A stretch of 53,303 nt of DNA from Bacteroidota bacterium. Lineage in GTDB: Bacteria; Bacteroidota; Bacteroidia; NS11-12g; UBA955. Location of the stretch: the NCBI GenBank assembly GCA_024103355.1, contig JAGFIU010000001.1, positions 1 to 53,303 of the forward strand, in the 5' to 3' direction. Position numbers and translations under genes: made by a program. Under the pieces are notes generated by a model. The model did not search any database. It was not told where the DNA came from and saw only the letters and a list, made by a program, of their open reading frames with translations. The first letter of the stretch is position 1; each line of letters opens with the position of its first letter. Below are positions 1 to 53,303 of the stretch, in pieces.

Positions 1-927
1 AGTACCGTATCCAATACCAGTGAGCAAGGCAGACACACAATAGAAAGCAACGGAATGTAATAACGCAAACCCAATAAAACCAAGAGTAATTACAACCAAC
101 GCTACAATCATAATTTGGTGTAAATAACCTTTATCAACCAATTTTCCCGAGGTTACTCTTGAAAGGATAATACCTCCGGCTAAGAAAAGAAAGAAAAGCC
201 CCGCATTTTCAATACCATTGGCTTTCCCGTATAAAACTGCAAAGGCTACTAACGTTCCCCAGCCGAATGTAAAAAACAGTTGATTGAGCAGTATAGGAAT
301 CCCTTTTACCAAAATAAACCTATCCAAAGAAACAGGCGGAATATTATCGCGTCTTATTCTGACAGGAGTATTAACAAAAGCAGCCACTAAAACTGAAACA
401 AGGCCTATAACCAAAGCAAAAGTGATTAAAAAATGGAATCCGATTGTTTCATAAATATGAACCGCAATATAAGGTGCAATAGCCATAGCAATATTAGTAT
501 TAACGCCAAAATAGCCGACTCCTTCGGCCCTTCGTGATGCCGGTATAATATCGATAGCAACCGTATTTGCTGAAACAGTGGACAATCCCCAAAAAGCGCC
601 ATGTACAAAACGCAGTATTACAAAGAAAGTAACGGTAGCGGCAAAATAATATCCGAAATAAGTCAGCACAAAAAGCATTGTTCCAATAATTAATAAGGGT
701 TTTCGTGCAAATGAATCCACCAAAAAGCCACAAAAGGGGCGAACAAAAAGAAGCGCGATTGCATAAGAAGACAATACAATCCCAATTTTAGAAGGAGTAA
801 CATTCAACTTTTCCGACAAATAAATCGGCAATGTAGGCATGAGCAAGTTAAAAGAAAAAGCAAACAGAAAATAGGAAGCGCCAATGATAATAAAATCCTT
901 ATTCCAAAGTTTTCGCTCTGCACTCAT
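1..927 (-). CDS. MFS transporter, C-terminus cut by window edge
   Basis: Partial major facilitator superfamily permease; 309 codons from ATG at 927 are open to the window edge, so the last membrane helices are missing. The start reads MSAERKLWNKDFIIIGASYF. Multiple hydrophobic helices follow. The loop between helices 2 and 3 has an MFS motif A, GFLVDSFARKPLL, with the expected Asp and Arg-Lys. It probably exports or imports a small solute through the inner membrane by proton coupling; the substrate cannot be read, though the sequence resembles the drug/sugar-efflux (DHA1-like) branch. A matching -7 box (TAATTTTG, 951-958 on the minus strand) lies 23 bases before the ATG, so it is probably transcribed on its own. 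Family assignment is firm, substrate unknown. Confidence 0.85.
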   Translation of the reverse strand, partial: MSAERKLWNKDFIIIGASYFLFAFSFNLLMPTLPIYLSEKLNVTPSKIGIVLSSYAIALLFVRPFCGFLVDSFARKPLLIIGTMLFVLTYFGYYFAATVTFFVILRFVHGAFWGLSTVSANTVAIDIIPASRRAEGVGYFGVNTNIAMAIAPYIAVHIYETIGFHFLITFALVIGLVSVLVAAFVNTPVRIRRDNIPPVSLDRFILVKGIPILLNQLFFTFGWGTLVAFAVLYGKANGIENAGLFFLFLAGGIILSRVTSGKLVDKGYLHQIMIVALVVITLGFIGFALLHSVAFYCVSALLTGIGYGT

Positions 928-950
928 CCCAAATTCCAAATTAATAACTG

Positions 951-958
951 CAAAATTA
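951..958 (-). promoter_or_regulatory. -7 promoter box of the MFS gene
   Basis: TAATTTTG on the minus strand matches the Bacteroidota -7 consensus TAnnTTTG and is followed by C. It ends 23 bases before the MFS start codon. No convincing -33 TTG was seen at the usual spacing. Confidence 0.5.
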
Positions 959-1020
959 AGAAAGCATATATTGCTTAATTTATAATCTAACCCGTAATCT
1001 TACTCTTGAATCAAAAAAGT

Positions 1021-2028
1021 TCATTCATCCCAACTTACCCATGTTCGCATCCTGCCGTCTTTTTCATATATCAGTACACCATCATAATTATCATCACTGA
1101 GGATCAATCTTCTTGCTTCTTCAAACCCTATTACCATCAATGCAGTTGCAAGTGCATCACAATTTGCACCATACTTAGCAATCACAGTAGCACTCAAGAG
1201 ATTGTTTTGTGTTGGATATCCTGTTTTAGGATTGATTGTATGTCCATATTTTTTGCCGTCTTTGCGAAAAAAGTTTCGATAATTTCCGCTGGTTGCCATC
1301 GCCTTATTGTTTAACTCAACAGTAAACATTCCGTCATTCATTGAGGTTTTGTTATCAGTTGGTCTTTCAATACTGATAGTCCATATCTTCCCATTTGGAT
1401 TAACACCTCTTGCTTTTAGTTCTCCGGTGATATTAATTAAATAATCTTCAATCCCCAGTGAATCCAATAGTGCTGATATTATATCTGTTGAGTAACCTGC
1501 TGCAATCGCATTGTAATTCAACTCAGAATGAGGATTTGGCTTCTGAGGAAAACAACCTTTAAGACTGAAATTTTCATAATTACAATATTGCAACAAGCTA
1601 TCAATAACAAGTGAATCAATCTTTTCGGGATTTGAAGAATTATCTCCAAAGCCCCAGAATCTAAACAAAGGACCAAGTGCAGGATTAAATGCTTTGTCTG
1701 TTTTGTGGTAAATAATTAAAGATGTTTTAAAAACATCCGTCATCCATTTGCATTGTCTCTCTGTAAGACGTTGGAAATCCTCATTTGTCAAGGTATTGTG
1801 ATTGAATTTGTATAAAAAAGAATTTTCATCGTAGGTTGAAAACAACGAACTAAACTCGGTTAGGAGTGAATCTATTTTGGGTTTAAGCCCTTTGTGTCCT
1901 TTTAACTTAATACTATAAGTGGAACCCATTGTTTCGCCTGTTATTTCAATGTATTCTGTCTTTTGGTTACAAGCAGAAAGAACTAACAGAAAACTACACC
2001 AAAGAATTAGTTTATTGAATGTGTTCAT
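1021..2028 (-). CDS. apbE: ApbE-family FAD:protein FMN transferase lipoprotein
   Basis: 335-residue flavin transferase that attaches FMN from FAD to a Thr/Ser of target redox proteins (for example Nqr/Rnf subunits) on the periplasmic side, using magnesium. A lipoprotein signal ends in LVLSAC, so Cys20 should be lipidated. Family landmarks are ETMGSTY (residues 32-38), the GELKARG segment (about 202-208) before W216, SGNYRNFF (247-254), GHTINPKTGYP (262-272), and DALATAL (291-297), whose Asp and Thr are metal ligands in the family. The ATG overlaps the stop of the upstream 967-residue gene by four bases (ATGA), so the two are translationally coupled. An unusually good ribosome site (AGGAGG) precedes it. 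No flavoprotein target is encoded nearby in the window. Confidence 0.93.
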   Translation of the reverse strand: MNTFNKLILWCSFLLVLSACNQKTEYIEITGETMGSTYSIKLKGHKGLKPKIDSLLTEFSSLFSTYDENSFLYKFNHNTLTNEDFQRLTERQCKWMTDVFKTSLIIYHKTDKAFNPALGPLFRFWGFGDNSSNPEKIDSLVIDSLLQYCNYENFSLKGCFPQKPNPHSELNYNAIAAGYSTDIISALLDSLGIEDYLINITGELKARGVNPNGKIWTISIERPTDNKTSMNDGMFTVELNNKAMATSGNYRNFFRKDGKKYGHTINPKTGYPTQNNLLSATVIAKYGANCDALATALMVIGFEEARRLILSDDNYDGVLIYEKDGRMRTWVSWDE

Positions 2029-4928
2029 TGTTGACCTCCTTGTAACCTGTAAAACTCTTGTCTGTATTTCTCTGCATTTTGTTTATCTCCACGCAATTCA
2101 AACGCTCGCGAGATGTCTGCATAAATATCTGCTTGATTGGGAGCCAATTGCATAGCATAGTTCAAATAATACAGCGCACTGTCAGTCTGTCGCAAGTTAA
2201 TGAAAACTCTTGCAACCCCTTGATACCCTTGCGCTATATTCGGATTATTTTCAATCATACTTCTATAAGAATACATCGCTTGATTCAGATCATTCTTGTT
2301 CATAGAAATCACACCCAGATACATATAGGCTCCGGTATAATTTTTCTTAAACTTAATTGCTTCTTTAAACAAGCTTTCTGCTCTGGCAAGCATAGCTTGA
2401 TCAATATTTTGTTCGTTTAAAGTGGCTTGAGTAAAATAGATTTCACCTAAGGAAAAATACGCCTCATAGTTACCATCTCTTATTTCCAATGCCTTCTTGA
2501 ATTGTTCTATCGCTTCATTGTATCTTCCCACAACGCGATAAGATTTTCCTAAACCTCTGTGATATTCTTCTTCTAAAGGTTCTTGTTCAATTGCTTTTTT
2601 AAAATAGTAAATTGCGCTATCGTATTTCTTTTCAGAAAAAGCTCTGTGTCCGTCATATCCTGTTGCGGCTTTTCTTTTGACAACGGCACAAACCGGCACA
2701 CCGGCAACATCTACTGTATGCAAGGTAACTTCCGGAGTCCAATATCCGCCCAATATTTGATTTTTATTCAGAGTTCTGCTGGTCCATATTGCATATTCCC
2801 AATTGTTTTCAGTCCATTCGTATTCTCTGGTCCAACGATATTGAATACTATCACTCCCTTTCACAAAAGTTGTCAGAGTCTCAACAGGATTATTACTATT
2901 CATCGGAATTTTCCCTTTGAAAAGTTCAGGAACATTTTTACCAATCCATTCCATTGCAGCTCGGGGAGTTTGGTTCCAATAATCCAACTCATAGTTTCCG
3001 TTAGCACCCTTCACCCCTCCGATTAATTCGTTGAAATACATGTATTGGTAAGGGTGGTTGACAAAAGACCATATCACTGCCGGAGTACTTGTGCCAATGA
3101 ATGCTAAAAGCGCAACCCATTTAAGGGATAAGTTTTTCATCAAATCTACCAATTTACTCCAACCAACTGCTGAAATAACCACTAAGCCCGGATACACAAA
3201 AAGCATGTGTCTCCATCCATTATAAAGATATGAACCCTTATAAATTGTATAGGCAACAGGGAAAACAGAAGAAAAAATCACCAATCCCAAAACCAATTTC
3301 TGGGTCTGAGTCAATTTGCCTTTGAAATAGAATAAAAGAATTAGCGGGGTGCCTATCAACATCATCAAGGGTGCGGTTATCAAGATTAGTTTGGGTATGT
3401 AATACCAAGGTTTGATATACATTCTTACTCCTTCAAAAAGCTCATAATAGGTAAGAGCAGAAAAGTTTTCAAATTTTCTCAAAGCATTCAAGACTCCGTG
3501 CAGAGGGTCTCTCAAAGCATAAGGCCAAATAGAAATTCCAAGCAGATAACCAACAAGGATTATGGGAATTCCATATTTCAGATAGGGTTTTAAGGAAGCT
3601 GACTTTTTGAAATTAAGCAACCAGATAAGTCCAAAAAACATAATTACAAAAGCAAAAGACATCAAACCTCCTGCTCTTACACTTAAAACAACTCCAAGCG
3701 AAATAGCCAACATCAAACGACTTTGAAGTGTTGGTTTTGGGAACTCCAAAAGAGTCCTTGTCAGATAATATACGCTCATAATAAATCCAAGAGCAAAAGG
3801 AATGTCTTTGGGATTATTAAAACTGTGCCCGAAAAAAGACGGGGAAAAATACATGATGAGCATTGCCAGCACTCCGGCTCGTATATCAAACAACCTCCAC
3901 GCAAGCAATCCGGTAAATAGAATTATAAAAAAACCAACCCATGCATTCAAAAAGTGTCTTATTGCATAAATATTGGCATCGGGACTAAAATTATGCACTA
4001 TTTTTTGCGCCATGACTGCAAGAACATCAAACGACATCCCATAGTGTTGATTGACATCCCTGTTTCTTCCTTCCGCAAAATTGAACATCGTTGTATCCGA
4101 GCCAAAGGTGCTGAGGTATTTATATACCAACTCAGCAGATTCCTGATTGGTTTCCTCATCCCATGTTACATTGTAATCCTTACTTATAAAGAGCATGAAG
4201 AGCATACCAACCACAGCAAGGGCAAAGAATTTGAACCTGTAAATCAATGAATTTCCATTTACAATGGCTTCTTTGACACGGAATCCATTTTTCAACGGAG
4301 CAGTAACGAATTCTTCTTTAACGAGTTTAGCAGTAGTACCCCACCCTTTAAAAAACTCGAGAATACCCATTTTTTTGGGAGTAACGAGTGCTGAAGTATC
4401 AAATCCATCAATCGAGATTCCTTGTCTTCTACATTCACGAGCCAAAGCAAGTGGAGAGAGGCTTGCAAATGCAGGTGTTGCATTAATTATTTCCTTTACC
4501 TTATCCGTTGGGAAAGCAATACATGAATACAAAGCATGATGAGGTTCTATCCCACTATACAATCTTTCCAATACACCTTGAAACCAGAAACCGGCTTTTT
4601 TTGCAAAGCCCTCTTTTGCAGAGGGCTTATTCAACGTGGGAACAAGTATGGTATGGGGTAAAAGTGAGGTTTTGAGAATTTGTTCAATCACAATATTGAG
4701 TTTTCCAGCGGTTTCAAAATCTGATTTTGAAGGAAAACAAACCAACTCATTTTTGGCATTTTGCAATTGACTAACAAAATCAACTTTATCTGCAAATGAT
4801 TTTAAATTATCCGGAAGATTATCAGCAGTACAACCGTCAGGACAAATTACAGATAGGCTCAATTTCTTTGTATGTGGGTTCGGATTTCCTACAACACTCG
4901 ATTTGACAGCTTGTTTTTTCTTGCTCAT
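2025..4928 (-). CDS. GT39-like membrane glycosyltransferase fused to TPR repeats
   Basis: 967-residue three-part protein. Residues about 20-210 are soluble and resemble, by eye, a degenerate family-2 (GT-A, dolichyl-phosphate mannose synthase-like) domain without clear acidic catalytic motifs. Residues about 235-640 are a polytopic GT-C domain of the PMT/ArnT type: after the first helix comes VTWDEE, matching the Asp-Glu catalytic motif of GT39 enzymes, and the segment NNPKDIP follows. Residues about 770-960 are TPR repeats (several 34-residue units such as NYEAYFSLGEIYF and GAYMYLGVISM). It probably transfers a sugar from a polyprenyl-phosphate donor to protein or envelope glycan in the inner membrane, with TPRs for partner binding; this is inference. 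apbE overlaps its stop codon. A weak -7 box (TAATTTTCG, 4951-4959) precedes it. Confidence 0.75.
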   Translation of the reverse strand: MSKKKQAVKSSVVGNPNPHTKKLSLSVICPDGCTADNLPDNLKSFADKVDFVSQLQNAKNELVCFPSKSDFETAGKLNIVIEQILKTSLLPHTILVPTLNKPSAKEGFAKKAGFWFQGVLERLYSGIEPHHALYSCIAFPTDKVKEIINATPAFASLSPLALARECRRQGISIDGFDTSALVTPKKMGILEFFKGWGTTAKLVKEEFVTAPLKNGFRVKEAIVNGNSLIYRFKFFALAVVGMLFMLFISKDYNVTWDEETNQESAELVYKYLSTFGSDTTMFNFAEGRNRDVNQHYGMSFDVLAVMAQKIVHNFSPDANIYAIRHFLNAWVGFFIILFTGLLAWRLFDIRAGVLAMLIMYFSPSFFGHSFNNPKDIPFALGFIMSVYYLTRTLLEFPKPTLQSRLMLAISLGVVLSVRAGGLMSFAFVIMFFGLIWLLNFKKSASLKPYLKYGIPIILVGYLLGISIWPYALRDPLHGVLNALRKFENFSALTYYELFEGVRMYIKPWYYIPKLILITAPLMMLIGTPLILLFYFKGKLTQTQKLVLGLVIFSSVFPVAYTIYKGSYLYNGWRHMLFVYPGLVVISAVGWSKLVDLMKNLSLKWVALLAFIGTSTPAVIWSFVNHPYQYMYFNELIGGVKGANGNYELDYWNQTPRAAMEWIGKNVPELFKGKIPMNSNNPVETLTTFVKGSDSIQYRWTREYEWTENNWEYAIWTSRTLNKNQILGGYWTPEVTLHTVDVAGVPVCAVVKRKAATGYDGHRAFSEKKYDSAIYYFKKAIEQEPLEEEYHRGLGKSYRVVGRYNEAIEQFKKALEIRDGNYEAYFSLGEIYFTQATLNEQNIDQAMLARAESLFKEAIKFKKNYTGAYMYLGVISMNKNDLNQAMYSYRSMIENNPNIAQGYQGVARVFINLRQTDSALYYLNYAMQLAPNQADIYADISRAFELRGDKQNAEKYRQEFYRLQGGQQ
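2035..2040 (-). promoter_or_regulatory. Strong Shine-Dalgarno site before apbE
   Basis: AGGAGG on the minus strand lies six bases before the apbE ATG, inside the last codons (Gln-Gly-Gly-Gln-Gln) of the overlapping upstream gene. Bacteroidota genes usually lack such sites, and I saw no comparable one elsewhere in the window. It supports the apbE start at 2028. Confidence 0.6.
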
Positions 4929-5080
4929 TTTTTTGCAATGATTTAAGTGGCGAAAATTAATGTAGAATGCTTAAACGAAAAAGGATAAAGAATGAAAATT
5001 GACTTTAGAGATTTCAATTACAGTTTACAAAATCAATTATATACTTGTGAATCACTATTTTCAATGCTTAAAGGGAATCA

Positions 5081-5707
5081 TTATTGCTGCTTATCGAACT
5101 GCTGCACTTCTGCATTTCCTTTAACTCTGAATTGCCTTCCTGTAGTTACTTCCTTGCACATATACCAAGTTCTCAAACGGCTCTCTTTTATCAAATGTAA
5201 TCCATTGTTGAGTTTAAACTCTCCACCCATCGGAATTTCATCCACCGTCAGCAAAGCGGCATTTTTATCATATTGTCTCAATACTTTAGTAAGATTGCTG
5301 TCGGCTAAGAAAGTAGCAGGCGTTTTTTCAAAGAACCGCTGCAATGCAATCTGCAAATCTTTTGGTAATAATCCCGAATTCAAAACCGGTTTAGACATTT
5401 CTTTGAAAATCTGTCTCCATTCTTGTCCGTGCGGTTCTGCTTTTCTTCCATAGTCTTCCCATGTTTTCACGTGAGCCATTTCATGAATATATACCAAAAG
5501 AAAATAATAAGGATTGAGGTCTGAATTAACCGTAACCTGATGTTTCTTTCTTCCTTGAACAGGCGGCCGATAATCTCCGGATTTAGTGTTGCGCGGACGT
5601 TTCACACGCAAATCTACTTTATATTGAACTAACAAATCTGTACAAAAATCCGCAAATTCGTTCGGAACATAACGCTTAAAACCCGCTATGATTTGTTCTC
5701 TTGTCAT
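5081..5707 (-). CDS. SprT-like zinc metalloprotease-domain protein
   Basis: 208 residues with the SprT/Spartan-type zinc site: HEMAH at residues 75-79 supplies two His and the catalytic Glu, and His93 in EPHGQEW is the likely third ligand. In other organisms SprT-like domains act on DNA-protein crosslinks or are uncharacterised; the role of the bacterial protein is not established. The protein is soluble with no signal peptide. The C-terminal zinc ribbon of eukaryotic SPRTN is not evident, although cysteines occur near the end (Cys184 region). The start codon overlaps the stop of the DUF3109 gene by four bases, and purE lies one gene further upstream, so all three form one operon. Confidence 0.85.
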   Translation of the reverse strand: MTREQIIAGFKRYVPNEFADFCTDLLVQYKVDLRVKRPRNTKSGDYRPPVQGRKKHQVTVNSDLNPYYFLLVYIHEMAHVKTWEDYGRKAEPHGQEWRQIFKEMSKPVLNSGLLPKDLQIALQRFFEKTPATFLADSNLTKVLRQYDKNAALLTVDEIPMGGEFKLNNGLHLIKESRLRTWYMCKEVTTGRQFRVKGNAEVQQFDKQQ

Positions 5708-6291
5708 TTTTTGGAAATCTTTTGTTGAAGTCTGGCCTCATATACCGCTTCAAGTTCATTATAAAAATCGACACCAAAATTTCTTATAAGAGGTTCTTTG
5801 AGAAATCTAAAGACCGGGACACCGAGTTTTTCACCTAATTTTAATGCAGGTTTACAAATATCCCATTCATGATAGTTCAATGCCGTGTACTCTCCCACTT
5901 TTGAAACCCTGATTGGGTACAAATGACAAGAGATTGGTTTTTTAAAATCGGATTTCCCCTCTCTGTATGCTTTTTCAAGTGCACAACCCAAAATTCCGCG
6001 TTCATCACGATATGAAAAAACACATTCTCCGGTTGGGAGACAAGTAGTAACAAGTTCTCCTGTAAAATCTTTTTCGTAAAACCCTGATTTTTTCAAAAGT
6101 TCTTTTTGAGCATCGGGTAAAAATGGTTCTACTGCTTTAAGATTTTTTTTTATTGGTTCAATTTCGTTGTCATTCAATGGCGCACCTGCATCTCCTTCAA
6201 CACAACAAGCACCGAGACATTTTTCTAAATCACATACGAATTTTACATCAAATAAATCATCCGAAATAAGTTTGTCACCAATCAGAATCAT
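5704..6291 (-). CDS. DUF3109 family cysteine-rich protein
   Basis: 195-residue conserved protein typical of Bacteroidota. It is related to the YkgJ-type CxxC proteins thought to bind zinc or an iron-sulfur cluster. Cysteines are clustered at Cys20, Cys25, Cys29 and Cys30, followed by [31 protein letters not shown] and WDICKPAL; the SCHLYP segment is the family hallmark. The protein is soluble. The biochemical role is unknown. It overlaps purE upstream and the SprT-like gene downstream by four bases each, indicating translational coupling. Its position beside purE suggests co-regulation only and does not show a purine function. Confidence 0.85.
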
Positions 6292-6806
6292 TTTTCCATT
6301 GTTTTCAAATATGCATCAAACCCTTGTTTCTCAATCTTCTTTGCCTTATCCAAAACAGATTTTTCAAGATTCTTTTTGTATTTATCAATCTTTGCCCTGA
6401 TTTTGGTATCAGACGCGCCTATTATTTGTGCTGCAAACAATCCCGCGTTTACAGAGCCATTGATAGCCATTGTACCAACAGGCACACCCGGAGGCATTTG
6501 AACAATACTATATAAACTGTCAACTCCTGAGAGATTAGAAGACTTAACAGGAACACCCACAACAGGCAACGATGAAAAAGATGCCAGCATCCCCGGTAGG
6601 TGAGCAGCGCCACCCGCTCCGGCAATAATGACTTTGAAACCTTTTTTTGCTGCTGTCCTACCATAGTCGGCAAGCCTTTCCGGTGTTCTGTGTGCTGAAA
6701 CAATTGTTAATTCAAAAGAGATTCCTAATTCTTTCAAAACTTCAGCAGCACCTTTCATAGAAGGTAAATCGCTGTCAGAACCCATTACAATCAGTACATC
6801 CGCCAT
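6288..6806 (-). CDS. purE: N5-carboxyaminoimidazole ribonucleotide mutase PurE
   Basis: Class I PurE, which moves the carboxyl group of N5-CAIR to give CAIR in step 6 of purine synthesis. I start at the ATG giving [15 protein letters not shown] (172 residues) because the family begins directly before the first strand; an in-frame ATG nine codons upstream (6833) would overlap the -7 box. Key motifs are GSDSDLP (9-15), the catalytic His in SAHRTP (37-42), [11 protein letters not shown], and [12 protein letters not shown]. It heads an operon with DUF3109 and SprT-like genes, each overlapping by four bases. A good -7 box (TATCTTTG) lies 24 bases upstream. No purK was seen in the window. Confidence 0.96.
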
Positions 6807-6830
6807 ATTTTTCAGTGTTTTTGTGTGGCG

Positions 6831-6838
6831 CAAAGATA
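6831..6838 (-). promoter_or_regulatory. -7 promoter box of purE
   Basis: TATCTTTG followed by CG on the minus strand, an exact match to TAnnTTTG, 24 bases before the chosen purE start. It excludes the longer start at 6833, which would lie inside the promoter. Confidence 0.6.
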
Positions 6839-6958
6839 AAGATTTAGTATTGACTTCATTAATGCTTGAACAAACAAACCCATAAAGAGATTGAGGTCGT
6901 TTTGTGCAGGTTTGTAATGATAAAAAAATGCAGTCATCAAAAACTTATTCATTTGCCT

Positions 6959-6966
6959 TACTTTTG
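6959..6966 (+). promoter_or_regulatory. -7 promoter box of hisS
   Basis: TACTTTTG matches TAnnTTTG and ends 25 bases before the hisS ATG. No clear -33 element was found at 19-21 bases. Confidence 0.5.
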
Positions 6967-6991
6967 AAGTCCTAAAAACACAATAGAATCA

Positions 6992-8371
6992 ATGAGCAAA
7001 GTGTCGCTGGCAAAGGGTACCCGAGATTTTGGAGCTGAAGAAATGAGAAAAAGAAAGTTCATTTTTAACGGAATTGAACAAGTCTTTCAACTCTATGGAT
7101 TTCACGCAATAGAAACTCCTGCCTTAGAAAACATAGAAACACTCACCGGAAAGTACGGAGATGAGGGAGATCAGCTTCTGTTCAAAATCTTGGATAGTGG
7201 CGATTTCTGGGGAAACATCGAACAAGAATACGGGGCAAACAAAGAGATTGGGAAATTAAATTCAAAAAATATAGCATCCAAAATCGCAAGTCGAGGTTTG
7301 CGTTATGACCTTACCGTTCCTTTTGCCCGCTATGTCAGTATGAACAGGCATTTGGTCAAACTGCCTTTCAGGCGTTATCAAATGCAACCCGTTTGGCGTG
7401 CAGACCGACCTCAAAAAGGTCGATACCGCGAATTCTGGCAATGTGATGCTGATATTATTGGCAGCAACAGCCTTTTGTGTGAGGCAGATTTAATGGGCAT
7501 TTTTCACAGAAGTTTTGAAAAATTAGGAATAAAAAATTTCGTGATACACCTGAACAGCAGAAAGATTTTAGAAGGGGTTGCAGAAGTGCTTAATGCCTCA
7601 GAAAAGTTTGGCGATTTGACCATTGCCTTAGATAAATACGACAAAATCGGTATTCAAGGTGTTAAGACTGAGTTGCAACAACGCGGTTTTGATGATGAAC
7701 AAATTGAAAAAATCTCGCACTTTTTGTTTTGTGAATCTTTAAATATCAAGACTTTAGAAAAATGGAAAACACTCCTATCCGATAGCAAAATTGGACTCAC
7801 AGGCGTTTCAGAGTTAGGTTCTTTATTGTCTTATTTGGAAGCAAGCGGATTTAACAACCAAATTGTATTGGACGGAACACTGGCAAGAGGTTTGAGCTAT
7901 TACACCGGATGTATTTTTGAAGTAAAAGTACCCGACTCCGGAATTGGCAGCATTGCAGCCGGAGGCAGATACGATAACCTGACAGGAATTTTTGGAATGC
8001 CGGGTATTTCCGGGGTTGGAATTAGCTTTGGTGCTGATAGAATTTATGATTTAATGGAAGCTCAAAATCTTTTTCCGAAATCGGCAGACGGAAATTGTAA
8101 AGTGCTTTTTTGCGGAATGGATGAAAATGCTATTTCCTATTGTATTCCTATGGCAGAAAAGCTGAGAAATGCACAAATCGCCTGCAAAATCTATCCTGAA
8201 GCCAGCAAACTTAAAAAACAACTTGATTATGCCAATGCTGAAAAAATACCCTATGCAGCTATTATTGGCGAGCAAGAAATGAAAGACAAGCAACTGACAA
8301 TAAAAGACTTGGAAACAGGTAAACAAGAAACATTGTACTTGGAAGATTTAATAAATAAACTCAAACTATGA
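6992..8371 (+). CDS. hisS: Histidine--tRNA ligase
   Basis: Class II aminoacyl-tRNA synthetase of 459 residues that charges tRNA-His. It begins MSKVSLAKGTRDF, the usual N-terminal KGTRDF element. Motif 2 is the long segment around RYQMQPVWRADRPQKGRYREF with its ATP-binding Arg. The histidine-specific loop LARGLSYYTGCIFEV, GGRYDNLTGIFG, and motif 3 with GVGISFGADR follow, then the C-terminal anticodon-binding domain (about residues 365-459). Length is normal. The stop codon overlaps the hutH start by four bases, linking the charging and the breakdown of histidine in one transcript. A -7 box lies 25 bases upstream. Confidence 0.97.
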   Translation: MSKVSLAKGTRDFGAEEMRKRKFIFNGIEQVFQLYGFHAIETPALENIETLTGKYGDEGDQLLFKILDSGDFWGNIEQEYGANKEIGKLNSKNIASKIASRGLRYDLTVPFARYVSMNRHLVKLPFRRYQMQPVWRADRPQKGRYREFWQCDADIIGSNSLLCEADLMGIFHRSFEKLGIKNFVIHLNSRKILEGVAEVLNASEKFGDLTIALDKYDKIGIQGVKTELQQRGFDDEQIEKISHFLFCESLNIKTLEKWKTLLSDSKIGLTGVSELGSLLSYLEASGFNNQIVLDGTLARGLSYYTGCIFEVKVPDSGIGSIAAGGRYDNLTGIFGMPGISGVGISFGADRIYDLMEAQNLFPKSADGNCKVLFCGMDENAISYCIPMAEKLRNAQIACKIYPEASKLKKQLDYANAEKIPYAAIIGEQEMKDKQLTIKDLETGKQETLYLEDLINKLKL

Positions 8372-9849
8372 TTACAGACCCAAATGAACATATTTCGATT
8401 GAACAAGTAAGCAAATTTGTTCTTTCCAATGAGCAACTCTCATTGAATCAACATACTAAAGAAACCATCATCCGATGCAGGACCTATCTTGAAAACAAGA
8501 TTAAGTCAAGCAAAGAGCCTATTTATGGTATCAATACCGGTTTTGGTTCACTATGTAACAATATTGTTCCGTCCGACCAAATGCGAAACCTGCAATACAA
8601 TCTATTGCGTTCCCATGCATGTGGTACCGGTAGTGAAATCCCATCCGAAATTGTTCGGTTGATGTTGCTTCTGAAAATAAAATCTCTTTCAAAAGGGTTT
8701 TCCGGTGTTCAATTGGAAACTGTAGAAAGATTGGTAACTCTATATAATCTTAAAGCAATTCCTGTTGTTTACGAACAAGGTTCTTTGGGTGCTTCCGGAG
8801 ATTTGGCTCCTCTATCACATTTGTGCTTACCCATTTTTGGTGAGGGCAAATTAACTTATAACGGCAAAACCATTTCAGGTGAAACATTCTTAAAAGAAGC
8901 CGGATTAGAACCTGTTTCTTTGGGTGAAAAAGAAGGTTTGGCATTGATAAACGGCACTCAATTTATGAGTGCTTATGGTGTTTGGTGTCTAAATGAATTA
9001 ACAAGACTAAGCCGTTGGGCAGATGTGATTGCGGCAATGTCCACCGAAGCATTTGATGGCAGAACAGAGCCTTTCTCTCCCGAATCACATGAAATACGCC
9101 CTCATCCGGGACAGATTGAAACCGCAAAAAACATATCAGAACTCAGAGAAGGTTCTCAAATTGCTGTTCAACCCAAAAAACAAGTACAAGACCCATACTC
9201 ATTTCGATGTATTCCTCAAGTGCACGGTGCCTGCAAACAAGTATTACAACAGGCAAAAAGTATTATTGAAACTGAAATCAACGCAGTTACAGATAACCCG
9301 AACGTTTTTCCTGATGCTGACAAAATTCTCAGCGCAGGAAACTTTCATGGTGAAATTCTGGCATTTCAACTGGATTTTGCAGCAATCGCAGCTTCCGAGT
9401 TGGCATCTATCAGCGAGAGGCGAATTTATAAACTCATATCGGGAGAACGCGGGTTGCCTTTGTTTCTGACACCCAATGCCGGTCTGAATAGTGGATATAT
9501 GATTGCACAATATACCGCAGCTTCCATCGTGAGTCAAAACAAGCAGTTGTCAAGTCCTGCTTCTGTGGACAGCATAGTCAGCAGCAACGGACAAGAAGAC
9601 CATGTAAGTATGGGAGCAAATGCCGCTACTAAGTTGTACAGAGTGACCAACAACCTCAGAACAGTTTTGGCAATTGAACTCTTATGTGCTTGTCAAGGAT
9701 TGGATTTTCAAGGTGCAGACAAAACTTCAAATACACTTAAGAAGCTGCATGATGAATTTAGAAAAGTTGTGCCATTCAGAGAAAAAGACACATTCCTTCA
9801 TGATGATATAACAAGAGCTGAAGTTTTTTTGAATGAACAAACGCTTTAA
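8368..9849 (+). CDS. hutH: Histidine ammonia-lyase
   Basis: 493-residue aromatic amino acid lyase that removes ammonia from histidine to give urocanate. The MIO electrophile would form from Ala-Ser-Gly at residues 142-144 in LGASGDLAPLSH. Tyr53 in YGINTGFG, the Ser82-His83 pair (NLLRSHACGTG), FDGRTEPFSPESH, RPHPGQ, QDPYSFRC, GNFHGE, SERR and QEDHVSMG all fit HutH better than PAL. Flavobacterial tyrosine ammonia-lyases share the SH pair, so substrate specificity is very likely but not certain. It overlaps hisS by four bases at the start and the Nudix gene by 17 bases at the end. hutU, hutI and hutG are not in the window. Confidence 0.9.
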   Translation: MITDPNEHISIEQVSKFVLSNEQLSLNQHTKETIIRCRTYLENKIKSSKEPIYGINTGFGSLCNNIVPSDQMRNLQYNLLRSHACGTGSEIPSEIVRLMLLLKIKSLSKGFSGVQLETVERLVTLYNLKAIPVVYEQGSLGASGDLAPLSHLCLPIFGEGKLTYNGKTISGETFLKEAGLEPVSLGEKEGLALINGTQFMSAYGVWCLNELTRLSRWADVIAAMSTEAFDGRTEPFSPESHEIRPHPGQIETAKNISELREGSQIAVQPKKQVQDPYSFRCIPQVHGACKQVLQQAKSIIETEINAVTDNPNVFPDADKILSAGNFHGEILAFQLDFAAIAASELASISERRIYKLISGERGLPLFLTPNAGLNSGYMIAQYTAASIVSQNKQLSSPASVDSIVSSNGQEDHVSMGANAATKLYRVTNNLRTVLAIELLCACQGLDFQGADKTSNTLKKLHDEFRKVVPFREKDTFLHDDITRAEVFLNEQTL

Positions 9850-10276
9850 TATTCGGGTTTACGGGATTCTGACAAACGACAGAAACGAAGTATTAATAAG
9901 TGATGAATATCGCTGGGAGAAGTTTTTCACCAAATTTCCGGGTGGCGGATTAGAATGGGGTGAAGGTCTCAAAGAATGTTTGCAAAGGGAGTTTAAAGAA
10001 GAACTCAAATTAGATATTGAAGTTGGAGAAATTTTCTATGTTACCGACTTTTTTCAACAATCTGCATGGCTTGACACCGACCAGATTATCAGTATTTATT
10101 ATCAAATAACTTGCTCAGAAAAAAACACACTTCAATTTGAATCTTATCAGATACCGTTCAACGCAGAACAAGAGAAATACCGTTGGCTGTCGTTATCAGA
10201 GATTTCAGAAAACAGCTTTACCTTTCCGATAGACAAAATCGTTGGGAAAATACTGAGAGAAAAATTGTCAAAATAG
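9833..10276 (+). CDS. Nudix hydrolase
   Basis: 147-residue Nudix domain protein that should hydrolyse a nucleoside diphosphate linked to another group, using magnesium. The Nudix box runs from about residue 38 (GGGLEWGEGLKECLQREF, then KEELKLDI): the first Gly, the Glu five residues on, and the REx2EE metal-binding core are present, but the Gly usually found after EE is Leu. The length equals one domain with little extra. The start lies inside the end of hutH (17-base overlap), so it is probably co-translated. The substrate is unknown. Confidence 0.9.
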   Translation: MNKRFNIRVYGILTNDRNEVLISDEYRWEKFFTKFPGGGLEWGEGLKECLQREFKEELKLDIEVGEIFYVTDFFQQSAWLDTDQIISIYYQITCSEKNTLQFESYQIPFNAEQEKYRWLSLSEISENSFTFPIDKIVGKILREKLSK

Positions 10277-10365
10277 CCGACAGATATGTGTTCTGAAGGA
10301 AGAAGAAATATACATTACAATTCATTTTATTTTCTCATATTTGAACCCAATCTTTATTGAGCAAT

Positions 10366-12426
10366 ATGGCAAAGAATAAAGCTGCAAAGTACAAAGAACC
10401 CATAAAAAAATTTGTTCCACCTGCAAAAAACAAGCCTTCATTTTGGGAAATGAGTAACAAAAAACAATGGTGGATTGTTGGGATTATTACAGCATTTGCT
10501 TTTATTCTCAGGTCATGGGGCGCAGGAAGGGTAACCTTTTGGTTTGACGAATTTCTTCATGTGCTTCCTGCTGCCGACTTTTTGAGAGGGAAAGGATTGC
10601 ACAATATTGACGGATTCAATGGAGTTTTTACAACATGGGTTGAAATTGTAGCTATGGGTATCTTTGGCATAAGCGAGACTACCGCGAGGGTTGCAATGGC
10701 TTTATTTGCTGCGTCTTCAATTTTTCCTATGTACTTTGTCGCGAAAAAGCTCTTTAATTCTCGAATTGCAGTTACAACAATCTTTCTATTTGCTGTTTCT
10801 CTCTATGCTATTTATTGGGGGCGAACCGTAAGAAATTATGCTACTTTTCTTCCTTTTTATTTATGGATACATTGGCTTCTGCTTAAAATCTTTGAAGGGG
10901 ATATTTCTCAGAAAAATGATTTGAAGATTGTTTCCGGCATCAATATAAATATTAAAACCATCGGACTGTTATTACTGTCTTTTATTCTTTCTATGCTTAA
11001 TCACCAACTAACCATATTTATTGTTTTCGGTTGGTTTTTTTATGGTACAATTGTATGGGTAGGCAATGCTTTTACAGGGGAACGAAAGTTTATTAATAAA
11101 TACAGCATTTTTGTTCCACTCTTTCTTTCTTTCGGTTTTTTGTTTACAAGTACAGGCAATGTATTGGCTAAAAAATTTCTGGGGATATTGTTGCCACCCA
11201 ATATTGTAAATAACGTAGTTCCTGACCTATCTAGGATTTTAGCTCTTTGGAAATCCGAACCGTTCAAATCTTATGATGTATATATGAATGTTTTGAATAC
11301 AGACGGTAACTATATGTATATCCTTGCTATCTTGGGATTTGTTGTTTCATTTATAAAATACAAACGTTCTGCACTTTATATAGCATGTCATTTTATTTTT
11401 ATTGTTCTTTTGTTTTCATTCGTTTTTAGAGAAGCTGCGCTTAGTCGATATCTCTATTTTATAATCCCATTTTATTTTATGGCCGTTGCTTACGGAATAT
11501 GGTGGTTGATAGATAAATTATTTGAAAATATTTTGAAGAAACCTGCATTTCCCCGGTCCTCATTTGCTCTGATTGTTGTGCTTTTTCTGGGGTTTTTATT
11601 ATTAAATCCAAAGAATCTCAAAGCATTTCTAAACAATACCTCGCATGGTCAGATTGTTGATTCAAAGATTTCGGAATGGTATTTTACAAATTGGAAAGAC
11701 CCTATTGATTATGTTAAACAAAATATGGCTGAAGGAGATGTTGTGTTGTCAACTGTACCCAATGCCATACGGTTTTATATGGGAATTGACACTGCAAAAT
11801 TGGGTTGGTTTCGCCAGATGATTTATGACGGTACACAAAAGAAATATGTTCAAAACACACCCGATGGCAAGAAAGTCAGTGGTTATACCACCGATGAATT
11901 CATAAACACAGTCAAAAATAATCCTCGCGGATGGTTATTGGCTGATTATTATTTTTATAATGTGATGACCGACCCACACGCCAGACAATATGCAATAGAA
12001 CATTTAGACTATCATTTTGGAGCCGGCAGAGATGGCAGTGTTCAGGTTTTTAGCTGGGATCACTCAAAACCAAAAACCGAAGAAACTCCCATATTGATTG
12101 AACTTGGCAAACCCTTGGGCAGACAACAATCAGACGAATTGAGTTTTAATATAAACCTCATGGGACAAGACAAGGTATTTTTCATCTTTGACGAAGAGGG
12201 CATTGATGTTTCCGGAGAAGCCGTAATTCAAATCAATAACGGTCAGATGTTTCCGATTCCCAAACCTGAAAACAGCAGAGGTTGGGGAAAAGAATATGCT
12301 ACATTGGAAATTCCTGCACAATATTTTCAAAATGGTCAGAACAAAGCCACGTTCTATTATAACCCTCAGGTTGCAGCACAAGACATTCGTCCGGGCTTTG
12401 TATTACTAAATGTCAGGATGAGATAA
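10366..12426 (+). CDS. GT39/ArnT-like membrane glycosyltransferase
   Basis: 686 residues from ATG 10366 (an upstream in-frame TTG at 10357 is less likely). It has a basic cytoplasmic N-terminus, then a first membrane helix followed by GRVTFWFDEFLHVLPAADF, in which Asp61-Glu62 matches the catalytic acidic pair of GT-C enzymes of the PMT/ArnT class. About ten more hydrophobic helices run to residue 410, and a soluble C-terminal domain of about 270 residues follows. It probably uses a lipid-linked sugar at the outer face of the inner membrane; the acceptor is unknown. A near-consensus -7 box (CATATTTG, 10336-10343) lies upstream. It is convergent with pyrF, the two stop codons being one base apart. 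Confidence 0.75.
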   Translation: MAKNKAAKYKEPIKKFVPPAKNKPSFWEMSNKKQWWIVGIITAFAFILRSWGAGRVTFWFDEFLHVLPAADFLRGKGLHNIDGFNGVFTTWVEIVAMGIFGISETTARVAMALFAASSIFPMYFVAKKLFNSRIAVTTIFLFAVSLYAIYWGRTVRNYATFLPFYLWIHWLLLKIFEGDISQKNDLKIVSGININIKTIGLLLLSFILSMLNHQLTIFIVFGWFFYGTIVWVGNAFTGERKFINKYSIFVPLFLSFGFLFTSTGNVLAKKFLGILLPPNIVNNVVPDLSRILALWKSEPFKSYDVYMNVLNTDGNYMYILAILGFVVSFIKYKRSALYIACHFIFIVLLFSFVFREAALSRYLYFIIPFYFMAVAYGIWWLIDKLFENILKKPAFPRSSFALIVVLFLGFLLLNPKNLKAFLNNTSHGQIVDSKISEWYFTNWKDPIDYVKQNMAEGDVVLSTVPNAIRFYMGIDTAKLGWFRQMIYDGTQKKYVQNTPDGKKVSGYTTDEFINTVKNNPRGWLLADYYFYNVMTDPHARQYAIEHLDYHFGAGRDGSVQVFSWDHSKPKTEETPILIELGKPLGRQQSDELSFNINLMGQDKVFFIFDEEGIDVSGEAVIQINNGQMFPIPKPENSRGWGKEYATLEIPAQYFQNGQNKATFYYNPQVAAQDIRPGFVLLNVRMR

Positions 12427-12427
12427 C

Positions 12428-13246
12428 TCAATAGGAACAAACTGCATCAACCCATGGTTCCATTTGGTTTTGTAGAAACTGAGCTGCCTTTTCTGCTTTC
12501 TCTGTATAATCTTCTCCGTTACCGGCATAAATAATCCCACGCGAGGAGTTAACCAAAAGTCCTAATTGTGAGTTGATTCCTTTCTGAGCAACCTGATTTA
12601 GGCTTCCACCTTGCGCACCTACTCCGGGCACAAGAAGAAAGTTATCGGGGACAATTTTCCTGATTTGCTCAAATTCTTCTGTTTTGGTTGCACCGGTGAC
12701 AAACATCAAATTATTCTCATTTCCCCATTTGCTAACCGAATCCAAAACCTTTTCAAACAAACGAACTCCGTTGTGTTCAAAATATTGAAAATCTTTAGCA
12801 CCCGGATTAGAAGTCAATGCCAACACAATAACCCATTTATCCTTGAACTCAAGAAAAGGTCTTAAACTGTCTTCACCCATATAAGGAGAAACTGTTATGG
12901 CATCAAAATTCATTGTTTCAAAAAATGCTTTGGCATACATTGAGGAGGTATTTCCTATATCACCTCTTTTGGCATCTGCAATGGTAAATACATTATCAGG
13001 AACAAACTTTGCCGATTCCTCTAACACTTCCCATCCTTTGCTTCCGTATTGTTCAAAAAATGCTGTATTGAACTTATAGGCAACAGAGTATTTGCGGGTA
13101 TGTCTGATAATTTGCTTATTAAACTCCAACAACGCATCAATGGTTTTGGGGAGATGCATTGGCAGCTTATTGATTTCGGGATCAATCCCGGTGCATAGAA
13201 ATGATTTCTTTGCACAAATTTCGTTAAAGAGCTCTTGTTTGGTCAA
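12428..13246 (-). CDS. pyrF: Orotidine 5'-phosphate decarboxylase
   Basis: 272-residue long-type OMP decarboxylase that makes UMP, the last step of pyrimidine synthesis. The catalytic tetrad segment is DAKRGDIGNTS (Asp91, Lys93, Asp96), preceded by FLCTGIDPE, YKFNTAFFEQYG, and followed by TVSPYMGEDS, SNPGAKDFQ and the phosphate loop LVPGVGAQGG. The start is TTG at 13246: the frame upstream holds no ATG or GTG before a stop at 13265-13267, and the family N-terminus aligns here. pyrB and pyrR are far away in the window (39-40.5 kb). It faces the DUF6029 gene divergently. Confidence 0.95.
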   Translation of the reverse strand: MTKQELFNEICAKKSFLCTGIDPEINKLPMHLPKTIDALLEFNKQIIRHTRKYSVAYKFNTAFFEQYGSKGWEVLEESAKFVPDNVFTIADAKRGDIGNTSSMYAKAFFETMNFDAITVSPYMGEDSLRPFLEFKDKWVIVLALTSNPGAKDFQYFEHNGVRLFEKVLDSVSKWGNENNLMFVTGATKTEEFEQIRKIVPDNFLLVPGVGAQGGSLNQVAQKGINSQLGLLVNSSRGIIYAGNGEDYTEKAEKAAQFLQNQMEPWVDAVCSY

Positions 13247-13265
13247 TTTTCTTTTGTTTTTAAAT

Positions 13266-13273
13266 TACTTTTG
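13266..13273 (+). promoter_or_regulatory. -7 promoter box of the DUF6029 gene
   Basis: TACTTTTG, an exact TAnnTTTG match, 37 bases before the start codon at 13311. A TTTG at 13238-13241 is 24 bases upstream, slightly farther than the usual 19-21. Confidence 0.5.
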
Positions 13274-13310
13274 CCTCTGTTCAGTTTAAGGCATTGCAAA
13301 AGAAATCAAA

Positions 13311-14990
13311 ATGAAAGGAAGTACATTATTACTCAGTATAATTTTATCCGCACCGGTATTCACATTGGGTCAAGAACAAGGTAATTTTTCGGGAAATTTT
13401 CAAACCTACGTAAACTTTTATCAAAGAGATAATAAGATTGGTGCCAACACTGAAGTTTACAGAAACCAACTTTCCAGCATCGATGCATGGTTGTTTTTGA
13501 ATTATGAATACAAAGGATTCAACTTTTCTGCACGCTTTGATGGTTTTCAAAATTCACCCCTCTTCAACCCTCAGGGTACTTATACCAAACAAGGCCTGGG
13601 CTTTTGGCAAGTTTCAAAAGACATTAGTTGGTTGAATGTTACTGCGGGTTATTTCTATGAACAGTTTGCATCAGGAATGTTATTCAGAGCTTATGAAGAC
13701 AGAAATATCGGGATTGATTATGCCATTCAGGGTATCAGGGTAAAAGCAAATCCTATCAAACACCTAAGAATTATTGGTTTTTCCGGTCAACAAAAAGGAA
13801 ACGTATTCACAAGTGACCGTTTTGGTGTTGCGCCCCCTGTCATCAGCGGTTATAATATGGAATACCGAATCCCCATTAACGAATCGATGACCTTAGATTT
13901 GGGAAGTTCTGTTATTAATAGGGTATTGGATAACAACACTTTTGAGCGGGTCAAATCAGAAATCTTGTCATATCCCGACAGCCAGCGATTCAATGCTTTC
14001 TATAATGTTTTTGGAATGAATGGATATGGGAGATTTAGTTGGAAAGATTTCTCACTATACGGTGAATATAATTATAAAACAGAAGAACCTATTGCCAATG
14101 AGGATGGAAGTAAACTTTTCTCATCTCCCGGTAACATTATCTTCGGTTCTGCCTCATACTCAAAAAGTCGCTTTGGGAAAAATAAAAGAATGTCTTTTGG
14201 GGCAAATGCTCAATACAAAAGGATAGAAAATTTCAGCATGCGAACCTCACCTTTTGAAACTCTCTTAAATGGACAAATATCTTATCTTCCATCTATAACA
14301 AGGCAGAATGCATATAGACTACTTGCCAGATATAATGCGGTAACGCAACATCTTGGAGAACAAGCATATCAAATTGACCTTATTTTTACTCCAAAACGCG
14401 GAACTTCCGTTCTTTTAAATATGTCACATGTTGAGAGTCTATCATCAAACGGATTGAATGGCAAACCGGAGAAACTTTTTGAAGAAATTTATATGGAGTT
14501 TCAACATAAATTCAAAGTTTCAGCAAGCGGAAAACAATGGGCATTTAAAGGAGGAATTCAAAGTATTTTTTATAACCAAAACCGTTATGAAGTAAAACCC
14601 GGCTATCCTAACGTTCATGCAATTACTCCATTTGGTGAATTGACCTATAAATACACACGCACAAAATCACTTAGGTTTGAATGTCAATACCTTGATACAA
14701 AACAAGATTTAGGAAGTTTTATCAATGCAATTCTGGAATGGAATTTAGCCCCAAAATGGTCTTTTGCCGCAGGTGACATGGTCAATATAGTTCCTCACCG
14801 CCAACCCGGTTCCGCTGTATCTGATGAAATCATTCACTATTACACTGCATTTGCAGCTTATACCATGGGCGCAACTCAATTTACTTTGGCATATATCAAA
14901 CAAGTTGAAGGTGTTAACTGCACCGGTGGAATTTGTCGTGTTGAACCTGCATTCAGTGGTGTAAGATTTACCCTCAATACCTCTTTCTAA
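13311..14990 (+). CDS. DUF6029 family outer-membrane protein
   Basis: 559 residues with a signal peptide (MKGSTLLLSIILSAPVFTLG, cleavage near residue 20) and many alternating aromatic/polar beta-strands ending in Phe (FTLNTSF), as in outer-membrane barrels. The N-terminal pattern GNFSGNFQTYVNFYQRD, the YKGFNFSARFDG segment and the YEQFASGMLFRAYEDRNIGI segment fit the DUF6029 family, which is restricted to Bacteroidota and has no established function. It sits alone behind its own promoter, divergent from pyrF. It may be a barrel channel or a surface structural protein; no plug or TonB box is visible. Confidence 0.7.
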   Translation: MKGSTLLLSIILSAPVFTLGQEQGNFSGNFQTYVNFYQRDNKIGANTEVYRNQLSSIDAWLFLNYEYKGFNFSARFDGFQNSPLFNPQGTYTKQGLGFWQVSKDISWLNVTAGYFYEQFASGMLFRAYEDRNIGIDYAIQGIRVKANPIKHLRIIGFSGQQKGNVFTSDRFGVAPPVISGYNMEYRIPINESMTLDLGSSVINRVLDNNTFERVKSEILSYPDSQRFNAFYNVFGMNGYGRFSWKDFSLYGEYNYKTEEPIANEDGSKLFSSPGNIIFGSASYSKSRFGKNKRMSFGANAQYKRIENFSMRTSPFETLLNGQISYLPSITRQNAYRLLARYNAVTQHLGEQAYQIDLIFTPKRGTSVLLNMSHVESLSSNGLNGKPEKLFEEIYMEFQHKFKVSASGKQWAFKGGIQSIFYNQNRYEVKPGYPNVHAITPFGELTYKYTRTKSLRFECQYLDTKQDLGSFINAILEWNLAPKWSFAAGDMVNIVPHRQPGSAVSDEIIHYYTAFAAYTMGATQFTLAYIKQVEGVNCTGGICRVEPAFSGVRFTLNTSF

Positions 14991-15034
14991 TAATATCATT
15001 CTTAATTGTGAATGAACACAAACAACCTTTCACA

Positions 15035-15625
15035 ATGACTAAAGAATTCAATAATCTTCTTCCTGATGACGGAACCGCACTATATTTGGGAAGAATCATG
15101 GATGCAAAAGTTGCAAATTATTATTTGGAAACACTATTAAACAACATTTCATGGGAACATGATAAGGTAATCATTTATGGTAAGGAAATTATCGCAAAAC
15201 GTGAAGTAGCTTGGTATGGCGATAAAAATTTATCTTATACATATTCAGGAATTAAAAGAAATACATTGCCCTGGACTCACGAACTTTTGGAAATAAAAAA
15301 GTATGTTGAAGAATATGCAAACGAGACTTTTAATTCGTGTTTGCTAAACCTTTACCACAATGGAGAAGAAGGTATTGCATGGCATTCAGATGATGAGAAA
15401 GATTTAAAACAGGGAGGAACAATTGCTTCATTCTCTTTGGGTGCTGAAAGAAAATTTGTTTTCAAACACAAACAAAGAAAAGAAAAAATAGAAATAATAC
15501 TCGAACACGGAAGCCTGCTCTTGATGAAAAATAAGATTCAACTTCATTGGCTTCATTGCCTTCCTAAAACCAAAAAAATTAAAAACCAACGGATTAACCT
15601 GACCTTCAGGACTATCAAACAATAA
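15035..15625 (+). CDS. AlkB-like 2-oxoglutarate/Fe(II) dioxygenase
   Basis: 196 residues, of the ALKBH2/3-like type that oxidatively removes methyl groups from alkylated nucleic-acid bases. Iron ligands are His117 and Asp119 (AWHSDDE) and His174 (HWLHCLPK); Arg186 and Arg192 in RINLTFR bind 2-oxoglutarate. The KREVAWYGD segment (55-63) is the usual substrate-lid motif. I start at ATG 15035 because the GTG at 15008 only adds nine weakly conserved residues. It has no ada or alkA neighbour. Domain identity is clear; whether DNA or RNA is the substrate cannot be told. Confidence 0.92.
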   Translation: MTKEFNNLLPDDGTALYLGRIMDAKVANYYLETLLNNISWEHDKVIIYGKEIIAKREVAWYGDKNLSYTYSGIKRNTLPWTHELLEIKKYVEEYANETFNSCLLNLYHNGEEGIAWHSDDEKDLKQGGTIASFSLGAERKFVFKHKQRKEKIEIILEHGSLLLMKNKIQLHWLHCLPKTKKIKNQRINLTFRTIKQ

Positions 15626-15647
15626 AAACCATATTTTAGAATAGATA

Positions 15648-15655
15648 TAATTTTG
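15648..15655 (+). promoter_or_regulatory. -7 promoter box of the SDR gene
   Basis: TAATTTTG matches TAnnTTTG and ends 24 bases before ATG 15680. It overlaps the alternative TTG start at 15653, which argues against that start. Confidence 0.5.
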
Positions 15656-15679
15656 TTCACTTATAAAAAGCAAAACCTA

Positions 15680-16360
15680 ATGAAAGAAAAAGTAATTGTT
15701 GTAAGCGGAGCCAATGGTAATTTAGGACATGCCGTTGTTCAATATTTTCTGGAAAATGGGAATAAAGTAATCGGATTGGTTCACCGCAAAAGTCAAAATC
15801 CATTGATACACCATCATTATGAAGAATTGATTGTTGATATCTCCAATGAAAATGAAGCTCTTCAATGTGTAAATGAAATTGAAAATAAATATGATTGCAT
15901 TGATATTGCGATAATGACGGTTGGAGGATTTGCTATGGGTCACATTGCAGACACCGGGATAGACCGCATGAAACAACAATACAAATTAAATTTTGAGACT
16001 GCCTACAATCTCACAAAACCGGTATTGGCATTGATGCTCAAACAAGGCGAGGGCAAGATTTTCTTCACCGGCTCGATAGCGGGTATGAATATCAAGAAGG
16101 CAAAGGGCGTTATCGCTTACGGCCTCTCAAAATCACTCCTTTTCAACTTAGCTCATTTGATCAATATGGAATCAAACAATTCAGGAGTATTTGCTCATGT
16201 AATAGTGCCAAGCATCATTGATACCCCTCAAAATCGCGCGGATATGCCTAATGCAGATTTCAGTAAATGGGAAAAGCCGGAACAAATCGCGCAGGTTATT
16301 GGGAAATATGCCGAAAATAAATCGGATAAAGTTGAAATAGTGATTCAGGAAGAAATATAA
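15680..16360 (+). CDS. Short-chain dehydrogenase/reductase
   Basis: 226-residue SDR oxidoreductase using NAD(P)H. The Rossmann glycine motif is GANGNLG (10-16), close to the N-terminus; the catalytic triad is Ser132 (FTGSIAG), Tyr147 and Lys151 (YGLSK). The VGGFAMG stretch (81-87) resembles dihydropteridine-reductase-like SDRs, but the substrate cannot be assigned. The start at ATG 15680 puts the first strand in the usual place. It follows the AlkB-like gene by 54 bases with its own -7 box, and tRNA-Gly lies just downstream. Confidence 0.85.
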   Translation: MKEKVIVVSGANGNLGHAVVQYFLENGNKVIGLVHRKSQNPLIHHHYEELIVDISNENEALQCVNEIENKYDCIDIAIMTVGGFAMGHIADTGIDRMKQQYKLNFETAYNLTKPVLALMLKQGEGKIFFTGSIAGMNIKKAKGVIAYGLSKSLLFNLAHLINMESNNSGVFAHVIVPSIIDTPQNRADMPNADFSKWEKPEQIAQVIGKYAENKSDKVEIVIQEEI

Positions 16361-16368
16361 AAAAACTA

Positions 16369-16399
16369 TTGTAGAAATTCGGAAACTACCTCAAATTTG
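16369..16399 (+). promoter_or_regulatory. Promoter of tRNA-Gly
   Basis: ATTG at 16369-16372, then 19 bases, then CAAATTTG at 16392-16399 (one mismatch to TAnnTTTG). The spacing equals the Bacteroidota -33/-7 optimum. The box ends 15 bases before the mature tRNA. Confidence 0.6.
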
Positions 16400-16414
16400 C
16401 AGAGCAAAAATCAA

Positions 16415-16487
<73 letters not shown>

Positions 16488-16494
16488 CCGGTTA

Positions 16495-17403
16495 TTAAAA
16501 TTCAACCATTATTCTAAATTGGTTAAATCTATCTTCAATTTGTTGTTCTGTTAGGTTAAACAGGTTTTCTGTTCCAAATTTTTCAACACAAAAACTTGCC
16601 ATCGCACTACCATAGACCAAGGCTTTCTTGAGGGTGTCAAAATCGGTTTTATCTTTCTTTGCAATATAACCAAGGAATCCCCCCGCGAAAGTATCACCGG
16701 CTCCTGTTGGATCAAAAACCTGGTCTAAAAGCAATGCCGGTGCATAGAAACTACGATCCTCATGAAAAAGAATAGCTCCGTGCTCCCCTTTTTTTATAAT
16801 AAGGTACTTCGGCCCTAAGAGCATAATCTTTTGAGCTGCCTTTTTGAGTTGATATTCTCCGCTTAATTGCCTAGCCTCTTCATCGTTGATTGTCAAGACA
16901 TCAACTTTTGAAATAACCTGTTTTAATGAGTCTAAAGCAATATCCATCCAAAAATTCATAGTGTCCAAAACAATCAACTTGGGTCTGTTGTGTAATCTTT
17001 CAATCACCTTGAGTTGAACATCAGGACTAAGATTACCCAACATAAGATATTCACAATTCTGATAATCATCAGGAATGATAGGGTCAAAATTTCCCAAGAC
17101 ATTCAACTCCGTAATCAAGGTATCTCTGGAATTTAAGTCATAATTATACTTTCCTGACCAAAAAAAGGATTTCTCAGTACTTTTAATCTGCAATCCTTTT
17201 GTATCCACCCCTTTGGAGCGAATACTATCAATATATTCCTGGGGAAAGTCTCCGCCCACAACCGCAACCAAATTAATGGGTTTAACAAAATATGAGGCAG
17301 AAAGTGAGATATAAGAAGCAGCGCCACCAATAATTTTATCTGTTTTGCCAAAAGGAGTTTCAATAGCATCAAAAGCCACAGAACCAATAACAAGTAAACT
17401 CAT
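16495..17403 (-). CDS. PfkB-family sugar or nucleoside kinase
   Basis: 302-residue ribokinase-fold kinase. It begins MSLLVIGSVAFDAIETPFG, with the GGAASY substrate loop at 26-31. The C-terminal signature DPTGAGDTFAGGF (231-243) carries the anion hole and the catalytic Asp237. It phosphorylates a small sugar or nucleoside from ATP; the substrate cannot be read and no pathway gene is adjacent. It is convergent with tRNA-Gly. A near-consensus -7 box (CATATTTG, 17424-17431 minus strand) lies 20 bases upstream of the ATG. Confidence 0.88.
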   Translation of the reverse strand: MSLLVIGSVAFDAIETPFGKTDKIIGGAASYISLSASYFVKPINLVAVVGGDFPQEYIDSIRSKGVDTKGLQIKSTEKSFFWSGKYNYDLNSRDTLITELNVLGNFDPIIPDDYQNCEYLMLGNLSPDVQLKVIERLHNRPKLIVLDTMNFWMDIALDSLKQVISKVDVLTINDEEARQLSGEYQLKKAAQKIMLLGPKYLIIKKGEHGAILFHEDRSFYAPALLLDQVFDPTGAGDTFAGGFLGYIAKKDKTDFDTLKKALVYGSAMASFCVEKFGTENLFNLTEQQIEDRFNQFRIMVEF

Positions 17404-17466
17404 AATGTACTTTTTAGAGTCGGCAAATATGGCACAAAAAAACTCTCCATAAATTTTAAATTTTGA

Positions 17467-17498
17467 TTTGCTGAATTGAGTTTAAAAATTTAATATTG
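17467..17498 (+). promoter_or_regulatory. Promoter of tRNA-Asn
   Basis: TTTG at 17467-17470, a 20-base spacer, then TAATATTG at 17491-17498 (one mismatch to TAnnTTTG). Spacing is ideal; the mature tRNA begins 30 bases on. Confidence 0.65.
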
Positions 17499-17527
17499 CA
17501 GCCCCGTTCACAAAAAAACAAATATTT

Positions 17528-17601
17528 TCCTCAGTAGCTCAGCTGGTTAGAGCACATGACTGTTAATCATGGGGTCGCTGGTTCAAGCCCAGCCTGGGGA
17601 G
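17528..17601 (+). tRNA. tRNA-Asn (anticodon GTT)
   Basis: 74-nt cloverleaf: acceptor TCCTCAG/CTGGGGA (one T-G pair), D stem GCTC/GAGC, anticodon stem CATGA/TCATG with loop CTGTTAA (anticodon GTT), T stem GCTGG/CCAGC with loop TTCAAGC, discriminator G. CCA is not encoded. Confidence 0.96.
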
Positions 17602-17608
17602 CTTTATT

Positions 17609-17644
17609 CAGAAGAGGTCATTTGTGACCTCTTCTGTGTTTTTA
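17609..17644 (+). terminator. Rho-independent terminator after tRNA-Asn
   Basis: A perfect 12-bp stem (17609-17620 with 17625-17636), TTTG loop, then TGTTTTT. It lies eight bases after the tRNA. Confidence 0.85.
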
Positions 17645-17724
17645 TGGATTTCTTTATTTACATATTATATTCTCATAATCTCGATAATTTCTTTCCGGGA
17701 CATTCTGCTGACCCTTGGAATAGA

Positions 17725-19728
17725 CTATTCAAATTTCATCCACTGTTTTAGTTCTAACAATACGATTGACTTCTTCTTTAAGTACTCCAATCGTCTCAAA
17801 TCCCAATAATTAAATACCAATGCCGTATTTGCTCCATTAATATTGTTGTGTAATAACAACCACTTATCTCGAAAGATTATCGTATGATCTTTTATTTGTA
17901 AGGAATGATTCTTTAAGATGAAATGATTTTGAGAAATAGTATCATTCCATGAATTAAACGTGATATTACGTAGTCCATATTTTGCAATGTAAGGACGTAG
18001 ATAGAATCGTTGACTGTTTTTATCTTGAATAAATGATGAATCAGAAATAAAATGAACATTCCTTCCATTAACAATACTGATTACCTTGTGTTTATTAATA
18101 GAATGCAGAATACTAAATTCTTGGCTATTAATGATTGAGAAACGATATGTTACAGATGTAATAGAAATTACAACAAGAACTAGCGTAAAAAAGAGGTAAG
18201 GTTTGTATGCAGAATAAAGCCACATAGTAAATCCAAAGATAATAAGATAAATAAGAATTAACTGAAAGGGAGTTACATATAAGTATTCAAAGCTGGCATA
18301 GGGCAAAGATTGCATAGTTTTTACTGTCCAAAGAATAAAATCAATGCATTGGTTAGCAACCCAAATAATTGCTGTTCCTAATACAGGAATCCAGGAAAAT
18401 GAAACAGCGGAAATCAAAGAGAGCATAGCAACAAAAATTGCAGGGATAACAACCAAATTGGACAAGAGAAAATACAAAGGGAATTGGTAAAAATAAAATA
18501 TTCCTAAAGGGAAAGTAGCAATTTGAGCAGCAAGCGAAACTGCAATTAGATCCCAGATATATTGAGTTATTTTATTTTGAGGAATAAACCAGTTTCGAAT
18601 TTTAGGTTGAAAGAAAACAATTCCTAAAACTGCAGCATATGAAAGTTGAAAGCTTACACTTACAATCAAAAAAGGATTAAATAACAAGATGATGAAAGCA
18701 GAAGCATAAATACTGTTATAAATCTGCGGCCTTCGTCTTAGCAACAATCCTAACTGTACAATACTAAACATAATAGCAGCCCTTTTTACCGATGGTGACA
18801 TACCCGTAATAAACGCATAAACCCATATTCCAATAATAACGATAAGAACCCTAATTACATTCTCATGCTTTGAACCACTAAATACTTTACCAATAAAATT
18901 CAGAATTAAGAATATAATCCCTACATGCAATCCCGATACTGCTAAAACATGTAGTGTTCCTGTTTTTGAAAAAGAATCTACAATCTCGGTATTAAGATTA
19001 TTTCTATACCCAACAAGCAATGCTTCTGTAAAGCCTTTGTGTTCCGGATCAGGAAATAGGTCACCAATTTGCGAGATAATCTGAGCCCTTGCTTGAGATG
19101 CAATCCTTGTAATAGATTGATAATGGACACCTGTACTCTTCCATTGATCTTGGTCAAGAAAAACTTGAAAATAGATATTTTGATAGCTCAAAAATCTTTT
19201 ATAATCAAATTCTCCGGGATTGCGTGGTGGCGCAACCTCTTGGATATTGCTTGCATCGATAATAACTTCCTTACCAATTGTAAAATTTTCAGAAAGTGGT
19301 TTTCTAAAATAGGCTAGGATGCTTCCTGTTTCCTTATAATAATTTTGTAGTGAATCAATACCTCCTCTAACCCTAAGTCTTACTCTAACAAAATTCTCTC
19401 TGTCAAAGGGTTCTTCTTCAACTATAGTAATAAGAAATTCAGACTGGGGAATTTTTGAAAAATGATTAGGAGTATTTAATTCATTATATGTAAACTGCCT
19501 AAAACTTCCTAAGGCAAAAAGCAAACAGAATAGAGCTAAACCATAAATCGTATCTTTACTGAACCTTTCTGATTGTTTTTGTAGATAATAATAGGTAGAA
19601 AGAATGATACCGGGAATAAAAAGGATTGCTATCTGCCATTGATTATTGAGTAAATAGAAAGAAGTAAAAACACCCAATATATAGGGAATAATCATCCGTA
19701 TATAATGTATGGTGTGCCAAATGAACAT
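17725..19728 (-). CDS. comEC: ComEC/Rec2-family DNA uptake channel
   Basis: 667-residue inner-membrane protein that passes single-stranded DNA into the cytoplasm during transformation. Two or three N-terminal helices precede a soluble DUF4131/OB-like region (about 60-200; EVAPPRNPGEFDYKRFL is the family hallmark). The Competence core starts near residue 235 with GTLHVLAVSGLHVGI and FITGMSPSVKRAAIM, followed by many helices to about 530. The last 140 residues lack the HxHxDH site of the C-terminal metallo-beta-lactamase domain found in Firmicute ComEC. It starts 29 bases after the E1 gene's stop and may be co-transcribed with it. Confidence 0.9.
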   Translation of the reverse strand: MFIWHTIHYIRMIIPYILGVFTSFYLLNNQWQIAILFIPGIILSTYYYLQKQSERFSKDTIYGLALFCLLFALGSFRQFTYNELNTPNHFSKIPQSEFLITIVEEEPFDRENFVRVRLRVRGGIDSLQNYYKETGSILAYFRKPLSENFTIGKEVIIDASNIQEVAPPRNPGEFDYKRFLSYQNIYFQVFLDQDQWKSTGVHYQSITRIASQARAQIISQIGDLFPDPEHKGFTEALLVGYRNNLNTEIVDSFSKTGTLHVLAVSGLHVGIIFLILNFIGKVFSGSKHENVIRVLIVIIGIWVYAFITGMSPSVKRAAIMFSIVQLGLLLRRRPQIYNSIYASAFIILLFNPFLIVSVSFQLSYAAVLGIVFFQPKIRNWFIPQNKITQYIWDLIAVSLAAQIATFPLGIFYFYQFPLYFLLSNLVVIPAIFVAMLSLISAVSFSWIPVLGTAIIWVANQCIDFILWTVKTMQSLPYASFEYLYVTPFQLILIYLIIFGFTMWLYSAYKPYLFFTLVLVVISITSVTYRFSIINSQEFSILHSINKHKVISIVNGRNVHFISDSSFIQDKNSQRFYLRPYIAKYGLRNITFNSWNDTISQNHFILKNHSLQIKDHTIIFRDKWLLLHNNINGANTALVFNYWDLRRLEYLKKKSIVLLELKQWMKFE

Positions 19729-19757
19729 ATTTCATGGCTATTTAAACTGTTAATTAT

Positions 19758-22172
19758 TTATGCACCAAATGCGGGATAATTCTCAGGGTCATATTCATTC
19801 ATCATTTTATAAATGGTATTGAATACATCTTCCGCATTGCATTTAGAGAAATAATCTCCATCAGAACCATAAGCAGGTCTGTGCTCTTTTGCTGTAATTG
19901 TAATAGGCTCGGCATCAAGATATTGAAATGCTTTTTGTTCTTCCAATACCTTCTGCATCATATAAGAAGTGGTTCCACCCGGTACATCTTCATCCATAAA
20001 TACAACCTTATTCGTCTTTTTAATTGATTCAACAATACTGTGGTTAATATCAAATGGCAGCAAAGTTTGTACATCTATCAGTTCAACCGAAATACCAAAT
20101 TCTTCCAATTGTTTAATACCCTCTTGAGCAATTCTCAAACTAGAACCATATCCGACCAAAGTGACATCAGAACCTTCTCTTAAAACTTCCGGAATACCAA
20201 GAGGCACAGTAAATTCACCAATATTATCAGGTAATTTTTCTTTCAATCTATAGCCATTAAGACATTCAACCACCAATGCAGGTTCATCAGCTTTGAAAAG
20301 AAGATTATACATGCCCGCAGCTTGCACCATGTTTCTAGGAACACAAACGTGCATTCCTCTAACAAGATGAATAATTCCTGCCATATAAGAACCTGAATGC
20401 CAGATTCCTTCTAACCTATGTCCGCGAGTACGAATAATCACAGGAGATTTTTGTCTGCCTACAGTTCTATATTGAACGGTAGCAATATCATCACTCATAA
20501 TTTCAAGGGCATACAACAAATAATCAAGATATTGAATCTCTGCTATCGGACGCAAGCCTCTCATTGCGGCTCCCAGCCCCTGCCCCACAATACTCAATTC
20601 TCTGATTCCGGCATCGGTGACTCTAAGTTCTCCATATTTATCCTGCATCCCTGCAAAACCTTGGTTTACATCACCAATCTTTCCTACATCTTCTCCGAAT
20701 GCAACAAATTCAGGATATTTTTCAAAGTTTTTATCAAAACATGCATTCACTATTTCTCTGCCATCAAGGATTGGGGAGTTTTCACTATACTCAGCAGGTA
20801 TAATTTCCTGATTGAATACATTGTTCTCAGAACGGCTGTATAAATGAGAACCGTATCTTTCTTTGTTTTCAGCGATTACATTGTTGTAGAAATCAAGTAA
20901 AGCTTGTCGTGCTCCTGTATGAATTTTTTGTGCGTGAGAACCTCGCAAAGCTTTGTGCACCGCTGAAAGAGTTTCTTTTCGAATAGCATTTTTGTCTGCA
21001 ATAAGTTCATTTGCCAAATCTCCTGCAGGGGCATATTCGGGTGCTAAATTGTTCAATAATTCTATAGCTTTATTTTTATCAGCATTCATTGAATCCATAA
21101 AATCCTTCCATGCTGCATCTTTCTCTCTTTTAACATTCTCTAAGGCATCTTCTTCTACTTTTACAACTTCATCCTCGGTTGCAATTCCGCTGTTAAGAAT
21201 CCATAACCGCATTTGTCTATTGCAATCAAACTCGGCTTCCCAAGCCAATCTTTCTTTTGACTTATATCTTTCGTGTGAGCCTGATGTTGAATGTCCTTGA
21301 GGTTGAGTAAGTTCTATAACATGAACTACAACAGGTGTGTGTTCTGTACGGCATATTTCAGCTGCTTCTTCATAAACCTTGCAAAGCGCTGCATAGTCCC
21401 AGCCTTTCACTGTAAACAATCTGATTCCTTTTTTATCACCATCTGTAACAAAGCCACTGAGGAGCGCGGACAAATCTTCTTTTGTAGTTTGGTATTTAGC
21501 GGGAACCGAAATCCCATATTGGTCATCCCATATTGACATTAGAAGTGGAACTTGCATAACTCCGGCTGCATTCATTACTTCCCAAAAGCCGCCTTCAGAT
21601 GTGCTTGCATTGCCAATAGTTCCAAAAGCGATTTCATTCCCATTAATAGAAAAATCGGTTTTATCTTTCAAATTTGGATTCTGCCTGTATATTTTGGAGG
21701 CATAGGCAAGCCCAAGCAGTCTTGGCATTTGTCCTCCTGTTGGTGAAATATCCGCTGAGACGTTGAACTTATCGGTCTGTGGCAACCAATTTCCTTTTTC
21801 ATCCAAAAACTGAGATGCAAAGTGTCCGTTCATTGAGCGTCCACCGGAGTTAGGATCTGCTTCAAGGTCCGGATGGGCATAGAGTTGAGCAAAAAACTGT
21901 TTGATGGTGTTGACACCTTTTGCAAACATAAAAGTTTGGTCTCTATAGTAACCTGAGCGAAAATCTCCTTTCTTGAAAACTTTTGCCATTGCAACTTGCG
22001 GAACTTCTTTGCCATCACCAAAAATACCGAATTTGGCTTTGCCTGTAAGTACTTCTTTACGTCCTATCAAACTTGCATGTCTGCTTTCTACGGCTAATTT
22101 ATAATCTTCTAAAACTTGTTTTTTGAACTCTTCAAAGGAGAGTGATGTATCTGTTGCTTGCATCTTAGTCAT
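19758..22172 (-). CDS. Fused E1 alpha/beta 2-oxoacid dehydrogenase
   Basis: 804 residues joining the alpha (about 1-400) and beta (about 470-804) chains of a thiamine-diphosphate 2-oxoacid dehydrogenase E1. It should decarboxylate a 2-oxoacid (branched-chain or pyruvate) and acylate the lipoyl group of E2. The alpha part has GDGKEVPQVAM, GYYRDQTFMFAKG, the cofactor segment at 183-222 and GHSTSGSHERYKS; the beta part has FGEDVG, GLGAAMRGLRPIAEIQY, TRGHRLEGIWHSGS and the GGTTSYM segment. The alpha magnesium motif reads GNA...DD rather than GDG...NN (see findings). No E2 or E3 is nearby. A -7 box (TACTTTTG) lies 37 bases upstream. comEC follows by 29 bases. Confidence 0.88.
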   Translation of the reverse strand: MTKMQATDTSLSFEEFKKQVLEDYKLAVESRHASLIGRKEVLTGKAKFGIFGDGKEVPQVAMAKVFKKGDFRSGYYRDQTFMFAKGVNTIKQFFAQLYAHPDLEADPNSGGRSMNGHFASQFLDEKGNWLPQTDKFNVSADISPTGGQMPRLLGLAYASKIYRQNPNLKDKTDFSINGNEIAFGTIGNASTSEGGFWEVMNAAGVMQVPLLMSIWDDQYGISVPAKYQTTKEDLSALLSGFVTDGDKKGIRLFTVKGWDYAALCKVYEEAAEICRTEHTPVVVHVIELTQPQGHSTSGSHERYKSKERLAWEAEFDCNRQMRLWILNSGIATEDEVVKVEEDALENVKREKDAAWKDFMDSMNADKNKAIELLNNLAPEYAPAGDLANELIADKNAIRKETLSAVHKALRGSHAQKIHTGARQALLDFYNNVIAENKERYGSHLYSRSENNVFNQEIIPAEYSENSPILDGREIVNACFDKNFEKYPEFVAFGEDVGKIGDVNQGFAGMQDKYGELRVTDAGIRELSIVGQGLGAAMRGLRPIAEIQYLDYLLYALEIMSDDIATVQYRTVGRQKSPVIIRTRGHRLEGIWHSGSYMAGIIHLVRGMHVCVPRNMVQAAGMYNLLFKADEPALVVECLNGYRLKEKLPDNIGEFTVPLGIPEVLREGSDVTLVGYGSSLRIAQEGIKQLEEFGISVELIDVQTLLPFDINHSIVESIKKTNKVVFMDEDVPGGTTSYMMQKVLEEQKAFQYLDAEPITITAKEHRPAYGSDGDYFSKCNAEDVFNTIYKMMNEYDPENYPAFGA

Positions 22173-22209
22173 ATTCGTATTCTTAAAATCTCGATTACTT
22201 AGGCTTGTG

Positions 22210-22217
22210 CAAAAGTA
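22210..22217 (-). promoter_or_regulatory. -7 promoter box of the fused E1 gene
   Basis: TACTTTTG followed by C on the minus strand, an exact TAnnTTTG match, 37 bases before the start codon at 22172. Confidence 0.5.
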
Positions 22218-22286
22218 AGCAAATAATATAAAGGTTTTGAATTTGAAAATGGTTCAAGAAGCAAATGAAACTCAAGATACACTTCT

Positions 22287-23510
22287 TTACTTTTTTTGAC
22301 CTGCCAGCATGATAATCAATGCTAAAGACAAAGCAGCAGTAACATAAAGCAGCATCAAATTAAAACTAGGCATAGCAATACCAAAAAAAGCCCCGAAAGA
22401 TTCCGTAAACAATATTGCTTCTGTGTACAATGTTGCAACAACGAAGAGATTTGTACCCCATTTTGATAATAGGTTTTCAGCATATTTAATCTGCAATTTT
22501 TCAATGAAGAAACCAAAAATAAAAAAACTGATTATACACAAGAATATTAAATGCAAAAATCCTATTACGACAGGTCTGAAATTGAAAACAAAGTCCATGA
22601 TAACAGGCTCTATTGACAATGATTGCATAAGTGTTTTGCCGACAAAAGAAAAGAATGCTATCAACCAAAGCAATTTTGTAATATAAGAAAGATGGCTCGA
22701 AATCTCCTTTTTTGATTGAAAAAAGAACTTAATCAACAACACAACGGCTATCAACTGAGCAATAATCGAAATATTGGCAGACAAATTCACCCAGTAGGCA
22801 TCGGTCAGTCCTATGATTGACAAGGCGTATCCAGGGAAAATACTAAATGCCAACAGCACAAAGAACTTGTAAATCAAGGCACTGTCAAAAGCAATATCTT
22901 TGCTGAAAAGCCAATGCAAAAACAGTGTAATAACAGCAAACGTAAACCATCCGTCATATTGAAAATGCAGATAAAAATACAAAGCACCATTCACAAACAA
23001 CGGTTCTGTCTTCCCGCTGGCAGAAAAATATGCCAAGAAATAAGGACCCAGAGACGAAATGACGAACGAAATTACTGCTATATAGGAGAAATATTTTACC
23101 AAAGGATTTACATCGGACTTGCGAATATCTTTGATAAAAATCACCGCAAACCAATAAAAAACAAAAGTTGCTATGGATGAAAATACAATAGAAGGAACCT
23201 TATAACCTTGCAGAATAAAAGTAATCAACATTCCATAGGAACTAAAATGCAATATCCAAAAAATCAAGGCATAAGAAATACTATTTTTCTTCTCTTCAGG
23301 CAGAAGATATACCACAAAGGCTGTCGAAAGTGCCATTGTCGCCCAAGCATAAAATACAAAATGTGAATGTGAATGTAATAAGAACTCTAAATTCAAAAAC
23401 GGAATCGGATAATTCATCAGGTACCTCATGGTAAGACCCATAAGTGAAGCAGTCATTAGATTAAATAGGCAGATTACCGCCCAATTATTTGGAATCCTCA
23501 TTCTTTCCAT
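22287..23510 (-). CDS. Polytopic His-rich membrane protein, heme-copper-oxidase-like (paralog B)
   Basis: 407 residues, about 12 hydrophobic helices, no signal peptide. It aligns almost without gaps to its upstream neighbour, so the pair is a tandem duplication. Conserved in both are the HxHxH of helix 2 (His46, His48, His50 in LLHSHSHFVF), His182 in FYLHFQYDGW, and Arg312 plus His320 in FRPVVIGFLHLIF. By eye the first two helices and the IGFLH segment resemble cbb3-type oxidase subunit I, where such His residues bind the low-spin heme. The double-His helix of the copper site is absent and the high-spin heme ligand position is Phe. Role unknown: a b-type cytochrome-like electron carrier is an inference. 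It begins 134 bases after its paralog ends. Confidence 0.6.
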   Translation of the reverse strand: MERMRIPNNWAVICLFNLMTASLMGLTMRYLMNYPIPFLNLEFLLHSHSHFVFYAWATMALSTAFVVYLLPEEKKNSISYALIFWILHFSSYGMLITFILQGYKVPSIVFSSIATFVFYWFAVIFIKDIRKSDVNPLVKYFSYIAVISFVISSLGPYFLAYFSASGKTEPLFVNGALYFYLHFQYDGWFTFAVITLFLHWLFSKDIAFDSALIYKFFVLLAFSIFPGYALSIIGLTDAYWVNLSANISIIAQLIAVVLLIKFFFQSKKEISSHLSYITKLLWLIAFFSFVGKTLMQSLSIEPVIMDFVFNFRPVVIGFLHLIFLCIISFFIFGFFIEKLQIKYAENLLSKWGTNLFVVATLYTEAILFTESFGAFFGIAMPSFNLMLLYVTAALSLALIIMLAGQKK

Positions 23511-23644
23511 TTCACAAAAGCAGAAAGAGACTCTGAGTATTGAAACTGACTCTCTTTACTAAAACATGACTGCAAATTAAGCGCTTATTTTGAACGATTT
23601 TAAATAGAGAAATAAAATTCATCATCCATATTTACTTTGACTCC

Positions 23645-24886
23645 TTAAAATTTGGAATATTTTCGTATTTGTCCGATTACAAAAATTAGCAAAGAGGCTG
23701 ACATTACAACAGTGATGTAATAGATAATCAGAGATATATGGGGCACATGAAAATAAAAATAATTTCCGGCAGCTTGGAGAAATAAAAGTAACTCACTGAT
23801 AATTGAAAAAACAAAGAATGCAATAATTCCACTTCTTGCAGGTGAAGAAGATTTGAAGCTAATTTTCTCTTTTTCAATCATATACCCAAAGAGGAAGAAA
23901 CTAACAAAACATATAAAAACCAAATGGAGGTAACCTATAACAAGTGGTCTAAGGCTAAATGCTACTATTGCGAGGCTAGGTTGAAGAGACGCAATTTGCA
24001 TACCTGTCTTTGCAATTATTGATAAGAAAGCAATTCCCCAAAGAAACTTAGAAAATAATGAAAGACTATTTGATATATCAACTCTGGCTCTATAAATCAT
24101 TTTGGTCAATATAACGACTCCAATAACCTGTGTAATAATGGCAAAATAAGAACATATATAAACCCATAATTCGTCAACATATCCGATAAGCGATAAACAA
24201 TATCCGGGAATCAAACCTACTGAAAACAAAATAAAAACTTTCAATAAACTCGGATGGCTGTATTTTATCTTATTCGTTGTAAGCCATCGGAAGAAGAGGG
24301 TAATGATTGCGAAGGAAAACCAACCATTATACTGAAAGTGCAAATAAAAATACATCGCTCCCCTTGTTACTAAAGGTGTCGATGGTCCATACAGAGAGAA
24401 AGCAGCTGAGTAATACTCTCCTATTGAGGCTATTATATATGAGATTATGGAAACAACTGCAAAATATTTCACAACTCTATGCGCTTCAATTCTTTTTAAA
24501 TCAATCATGAACTGAATTGCAAACCAATAGAAAACAACTTGGGCAGCTGTCATAAACCCAATCGAGACTACAGAGTATCCTTGTAAAGAAAAGCTAATCA
24601 AAACTCCCCAAGATAGTATAACAGAGAGCCAGAATATAGCGAAATAAGCAAATGTCCTTTTAATATTATTTGGAAGAATAAGGCTGATAAATGCTGTCAT
24701 TAGGGTGAGGGTTGCCCATCCTTGAAAAACAAAGTGTGAATGAGCGTGTAACAAATTTGCCTGAGTTATTCCAGGTAACGGGAAATTAATTTTATACCTC
24801 ATAATAACCCCCAGGATTGAGGCAACAAAAAGATTAAAAAGGCAGATAATACCCCAATAATTTGGTAATTTAAAAAGTCTGGTCAT
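23645..24886 (-). CDS. Polytopic His-rich membrane protein, heme-copper-oxidase-like (paralog A)
   Basis: 413 residues from the ATG giving MTRLFKLPNYWGIICLFNL, chosen by alignment to the paralog; an in-frame ATG at 24916 adds ten residues without counterpart. About 12 helices. Conserved residues are His47, His49 and His51 (LLHAHSHFVFQGW), His183 (FYLHFQYNGW), Arg313 and His321 (LRPLVIGYLHLVF). The same remote likeness to heme-copper oxidase subunit I applies, with Tyr at the high-spin heme position. It is divergent from a cytochrome c lipoprotein gene across a 267-base region holding an FNR-type palindrome; no clear -7 box was found on its own side. Function is unassigned. Confidence 0.6.
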   Translation of the reverse strand: MTRLFKLPNYWGIICLFNLFVASILGVIMRYKINFPLPGITQANLLHAHSHFVFQGWATLTLMTAFISLILPNNIKRTFAYFAIFWLSVILSWGVLISFSLQGYSVVSIGFMTAAQVVFYWFAIQFMIDLKRIEAHRVVKYFAVVSIISYIIASIGEYYSAAFSLYGPSTPLVTRGAMYFYLHFQYNGWFSFAIITLFFRWLTTNKIKYSHPSLLKVFILFSVGLIPGYCLSLIGYVDELWVYICSYFAIITQVIGVVILTKMIYRARVDISNSLSLFSKFLWGIAFLSIIAKTGMQIASLQPSLAIVAFSLRPLVIGYLHLVFICFVSFFLFGYMIEKEKISFKSSSPARSGIIAFFVFSIISELLLFLQAAGNYFYFHVPHISLIIYYITVVMSASLLIFVIGQIRKYSKF

Positions 24887-25091
24887 GAATCGAATTGTAT
24901 TGATAAACATTAGCAATCGAATGAATAAACCAATATCCTACAATATAATCTATGCAATCAAACAAATGAGATAGAAAACTTCGAATAATGTCGGGATTCA
25001 TTGTTGAATTTCTAATTATCAAAAGTGTTATTAAGAGATGATTGATTATTCAATTCAGGCTTGCAAAACAAGGATAAAAAAAATTAAGTTC

Positions 25092-25109
25092 AAATGACTT
25101 ATGTCATTT
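25092..25109. promoter_or_regulatory. CRP/FNR-type operator upstream of cytochrome c
   Basis: Perfect inverted repeat AAATGAC-TTAT-GTCATTT. The TGA-N6-TCA geometry is that of CRP/FNR-family sites. Its centre is 33 bases before the centre of the -7 box, so about 40-41 bases upstream of the predicted transcription start, the class II activator position. No -33 TTG is present, as expected for an activator-dependent promoter. Confidence 0.65.
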
Positions 25110-25129
25110 TATAATCCACTTTACATTTC

Positions 25130-25137
25130 TATCTTTG
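25130..25137 (+). promoter_or_regulatory. -7 promoter box of the cytochrome c gene
   Basis: TATCTTTG followed by CG, an exact TAnnTTTG match and identical to the purE box. It ends 16 bases before the ATG at 25154. Confidence 0.65.
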
Positions 25138-25153
25138 CGACTAATAAAACTAG

Positions 25154-25645
25154 ATGAAAATGAAAAAATTATTTTTAATTGGATTTGCAGCATTATTATA
25201 TGCATGCGGAGGCTCTCAAACAACAAACACTGAAGAACCCACAGAACAAACAACACCTGAAACTACTGAAACTCCTGAAACAAAAAAAGATGTAAGTGAA
25301 TATGATCCTCACAGAGGGGAAGGGAAATTTAAAGACATTGAATTAGGAGCCCTTGATCCGGCAAAAGCTGAGAAGGGAAAAGCAATTTATGAAATGAAAT
25401 GTTTTAGCTGTCACAAACTTACTGATGAGCGATTGGTAGGACCAGGGTGGCATGGAGTTACTCAAAGAAGAACTCCTGCTTGGCTATTGAATTTTATAAC
25501 AAATCCTGACCCAATGCTTGACAAAGACCCTGAATTACAAGCTCAATTGGAAATCTGTTTAGTGAGAATGCCTAATCAAAATGTTGCAGACGAAGAAGCA
25601 TTTGCACTTGTAGAATTTATGAGACAAAACGATGGAGTAAAATAA
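25154..25645 (+). CDS. Lipoprotein c-type cytochrome
   Basis: 163 residues with a lipoprotein signal (lipobox LYAC, Cys18) and a Thr/Glu/Pro-rich tether (about 21-48), then a single-heme cytochrome c domain: CFSCH at 83-87 and axial Met139 in VRMPNQ. It would be anchored in a membrane facing the periplasm and carry electrons. From memory, the segments GPGWHGVTQRRTPAW and LNFITNPDPML resemble small cytochromes found near clade II nitrous-oxide reductase genes in this phylum, but no nosZ is in the window. It is divergent from the two His-rich membrane proteins, with an FNR-type operator and a strong -7 box upstream and a terminator downstream. Confidence 0.93.
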   Translation: MKMKKLFLIGFAALLYACGGSQTTNTEEPTEQTTPETTETPETKKDVSEYDPHRGEGKFKDIELGALDPAKAEKGKAIYEMKCFSCHKLTDERLVGPGWHGVTQRRTPAWLLNFITNPDPMLDKDPELQAQLEICLVRMPNQNVADEEAFALVEFMRQNDGVK

Positions 25646-25690
25646 TTCATTAGAAATTCATCAACTCACGTTTCAATTTAAATTCTCATA

Positions 25691-25719
25691 AAACCTACCC
25701 AAATTGGGTAGGTTTTTTT
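25691..25719 (+). terminator. Rho-independent terminator after cytochrome c
   Basis: Stem AAACCTACCC/GGGTAGGTTT with loop AAATT, followed by a run of T, 45 bases after the stop codon. Confidence 0.85.
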
Positions 25720-25782
25720 ATTAATAACAAAGTTGTACATATCTCAATTTATTGCTTTTAAATAATATTTTCAACACAAACC

Positions 25783-26103
25783 TCACTTCTTCCTCTTTGC
25801 CACCAAAGCATAAGAGTGATCTATCAGTTCAAATATTAATCTATCGGGCATAAAAGTCATGACCGTATTCCAATGTTTCTTATTCATGTGATAGCCCGGC
25901 AAAACCCCATCGGGATATTCTTCACGCAGTTCAATTGCATATTCAGGATTGCATTTGAGGTTAATTCCTTCGAAAGTATTGATATTACACAGGGCAAAAA
26001 TTTTCTTGTTTACTTTATAAACCAAAAAATCAGGGCCAAAAGGCAATTCCTCGTTCACAAACTCTTTCGATAAGCAATAATCTCTGAAGGTTTCAATATC
26101 CAT
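25783..26103 (-). CDS. MmcQ/YjbR family protein
   Basis: 106-residue protein of the MmcQ/YjbR family, which has a CyaY-like double-wing fold and is often called DNA-binding, though its cellular role is not established. It begins MDIETFRDYCLSKEFVNEELPFG and has the hallmarks LKCNPEYAIELREEY and GYHMNKKHWNTV. Normal length, single domain. It is divergent from the MORN-repeat gene and separated from cytochrome c by a terminator, so it is likely a single-gene unit. Confidence 0.88.
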   Translation of the reverse strand: MDIETFRDYCLSKEFVNEELPFGPDFLVYKVNKKIFALCNINTFEGINLKCNPEYAIELREEYPDGVLPGYHMNKKHWNTVMTFMPDRLIFELIDHSYALVAKRKK

Positions 26104-26187
26104 TGTGGTTTAATTTTTGGAGCAACAAAAAAGAATGTTTATAAAAAGCAAATTTTAATCACTCAATAATAATCTAATTTGCGACCA

Positions 26188-27234
26188 ATGCGAAACTATA
26201 TTATTTTATTGGTATCTACACTTATAAGTGGAGTTCCTGCCCTTGCTCAGAAGAATGTTTATTTTGATAAACTTCAAAATGTCAATGACATATACTACTA
26301 TAACGGCAAGCCATTTACCGGAATTTCACTTGTAAGACATGATTCTACCAACAAGAAAAAAATACAAATTCAATGGAAAGACGGGCTGATGGATGGAGAA
26401 AAAATCACATGGTACAAAGATGAAAAGCTCAGACAAATTATGAATTTTTCTATGGGCAAAAGAAACGGAGCTTATATCAATTATTACGAAAACGGCAATA
26501 TAAAAGAACGCGGGAATTATGTTCAAGATACTATAGACGGTATAAATGAAGGTTTTTATGACAATGGTCAACTCCGATTTTCTTATAAGTACGTGAAAGG
26601 AGTTCAAACAGATACCAACACCATGTACTTTGAAAACGGTCAGATGGAGCAACAGGTTTATATCAAAAACGGGCGATTGGATGGTGTTTTTAGGGCATGG
26701 TATCCGGATGGAAAACCAATGAAAGAGATTGGGTATAAAAATGGGTTGATGGACGGAAGCTACAGAGAATGGCACATGGACGGGACAATTGCTTTATCCG
26801 GTAATTACACTGAGGGATTCAAAGATGGACAATTTGAATCTTATGAGATTTTTGTAAAAACCCCACTCAAAATTGAAAATTATAAAAATGGCTTGAAAGA
26901 AGGGGTCTGGATTACCTTTGGTTTGGAAGGAGATACAACCAAAATAGCAAATTATCACAACGACACATTAGACGGTGAGTACATAGAAAAAATGGAAGGA
27001 AGAATTGAGAATAAGGGCAATTATGTAAATGGAGTAAAAGACGGATATTGGCAACAAAACTTAGTTACACTCATTGGTGCATCTGAAGGTACCTATAAAA
27101 TGGGAACAAAAGTCGGTCAATGGAAATTATATGACTTCAAAGGCAAATGGCTTGCTACCATTACTTTTGATGATAAAGGAGAAATTATTGATGAGTATTG
27201 GTATGGTATGAAAAAGAGAAAACAAAAGAAATAG
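26188..27234 (+). CDS. Secreted MORN/YwqK-repeat protein
   Basis: 348 residues with a signal peptide (MRNYIILLVSTLISGVPALAQ). The rest is repeats of about 22-24 residues of the MORN/YwqK type, for example FYDNGQLRFSYKYVKGVQ, MYFENGQMEQQVYIKNGR, WYPDGKPMKEIGYKNGLMDG and WHMDGTIALSGNYTEGFKDG. Such proteins are common in Bacteroidota and mostly uncharacterised; a scaffold or envelope role is possible. I start at ATG 26188; the TTG at 26179 overlaps a -7-like box (TAATTTG, 26175-26181) that ends six bases before the ATG. It is convergent with mutS. Confidence 0.85.
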   Translation: MRNYIILLVSTLISGVPALAQKNVYFDKLQNVNDIYYYNGKPFTGISLVRHDSTNKKKIQIQWKDGLMDGEKITWYKDEKLRQIMNFSMGKRNGAYINYYENGNIKERGNYVQDTIDGINEGFYDNGQLRFSYKYVKGVQTDTNTMYFENGQMEQQVYIKNGRLDGVFRAWYPDGKPMKEIGYKNGLMDGSYREWHMDGTIALSGNYTEGFKDGQFESYEIFVKTPLKIENYKNGLKEGVWITFGLEGDTTKIANYHNDTLDGEYIEKMEGRIENKGNYVNGVKDGYWQQNLVTLIGASEGTYKMGTKVGQWKLYDFKGKWLATITFDDKGEIIDEYWYGMKKRKQKK

Positions 27235-27265
27235 AGATATACTCACTCTACTATAATAACAATTG

Positions 27266-29869
27266 CTACCGCCCTCCTTCCAAGACTTTTTTTAACTCAT
27301 TCAGTTTCATCAATGCTTCGATTGGTGAGAGTGAGTTAACATCTGTCTCAAACACCATTCTTCGCATCTCTTCCAATCTCGGATCACTGATACCAAACAT
27401 AGTCATTTGTACTTCTTGTCTTTTCATTTTTTTGAGTGTTTCCTTCCCTGAAATAGCAGCTCTGTCTTTTTCCAATTCTTCAAGAATTAAACTTGCTCTG
27501 TCCGTAACCGCTTTGGGAACTCCGGCCATCTTAGCAACATGAATTCCAAAGCTGCTTTCACTACCGCCCTCAACAAGCTTTCTCAAAAATAAGATTTTAT
27601 CGCTTACTTCTTTTATTGAAATATGAAAATTTTTGACCCCTTGCAGCTTATTTTCGAGTTCATTCAGCTCGTGATAATGTGTTGCAAACAATGTTTTGGG
27701 GCTTTGCGGATGGGTAGCAATAAATTCTGCAATAGCCCATGCAAGTGAAACTCCGTCAAAAGTTGCAGTACCGCGTCCTATCTCATCCAATAAAACAAGG
27801 CTGTTTTTGCTGATGTTGTTTAATATTCCCGCAGTTTCCAACATCTCTACCATAAAAGTTGATTCCCCTAAACTGATATTATCAGAAGCACCAACCCGCG
27901 TATAGATTTTATCCACGATACCAATCCTTGCAGAATCAGCAGCAACAAAACATCCGATTTGAGCCATCAATACCGCCAACGCGGTTTGCCTTAGCAATGC
28001 CGATTTACCCGACATGTTGGGACCTGTCAGAATAATAATCCTCTGCTCCTCGTCAAATCGAATATCATTATCTATATAGCTTTCACCGGCCGGAAGCTGT
28101 TTTTCTATTACGGGATGTCTGGAAGATTTTAGCTCCAACTCAAAACCATTGATAATCTCTGGTTTGCAATAACGATTGCTCACTGATAATTCCGCAAATG
28201 AGCAGAGACAATCCAAAGTGCCAATATTAAATGCTGTAATACGGATTGGCTCAACAAAGCTGATTATATGTTGCAGAAACTCTTCGTACAATTGGGTCTC
28301 TCTTTGCAAAATAAGCGTTTCAGCATTGAGTATTTTTTCTTCCAATTCTTTGAGTTCAGGTGTAACATATCGCTCTGCATTGGTGAGTGTTTGTTTTCTA
28401 ATCCAATTTTCCGGCACCTTGGATTTATGAGCATGGGTAACTTCAAGATAATAACCAAACACATTATTAAACCCAATTTTCAATGATGGAATACCTGTTA
28501 AACTGACTTCACGTGCATGGATTTCAGCTATCCTGCCTTTTCCGTTTTGTGTAATATCCCGAAGCTCGTCTAGTTCTTTATCAAATCCAATATTAAAAAC
28601 ACCGCCTTTGGCAATCACAGCGGGCGCATCTTCACTAATCCGGTTTATAATTTTTTCTGAAATACTCTGACATGGATTGATTCTATCAGCAAGTTCAATG
28701 AGTGATGTTTCCCCGCTTTGTTTGAGAATTGTATTGATTTCCTCTGAAATTTTTAACCCTTTCGCAAGTTGTAAAAGTTCTCTTGGGCCTGATTTTAGAA
28801 GTGCTACTCTCGAAATAATTCTTTCAATATCGCCCACCTGTTTGAGCAGCTCGGTTATTTGTATTCTAAGATTGGGGTTATTAAAGAAGAACTCAACAAT
28901 ATCCAATCTTTCCTGAATGGGCTTTTGCTCTTTGAGTGGCAGAACTATCCAGTTTCTGAGCGTTCTTGAGCCCATTGGAGAAAGTGTCCTGTCAATAACA
29001 TCTACCAACGCCTTTCCTCCGGGAAATATGGGTTGAAGAATTTCAAGATTGCGAATTGTAAACGCATCCAACCAAACGTAGTTGTCTGTTTCGATTCTTT
29101 GTAGGGTGTTGATATGTTGCAGTCGGTCAAAGCAGGCTTCTGCCGCATAATGTAGAGCAGCTCCGGCTGCTGTAATCATTTCTGTTTCGTCTTCTATACG
29201 AAATCCCTTCAAAGAAACTGTTTTAAAATGATCTTTTAATTTATCTGAAGCATAATCCGGCTGGAATACCCAGGCATCCAGAGTTTGAATAATATAGCTA
29301 TCCTGCCAGGATAACGGAAACTCTCGTTGCTGATTCTTTGCTATGATAATTTCTGAAGGCTTGAACCCACCCAAAAGCTTATCAATCATTTCTATGTTTC
29401 CTGCAGTAACAAAAAACTCTCCGGTAGAAATATCCAAGAATGCTATACCAACCTGTTTGTCGGATTTGAAAACAGATGCTAAATAGTTGCTTCGTTTAGC
29501 ATCCAATACTTTGTCGCTATAAGCAACTCCGGGGCTAACCAATTCAGTTACTCCTCTTTTGACAAGTCCTTTAGCCATTTTTGGATCTTCCAATTGATCA
29601 CAGACTGCCACTCTATATCCCGCTCTGACTAATTTAGGAAGATAAGTATCCAAAGAATGATGAGGGAATCCTGCAAGCTCTACTTCTGAGGCAGAACCAT
29701 TCCCTCTTTTGGTAAGAACCAAACCAAGTGTAGTTGCTGTTTTGACTGCATCTTCAGCAAAGGTTTCATAGAAATCCCCTACCCTGAACAAGATAATTGC
29801 TCCCGGATATTTGGCTTTCACTTGCCAAAACTGTTTCATTAAGGGTGTTTCTTTTGTTTCCTTTGCCAC
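27266..29869 (-). CDS. mutS: DNA mismatch repair protein MutS
   Basis: 867 residues from GTG 29869. MutS recognises mismatches and starts repair with MutL. It opens with KETKETPLMKQ and the mismatch-reading Phe-x-Glu (DFYETF, about 33-38). The connector, core and clamp domains follow. The ABC-type ATPase has Walker A GPNMSGKS (about 616-623), LGESTFMVEML, Walker B LVLLDEIGRGT and the ATHYHEL segment. The longer frame begins at a TTG (29893) that lies inside a -7-like box (CTAATTTG), so GTG 29869 is preferred; the next ATG would remove conserved residues. Convergent with the MORN gene. Confidence 0.96.
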   Translation of the reverse strand: MAKETKETPLMKQFWQVKAKYPGAIILFRVGDFYETFAEDAVKTATTLGLVLTKRGNGSASEVELAGFPHHSLDTYLPKLVRAGYRVAVCDQLEDPKMAKGLVKRGVTELVSPGVAYSDKVLDAKRSNYLASVFKSDKQVGIAFLDISTGEFFVTAGNIEMIDKLLGGFKPSEIIIAKNQQREFPLSWQDSYIIQTLDAWVFQPDYASDKLKDHFKTVSLKGFRIEDETEMITAAGAALHYAAEACFDRLQHINTLQRIETDNYVWLDAFTIRNLEILQPIFPGGKALVDVIDRTLSPMGSRTLRNWIVLPLKEQKPIQERLDIVEFFFNNPNLRIQITELLKQVGDIERIISRVALLKSGPRELLQLAKGLKISEEINTILKQSGETSLIELADRINPCQSISEKIINRISEDAPAVIAKGGVFNIGFDKELDELRDITQNGKGRIAEIHAREVSLTGIPSLKIGFNNVFGYYLEVTHAHKSKVPENWIRKQTLTNAERYVTPELKELEEKILNAETLILQRETQLYEEFLQHIISFVEPIRITAFNIGTLDCLCSFAELSVSNRYCKPEIINGFELELKSSRHPVIEKQLPAGESYIDNDIRFDEEQRIIILTGPNMSGKSALLRQTALAVLMAQIGCFVAADSARIGIVDKIYTRVGASDNISLGESTFMVEMLETAGILNNISKNSLVLLDEIGRGTATFDGVSLAWAIAEFIATHPQSPKTLFATHYHELNELENKLQGVKNFHISIKEVSDKILFLRKLVEGGSESSFGIHVAKMAGVPKAVTDRASLILEELEKDRAAISGKETLKKMKRQEVQMTMFGISDPRLEEMRRMVFETDVNSLSPIEALMKLNELKKVLEGGR

Positions 29870-29890
29870 TATGTTATTGGTTTGAGGGCG

Positions 29891-29898
29891 CAAATTAG
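29891..29898 (-). promoter_or_regulatory. -7-like box of mutS
   Basis: CTAATTTG followed by CG on the minus strand, the same variant as upstream of the MORN gene. It ends 21 bases before the GTG start and overlaps the alternative TTG. Confidence 0.4.
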
Positions 29899-29934
29899 CT
29901 TTTCATAATGTGAAATGATTAACATTTTCTCAAT

Positions 29935-29964
29935 AAAAAAGGCGGGTAATGCCCGCCTTTTTTT
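29935..29964 (-). terminator. Rho-independent terminator after the DUF2723 gene
   Basis: GGCGGG/CCCGCC stem extended by A-T pairs, loop of five, with A and T runs on both sides. It lies 18 bases after the DUF2723 stop codon and could work in both directions. Confidence 0.85.
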
Positions 29965-29982
29965 ATGTTTAGAGACCAGATT

Positions 29983-32900
29983 CTAATTAATAATTCCTAA
30001 TTTTTTAGCTAAATCTCGGTATTGTGTGCTTTCTGCCTCAATCTTATTCTTCATGTCTTCCATGCCCCATTTTTCAAATGCTTGTTTGGCAAGGTCAATA
30101 AACTGAATTGATTCGGAAAACATACTCATTGCATAGGACGTAAATTGGGTTCTACCATCAAACTGATGAAGATATTTAGCCAATGCAAGGTTTCTTTGAT
30201 AGAGTTCAGTCATGTGGTGAATCGCCTTTTCTTTCTCATCCAAGTCATAATAAGTAAGTGCTGCATAATACTTAGTTTGTCCCCTCATAGGGAGAATAGA
30301 TTCAGGTATCTCAATAAAAACTTTATCCAACAATTTAAGAGCCCAATCCTTATTCCTATCAATGCGTTTTACCAACCATTCCTTTCTTCCTTCGGGGGCA
30401 GCAGGCATTCCTTCTGTAGGGTTTTCCAAGAGGTTCAATTCCGTTTTAAGATTTCTGTTACTCTGTTCTAAATCACTCGCAAATTGAACAAAAACATTTT
30501 GAAGATTTTGTGGAACCAAAATAGATTTTTCATCCATAAAAAAGTTTTTCTTCTCTTTCATATTAAACCATTTGAACTTCTCCATCAGGTTTTTATACAA
30601 AATTTCGTGAGCCAACCTTGTTGGTGTGCCACCTTGTGGTCTATTTTCAATAGGAACCAATCGGTATGCAAGTCCTTCTAATTGGAAATACTTTTCAAGT
30701 CCATAGTATGCGCCCCTTCCAGTTGTTGTTGTGAAATAGATTGGTCGCTTCCAGCCGGTTTTTGCATTATTGGAAATAAGATCAAAGAAAACCATATCTC
30801 CTTTGTGCATATACTGTCGATTAAAAGAAAAGCGGAGCTCATCAATAATACTACCTGTGTCTTCCATTGGAACAACCTTGTTCTCAATAACTGCTTCTTT
30901 ATCAACTTTAATAATAAAATTCTGAACAGGTAAGTAATTAATCTTTCCTCCGCTTTGGTCTGTCAAAAGCTGATTTGGGTCTTTAATAAACTTCATTACA
31001 TCAGCCAAAGGATAAAACTTTTCTTGGTCAAAATTACCAGGATAATATCTTACAAACTCATTGTTACCTGCTCTTAGATCTTCTTTTGTAAAAGTAAGCG
31101 GTAGCGGATCTGAGTTGTAAACTTTATCAAGCAGTATAGAAGAATACCAATCTGTTGGTAATAAACTCATATTGATAATTCTTATATCAGTTCTGATTCC
31201 TTCTACATTTTGAGCATACCATAGTGGGTATGTGTCATTGTCACCATTAGTAAACAAAATTGCATTTGGGGCACAAGACTCCAAATAATCAATAGCAAAA
31301 TCAATAGCCAATCTTCTTCCTGAACGGTCATGGTCATTCCAACCTTGGGCTCCCATAATAACAGGGGCAGCTAACAATGAAACCGCAGATGCAGTGATAG
31401 CAGCCATGTTACCACTCTTAATATACTTTTTCAAAAATTGCCACATCATCAATACACCCAGACCAATCCAAATACAGAATACTTGGAATGAACCCACAAC
31501 AGCATAATCTCTTTCACGAGGCTCAAAAGGTGGCATATTCAGATAAACCACAATTAAAATTCCTGTGTAGAGGAAGAATATTAGATTTACGATAAAATCA
31601 TTTTTACTATTCTTGTATTGAAAGATAATCCCCAATATTCCTAAAATAAGCGGGAGGAAATAGAACTTATTTTTAGCAAAATTTGAATTTAGTTCTTTTG
31701 GCATCTTTCCTTGCGGACCTAATCTCATATTATCAATAGGTGCCACACCGCTTATCCAATTACCATCAAACTCTTTATTAAAATAATGTCCTTGTTGATC
31801 ATTCTGTCTTCCTGCAAAATTCCACATAAAATAACGCAAATACATATAACCGAGTTGATAGTTCATAAAGAACGCCATATCATTTGCAAATGATGGCTTT
31901 GTCTTTTCATATTGCATTAGCTGACTACGCAATTGTTCGGCATTCTGTTGATCTTGACTGGAATTAATCTGTTGCGTCAGTTGGTCAATTCTGCTCTGAA
32001 TATCGGCCATACCACCCCATAGCCTATAACCTGCTGCACTACCTTCTTTCTGCATATCTCCCATTCGTGGGAAAAAGGTCTGCATGTCTTTCTGATATTC
32101 ATATTCTTGCTTATTGCCTACTTTAATATACCCCTTGTCTCCTTTTGTCCATATTGCACTTCCTTGTTCTGAACTAATTACATCAGCATTAAAATAGGGA
32201 CCATAAAGCAATGGCCTGTCACCATATTGTTCCCGATTTATGTAACTTAATAAATTAAAGGGATCGGCAGGATTGTTCATATCAATAGGTGGATTAACAC
32301 TCGAACGTATAACAACCATTGCATAACTAGAATAACCAAGTAGGATATACGCAAGAGTTACAAATGCAAAATTCAAATGTCTCTTACCTTTATTTATGGA
32401 GTATATAATGCCGCCAACAACGAACATTACAACCAATAAAATTGCTACTAATGAACCAGTATTAAATCCAAAGCCAAGCGTGTTAACAAAGAATAAGTCA
32501 AAGATTGACATTAGCTTTGGGATTCCCGGCAGCATCAAATTTTGGATAAATGTAAGGATAAGAAATCCTAAAACAAAAGCAATTATCCCGCCTTTCCAAG
32601 TCGGATTCTCAACTTTTTTGAAATAATAAATAAAAGCAACAGCAGGTATAACCAACAAACTTAGTAAATGAGTACCAATTGACAAACCAATCAACAATCC
32701 AATCATAACCAACCATTTATCTGCATGCTTACTACTACTGCTTTCCCATTTGAGTGCTGCCCAAAAAGTTGCCATTGTAAAACAAGATGACAATGCATAC
32801 ACCTCAGCTTCAACAGCAGAAAACCAAAATGAATCCATATAAGTCATAGCAAGGGAGCCAACAAATCCGGCACCAAAGATGAGAATATACTTTTCTGTAG

Positions 32901-33237
32901 ATAATTCGGATAATCCTTTAGTCAGAAGCTTTTTGGCATAATATGTAACAATCCAAAAAGTAAACATAACAGCAAGGGCTGAGGCCACAGTACTGAGCGT
33001 ATTGACCCAATAACCTACATCAGCCGGATTGGGAGCAAACATTGAAAAGATTCTTCCTAACATTAGAAAGAAAGGTGCTCCGGGGGGGTGAACCACCATC
33101 AATTTGTATGAGGCTGCAATAAATTCTCCACAATCCCATAAACTGACAGACTGTTCAATAGTAAGCTGATAAGAAATCAGTGCGATAAGTCCGGCTATTC
33201 CGCCAAACAAGTTGTTATAAAATTTGTATCCGCGCAT
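29983..33237 (-). CDS. DUF2723 (GT117-like) membrane protein
   Basis: 1084-residue multi-helix inner-membrane protein of the DUF2723 family, classed as a GT-C-type putative protein O-glycosyltransferase in Bacteroidota. The family signature is at the N-terminus: LWDCGEFIAASYKLMVVHPPG (about 33-53) with an acidic Asp-Cys-Gly-Glu motif resembling the GT-C Asp-Glu pair, then PGAPFFLMLGR. About a dozen helices run to residue 640; the remaining 440 residues are soluble and include NAILFTNGDNDTYPLWYAQ, typical of the family. It probably glycosylates exported proteins; donor and target are unknown. A terminator follows, and meaB is divergent. Confidence 0.85.
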   Translation of the reverse strand: MRGYKFYNNLFGGIAGLIALISYQLTIEQSVSLWDCGEFIAASYKLMVVHPPGAPFFLMLGRIFSMFAPNPADVGYWVNTLSTVASALAVMFTFWIVTYYAKKLLTKGLSELSTEKYILIFGAGFVGSLAMTYMDSFWFSAVEAEVYALSSCFTMATFWAALKWESSSSKHADKWLVMIGLLIGLSIGTHLLSLLVIPAVAFIYYFKKVENPTWKGGIIAFVLGFLILTFIQNLMLPGIPKLMSIFDLFFVNTLGFGFNTGSLVAILLVVMFVVGGIIYSINKGKRHLNFAFVTLAYILLGYSSYAMVVIRSSVNPPIDMNNPADPFNLLSYINREQYGDRPLLYGPYFNADVISSEQGSAIWTKGDKGYIKVGNKQEYEYQKDMQTFFPRMGDMQKEGSAAGYRLWGGMADIQSRIDQLTQQINSSQDQQNAEQLRSQLMQYEKTKPSFANDMAFFMNYQLGYMYLRYFMWNFAGRQNDQQGHYFNKEFDGNWISGVAPIDNMRLGPQGKMPKELNSNFAKNKFYFLPLILGILGIIFQYKNSKNDFIVNLIFFLYTGILIVVYLNMPPFEPRERDYAVVGSFQVFCIWIGLGVLMMWQFLKKYIKSGNMAAITASAVSLLAAPVIMGAQGWNDHDRSGRRLAIDFAIDYLESCAPNAILFTNGDNDTYPLWYAQNVEGIRTDIRIINMSLLPTDWYSSILLDKVYNSDPLPLTFTKEDLRAGNNEFVRYYPGNFDQEKFYPLADVMKFIKDPNQLLTDQSGGKINYLPVQNFIIKVDKEAVIENKVVPMEDTGSIIDELRFSFNRQYMHKGDMVFFDLISNNAKTGWKRPIYFTTTTGRGAYYGLEKYFQLEGLAYRLVPIENRPQGGTPTRLAHEILYKNLMEKFKWFNMKEKKNFFMDEKSILVPQNLQNVFVQFASDLEQSNRNLKTELNLLENPTEGMPAAPEGRKEWLVKRIDRNKDWALKLLDKVFIEIPESILPMRGQTKYYAALTYYDLDEKEKAIHHMTELYQRNLALAKYLHQFDGRTQFTSYAMSMFSESIQFIDLAKQAFEKWGMEDMKNKIEAESTQYRDLAKKLGIIN

Positions 33238-33346
33238 AAGTCTATTTTCACTCTGTAAAGGCAGCGAAAATAAAGATTTTTTACAATGCTAAAGGATATT
33301 TTCCTTAGCCTTTTCTCAAAATCAATATATTGCCTCCTTTTATCAC

Positions 33347-33354
33347 TATTTTTG
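33347..33354 (+). promoter_or_regulatory. -7 promoter box of meaB
   Basis: TATTTTTG, an exact TAnnTTTG match, only seven bases before the meaB ATG, which implies a leader of a few bases at most. Confidence 0.5.
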
Positions 33355-33361
33355 CCACTCC

Positions 33362-34282
33362 ATGAGCCAACAAAAAGTCGATTTAGAAAAACTTTTTCAA
33401 TCCATGAAAAGCGGCAATGTTCGTGCTCTTGCAAAACTTCTGACTGCTGTAGAAAACAGTCAGCAGGGTATAGAAAATATATTGGAAAAACTAAGTCCCA
33501 ATTTAAGCATTCCGGTTGTCGGAATCACAGGACCGCCCGGTGCAGGCAAAAGTTCATTAGTAAGTAATCTTGCAGGTTTTTGGGCAAATACCCTGAATCT
33601 CAAAGTGGCTATATTGGCGGTTGACCCTTCTTCACCCTTCAATTTGGGTGCATTATTGGGCGATCGTTTGCGCATGTCAGAACTCTATACCAACAAAAAT
33701 GTCTTCATTCGTTCGTTTGCTTCAAGAGGCGCATTAGGCGGACTGACACACAAAATAGTAGAAGCCACCGACCTTATCCGCAATGCCGGTTTTGACAGAA
33801 TCATCATCGAAACAGTTGGAGTGGGACAAAGCGAAATTGAGATTGCAGGATTGGCTGACACCACCGTTTTAGTTCTCGTTCCCGAAGCAGGTGATGAAGT
33901 GCAGGCTATCAAATCCGGTATTATGGAAATTGCCGATATTTTTGTGGTAAACAAAGCAGATAGAGAAGGCGCAGCAAAGTTCCATGTGTATTTACAAAAT
34001 GCACTTAATCACCGTAAAGCGACCGAATGGAATCCACCCATTATCGAAACAATTGCCACACAAAACTCAGGGATTAAAAATTTGTCGGATGCTATTGAAA
34101 AACACATCAAGTCACACAAATCAAATGAAAAAATGGCCGCTCTCCTTGCCGAAAGGGCGTGGAAATTAATTGCCGAAAAGAGAATGAGTAATCTGAGCAG
34201 AAAAGAATTGGAATCAAAAATAAACCAACTCATCCTAAAGGGTGAATTCAATTTATATTCATTGGTGAAAGCATATCAATAA
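33362..34282 (+). CDS. meaB: MeaB/ArgK-family G3E GTPase
   Basis: 306-residue GTPase that loads and protects adenosylcobalamin in methylmalonyl-CoA mutase. P-loop GPPGAGKS at 57-64, then VDPSSPFNLGALLGDRLRM, the FIRSFASRGALGG switch segment, ETVGVGQSE, and the NKAD base-recognition motif (about 198-201). Length is normal for the family. The mutase subunits are not in the window. The start ATG is seven bases after a -7 box. It is convergent with the ABC exporter genes. Confidence 0.93.
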   Translation: MSQQKVDLEKLFQSMKSGNVRALAKLLTAVENSQQGIENILEKLSPNLSIPVVGITGPPGAGKSSLVSNLAGFWANTLNLKVAILAVDPSSPFNLGALLGDRLRMSELYTNKNVFIRSFASRGALGGLTHKIVEATDLIRNAGFDRIIIETVGVGQSEIEIAGLADTTVLVLVPEAGDEVQAIKSGIMEIADIFVVNKADREGAAKFHVYLQNALNHRKATEWNPPIIETIATQNSGIKNLSDAIEKHIKSHKSNEKMAALLAERAWKLIAEKRMSNLSRKELESKINQLILKGEFNLYSLVKAYQ

Positions 34283-34300
34283 TATAGCACCAATTTCCCG

Positions 34301-35605
34301 TTATCCTTGCATTACCCACTTAAACATAGTCTTATAACCCACTTTGGCTCCTTGAGTCATAATTCCTATTCTGAACACCCTTCCGGCAACCCAAAGCATG
34401 AACAATGTTGTGATTACCAACAAAAACATGGACAGCAATAATTCCCACCATGAAACATCAAATGCAATTCGCGTCATCATTGAAATGGGAGAAGTAAATG
34501 GAATAATAGACAGCCAAAAGCTGACAGAACCGGAGGGATTCTGCAGCACAAACCCCATTGCACCAATGATTGAAACCAACATCGGAATCGTGATAGGCAA
34601 TACGAACTGTTGTGCTTCCTGCGGTGTTTCCACGGCAGCACCCACTGCTGCAAACATGGCTCCATATAATAGAAAACCAAAGAAAAAATAAAACAGAAAC
34701 AGTACAAAAATCTTTGCATAAGGGATACCGACCAATACTTGTATCCAATCCATACCTTCGGGAACCTGCGACAAATCTGTTCCTTGAATATGCGATGTAT
34801 TCATTGCCGTATTACCATCCATCATTTGTGGCAGATAAGACATGATTGCAAATGAAAATACTACAAAAAGAATTACCCAAAGAATAAATTGAAACAGTCC
34901 CACAGAAGCAATTCCAAGTACCTTACCCATCATTAGTTGGACAGGTTTAACAATAGAAACAATAATCTCAACCACTTTGCTTGTCTTTTCTTCTATTACA
35001 CTTTGCATCACCTGAGAGCCATAAATCATCACAAACATATAGATGAGCATACTCAGCGCATAACCAATTCCGAAAGTAATAGTAGAATTTGACAACTTTT
35101 CATCTCCCTTCTCGGAGAGTGTTCTTTCTGTGAGTTTTATATTGGGTTGTAAAGATGCAAGAACTGCACTATCAATATTTTGCGCCTTTAATTTTTTCTC
35201 TCTTACCTGAGTCTCCAATACCGACTTAATCTCTGAAGTTTCGTTTATACTCAGATGTGTTTTGGAAAAAAGAGTAACTCCCGGATTACCTTCTGCTCCG
35301 CTTTCGGGTATATACAAAAAAGTAAAATAATCAGAATTTATAAAAAGTTGTTTTGCATCTTCAAAATCATCCAATGTCTTCTCATAAATATATCTCGGAG
35401 TGTTGTCAAACCGGAAGCTGTTACTTTGGTCAAGTACCAAAATATGCTTGGGTTTCTGTGACTCACTCTCCTTAACACTCAAATAACCGATTAGAATAAA
35501 AAATGCCGGCATAAGAATAGGAAGCAGCAAGGTGGAAATAATGAATGAACGTTTTTTCACCCTTCCCAAAAACTCCTTTTTTAAGATTATCAATATTTTC
35601 TTCAT
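34301..35605 (-). CDS. ABC-2 type permease (NatB-like)
   Basis: 434-residue permease of an ABC exporter of the NatB/YhaP kind. One N-terminal helix (about 21-44) is followed by a soluble extracytoplasmic domain (45-170) and a C-terminal block of five or six helices, with VMQSVIEEKTSKVVEIIVSI being the family signature. Start and stop are clear; the gene overlaps the upstream ATPase stop by four bases (ATGA). The partner ATPase is the gene at 35602-36513. Possible substrates are sodium ions, lipids or peptides; nothing in the sequence decides. Confidence 0.9.
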   Translation of the reverse strand: MKKILIILKKEFLGRVKKRSFIISTLLLPILMPAFFILIGYLSVKESESQKPKHILVLDQSNSFRFDNTPRYIYEKTLDDFEDAKQLFINSDYFTFLYIPESGAEGNPGVTLFSKTHLSINETSEIKSVLETQVREKKLKAQNIDSAVLASLQPNIKLTERTLSEKGDEKLSNSTITFGIGYALSMLIYMFVMIYGSQVMQSVIEEKTSKVVEIIVSIVKPVQLMMGKVLGIASVGLFQFILWVILFVVFSFAIMSYLPQMMDGNTAMNTSHIQGTDLSQVPEGMDWIQVLVGIPYAKIFVLFLFYFFFGFLLYGAMFAAVGAAVETPQEAQQFVLPITIPMLVSIIGAMGFVLQNPSGSVSFWLSIIPFTSPISMMTRIAFDVSWWELLLSMFLLVITTLFMLWVAGRVFRIGIMTQGAKVGYKTMFKWVMQG

Positions 35606-36513
35606 GTGTTTTCTTTTACTGAGCGTATGAAAATTTGGTTCATATCAGGTAACTCTTCGCTGAACTCCATAAGTTCGAGTTGAGAAGATAGTTTTTGTAT
35701 CAATTCCTTATTGCTGACACCGTCTTTGGCTTTGATTATTGCTGTTGAGATTTCAGATGTCTCTTTGTTTTCTATAATATCAAAACTATTGTCAGCCAAA
35801 ATACTTCCTTTATACTTAATTGTAAAACTATGATTTCTGAAGCGATGTTTAATCTCGGAGGTTTTGCCTTGTAAGATTACTTTTGAGCTATTGATAAGCA
35901 CAATACTTTCACAAAGTTCTTCAACCGACTCCATTCTATGAGTTGAAAGAATGATAGAAGCACCTTTGTCTCTGAGTTTCAGGATTTCATTTTTAATTAA
36001 ATCCGCATTGAGAGGGTCAAAACCGGAAAACGGTTCATCCAAAATAATCAAATCCGGCTCATGTAGAACGGTTGCGATAAATTGAACTTTTTGCACCATA
36101 CCCTTGGACAGGTCTTCCACTTTTTTGTCCCACCAATCTTTTGCCCCAAAGTCATTCAGTTTTTCTTTGGCTTTTCGCTTTGCTTCACTTGGTGACAAAC
36201 CTCTCAACGTAGAAAAGTACATAAGTTGTTCTCCCACTTTCATTTTTTTATACAAACCTCTCTCCTCCGGCAGATACCCAATATTCAGTACATGTTTTTC
36301 TGATAATGGTTCTCCTTTTATCAAAATCTGTCCTCCATCAGGCATCAAAATTCTATTTACAATTCTGATAAAAGTACTCTTTCCGGCACCATTGGGACCT
36401 AAGAGGCCAAAAATTATTCCGCTGGGTACTTGAATATCAACCTTATCTAATGCTGTAAAGTTGCCGTACTTTTTGGTTATTGCTCGTGCATCCAGAATCA
36501 GACTGTTCTCCAT
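35602..36513 (-). CDS. ABC transporter ATPase (NatA-like)
   Basis: 303-residue ATP-binding subunit: Walker A GPNGAGKS (39-46), signature LSKGMVQK (135-142), Walker B LIILDEP with Glu160, and the switch His in ILSTHRME. The C-terminal 80 residues form an extra domain seen in NatA/YhaQ-type subunits. It drives the permease encoded directly downstream with a four-base overlap. A weak -7 box (one mismatch) may lie about 20 bases upstream. Confidence 0.93.
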   Translation of the reverse strand: MENSLILDARAITKKYGNFTALDKVDIQVPSGIIFGLLGPNGAGKSTFIRIVNRILMPDGGQILIKGEPLSEKHVLNIGYLPEERGLYKKMKVGEQLMYFSTLRGLSPSEAKRKAKEKLNDFGAKDWWDKKVEDLSKGMVQKVQFIATVLHEPDLIILDEPFSGFDPLNADLIKNEILKLRDKGASIILSTHRMESVEELCESIVLINSSKVILQGKTSEIKHRFRNHSFTIKYKGSILADNSFDIIENKETSEISTAIIKAKDGVSNKELIQKLSSQLELMEFSEELPDMNQIFIRSVKENT

Positions 36514-36606
36514 CTTTAATATATCAAAGGCAATATTAAACCAAATTTATTCTACTCTTAGACACAAACAATCTATTCAATATGATTTAGATATACATAT
36601 TTATAT

Positions 36607-36936
36607 TTAAGATGACCATCGATTGCTGTCTCTCAATGTTTTTTTCTGCATATTTTTAACAAATGCCTCTTGCAAGTTTATTCCTGTCTGATTGGCAAGG
36701 CAAACCAAAACCCACAATACATCAGCCATCTCATCGGCAAGGTTAACTTCTTTATCACTGTCTTTGAAAGTTTGGTTTCCATATTTTCTTGCCATAATTC
36801 GTGCTACTTCACCCACTTCTTCCATCAAAATGGCGGTGTTGGTCAGTTCACTGAAATAGCCTTTCCCAATATCGGTTATCCAATCATTCACAATGGTTTG
36901 TAATTGATTGAGTGTAAATTCCTGCTGTGTTTGCAT
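36607..36936 (-). CDS. MazG-like nucleotide pyrophosphohydrolase
   Basis: 109-residue all-alpha NTP pyrophosphatase. Metal-binding acids are in the pattern of the family: EEVGE (39-43) and DEMAD (68-72). It hydrolyses a nucleoside triphosphate to the monophosphate, probably as house-cleaning of abnormal nucleotides. The protein is a single domain with no signal. The -7 box TATTTTTG ends only four bases before the ATG, suggesting a leaderless mRNA. Confidence 0.88.
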   Translation of the reverse strand: MQTQQEFTLNQLQTIVNDWITDIGKGYFSELTNTAILMEEVGEVARIMARKYGNQTFKDSDKEVNLADEMADVLWVLVCLANQTGINLQEAFVKNMQKKTLRDSNRWSS

Positions 36937-36940
36937 TGAG

Positions 36941-36948
36941 CAAAAATA
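36941..36948 (-). promoter_or_regulatory. -7 promoter box of the MazG-like gene
   Basis: TATTTTTG on the minus strand, followed by CTCA and the start codon. With the box centred at -7, transcription would begin on or next to the ATG. Confidence 0.5.
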
Positions 36949-37104
36949 GAGATTGAGAAAACTAATGCCAATAAATTCTTCAGACTTTTAATTCATGTTA
37001 AAGATTATAGAACATTGTATTTATCCATAACTCAAGCATGTTTAAGAGATTTTTGTCAGCCCGGTATATTTTATTCTAATTTAGCGGTTCTAAAGTTATT
37101 CAAT

Positions 37105-39003
37105 ATGAAACAAATTCAAAACATTGAGGAATACCGCGCAGAGTATCAAAAAAGTATAGAAAATCCCGAATCATTTTGGGCAGAAATAGCTCAAGAATTT
37201 CTATGGTATAAGAAATGGGATAATGTTTTACAATGGAACTTTGAGACACCTGAAATCAAATGGTTTGAAGGTGGTAAAACCAATATTTGTGCGAATGCAA
37301 TAGACCGTCATTTGGAAAAATTCGGGGACAAAACTGCAATTATATTTGAGCCCAATGACCCCAATTCACCCTCTCAAAAAATCAGCTATAGAGAATTGCA
37401 TACCTCAGTGTGCAAGTTGGCAAATGCGTTGGAAAGTCTGGGAGTAACAAAAGGAGACAGAGTATGTATTTATATGCCCATGATACCCGAGGGAGCAATT
37501 GCAATGCTTGCATGTGCAAGGATTGGTGCAATTCACTCAGTAGTATTCGCAGGTTTTGGCGCAGAGAGTTTGAAAGGCAGAATCAATGATTCTAACTGCA
37601 AACTGCTGATTACTGCTGATGCTTTCCACAGAGGAAACAAAAAAATAGCATTGAAAGAAATTGCAGATGAAGCAATGGCAGACACTCCTTCAATTGAGCA
37701 TTGTTTGGTTTATAATCATATCAATGAAAAAATCAGCATGGTTGCAGGTCGAGATATCTCATGGCACACACTTGTTTCAGTACAGCCTGACACGCATGAA
37801 CCTGTGGCAATGGACTCGGAAGCACCTTTATTTTTGCTCTATACCTCCGGCTCAACCGGCAAACCCAAAGGAGTTCAACATACAACAGCAGGTTATATGA
37901 TTTTTATGGCTTATACCTTCAAACAGGTTTTCAATTACAAAGATGGTGAAATCTATTTCTGTACTGCTGATATCGGTTGGGTAACAGGTCATAGCTATAC
38001 TCTTTACGGGCCTTTGCTCAATGGAGGAACAACAGTTATTTTCGAAGGTATTCCAACCTATCCCGACCATGGCCGTTTTTGGGATATTGTGGACAAACAC
38101 AAAGTCAATATTCTTTATACCGCACCTACTGCCATCCGTTCGTTAGAAACATTTGGTACTGAGATTTTCAAAACCAAAGATTTGAGTTCTTTGCGTGTAC
38201 TCGGAAGTGTTGGAGAACCCATCAATGAAGAAGCATGGCAATGGTATTACCAAAATGTAGGTAAGAACAGGTGTCCGATAGTAGATACTTGGTGGCAGAC
38301 CGAAACCGGAGGAATTCTGATTTCACCGATTGCATACGCCACTCCGATGAAACCTGCATTTGCAACCCTTCCATTGCCCGGTGTGCAGCCATTGCTGGTT
38401 GATGAGAATGGAAATGAAGTGAAAGGCAACCCTGCAGAAGGAAGACTTTGCATGCGCTTTCCTTGGCCGGGTATGGCAAGAACGCTCTATGGCAATCACG
38501 AACGTTTTAAACAGACTTATTTTACAACTTACAAAAACTTATATTTCTCGGGAGATGGGGCAAAAAGAGATGGAAATGGGATGTATAGAATAACCGGCAG
38601 GGTTGATGATGTAATTAATGTAAGTGGGCATCGTATTGGCACTGGAGAAGTAGAAGAAGCCATAAACAGCCATGATCTCGTGGTTGAAAGTGCAGTGGTG
38701 GGATATCCTCATGAAATCAAAGGACAAGGTTTGTATGCTTATGTAATTTGCGTTGACAAGAGTGGCAACGTCCATAATCTTCCGGAAGAAGTCAAAAAAA
38801 TAGTCAGTGATAAAATTGGTGCATTTGCTCGTCCTGATAAAATTCAGATTGTACCGGGATTGCCTAAAACCAGAAGTGGTAAAATCATGCGAAGGATATT
38901 AAGAAAAATTGCAGAAGGTGATATTTCAAATTTGGGTGATACAACAACCCTGATTGACCCAAGCGTTGTTGACAAAATAGTAGAGGGTGCCTTAAACCAA
39001 TAA
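37105..39003 (+). CDS. acs: Acetyl-CoA synthetase
   Basis: 632 residues from ATG 37105. The frame extends 30 codons upstream, but the family N-terminus (IEEYRAEYQKS) fits this start. It activates acetate to acetyl-CoA through acetyl-AMP. Motifs: LYTSGSTGKPKGV (AMP-binding P-loop), DTWWQTETGG, the hinge region ITGRVDDVINVSGHRIGTGE, and the catalytic, acetylation-controlled Lys593 in RSGKIMRR. It stands alone; pyrB is convergent with it. Confidence 0.95.
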   Translation: MKQIQNIEEYRAEYQKSIENPESFWAEIAQEFLWYKKWDNVLQWNFETPEIKWFEGGKTNICANAIDRHLEKFGDKTAIIFEPNDPNSPSQKISYRELHTSVCKLANALESLGVTKGDRVCIYMPMIPEGAIAMLACARIGAIHSVVFAGFGAESLKGRINDSNCKLLITADAFHRGNKKIALKEIADEAMADTPSIEHCLVYNHINEKISMVAGRDISWHTLVSVQPDTHEPVAMDSEAPLFLLYTSGSTGKPKGVQHTTAGYMIFMAYTFKQVFNYKDGEIYFCTADIGWVTGHSYTLYGPLLNGGTTVIFEGIPTYPDHGRFWDIVDKHKVNILYTAPTAIRSLETFGTEIFKTKDLSSLRVLGSVGEPINEEAWQWYYQNVGKNRCPIVDTWWQTETGGILISPIAYATPMKPAFATLPLPGVQPLLVDENGNEVKGNPAEGRLCMRFPWPGMARTLYGNHERFKQTYFTTYKNLYFSGDGAKRDGNGMYRITGRVDDVINVSGHRIGTGEVEEAINSHDLVVESAVVGYPHEIKGQGLYAYVICVDKSGNVHNLPEEVKKIVSDKIGAFARPDKIQIVPGLPKTRSGKIMRRILRKIAEGDISNLGDTTTLIDPSVVDKIVEGALNQ

Positions 39004-39028
39004 GGAACCTGCACAATCGCAGATTTTG

Positions 39029-39952
39029 TTACTTATCTCCGGCAAGCAGATACAGAACTGCCATTCTGATGGCAACTCCGTTTTCAACCTGATTGAGAAT
39101 GATGGCATTCTTGCTATCTGCAACTTCTGACGTGATTTCAACTCCCCTATTGATGGGACCCGGGTGCATGATAATTAACTCCTTACCACTTCTTTCAACA
39201 CGCTCTTGTGTTAATCCATATTGCATTGAGTATTCTCTCAAACTTGGGAAATAAGCTATATCCTGTCTTTCCATTTGGATACGAAGCATATTTACAACAT
39301 CTGCCCACTTAACAACATTATCCAGATTGTAATCAACTTCAACACCAAGACTTTCAATGTGTTTTGGGATTAAAGTCGGAGGTCCGCATAGTTTAACCTT
39401 TGCGCCCAGTTTTTTTAAGCAGTAAATATTGGATATAGCAACCCGAGAGTGTGTAATATCTCCCACAATTGCAATTTTTTTCCCTTTTACGTCACCCAAT
39501 TTTTCACGTATAGAAAAAGCATCGAGCAAGGCTTGTGTAGGATGTTCGTGAGTTCCATCTCCGGCATTGATAATATTTGCATCAATGTGTTTTGACAAAA
39601 ATACACAAGCACCGGGACTTGGGTGGCGCATCACCACCATATCAACCTTCATAGAAAGAATATTCTTGACAGTATCGATCAAAGTCTCCCCTTTAGAAAC
39701 TGAAGAAGATGAAGAAGAGAAATTAACAACATCAGCACTTAATCTCTTTTCTGCAAGCTCAAAAGATACCCTTGTTCGGGTAGAATTTTCGAAGAATATA
39801 TTGGCAATGGTGGTATCTCTCAGAGTAGGAACTTTTTTGATAGGTCGGTTAATGACCTCTTTGAAATTGTCTGCGGTTTCAAATACAAGATTGATATCCT
39901 CCGCACTAAGGTCTTTGATACCTATCAGGTGTTTGTGGTTAAAATCTTTCAT
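39029..39952 (-). CDS. pyrB: Aspartate carbamoyltransferase catalytic subunit
   Basis: 307 residues; transfers carbamoyl from carbamoyl phosphate to aspartate, the committed step of pyrimidine synthesis. Carbamoyl-phosphate site FENSTRTR (54-61), SSSVSKGE with the catalytic Lys, the HPSPGA and HEHPTQALLDAFS segments, and the aspartate-binding HPGPINRGVE loop near the end. It overlaps pyrR by four bases (ATGA). No regulatory subunit pyrI is seen. Confidence 0.96.
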   Translation of the reverse strand: MKDFNHKHLIGIKDLSAEDINLVFETADNFKEVINRPIKKVPTLRDTTIANIFFENSTRTRVSFELAEKRLSADVVNFSSSSSSVSKGETLIDTVKNILSMKVDMVVMRHPSPGACVFLSKHIDANIINAGDGTHEHPTQALLDAFSIREKLGDVKGKKIAIVGDITHSRVAISNIYCLKKLGAKVKLCGPPTLIPKHIESLGVEVDYNLDNVVKWADVVNMLRIQMERQDIAYFPSLREYSMQYGLTQERVERSGKELIIMHPGPINRGVEITSEVADSKNAIILNQVENGVAIRMAVLYLLAGDK

Positions 39953-40497
39953 TCTTCTTCATGAGTATTTAAGAGCCAAACATTTAATTTCTTAGGATTC
40001 CAATCCACCAATACTTTTTGACCCATACCTCTGGTGTCAATTACTTTACCACAGTAATCAGACATGATGGGAGTTTCGCGGTTAAACCTGCGATCGAGTA
40101 GGGCAAGGAGTTCAATTTTGGCCGGTCTGCCATACGAAGTGAGAGCATCCATGGCCGAACGTACGGAACGTCCTGTATACACCACATCATCAACCAAAAT
40201 AATATTTTTCCCCTCTATGTCAAAATCAATCCTGATAGGGTGTGCAACCAATTGCTCGTTGCCTCTGCGAAAATCATCGCGATAGAAAGTGTGGTCTAAC
40301 TCTCCATATAGTATATGAGGGTTTTTGGTAAATTCTTTGACATATTCAACCAACATCCTTGCAGGAAATACCCCTCGAGGCTGAAGCCCAATGATAGCTG
40401 AGTTTGAAAAATCGTTGTGATTCTCAATCAGTTCCATTGCAAGTCGCTTTAGGATAATTTCAATTTCTTTGTGATTTAGTATAAGCCTTTTTTCCAT
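39949..40497 (-). CDS. pyrR: PyrR pyrimidine operon regulator / uracil phosphoribosyltransferase
   Basis: 182 residues with the PRPP-binding loop ILVDDVVYTGRSVR (about 100-113), GLQPRGVFPA and the RDDFRR segment (73-78) typical of PyrR. In Firmicutes PyrR attenuates pyr transcription by binding mRNA; here no pyr attenuator was recognised, so it may act only as a phosphoribosyltransferase. It is translationally coupled to pyrB and starts two bases after the EVE gene stop. Confidence 0.93.
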   Translation of the reverse strand: MEKRLILNHKEIEIILKRLAMELIENHNDFSNSAIIGLQPRGVFPARMLVEYVKEFTKNPHILYGELDHTFYRDDFRRGNEQLVAHPIRIDFDIEGKNIILVDDVVYTGRSVRSAMDALTSYGRPAKIELLALLDRRFNRETPIMSDYCGKVIDTRGMGQKVLVDWNPKKLNVWLLNTHEEE

Positions 40498-40499
40498 TT

Positions 40500-40907
40500 T
40501 TAACTTTCAGATAGTTCTAAAATAGTATCAAACTCTTCTCGAGTCAGGGCAACCACACTTAATCTCTGCTGTCTGACCAATCCGATTCCTTCTAATCCAG
40601 GTTCATTTTTTATTTGCTCAAGTGTAACCGGATGCTTGAGTTTTTCATGAGGAACCACGTCCACACAAACCCAATTTTTATCATCAGTCGTAGGGTCTTG
40701 ATAGGCAGTTTTGACAACCCGTGCAACTCCAACCACTTCTTTCCCTTCATTGCTGTGATAAAATAAACACAAATCCCCTTCTTGCATTGCTCGCATATTA
40801 TTTCTCGCCTGATAGTTGCGAACTCCATCCCAAAATGTGCGTCCGTCCTTTTCAAACTTCTCCCAAGAATACTTAAAGGGTTCTGATTTGATAAGCCAAA
40901 ACTTCAT
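40500..40907 (-). CDS. EVE domain protein
   Basis: 135-residue single EVE (PUA-like) domain, a fold that reads modified bases in DNA or RNA. It starts MKFWLIKSEPFKYSWEKF, the family opening, with DGVRNYQARNNMRAM and GDLCLFYHS following. The longer frame to 41006 adds residues not in the family and is rejected. A -7-like box (AAAATTTG) ends four bases before the ATG. It is the first gene of an EVE-pyrR-pyrB cluster, with only two bases before pyrR. Confidence 0.92.
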   Translation of the reverse strand: MKFWLIKSEPFKYSWEKFEKDGRTFWDGVRNYQARNNMRAMQEGDLCLFYHSNEGKEVVGVARVVKTAYQDPTTDDKNWVCVDVVPHEKLKHPVTLEQIKNEPGLEGIGLVRQQRLSVVALTREEFDTILELSES

Positions 40908-41010
40908 GTGGCAAATTTTGATTTTTTTTGGGAGTATGCCAAAAATATTTATTGAGCAGTTCAAGGGAATATGATTTGAATATAGCCAATATTCCTTTAC
41001 TGTCAATAAA

Positions 41011-41048
41011 CAAAAGAGGGCTTAGCCCAAGCAGCCTAACCCTCTTTG
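41011..41048 (-). terminator. Hairpin after ssb
   Basis: Inverted repeat CAAAAGAGGG/CCCTCTTTG with a 19-base loop that can itself fold (GGGCTTAGCCC). On the minus strand it is followed by TTTGTTTATT. It lies 33 bases after the ssb stop codon. Confidence 0.65.
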
Positions 41049-41081
41049 ATGAAAACTATAATAAATTGATTTTACTAAAAC

Positions 41082-41486
41082 CTAAAATGGCAAATCACCT
41101 TCTTGTGCAAGTGATGCATCGGTTTGTTCGGGAACATTGTCAGCTGCAGGATTCTTTTTGTCCAACATCAAAAAATTAGATGCACGTACTTCATAAATAT
41201 ACTTTTTCTCGCCTTTACTGTCCACATAGTTACGGCTTGTGAGTTTCCCTTCGAGCAGGATATAAGAGCCTTTGCTCAAATACTTCTCTGCACGTTCTGC
41301 AACAGGTCCCCATGCGGTAATGTAATGCCAAGTGGTTTCATCTTGCCACTCACCATTTTTGTTTTTGAATGATTCGGACGTTGCCAAACTGATGCGGGCT
41401 ACTTTTGTTCCGCTTTCAAGGGTTTTTACTTCAGGGTTTGCTCCTAAATGTCCGATTAGCTGTACGTTGTTTTTTAAATTACTCAT
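41082..41486 (-). CDS. ssb: Single-stranded DNA-binding protein
   Basis: 134-residue SSB: an OB-fold (about 1-108; KNNVQLIGHLGANPEVK and TTWHYITAWG are typical) and a short disordered tail ending in the acidic partner-binding tip GDLPF. It coats single-stranded DNA in replication and repair. The tail is shorter than in E. coli, as in other Bacteroidota. A near-consensus -7 box (CACCTTTG, 41561-41568 minus strand) implies a leader of about 70 bases. Confidence 0.96.
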   Translation of the reverse strand: MSNLKNNVQLIGHLGANPEVKTLESGTKVARISLATSESFKNKNGEWQDETTWHYITAWGPVAERAEKYLSKGSYILLEGKLTSRNYVDSKGEKKYIYEVRASNFLMLDKKNPAADNVPEQTDASLAQEGDLPF

Positions 41487-41667
41487 GACTTTAAATTTTA
41501 AATTGGTTAATAATTTTGTTAAGTTAATTTGATTTCGTTATTTCGTTTCGATTTCGACTGCAAAGGTGTAACGGCTCCAATTAATGATTCGGTTTTTAAC
41601 CATTTAACTCCCGAACTAACTGATTAAAACCGTTTGTTGTCGGATAAATTTTAAAAGAAAACAGACT

Positions 41668-42027
41668 ATGGAAAAAACCTGTTTACATTGTCACAAGCCA
41701 CTCAAGGGCAGAATTGACAAAAAATTTTGTGATGATTATTGTCGAAATAATTATAACAACCGATTACATAGTGAACAGAGTAATTTTGTAAGAAAAATCA
41801 ATAATCACCTGCGCAAGAACAGAAGTATTCTGGCAGAACTACTTCCCGAAACAGAAGATTTTGTAAAAGTAAAAAGAGAAAATTTGATTGACAGGGGATT
41901 CAAATTTGATTATCATACTCATACATACATTACCCAAAAACAACAGACCTATATATTCTGCTACGAATACGGGTATCTATCTTTAGAACAAGACATGGTT
42001 TTGATTGTCAAAAGAAAGGAAGAATAA
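41668..42027 (+). CDS. Small zinc-ribbon protein of unknown function
   Basis: 119-residue soluble protein conserved in this phylum. A zinc-ribbon-like N-terminus has Cys5, Cys8, Cys21 and Cys25 (CLHCHKPLKGRIDKKFC, then CR), similar to the zinc hook of rRNA or DNA-binding helper proteins. The middle is basic and probably helical; the end (FKFDYHTHTYITQ...YEYGYLSLEQD) is beta-rich. No function is established. It lies divergent from ssb across 181 bases that hold the ssb promoter and a GGTTTTTAACC palindrome at 41591-41601. Confidence 0.75.
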   Translation: MEKTCLHCHKPLKGRIDKKFCDDYCRNNYNNRLHSEQSNFVRKINNHLRKNRSILAELLPETEDFVKVKRENLIDRGFKFDYHTHTYITQKQQTYIFCYEYGYLSLEQDMVLIVKRKEE

Positions 42028-42065
42028 TTAAATACGATTGTCAAATTCTCCGTCAACATAAAGCA

Positions 42066-42093
42066 AGAAAGCCGTTCATCTGAACGGCTTTCT
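42066..42093. terminator. Hairpin between convergent genes
   Basis: 13-bp stem GAAAGCCGTTCA/TGAACGGCTTTC (plus one A-T pair), lying 38 bases after the zinc-ribbon gene and 24 bases after the leucine dehydrogenase stop. It has only weak T runs, but its position fits a bidirectional terminator. Confidence 0.6.
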
Positions 42094-42117
42094 CATTATA
42101 CGAAGGTATTTAAATAC

Positions 42118-43215
42118 TTAGTAAGTTGATTTCACTAACATCACATTATGGATGCGTTCTTCAGCGATCTTTGTTGCAGCCAACTGAGTATTCAGGTTTT
42201 CTGTTTCAGATTTATGGAAAATATCCAAGGTCAAATCATAAATATGTTCAGTTTGTGCCATTGCACGTTCTCTCACATAACCTGTATATTCAGAATAAAC
42301 ATTAATCAAACCACCTGCATTTACAAGGAAATCCGGTGCATAAAGAATGCCTCTGTCACGGAGCATGTTTCCATGTTGCACATCTTCTTTCAATTGATTA
42401 TTTGCAGAACCGCAAACAATGGCACAGTTAAGTTGTGGAATGGTTTCTGAGTTGAGAATGGCACCCATAGCACAAGGAGCAAAAATGTCAACCTTTTTGG
42501 AATAAACATCATTAGGGCTAATCACTTCACCACCAAGAGCAGCAGTGTGTTTGAGGTTTTGTTCATTGATATCACTGATAAAGACTTTAGCTCCGTCTTT
42601 CACAAGCAATTCAACAAGATAATAACCCACTTTCCCAACACCTTGAACAGTAACTAATTTTCCGGCAAGGCTATCATTTCCAAAAGCTTTTTTTGCAGAA
42701 GCTTTCATACCCATATAAACACCATAAGCAGTTACAGGAGAAGGGTCTCCACCACCACCCATATTTTCAGGTAATCCAACAACATGGTCTGTTTCCATTG
42801 CAATATATTCCATGTCTTTGGTTGTGGTTCCAACATCTTCAGCAGTGATATATTTTCCATTAAGATTTTCAACAAAACGACCGAACTTACGCATAAAAGC
42901 TTCTGTTTTCTTAGTGTCTTTGTCAGCAACGATAACTGCTTTAGCTCCACCAAGATTAAGACCTGAAATAGAGGCTTTATAAGTCATCCCGCGAGAAAGA
43001 CGAAGCGCATCGTTCATTGCTTCTTGTTCGTTGTTATAAACCCAAAAACGGGTTCCTCCCAATCCGGGACCTAATACGGTATTGTGTACTGCAATAATGG
43101 CTTTCAAACCGGTAGCGTTATCATTACAAACGACTACTTGTTCATGGTTGAATTCTGTAAGGCTGTTAAACAGAGAAAAATTAGATTTTTCTGCTTGTGA
43201 AGATGTTCCGCTCAT
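42118..43215 (-). CDS. Leucine (Glu/Leu/Phe/Val) dehydrogenase
   Basis: 365 residues; NAD-dependent oxidative deamination of a branched-chain amino acid, most likely leucine. The substrate-binding and catalytic lysines are Lys80 and Lys92 (RGMTYKASISGLNLGGAKAVI spans them), with PGLGGTRF (50-57) and the GGGDPSPVTAYG segment. The Rossmann motif is GVGKVGYYL (about 200). The length (about 360) fits leucine dehydrogenase rather than glutamate dehydrogenase (about 450). It could feed the fused E1 enzyme with branched-chain oxoacids, which is inference. The -7-like box TATTTTCG lies at 43253-43260. Confidence 0.9.
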   Translation of the reverse strand: MSGTSSQAEKSNFSLFNSLTEFNHEQVVVCNDNATGLKAIIAVHNTVLGPGLGGTRFWVYNNEQEAMNDALRLSRGMTYKASISGLNLGGAKAVIVADKDTKKTEAFMRKFGRFVENLNGKYITAEDVGTTTKDMEYIAMETDHVVGLPENMGGGGDPSPVTAYGVYMGMKASAKKAFGNDSLAGKLVTVQGVGKVGYYLVELLVKDGAKVFISDINEQNLKHTAALGGEVISPNDVYSKKVDIFAPCAMGAILNSETIPQLNCAIVCGSANNQLKEDVQHGNMLRDRGILYAPDFLVNAGGLINVYSEYTGYVRERAMAQTEHIYDLTLDIFHKSETENLNTQLAATKIAEERIHNVMLVKSTY

Positions 43216-43304
43216 ATCATTCTTTGATTAATTGTTTAAGATTTCGATGGCGCGAAAATAGCTTTTTTTGTTATTACTAAATAATAAACAAAATTTGCAG
43301 CCCA

Positions 43305-45101
43305 TTGAAATCGCTCAAATACCTCAATAAATATTTATGGAAATACCGAAAGACACTTTCTGCGGGTATTCTATTTATTATATTAACCAATATTCTCAAT
43401 ATTCTTGCACCCTATTTAGTAAGGATTGCCTTCGACAACTCACTCGAAGAAATAAGCTTGTTCACTTATTTCAAAGAAACGGCATTTGAGGATTTCTATA
43501 GAAGTAAGATAATCCAAACAGCCGCACTTTTCGGAGGGCTGATTTTATTGTCAACTTTAGTACGCGGTGTTTTCATGTTTCTGATGAGACAAACAGTCAT
43601 CATTGCTTCCCGCAAGATTGAGTATGATTTGAAAAATGAGATTTACAGTCATTACCAAAAAATGAATTTATCATTTTTCAGGGCAAATTTTACCGGTGAT
43701 CTGATGAATAGACTTTCTGAAGATGTAAGTAAAGTTAGGCAATATCTTGGGCCGGCAATTATGTACTTTATTAACTTGGTATTCACGTTTATAACCGTAA
43801 TTGCAATGATGGTATCTGTAAATCCCAAATTGACACTCTATGTACTGTTACCACTACCCTTTCTTTCTGCTTCTATATATTATGTTAGTAAGATAATCAA
43901 TCGTAAGAGCGATTTGATTCAATCAAAATTATCAGACTTAACAACTTTTGTACAAGAGAGTATGTCAGGAATCAGAGTTTTGAAAGCCTTTTCTGTTCAA
44001 GGAATATTTGCAGATATTTTTTCCAGAGAGAACAATCAATATAGAGACCTAAGCATGTCTCTTACAACAGTAAATTCAGTATTTCTTCCTTTGGTAATGT
44101 CATTAGTCGGTTTAAGTACAATTCTAACTATCTACTTAGGAGGTTTGGAAGTGATTCACGGCAATTTTACTTATGGAAATATTGCTGAATTTGTTATTTA
44201 TGTAAATCTTTTAACTTGGCCGGTTTCTTCACTTGGTTGGGTGACAGCAATCATTCAAAGTGCTGATGCTTCACAAGCCCGAATCAACAGATTCTTAGAA
44301 GTTGACCCTGAGATTAAAACCTCAAAAGGGAAGCCTTGCAAGTTTGAGAATGAAATAAGTTTTGAAAATGTTTCTTTTCAATACAATGAAAAGAAAAAAG
44401 TTTTACATGAAATAAATTTCAAAATCAAGAAGGGACAAACCATTGGACTAGTTGGGCATACAGGTTCGGGTAAAACCACTTTGTTAAACTTACTCGCTAG
44501 GTTTTACGATCCTACTTCAGGGCAGATTTTGATTGATAAAACCAATTTGAAGGAACTCAGTCTCCACGATTATCGCGATTTGGTAAGTTATGTTCCACAA
44601 GATGTCTTCTTGTTCTCAGAATCTATCTATGACAATATCATCTTTGGGTCAAGTAAATCTGATAACTTACAATTTGAAGACGTTGAAAGAGTAGCAAAAA
44701 CTGCCGCTATTCATGATAATATTGAGCAGTTCCCTAATAGTTACCAAACCCAATTGGGTGAAAGAGGAATTACACTTTCCGGAGGACAGAAGCAGCGCAT
44801 TGCATTGGCACGTGCTCTCATTAGAGACCCTGAAATTATTATTCTGGATGACTGCCTGAGTGCAGTTGACCATACAACCGAAAAAATCATTTTGGCTAAT
44901 CTCAAAAATGAACTTAAAAATAGAACTGCATTCATTGTCAGTCATCGTCTTTCGGTTGTTGCAGATACAAACCTAATCATTGTTTTGGACCAAGGAAAAA
45001 TTGATGCAATCGGTACACATGATGAGCTTCTAAAATCAAATGCATATTACAAGAAGCTTTACAAAAAACAAATGGAAGAGATTGAGCAATTAAGTGAATG
45101 A
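43305..45101 (+). CDS. MsbA-like ABC exporter half-transporter
   Basis: 598 residues: a six-helix exporter domain (about 1-320) joined to an ATPase. Walker A GHTGSGKTT (about 384), signature LSGGQKQR (about 492), Walker B ILDDCLSAVD (about 514), and switch His in IVSHRLS. The catalytic Glu after Walker B is Asp, as in the degenerate half of heterodimeric exporters; no partner is adjacent. The start is TTG 43305, giving MKSLKYLNKYLWKYR as in relatives; no ATG fits. A -7-like box (AAAATTTG, 43290-43297) ends seven bases before it. The substrate is unknown. Confidence 0.88.
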   Translation: MKSLKYLNKYLWKYRKTLSAGILFIILTNILNILAPYLVRIAFDNSLEEISLFTYFKETAFEDFYRSKIIQTAALFGGLILLSTLVRGVFMFLMRQTVIIASRKIEYDLKNEIYSHYQKMNLSFFRANFTGDLMNRLSEDVSKVRQYLGPAIMYFINLVFTFITVIAMMVSVNPKLTLYVLLPLPFLSASIYYVSKIINRKSDLIQSKLSDLTTFVQESMSGIRVLKAFSVQGIFADIFSRENNQYRDLSMSLTTVNSVFLPLVMSLVGLSTILTIYLGGLEVIHGNFTYGNIAEFVIYVNLLTWPVSSLGWVTAIIQSADASQARINRFLEVDPEIKTSKGKPCKFENEISFENVSFQYNEKKKVLHEINFKIKKGQTIGLVGHTGSGKTTLLNLLARFYDPTSGQILIDKTNLKELSLHDYRDLVSYVPQDVFLFSESIYDNIIFGSSKSDNLQFEDVERVAKTAAIHDNIEQFPNSYQTQLGERGITLSGGQKQRIALARALIRDPEIIILDDCLSAVDHTTEKIILANLKNELKNRTAFIVSHRLSVVADTNLIIVLDQGKIDAIGTHDELLKSNAYYKKLYKKQMEEIEQLSE

Positions 45102-45113
45102 CTTATTATAAAA

Positions 45114-45141
45114 AAAAAGCAGAACCTAAGTCCTGCTTTTT
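45114..45141 (+). terminator. Rho-independent terminator after the ABC exporter
   Basis: AAAAAGCAG/CTGCTTTTT stem with a 10-base loop, 12 bases after the stop. The T run also suits the convergent barrel-protein gene read from the other strand. Confidence 0.8.
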
Positions 45142-45160
45142 ATATATTGATTAAAGATGA

Positions 45161-45934
45161 TTAATTCAATACATAACTAACACCAAAGGTTAGAGCACCG
45201 ATTCCAAAAGAACCTGTTCCAAGTCCCAAGTTCATACTGTTGTTTTTTGTAACAGTTGTCATAGGGCCAATAGTAGTTTCGGTTTTACCCATGTTATAAT
45301 TGAAAGATAGTAAATTATTGAGTCCTGCAGAAAACTTCCATTTTTCAGTTAAGAAGAAAAGAACACCCATATTAGCCCCTAAACCAATAGTAGTCATTTT
45401 AGGACCGGGGACAGAAGTTGGCGCATACTTACCTGAACCCGGTGCAGTTTCTTGAATAGAGGTTGTGGTAGAAGTACCGTTGTTAAATCCAAGATTCCCT
45501 CCATAGTACCACATCCATTTATCATTTAACTCATTGTATTTATTAACAAATAATCCGACACCAAGACCACTATTTGAAGTTTTATTTTCATATTCAAGTA
45601 ACCCCGGCATTGAAACCGCGCTTGTCATTCCCGTATTTTCATCATAATATGCTTTGGGTGCTGTAGAAGTTGAACCATAATTAACGCTTATACCTGCAGC
45701 CATATTATCTTGGAAAAAATACATAAAATTTGGTGCCAAGTTAATATTGGTAGTACCTGCCATCTTAGTGGTCCCATTCTGAGATGGAATTGGCGAACCT
45801 GAGACAGTTGTGCTACCACCGGTTGAACCAAATCCAACCATACCGCCAATCCACATCTTACCTTTTCCAGTTTGAGCGTTAGCTGCCATACCGGCAACCA
45901 ATAATGCTGCGAATGTTAAAATTGTCTTTTTCAT
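45161..45934 (-). CDS. Outer-membrane beta-barrel protein
   Basis: 257 residues with a clear signal peptide (MKKTILTFAALLVAGMAANAQ). The mature part is rich in Gly, Ser, Thr and Asn with short amphipathic strands (FMYFFQDNMAAGISVNYG, EKWKFSAGLNNLLSFNY), ending GALTFGVSYVLN, as in small 8-strand porin-like barrels. No specific function can be assigned. It is a single-gene unit between the exporter and the enoyl-CoA hydratase. Confidence 0.8.
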   Translation of the reverse strand: MKKTILTFAALLVAGMAANAQTGKGKMWIGGMVGFGSTGGSTTVSGSPIPSQNGTTKMAGTTNINLAPNFMYFFQDNMAAGISVNYGSTSTAPKAYYDENTGMTSAVSMPGLLEYENKTSNSGLGVGLFVNKYNELNDKWMWYYGGNLGFNNGTSTTTSIQETAPGSGKYAPTSVPGPKMTTIGLGANMGVLFFLTEKWKFSAGLNNLLSFNYNMGKTETTIGPMTTVTKNNSMNLGLGTGSFGIGALTFGVSYVLN

Positions 45935-46007
45935 GATAATAATTTATTTTAGGTAGGTGCAATAGTCTGAATAAAATGAATATGCTAATATTCATATTTA
46001 TAAACAG

Positions 46008-46784
46008 TTATAAGCCAAAATTAGCTTTACGCTTCTCTAAGAATGCACTTGTGCCCTCTTTAAAGTCAGAAGTGCCAAAAGCTTCGCCAAATTCTTTAAT
46101 CTCGGTTTCAAAGCCGTTATGCTGACTTGTAAAGTGGTCATTTACACAGTTTATAACCTGTTTTATTGCATTTGGTGACTTGGAAATAATTTTTGAAAGT
46201 CTTTTCCTGCTTTCAGAAATAAGCTCTTCTGAGCTAAATACCTCATTTACTAATCCTATATGAAGTGCCTTTTGAGCATCAACAGTGTTGGTGGTAAGAA
46301 GGATTTCTAATGCTCTTCCTTTACCTACTATTTGAACTAATCTTTGTGTTCCACCATAACCGGGAGGGACTCCCAGATTTATTTCCGGTTGTCCGAATTT
46401 GGCATTTTCTGAGGCGTACCTTAAATGGCAAGCAAGTGTTAATTCACAACCTCCACCTAAAGCAAATCCATTTACTGCCGCAATCACAGGCTTGGAACTG
46501 CGTTCAATAGCAAAAAATACTTCATGTCCTGCACGACTCATTTCAGTTCCTTCTGCTACAGAAAAATTTGAAAATTCAGCAATGTCTGCTCCTGCAGCAA
46601 ATGCTTTTGTTCCGGCTCCGGTAATGATAATTCCTCTTACGGTATTGTCGTTTTGGGCTTTTGTTACTGCATCTTTTATTTCTTGAAGAAGCTGAATGTT
46701 TAATGCATTCATTTTGTCCTCGCGGTTTATTGTAATTGTGAGGATATTATCTTCCGTATTAGTTAAAATATTTTGATATGACAT
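46008..46784 (-). CDS. Enoyl-CoA hydratase
   Basis: 258-residue crotonase-fold enzyme that adds water to enoyl-CoA. Both catalytic acids are present: Glu114 in GGGCELTLACH and Glu134 in GQPEINLGVPPGYGGTQRL. The oxyanion-hole segments AFAAGADIAEF and VNGFALGGG are intact. It probably serves fatty-acid or branched-chain amino acid breakdown; the exact chain length is unknown. It starts 16 bases after the thyA stop, so the two may share a transcript. Confidence 0.9.
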   Translation of the reverse strand: MSYQNILTNTEDNILTITINREDKMNALNIQLLQEIKDAVTKAQNDNTVRGIIITGAGTKAFAAGADIAEFSNFSVAEGTEMSRAGHEVFFAIERSSKPVIAAVNGFALGGGCELTLACHLRYASENAKFGQPEINLGVPPGYGGTQRLVQIVGKGRALEILLTTNTVDAQKALHIGLVNEVFSSEELISESRKRLSKIISKSPNAIKQVINCVNDHFTSQHNGFETEIKEFGEAFGTSDFKEGTSAFLEKRKANFGL

Positions 46785-46800
46785 TTTATTAATGAATTAT

Positions 46801-47595
46801 TTAAACTGCCACAGGAGCTTTTATCCCCGGGTGACATTGATAGTTTTCTAAAGTAAAATCTTCAAATTTGAAATAAAAAATATCTTTGATATCCAGATTG
46901 ATTTTCATTTGAGGATAAGGGAATCGCTTGCGTGAAAGTTGAGTTTTTACTTGTTCAAAATGATTAGAGTATATATGGGCATCACCAAAAGTGTGTACAT
47001 ACTCACCAAGTTTTAACCCCGTTACCTGTGCTAACATCATGGTTAGAAGTGCGTAGGATGCAATATTGAACGGAACTCCCAAGAATAAATCAGCACTTCT
47101 TTGATATAGTTGGCAACTCAATTTTCCGTCTGCAACATAAAATTGAAATAAGCAATGACAGGGGGATAACGCCATTTTTGGCAAATCCGCAGGATTCCAT
47201 GCTGTTACTATATGTCTTCTGCTATCCGGATTATTTTTAAGTCCTTTAACTAAATCTGAAATTTGGTCTATAGTGCTTCCGTCCGGACATTCCCAACTCC
47301 TCCATTGCTTACCGTAAACAGGACCTAAGTTGCCTTTTTCGTCTGCCCATTCGTCCCAAATACTCACATTGTTTTCTTTGAGATATGCAATGTTAGTTTC
47401 TCCCTTCAAGAACCAAAGTAACTCATAGATAATTGATTTAAGATGGACTTTTTTTGTTGTAATAAGTGGAAAACCTTCGTTTAAATCAAATCTTATTTGT
47501 CCTCCAAATACACTTCGAGTACCTGTACCTGTACGGTCGCCTTTATATGTGCCATTCTCGAAAACATGGCGTAAGAAATTTTCATATTGATTCAT
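46801..47595 (-). CDS. thyA: Thymidylate synthase
   Basis: 264 residues from ATG 47595, the same length as E. coli ThyA. It methylates dUMP to dTMP with methylene-tetrahydrofolate. Catalytic Cys146 is in [23 protein letters not shown] (21-31), [20 protein letters not shown], and [18 protein letters not shown] are intact. The frame extends to a TTG five codons upstream, rejected because it falls in a -7-like box (TACTTTG, 47601-47607) that ends five bases before the ATG. No dihydrofolate reductase gene follows. Confidence 0.97.
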
Positions 47596-47714
47596 AGTAT
47601 CAAAGTACAAATTTGGGCTAATAAAACCATTTTATAAAGTTTAATGCCGCTTACTTATATACAAGTTTGATACATGCTTAGGAAAAGAAAATTAAATCTT
47701 TAAGGAAACAACCC

Positions 47715-49190
47715 TTAGTATTCGAACGTTTCGTTGCCGTCAGTATCGATGTAGATAAACTCGTCATCTTTTAGTACTTGGCATGCTCCGTTATAAAACG
47801 TATAAACTGCATCGAATTGAATTGGGATAACAACTTTTCCTGTGTAATCAATAAAACCCCATTTCCCATTTAATTTTACTCCTGCTCTTCCTTCATTAAA
47901 TGAAGTAACATCGTCATAAATACAAGGAATTTTAAGTTCTCCTTTTGTATTAACAAAACCCCAAAGAGTATCCAGTTTCACAATGGCAAACCCTTCTTTA
48001 AAGCTAAATGCACTATCAAATTTCAATGGAGTTATTTCGTTCCCTTTTTGGTCAATAAAACCATATTTGCCGGATAATTTAACAAGAGCATAATTCTCGG
48101 AAAAATCAGATGCTCTGTCATATTTTAATTCACAAATCAATTTTCCTGTAGTATCAACAAAACCCCATTTGCAACCTAAAAGGCGTTCTCTGATTGATTT
48201 GTCTTCATTATAATAATCAAAATCATCTATTTCATCGTATATGTCATACGGTACTTCCTGTGCCTCACAACCCACAGCAACCAAGCTTAATCCACAACTA
48301 AAATTAGCTGCATAAACATATTTGTCGGATGTAATTTCCTTTCCACTTTTATCAATATAAGTCCATTGTCCATCATACTTAACCGGACAAATACCATTTT
48401 GAAAACCCAATACGTCATCGTATTTTAAAGGAGTAATCAACTTGCCACTTCTATCTACAAATCCGTATTTAGATTCTGAACCTACAACGATAAATTCCGA
48501 CATGAAATCACCAATTTCACTATAGATAGGTTTAACTATTTCTTTTCCAAAAGTATCAATAATGCCATAAAGCCTAAAATTATTATCCTCATTGATAACA
48601 GAAATTAAAAATATTCCTTCATAAAAGCCTTTGATGTAACTGTATTTAAAAGGTGTTAATTCATTTCCGGTCTTATTAATAATTCCGTATAGTTTCTCAT
48701 TATTCACACTTTTCGTTACGATTGCATAATTGTTTTCAAATGGGTTAGCATTATAATAATTAAAGTTGATGATTGTTTTTCCAGTTTTGTCAATATATCC
48801 GTAACGACCATCCAACTTTGATACAATCAAACCTTCAGACATTTGATCTAAAATTTCAAATTTAATCGGAATTACTTCCTTGCCTTTTTTATTGATAGCA
48901 CCATATTTTTCATTGATACCAACTACTGCTATGTCTTCAAAAAACGGATCAATCATATCATATTTTGGTTTAACAATTTCCTTACCCGTAGAGTCAATAA
49001 GACCTTTCTTCTCATTGAGTTCTACAACTGCATAGCCATCGTTAAAAGAATATATTATGTCATACTTGGGTTTAAGAATAACTTTCCCCTTATTGTTTTT
49101 TAAACCTTCTTTTTCAGACTTTGAATCTTTAAATACGGTTTGAGCTTGTGTGCTTTTAGCTATGAAGCACAACAATAACGCTGTAACCAA
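47715..49190 (-). CDS. Secreted WG-repeat protein, start possibly frameshifted
   Basis: 491 residues from TTG 49190, of which about 460 form ten or so WG beta-propeller-like repeats (KYGFVDRSGKLITPLKYDD, KWGFIDYTGKVVIPIQFD and similar). The function of WG-repeat proteins is unknown; ligand or protein binding at the envelope is likely. The TTG start gives a signal peptide without basic residues. One extra base just upstream would join ATG 49207 in frame and give MRKAIFLVTALLLCF, a normal signal. A -7 box (TAATTTTG, 49252-49259) fits that ATG. See findings. Confidence 0.8.
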   Translation of the reverse strand: MVTALLLCFIAKSTQAQTVFKDSKSEKEGLKNNKGKVILKPKYDIIYSFNDGYAVVELNEKKGLIDSTGKEIVKPKYDMIDPFFEDIAVVGINEKYGAINKKGKEVIPIKFEILDQMSEGLIVSKLDGRYGYIDKTGKTIINFNYYNANPFENNYAIVTKSVNNEKLYGIINKTGNELTPFKYSYIKGFYEGIFLISVINEDNNFRLYGIIDTFGKEIVKPIYSEIGDFMSEFIVVGSESKYGFVDRSGKLITPLKYDDVLGFQNGICPVKYDGQWTYIDKSGKEITSDKYVYAANFSCGLSLVAVGCEAQEVPYDIYDEIDDFDYYNEDKSIRERLLGCKWGFVDTTGKLICELKYDRASDFSENYALVKLSGKYGFIDQKGNEITPLKFDSAFSFKEGFAIVKLDTLWGFVNTKGELKIPCIYDDVTSFNEGRAGVKLNGKWGFIDYTGKVVIPIQFDAVYTFYNGACQVLKDDEFIYIDTDGNETFEY

Positions 49191-49251
49191 AAATATTGCT
49201 TTCTCATCAGTAAAAAATTTATAGTTTGTGAAATTAAAAACGAAATTAGGA

Positions 49252-49259
49252 CAAAATTA
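49252..49259 (-). promoter_or_regulatory. -7 promoter box of the WG-repeat gene
   Basis: TAATTTTG on the minus strand, an exact TAnnTTTG match, 44 bases before the ATG at 49207. Confidence 0.45.
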
Positions 49260-49273
49260 TGCGGTTTTGCATT

Positions 49274-49822
49274 CTATCTTCTCTTTATCTCGTTCAGAAT
49301 ATCAAATTCTTTGGGGGGAGAAAACAAGGTTTTGCGTGTTCCCATGATACCTATTGCTTTGTCTGGCTGATAGCTGTAGATGAATTCTTCATCTTTCAGG
49401 TAGTTCTTTTCTTTTATTGTGATTTCAATCAACTCGGGAACTGAGTCTCCTGACCAAAAAACATGGATGTTGCGCACCCTCTGTGTCCCGGATATGTTAT
49501 CATAAAAATAATGACGGTCTTCGCCTTTGATAACGGAGTCCACTTTGTAATCATACTTAAGTTGTGGTTTATTGATATCACAGTTTTTTAACAAATAAAA
49601 TTCATTGTTCCAGTCAGGTGCAGTATCTGTTGACTGACTTACATTATCATCTATTCTCACTACCCTGACGAGTGATATTTTTTGATTGCTTAGTCGTTTC
49701 GTTTCTTTGTCAAAAAAATTACTCAAACTGAAGAAATCAGCTCTTTCAACTGTATTTTTCTTGTTGCCTGAGCAAGAGAGAAGGATAAGAGGTAAAATAA
49801 ATAAGATTTTAAAATAACGCAT
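49274..49822 (-). CDS. Lipoprotein of unknown function
   Basis: 182 residues with a lipoprotein signal (MRYFKILFILPLILLSC, lipobox ILLSC, Cys17). The mature part is hydrophilic with a mixed alpha/beta look (KNCDINKPQLKYDYKVD, NIHVFWSGDSVPELIEI), and I recognise no domain. It starts inside the end of gpmI with a 14-base overlap and is probably co-transcribed with it, but no functional link is evident. Confidence 0.75.
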   Translation of the reverse strand: MRYFKILFILPLILLSCSGNKKNTVERADFFSLSNFFDKETKRLSNQKISLVRVVRIDDNVSQSTDTAPDWNNEFYLLKNCDINKPQLKYDYKVDSVIKGEDRHYFYDNISGTQRVRNIHVFWSGDSVPELIEITIKEKNYLKDEEFIYSYQPDKAIGIMGTRKTLFSPPKEFDILNEIKRR

Positions 49823-51332
49823 TTCCGGTCATTTCCTTAGGTTGTTCAAGCCCCATCACTTTTAGGATGCTTGGAGCAATATCAGCCAAAACTCCTTTGT
49901 GCATTTTCACATTCATTGCAGGTTCAGATACGAGCCAAATAGGGACAGGGTTTATTGAATGTGCTGTATTGGGCGTGCCATCCGGATTTACTGCATTGTC
50001 CGCGTTGCCATGGTCGGCAGTAATCAGCAAGGTATAACCCTGTTTGAACGCTTCGTTGACTATTTCTTTAACACAGGAATCTACTGTTTCAACGGCTTTT
50101 ACAATCGCAGAGAAAACACCTGTATGTCCAACCATATCAGGGTTTGCAAAGTTTACACAGAAAAAGTCGGTTTCTCCTTTTTTGATTTCTTCGATAACGG
50201 CTTTTTTGAGTTCAATTGCACTCATTTCAGGTTGTAAATCATAAGTTGCTACCTTGGGTGAGTTAATCAAAATACGCTTTTCGTTTTCAAAAATCTCTTC
50301 TCTTCCACCGCTGAAAAAGAAAGTTACATGAGGATATTTTTCTGTTTCAGCTCCGCGAATTTGCTTGAAACCTTTATTAGACAAGAACTCTCCCAAAGTG
50401 TTGGGAATGTCTTGGTTGTCAAAGATTATGGAAATATTTTTAAAATCCTTTTCGTATTCTGTCATGGTTGCATAGCGTAGCTTGAGTTTTTTCATTCCAA
50501 AGTCGGGAAAATCCTCCTGAGTCAGAACCCTTGTCAGTTGTCTGCCTCTGTCTGTTCTGAAATTAAAAAACAATACTGCATCTTCTTCGTGAATTTGTGT
50601 AATCGCTTGATTGTCGGAATCACACAAAATAATGGGTTTTAAAAATTCATCCGTAACACCGGCCTCATATTGATTTTTAATAGCAGAAATAGGGTTTTGA
50701 GACTTTGTTCCTTCTGCATTAACAATCAAATCATAAGCAAGTTTGATTCTCTCCCAGCGTTTGTCTCTGTCCATTGCATAGTATCTGCCAATGATAGAAG
50801 CAAGTTTTGTATTGGGTTTATCCTCAATAAAATCGAGCAGGTTTTGCAAATAAGTCACACTGCTTTTAGGGTCTGTATCTCTGCCGTCAGTAAAAGCATG
50901 AATATAAACTTGCTTCACTCCGGTCTTATGTGCCAGGTCAATCAATCCGAAAAGATGTTCGAGTGATGAATGCACTCCGCCAGAACTGACTAAGCCAAGC
51001 AGATGTAAAGGTTTATTTTGTGATTTACAGTAATCAAAAAGTTTGTTGAGTTCATGATTTTGTGAAGCATCACCGTGTTTAAAAGCCCTGTTGATTCTCT
51101 CTAACATTTGCCACACCACTCTTCCTGCACCGATATTCATGTGTCCAACCTCTGAGTTTCCCATCTGTCCTTCGGGCAAACCAACCGCATTACCGAAAGT
51201 GGTGAGTGTTGTGTTAGGATATTTTTGGTATAAACTGTCAGTGAAAGGAGTGTTGGCACATGCAATAGCATCGGTTTTATCACCTTTCCCAATTCCCCAG
51301 CCGTCAAGGATGAGCAGTATTGCTTTTTTCAT
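49809..51332 (-). CDS. gpmI: 2,3-bisphosphoglycerate-independent phosphoglycerate mutase
   Basis: 507 residues; interconverts 3- and 2-phosphoglycerate in glycolysis using two manganese ions. Asp10 in LILDGWGIG is a metal ligand, Ser60 in GQMGNSEVGHMNIGAGR forms the phosphoserine intermediate, and HAFTDGRDTDPKSS, NFRTDRGRQLT, NPDMVGHTG and TADHGNADN are intact. A -7 box (TACTTTTG) ends four bases before the ATG, so the mRNA is predicted to be leaderless. A lipoprotein gene overlaps its 3' end. Confidence 0.97.
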   Translation of the reverse strand: MKKAILLILDGWGIGKGDKTDAIACANTPFTDSLYQKYPNTTLTTFGNAVGLPEGQMGNSEVGHMNIGAGRVVWQMLERINRAFKHGDASQNHELNKLFDYCKSQNKPLHLLGLVSSGGVHSSLEHLFGLIDLAHKTGVKQVYIHAFTDGRDTDPKSSVTYLQNLLDFIEDKPNTKLASIIGRYYAMDRDKRWERIKLAYDLIVNAEGTKSQNPISAIKNQYEAGVTDEFLKPIILCDSDNQAITQIHEEDAVLFFNFRTDRGRQLTRVLTQEDFPDFGMKKLKLRYATMTEYEKDFKNISIIFDNQDIPNTLGEFLSNKGFKQIRGAETEKYPHVTFFFSGGREEIFENEKRILINSPKVATYDLQPEMSAIELKKAVIEEIKKGETDFFCVNFANPDMVGHTGVFSAIVKAVETVDSCVKEIVNEAFKQGYTLLITADHGNADNAVNPDGTPNTAHSINPVPIWLVSEPAMNVKMHKGVLADIAPSILKVMGLEQPKEMTGNALF

Positions 51333-51336
51333 GGAA

Positions 51337-51344
51337 CAAAAGTA
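51337..51344 (-). promoter_or_regulatory. -7 promoter box of gpmI
   Basis: TACTTTTG on the minus strand, then TTCC and the ATG. Same four-base spacing as for the MazG-like and EVE genes. Confidence 0.5.
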
Positions 51345-51419
51345 AGGTTTGCAAGGCTTTGTGTGAAAGAAAGTTTATGAAGCAGGCGTTTTGAAAGATT
51401 GAAAATAAAATAGCTCTTT

Positions 51420-51617
51420 TTAGTGCCGGATTATTGCTGTCTTCTTTTCTTGGTTGTCGATGTTTTGTGGTGCCATCTTTTTTTCCGTAAGTCTTTCAAA
51501 ATGAAATCCTCTGTTATAAACCCTTTTTTTGATATAACAAGAAGAGGCAAAAACAGTGATGAATATCAAAATCAAATAAGTTTTGGCGGAGCCAAAAAAA
51601 TTGAATAGTGTTTTCAT
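51420..51617 (-). CDS. Small lipoprotein, 65 residues
   Basis: 65 residues from ATG 51617: MKTLFNFFGSAKTYLILIFI is a signal-like helix ending in lipobox FASSC, then CYIKKRVYNRGFHFERL and a polar tail. The basic pattern KKRxYNRGF after the lipidated Cys recurs, as I recall, in small lipoproteins of this phylum; no function is known. A -7 box (TATTTTTG, 51636-51643) lies 18 bases upstream, so it is transcribed separately from recO and gpmI. The in-frame TTG at 51638 lies in that box and is rejected. Confidence 0.7.
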   Translation of the reverse strand: MKTLFNFFGSAKTYLILIFITVFASSCYIKKRVYNRGFHFERLTEKKMAPQNIDNQEKKTAIIRH

Positions 51618-51635
51618 GGTTTTTACAATTTTGGG

Positions 51636-51643
51636 CAAAAATA
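51636..51643 (-). promoter_or_regulatory. -7 promoter box of the 65-residue lipoprotein
   Basis: TATTTTTG on the minus strand, an exact TAnnTTTG match, 18 bases before ATG 51617. Confidence 0.5.
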
Positions 51644-51685
51644 ATCAGAATCTATTATGAAAAATCATAGTAAAAAACATCCTGA

Positions 51686-52390
51686 TTACTTACTCATCAC
51701 TACAGTGTAAATCTCCAGAGATTGCAATGGTTTTGAGCCGATGATGTGATATTGCATGAATTGAATCAAACTGTTTAACAACTCTTTTCTATAAAGTATG
51801 TTGGCTTGTTTCTCGCTAAGCAACAGAGCCAACTGTTCCGACAATTCTACATTCAAACAATATTGAGTGTTATAAACAACCGAAAAATCTCCTTCAGCAA
51901 TATTAAAAACGGCACCATTTGTATAATCATCAGCAAAAATACCATGACCAAGCAGCCGGCACAATCTAATAATAAACAAATGAGGCAGCCATTCTTGTAT
52001 TCTATCGCCATCTTCTATCATCAAAATAGTATCTCTAACCAAGTCAAACAAACGGGTATTAATTTCCTCTTCAGAAATACATCGGCTTATAATTTCTTGT
52101 AAAAATGCCCCCAAGGCTCGTTTGGCAGGATTTGTATGAAAATCATGAAGGATGGGATTGCAAACAAGTTCTTTGACTCTTTTAAGATTTTTAACAGGGT
52201 GGTGATAGAAATCAATTTCCAGTAGGTTAAGCGGAATCAGATGAGCGCTTTTTACCTTACCTTTATTAGAAGAGACCCCTTGAAACAAAAAACTTTGCAA
52301 GCCATAGTCTCTTGTATAAATTTTGCAAATAACCGAAGTATCGCCATATTTGAGTTTATGCAAGATAAAGCCTTGAGTTTTGACTAACAT
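51686..52390 (-). CDS. recO: DNA repair protein RecO
   Basis: 234 residues: an N-terminal OB-fold (about 1-80; KTQGFILHKLKYGDTSVICKI is the family opening) and a helical C-terminal domain with the usual AFLQEIISRCISEEE segment. RecO loads RecA on SSB-coated single strands with RecR. The zinc-finger cysteines found in some RecO proteins are not present as a full set. It starts nine bases after the PorZ-like gene's stop, so the two are likely one transcript. Confidence 0.93.
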   Translation of the reverse strand: MLVKTQGFILHKLKYGDTSVICKIYTRDYGLQSFLFQGVSSNKGKVKSAHLIPLNLLEIDFYHHPVKNLKRVKELVCNPILHDFHTNPAKRALGAFLQEIISRCISEEEINTRLFDLVRDTILMIEDGDRIQEWLPHLFIIRLCRLLGHGIFADDYTNGAVFNIAEGDFSVVYNTQYCLNVELSEQLALLLSEKQANILYRKELLNSLIQFMQYHIIGSKPLQSLEIYTVVMSK

Positions 52391-52399
52391 GGCATCAGA

Positions 52400-53303
52400 T
52401 TACTTTACAAACAAGATTTTCCCCATTGCTTTCTGTTCTCCCTTACCATCAATGGCAAAAACCAAATACACACCGGTAGCAGGTCTCACACCCGCAAAAG
52501 TTCTGCAATTCCAAGTAGCACGTCCGCCATTGCTTATTGTTTCAAAAATGATATTACCGTTAATATCGGTGATTTTCACTCTCGAATCAAGTGCCAACCC
52601 TTCTATAGCAACCTCTCCGTCAAAATCACTTCTAACGGGATTGGGGAAAATCTTTAAATTGCTCATTTTCTCTTGCGGCTTCGTAGCATTTCCCTTAACA
52701 GAAAAGAGTCCTTTGTCAGTATTGAAAAACACTTCTCCCGTATTTTCATCAATCCCTATACTAAAAATATCATCGGAAGGGAGCGGACTATTTTCTGTAT
52801 TATAGTGCTTGAGAATATCCATTCCATTGCGGTCAATCAGCCATGCGCCTTTGTTTGTACCAATCCATCTTCGACCGGAACCATCCACAGCGATATAATA
52901 CACCATTTCTGAGCCTAACAAATATCCGCCAACTCCACCTTGTTCAATGATGATTCTCTCAGCTTTGAAATTTCCGGAAAAAGCATTGGAAGGGTTGCGA
53001 AATACCACCAAACCGGCATCAGTACCCACCCAGACCTCACCGTTGGGCATCAAGGCAAGGCAGCGAACCATATTGGTTGGCAAATCTGAATTTTGGGTAT
53101 TCAGCAAAATAGAGCGGTCATCAACATCATTAAGAGGAGTGCCATTGTCATCAAAAACACAAATTCCATTGCCGGACAAATTCGGTCGCGGGGTCATTAT
53201 CCATTTGTAACCATTATTGTCAATTATCATTTCTCCAACATATCGCGTTGGAAGTTTGAACGCTTTCCATGTCTTGTCTGCGGTATAAACACTCAGTGAA
53301 CTA
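52400..53303 (-). CDS. porZ: PorZ-like type IX secretion protein, N-terminus cut by window edge
   Basis: The last 301 codons of a longer gene; the frame stays open to the window edge. Visible are beta-propeller blades of the two-component-regulator type (GEVWVGTDAGLVVF, RRWIGTNKGAWLID, FNTDKGLFS), then a C-terminal sorting domain starting KIFPNPVRSDFDGEV and ending GKILFVK. This order and the wording of the tail match PorZ, the surface component of the type IX attachment complex that handles A-LPS. Other propeller proteins with sorting tails exist, but the adjacency to recO supports PorZ. Confidence 0.75.
   Translation of the reverse strand, partial: SSLSVYTADKTWKAFKLPTRYVGEMIIDNNGYKWIMTPRPNLSGNGICVFDDNGTPLNDVDDRSILLNTQNSDLPTNMVRCLALMPNGEVWVGTDAGLVVFRNPSNAFSGNFKAERIIIEQGGVGGYLLGSEMVYYIAVDGSGRRWIGTNKGAWLIDRNGMDILKHYNTENSPLPSDDIFSIGIDENTGEVFFNTDKGLFSVKGNATKPQEKMSNLKIFPNPVRSDFDGEVAIEGLALDSRVKITDINGNIIFETISNGGRATWNCRTFAGVRPATGVYLVFAIDGKGEQKAMGKILFVK

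Follow-up and report, generated by a model that had tools for sequence, protein, structure and literature searches.

Two adjacent genes on the minus strand of the window (the whole 53,303-nucleotide stretch analysed here) encode membrane proteins that we term A and B, and a cytochrome c gene is transcribed divergently from the first of them. The features of the locus are as follows.

22287–23510, minus strand: protein A, 407 residues, second gene of the tandem pair, like heme-copper oxidases (HCO) and with 12 transmembrane helices (open reading frame, predicted structure, fold match)
23645–24886, minus strand: protein B, 413 residues from its ATG, first gene of the tandem pair, likewise HCO-like with 12 transmembrane helices (open reading frame, family alignment, structure, fold match)
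25094–25107, strand not applicable: palindrome ATGACTTATGTCAT (ATGAC-TTAT-GTCAT), predicted Crp/Fnr-type operator (motif match, sequence)
25130–25137, plus strand: TATCTTTG, candidate -7 element of the cytochrome c gene, matching the Bacteroidota consensus (read from sequence)
25154–25645, plus strand: monoheme cytochrome c lipoprotein, 163 residues, CxxCH, divergent from B (Pfam Cytochrom_C, E 5.3e-9)

Both reading frames are real and have the coordinates and lengths given in a first-pass annotation of the same DNA; that of B stays open upstream of its ATG, up to a TTG at 24916. The two proteins are 43–44% identical over their full length, and the five histidines that the annotation had listed as common to them lie in register: H46, H48 and H50 (HSHSH), H182 and H320 in A, and H47, H49 and H51 (HAHSH), H183 and H321 in B. 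In a tree, A, B and a Crocinitomicaceae relative (locus L036) form a clade with support 100/100, from which we conclude that the pair arose by a local, lineage-specific tandem duplication. Two divergent family copies also occur at L202 and at L203, on both flanks of the nos cluster and about 10 kb apart; these are probably old paralogues and not tandem copies.

As single sequences, A and B match no family in Pfam or NCBIfam (including no COX1 match in Pfam), and neither phmmer nor a profile search of PDB sequences gives a match. Their AlphaFold2 models have pLDDT 93.1 and pTM 0.92 (A) and pLDDT 92.2 and pTM 0.92 (B). Foldseek with the model of A retrieves only HCO subunit I down to an E value of ~2e-3, the next, unrelated match standing at E 0.3, and with B it likewise retrieves HCO subunit I chains alone before the jump to noise. 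By VIA, A aligns with CcoN (3mk7) at Z 34.7 over 402 of its 407 residues and with cNOR (4xyd) at Z 34.0, and B reaches Z 34.5 against CcoN (8smr, 409 residues) and 33.5 against cNOR; mitochondrial-type oxidases score lower, at Z of about 27–32. The predicted structures thus settle the fold of both proteins as the 12-helix subunit I fold of the HCO superfamily (PF00115 superfamily), bearing out the resemblance proposed in the first-pass annotation and revealing no confident match to an unrelated fold, and they place the closest relatives in the cbb3/NOR branch. The structural alignment runs end to end, which led us to discard a circularly permuted register.

Homologues of A and B occur in 65 of 296 sampled Bacteroidota genomes, about a fifth, and we found no description of the family in open PMC text, a search confined to open-access articles. 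In a family alignment of 112 sequences from Bacteroidota genomes (residues numbered as in A), no sequence deviates at H48, H50, H182 or H320, and 101 have H46, so the histidine pattern read from the two window proteins is not a chance one. H48 and H320 are also invariant in the 111 sequences that make up the core family and a more distant subfamily. R29, K292, Q296 and R312 form a further invariant or near-invariant set. PF11070 (DUF2871) is matched weakly by 6 of 93 members (best E 0.005); this short family may be related to one third of the HCO fold.

At the level of sequence, the profile of the core family combined with the distant subfamily matches cNOR/CcoN with E 5.1e-8 over 351 columns (score 66.9). 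A reversed decoy gives E 0.089, 60 block-shuffled decoys score no higher than 30.2, and all decoys have E 0.005 or worse; the combined family is therefore homologous to HCO subunit I. The decisive score came from the combined profile only: hhalign with a single subfamily (the core against NorB, or the distant subfamily) gives weak scores, and the Pfam model PF00115 is matched weakly by 5 of 93 members (best E 0.0017) and missed by A and B individually.

This alignment relates the conserved residues to the metal sites of Rhizobium etli cNOR, whose ligand roles we take to be those given here. H48 pairs with H53 (low-spin heme, helix 2) and H320 with H328 (low-spin heme, helix 10), so that A keeps both low-spin heme ligand positions, the helix-2 ligand being the middle histidine of HxHxH, and a heme would be expected to occupy them. 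H182 pairs with H186 (FeB histidine, helix 6) and residue 186, an Asp in A and an Asn in most members, with E190 (FeB glutamate). L230 and S231 stand opposite H237 and H238 (the FeB histidine pair of helix 7), and Phe318 stands opposite H326 (high-spin heme ligand); the corresponding residue of B is Tyr319, and the core family as a whole has Tyr in 81 of 93 members and Phe in 12, including A. By this alignment, then, A and B lack the proximal histidine of the high-spin heme and also the CuB/FeB ligand set of a catalytic O2 or NO reductase, having kept the helix-6 histidine and lost the helix-7 pair, two of the three FeB histidines. Because of these losses, the known mechanism of O2 or NO reduction would not be open to them. 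The first-pass annotation, which had compared the proteins with CcoN, is upheld by the computed alignment in its choice of the helix-2 and second helix-10 histidines as low-spin heme ligands, in reading Phe/Tyr at the position of the high-spin heme ligand, and in the missing histidine pair of the copper site; that the helix-6 histidine is a former CuB/FeB ligand was absent from it. A second HCO-like family (C21, described below) had suggested H50, by analogy, for the low-spin ligand; we rejected this choice since the computed alignment places H48 there.

The distant subfamily shows a reciprocal pattern. H48, H50 and H320 are present in 18 of 18 sequences and H182 in 4 of 18, and a glutamate occupies the FeB glutamate position in 12 of 18. 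If both subfamilies go back to a NOR-like ancestor, such complementary remnants of its FeB site are to be expected.

H46 and H50 have no counterpart in the NOR/CcoN alignment. The invariant H50 and near-invariant H46 are not explained by one low-spin heme, which counts against the reading that we come to prefer below, and together with H182 they keep two others under consideration. One is an unconventional enzyme carrying out NO chemistry at another metal centre, such as a heme on H182 or Tyr318 or a metal on H46/H50. Retention of H182, the former FeB histidine, in 93 of 93 core members, the glutamate of the distant subfamily, the prevalence of Tyr at position 318 and the genomic linkage to NO genes (below) speak for such an enzyme; we consider it improbable, given that the helix-7 pair is gone, that A itself belongs to the Phe318 minority of the core and that most of the distant subfamily lacks the former FeB histidine. 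The other is an assembly factor, an inactive NOR or oxidase relative that would supply NosZ, NOR or another oxidase with heme or metal, with HxHxH as a transient metal site. It would give a role to the HxHxH that opens helix 2 and to K292, Q296, R29 and R312, which a heme site alone leaves unaccounted for, and family genes do sit among the nos maturation genes (nosD, nosL, ABC). However, 16 of the 65 family genomes have the protein and no NosZ was found in them, nos clusters already contain known maturation genes, and we know of no chaperone with an HCO fold; we think this role improbable. A related idea, to which we give a similarly small weight, is that this HCO subfamily rebuilt the O2/NO pocket into another metal or heme site (H50, H182, H46, Tyr/Phe318 and K292) and there performs or controls a step that is new in the metabolism of NO or N2O.

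The surroundings of the family genes were counted in 80 relative loci, some of them cut by contig ends. A member of a Crp/Fnr regulator cluster is found in 66 of 80, usually directly upstream and in the same direction, and a monoheme cytochrome c lipoprotein is divergent from the family gene in 58. Sec-dependent clade II NosZ follows downstream in 55 loci, and after it come a NosL-containing membrane protein (54) and NosD (51); in nos clusters the family genes are found among the maturation genes nosD, nosL and ABC. On the other side lie RIC in 25 loci and NorC/NorB-like genes in 12; RIC (RIC/YtfE) repairs iron-sulfur clusters damaged by NO. A different arrangement, Rrf2-qNOR-RIC-family gene without nos genes, is found in other genomes of the same class (L204, L205, L206 and L208), and qNOR is also near the family gene in G222 and G285. 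Across genomes, NosZ occurs in 49 of 65 with the family versus 49 of 231 without it (p 1.5e-15), and RIC in 59 of 65 versus 64 of 231 (p 9e-21), both p values being overstated because they ignore phylogeny. Physical adjacency stands independent of that bias: NosZ lies within 12 kb of the family gene in 34 of the 49 genomes having both, and 30 genomes have RIC no more than 5 kb away from it. Some family contexts lack NosZ, some qNOR and some the cytochrome c; common to all contexts is nitric oxide, in the form of NO/N2O reductases, RIC, and Crp/Fnr or Rrf2 regulators.

Within the window, only the cytochrome c and the operator adjoin A and B. The pair has no NO genes as neighbours; nosZ, RIC and Crp/Fnr genes of these families were not detected in the 53 kb, and the other scanned reading frames encode unrelated housekeeping, transport or repeat proteins. 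The window's cytochrome c is orthologous to the nosZ-adjacent cytochrome c of the relatives (an HMM match to the cluster found in 58 of 80 loci) and is likely a partner of A and B or a gene co-regulated with them. The operator motif ATGAY-N4-RTCAT is present in 39 of 57 equivalent intergenic regions, including that of the window (shuffled sequences: mean 0.2, maximum 2), and its single match within the window is the one at 25094–25107. The consensus of the Bacteroidota -7 element is TAnnTTTG; if TATCTTTG serves as such an element, the operator centre would lie near -41.5 of the cytochrome c start. We confine this spacing to the window, because few loci show a clear -7 element, and the same spacing recurs in few others. 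A looser form of the operator, WTGAYNNNNRTCAW, has 109 sites in a whole-genome scan versus 34 for the reversed pattern and is too unspecific to define a regulon.

ATGAY-N4-RTCAT is also found ~280 bp upstream of the cbb3 genes ccoNO of the window's own genome (L002:1151, G000:C23). Since the same motif precedes ccoN, its regulator could be a general, O2-responsive Fnr rather than an NO sensor. The same genome encodes NirK, two RIC matches and a NorC-NorB-like pair, and NosZ was not found in it; with this gene set the organism probably makes and handles NO. The frequent position of a Crp/Fnr gene directly upstream and in the same direction might suggest that the family protein itself senses NO, O2 or redox state at the membrane and passes a signal to this neighbour. 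A and B have no signalling domain or C-terminal extension, however, and the neighbouring regulator is missing beside many members and in the window, so that we regard sensing as very improbable.

A cytochrome c beside a protein that retains the low-spin heme ligand positions suggests an electron carrier: electrons would travel from menaquinol over a single low-spin heme b to the neighbouring cytochrome c and from there to NosZ or NOR, the carrier taking the place of the NosR/NosGH-type quinol dehydrogenases. The divergent cytochrome c gene is conserved in the relatives and in the window, it persists at L036 and L216, where the stretch examined contains no nosZ, and to our knowledge the electron donor to NosZ in Bacteroidota is not well defined. 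Nevertheless, no such cytochrome c was detected near the family gene in the Rrf2-qNOR-RIC clusters (L204, L205, L206 and L208), where qNOR draws directly on quinol, and this weakens the proposal; moreover, two-electron quinol oxidases do not usually have just one heme b, and the cytochrome c adjoins nosZ and could obtain its electrons from another complex. A carrier from menaquinol to cytochrome c, the main idea of the first-pass annotation, is the main rival to the reading that we prefer, and we judge it unlikely.

The preferred, if tentative, reading is that A and B are NOR/cbb3-derived low-spin heme b proteins of the nitric-oxide response with a role like that of NnrS. They would be degenerate subunits I of the NOR/cbb3 branch that keep a predicted low-spin heme b site (H48, H320); with Phe/Tyr318 in place of the high-spin heme ligand and without the helix-7 histidine pair, they would no longer catalyse O2 or NO reduction in the known way. 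Crp/Fnr- or Rrf2-type regulators would drive production of the family protein together with NO/N2O reductases and RIC, and this product, an inner-membrane protein carrying heme, would help the cell to tolerate NO, as NnrS does in Proteobacteria; the adjacent cytochrome c is perhaps its redox partner. Such a role fits at least as well as a carrier or sensor because some qNOR-RIC clusters have no detected cytochrome c. Of the first-pass interpretation, the HCO fold, the low-spin heme ligand pair and the ligand losses stand, and the quinol-to-cytochrome carrier or sensor that it proposed is a guess, one rival among several.

Few enzymes have been studied as thoroughly as the heme-copper oxidases, and the subfamilies known to us are defined by keeping the catalytic centre. 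If the reading is right, a family that lacks this centre and is encoded next to NO-defence genes and clade II nosZ would fill a gap in how N2O consumers handle NO and N2O. It offers a testable gene for two questions: what protects Bacteroidota from NO when NnrS is absent, and by which route clade II NosZ receives electrons when there is no NosR. The genomic context in NO and N2O metabolism, invisible from the window sequence alone, is what is new here, and the family probably consists of heme proteins with a supporting role in NO-defence and N2O-respiration clusters.

Compared with known systems, the family shares with NnrS (PF05940) a polytopic membrane protein of ~400 residues and an HAH motif early in the chain. 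NnrS belongs to NO-responsive regulons (PMC1274295), where it lies beside nirK/nor/dnrN, as at an R. etli locus. The comparison with NnrS that the first-pass annotation had proposed reveals no homology: hhalign of the family against 15 NnrS sequences gives E 0.42, the same as a reversed decoy (0.44), and A and B have no PF05940 match in Pfam. Membership in NnrS is therefore rejected despite the common HAH motif, and no NnrS match exceeds the cut-off in 118 Bacteroidota genomes; with NnrS scarce in the phylum and profile homology lacking, the link is one of analogy at most.

NOR (PF00115) has in common with A and B the 12-helix fold, the low-spin heme histidine pair, the helix-6 histidine and the company of NO-metabolism genes. 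A and B differ from it in having Phe/Tyr for the high-spin histidine and in lacking the helix-7 pair and an attached NorC-type subunit; the FeB glutamate position is Asn/Asp in the family and Glu in the distant subfamily. Pairs of NorB-like protein and NorC-like cytochrome c occur in the window's own genome (L005:1471-2781, G000:C31) and at L040, L055, L056, L057, L071, L072, L075, L088, L095, L099, L101 and L105. The NorB-like proteins of L005-type pairs keep the helix-7 pair and the high-spin histidine, lack the helix-6 FeB His/Glu and have H-x-M for H-x-H in helix 10, which marks another odd NOR variant. A further COX1-family protein of the same genome (L003:1261-2928, minus strand; G000:C1) reads GHFKG at the expected place of the helix-10 HxH.

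The cbb3 subunit CcoN (3mk7, 8smr) is the best structural match, end to end and with like low-spin heme ligand positions, yet it is only about 11% identical, and A and B are ~50 residues shorter and lack its active-site ligands as well as CcoO and CcoP. The C21 family (~430 residues; R. etli p42f RHE_RS29150, L100, L201) is HCO-like by profile (E 3e-7), is encoded beside NO genes and is related to the A/B family (profile E 8e-7). Its members were located as follows.

L100:8644-9936, minus strand; L201:4617-5882, minus strand; L222:16296-17648, plus strand: C21-type HCO-like proteins beside DUF2249, NnrS and nirK or qNOR genes

Unlike the A/B family, C21 has a histidine in helix 2, HxH in helix 6 and none at the helix-10 position, a ligand pattern that marks it as a different degenerate HCO.
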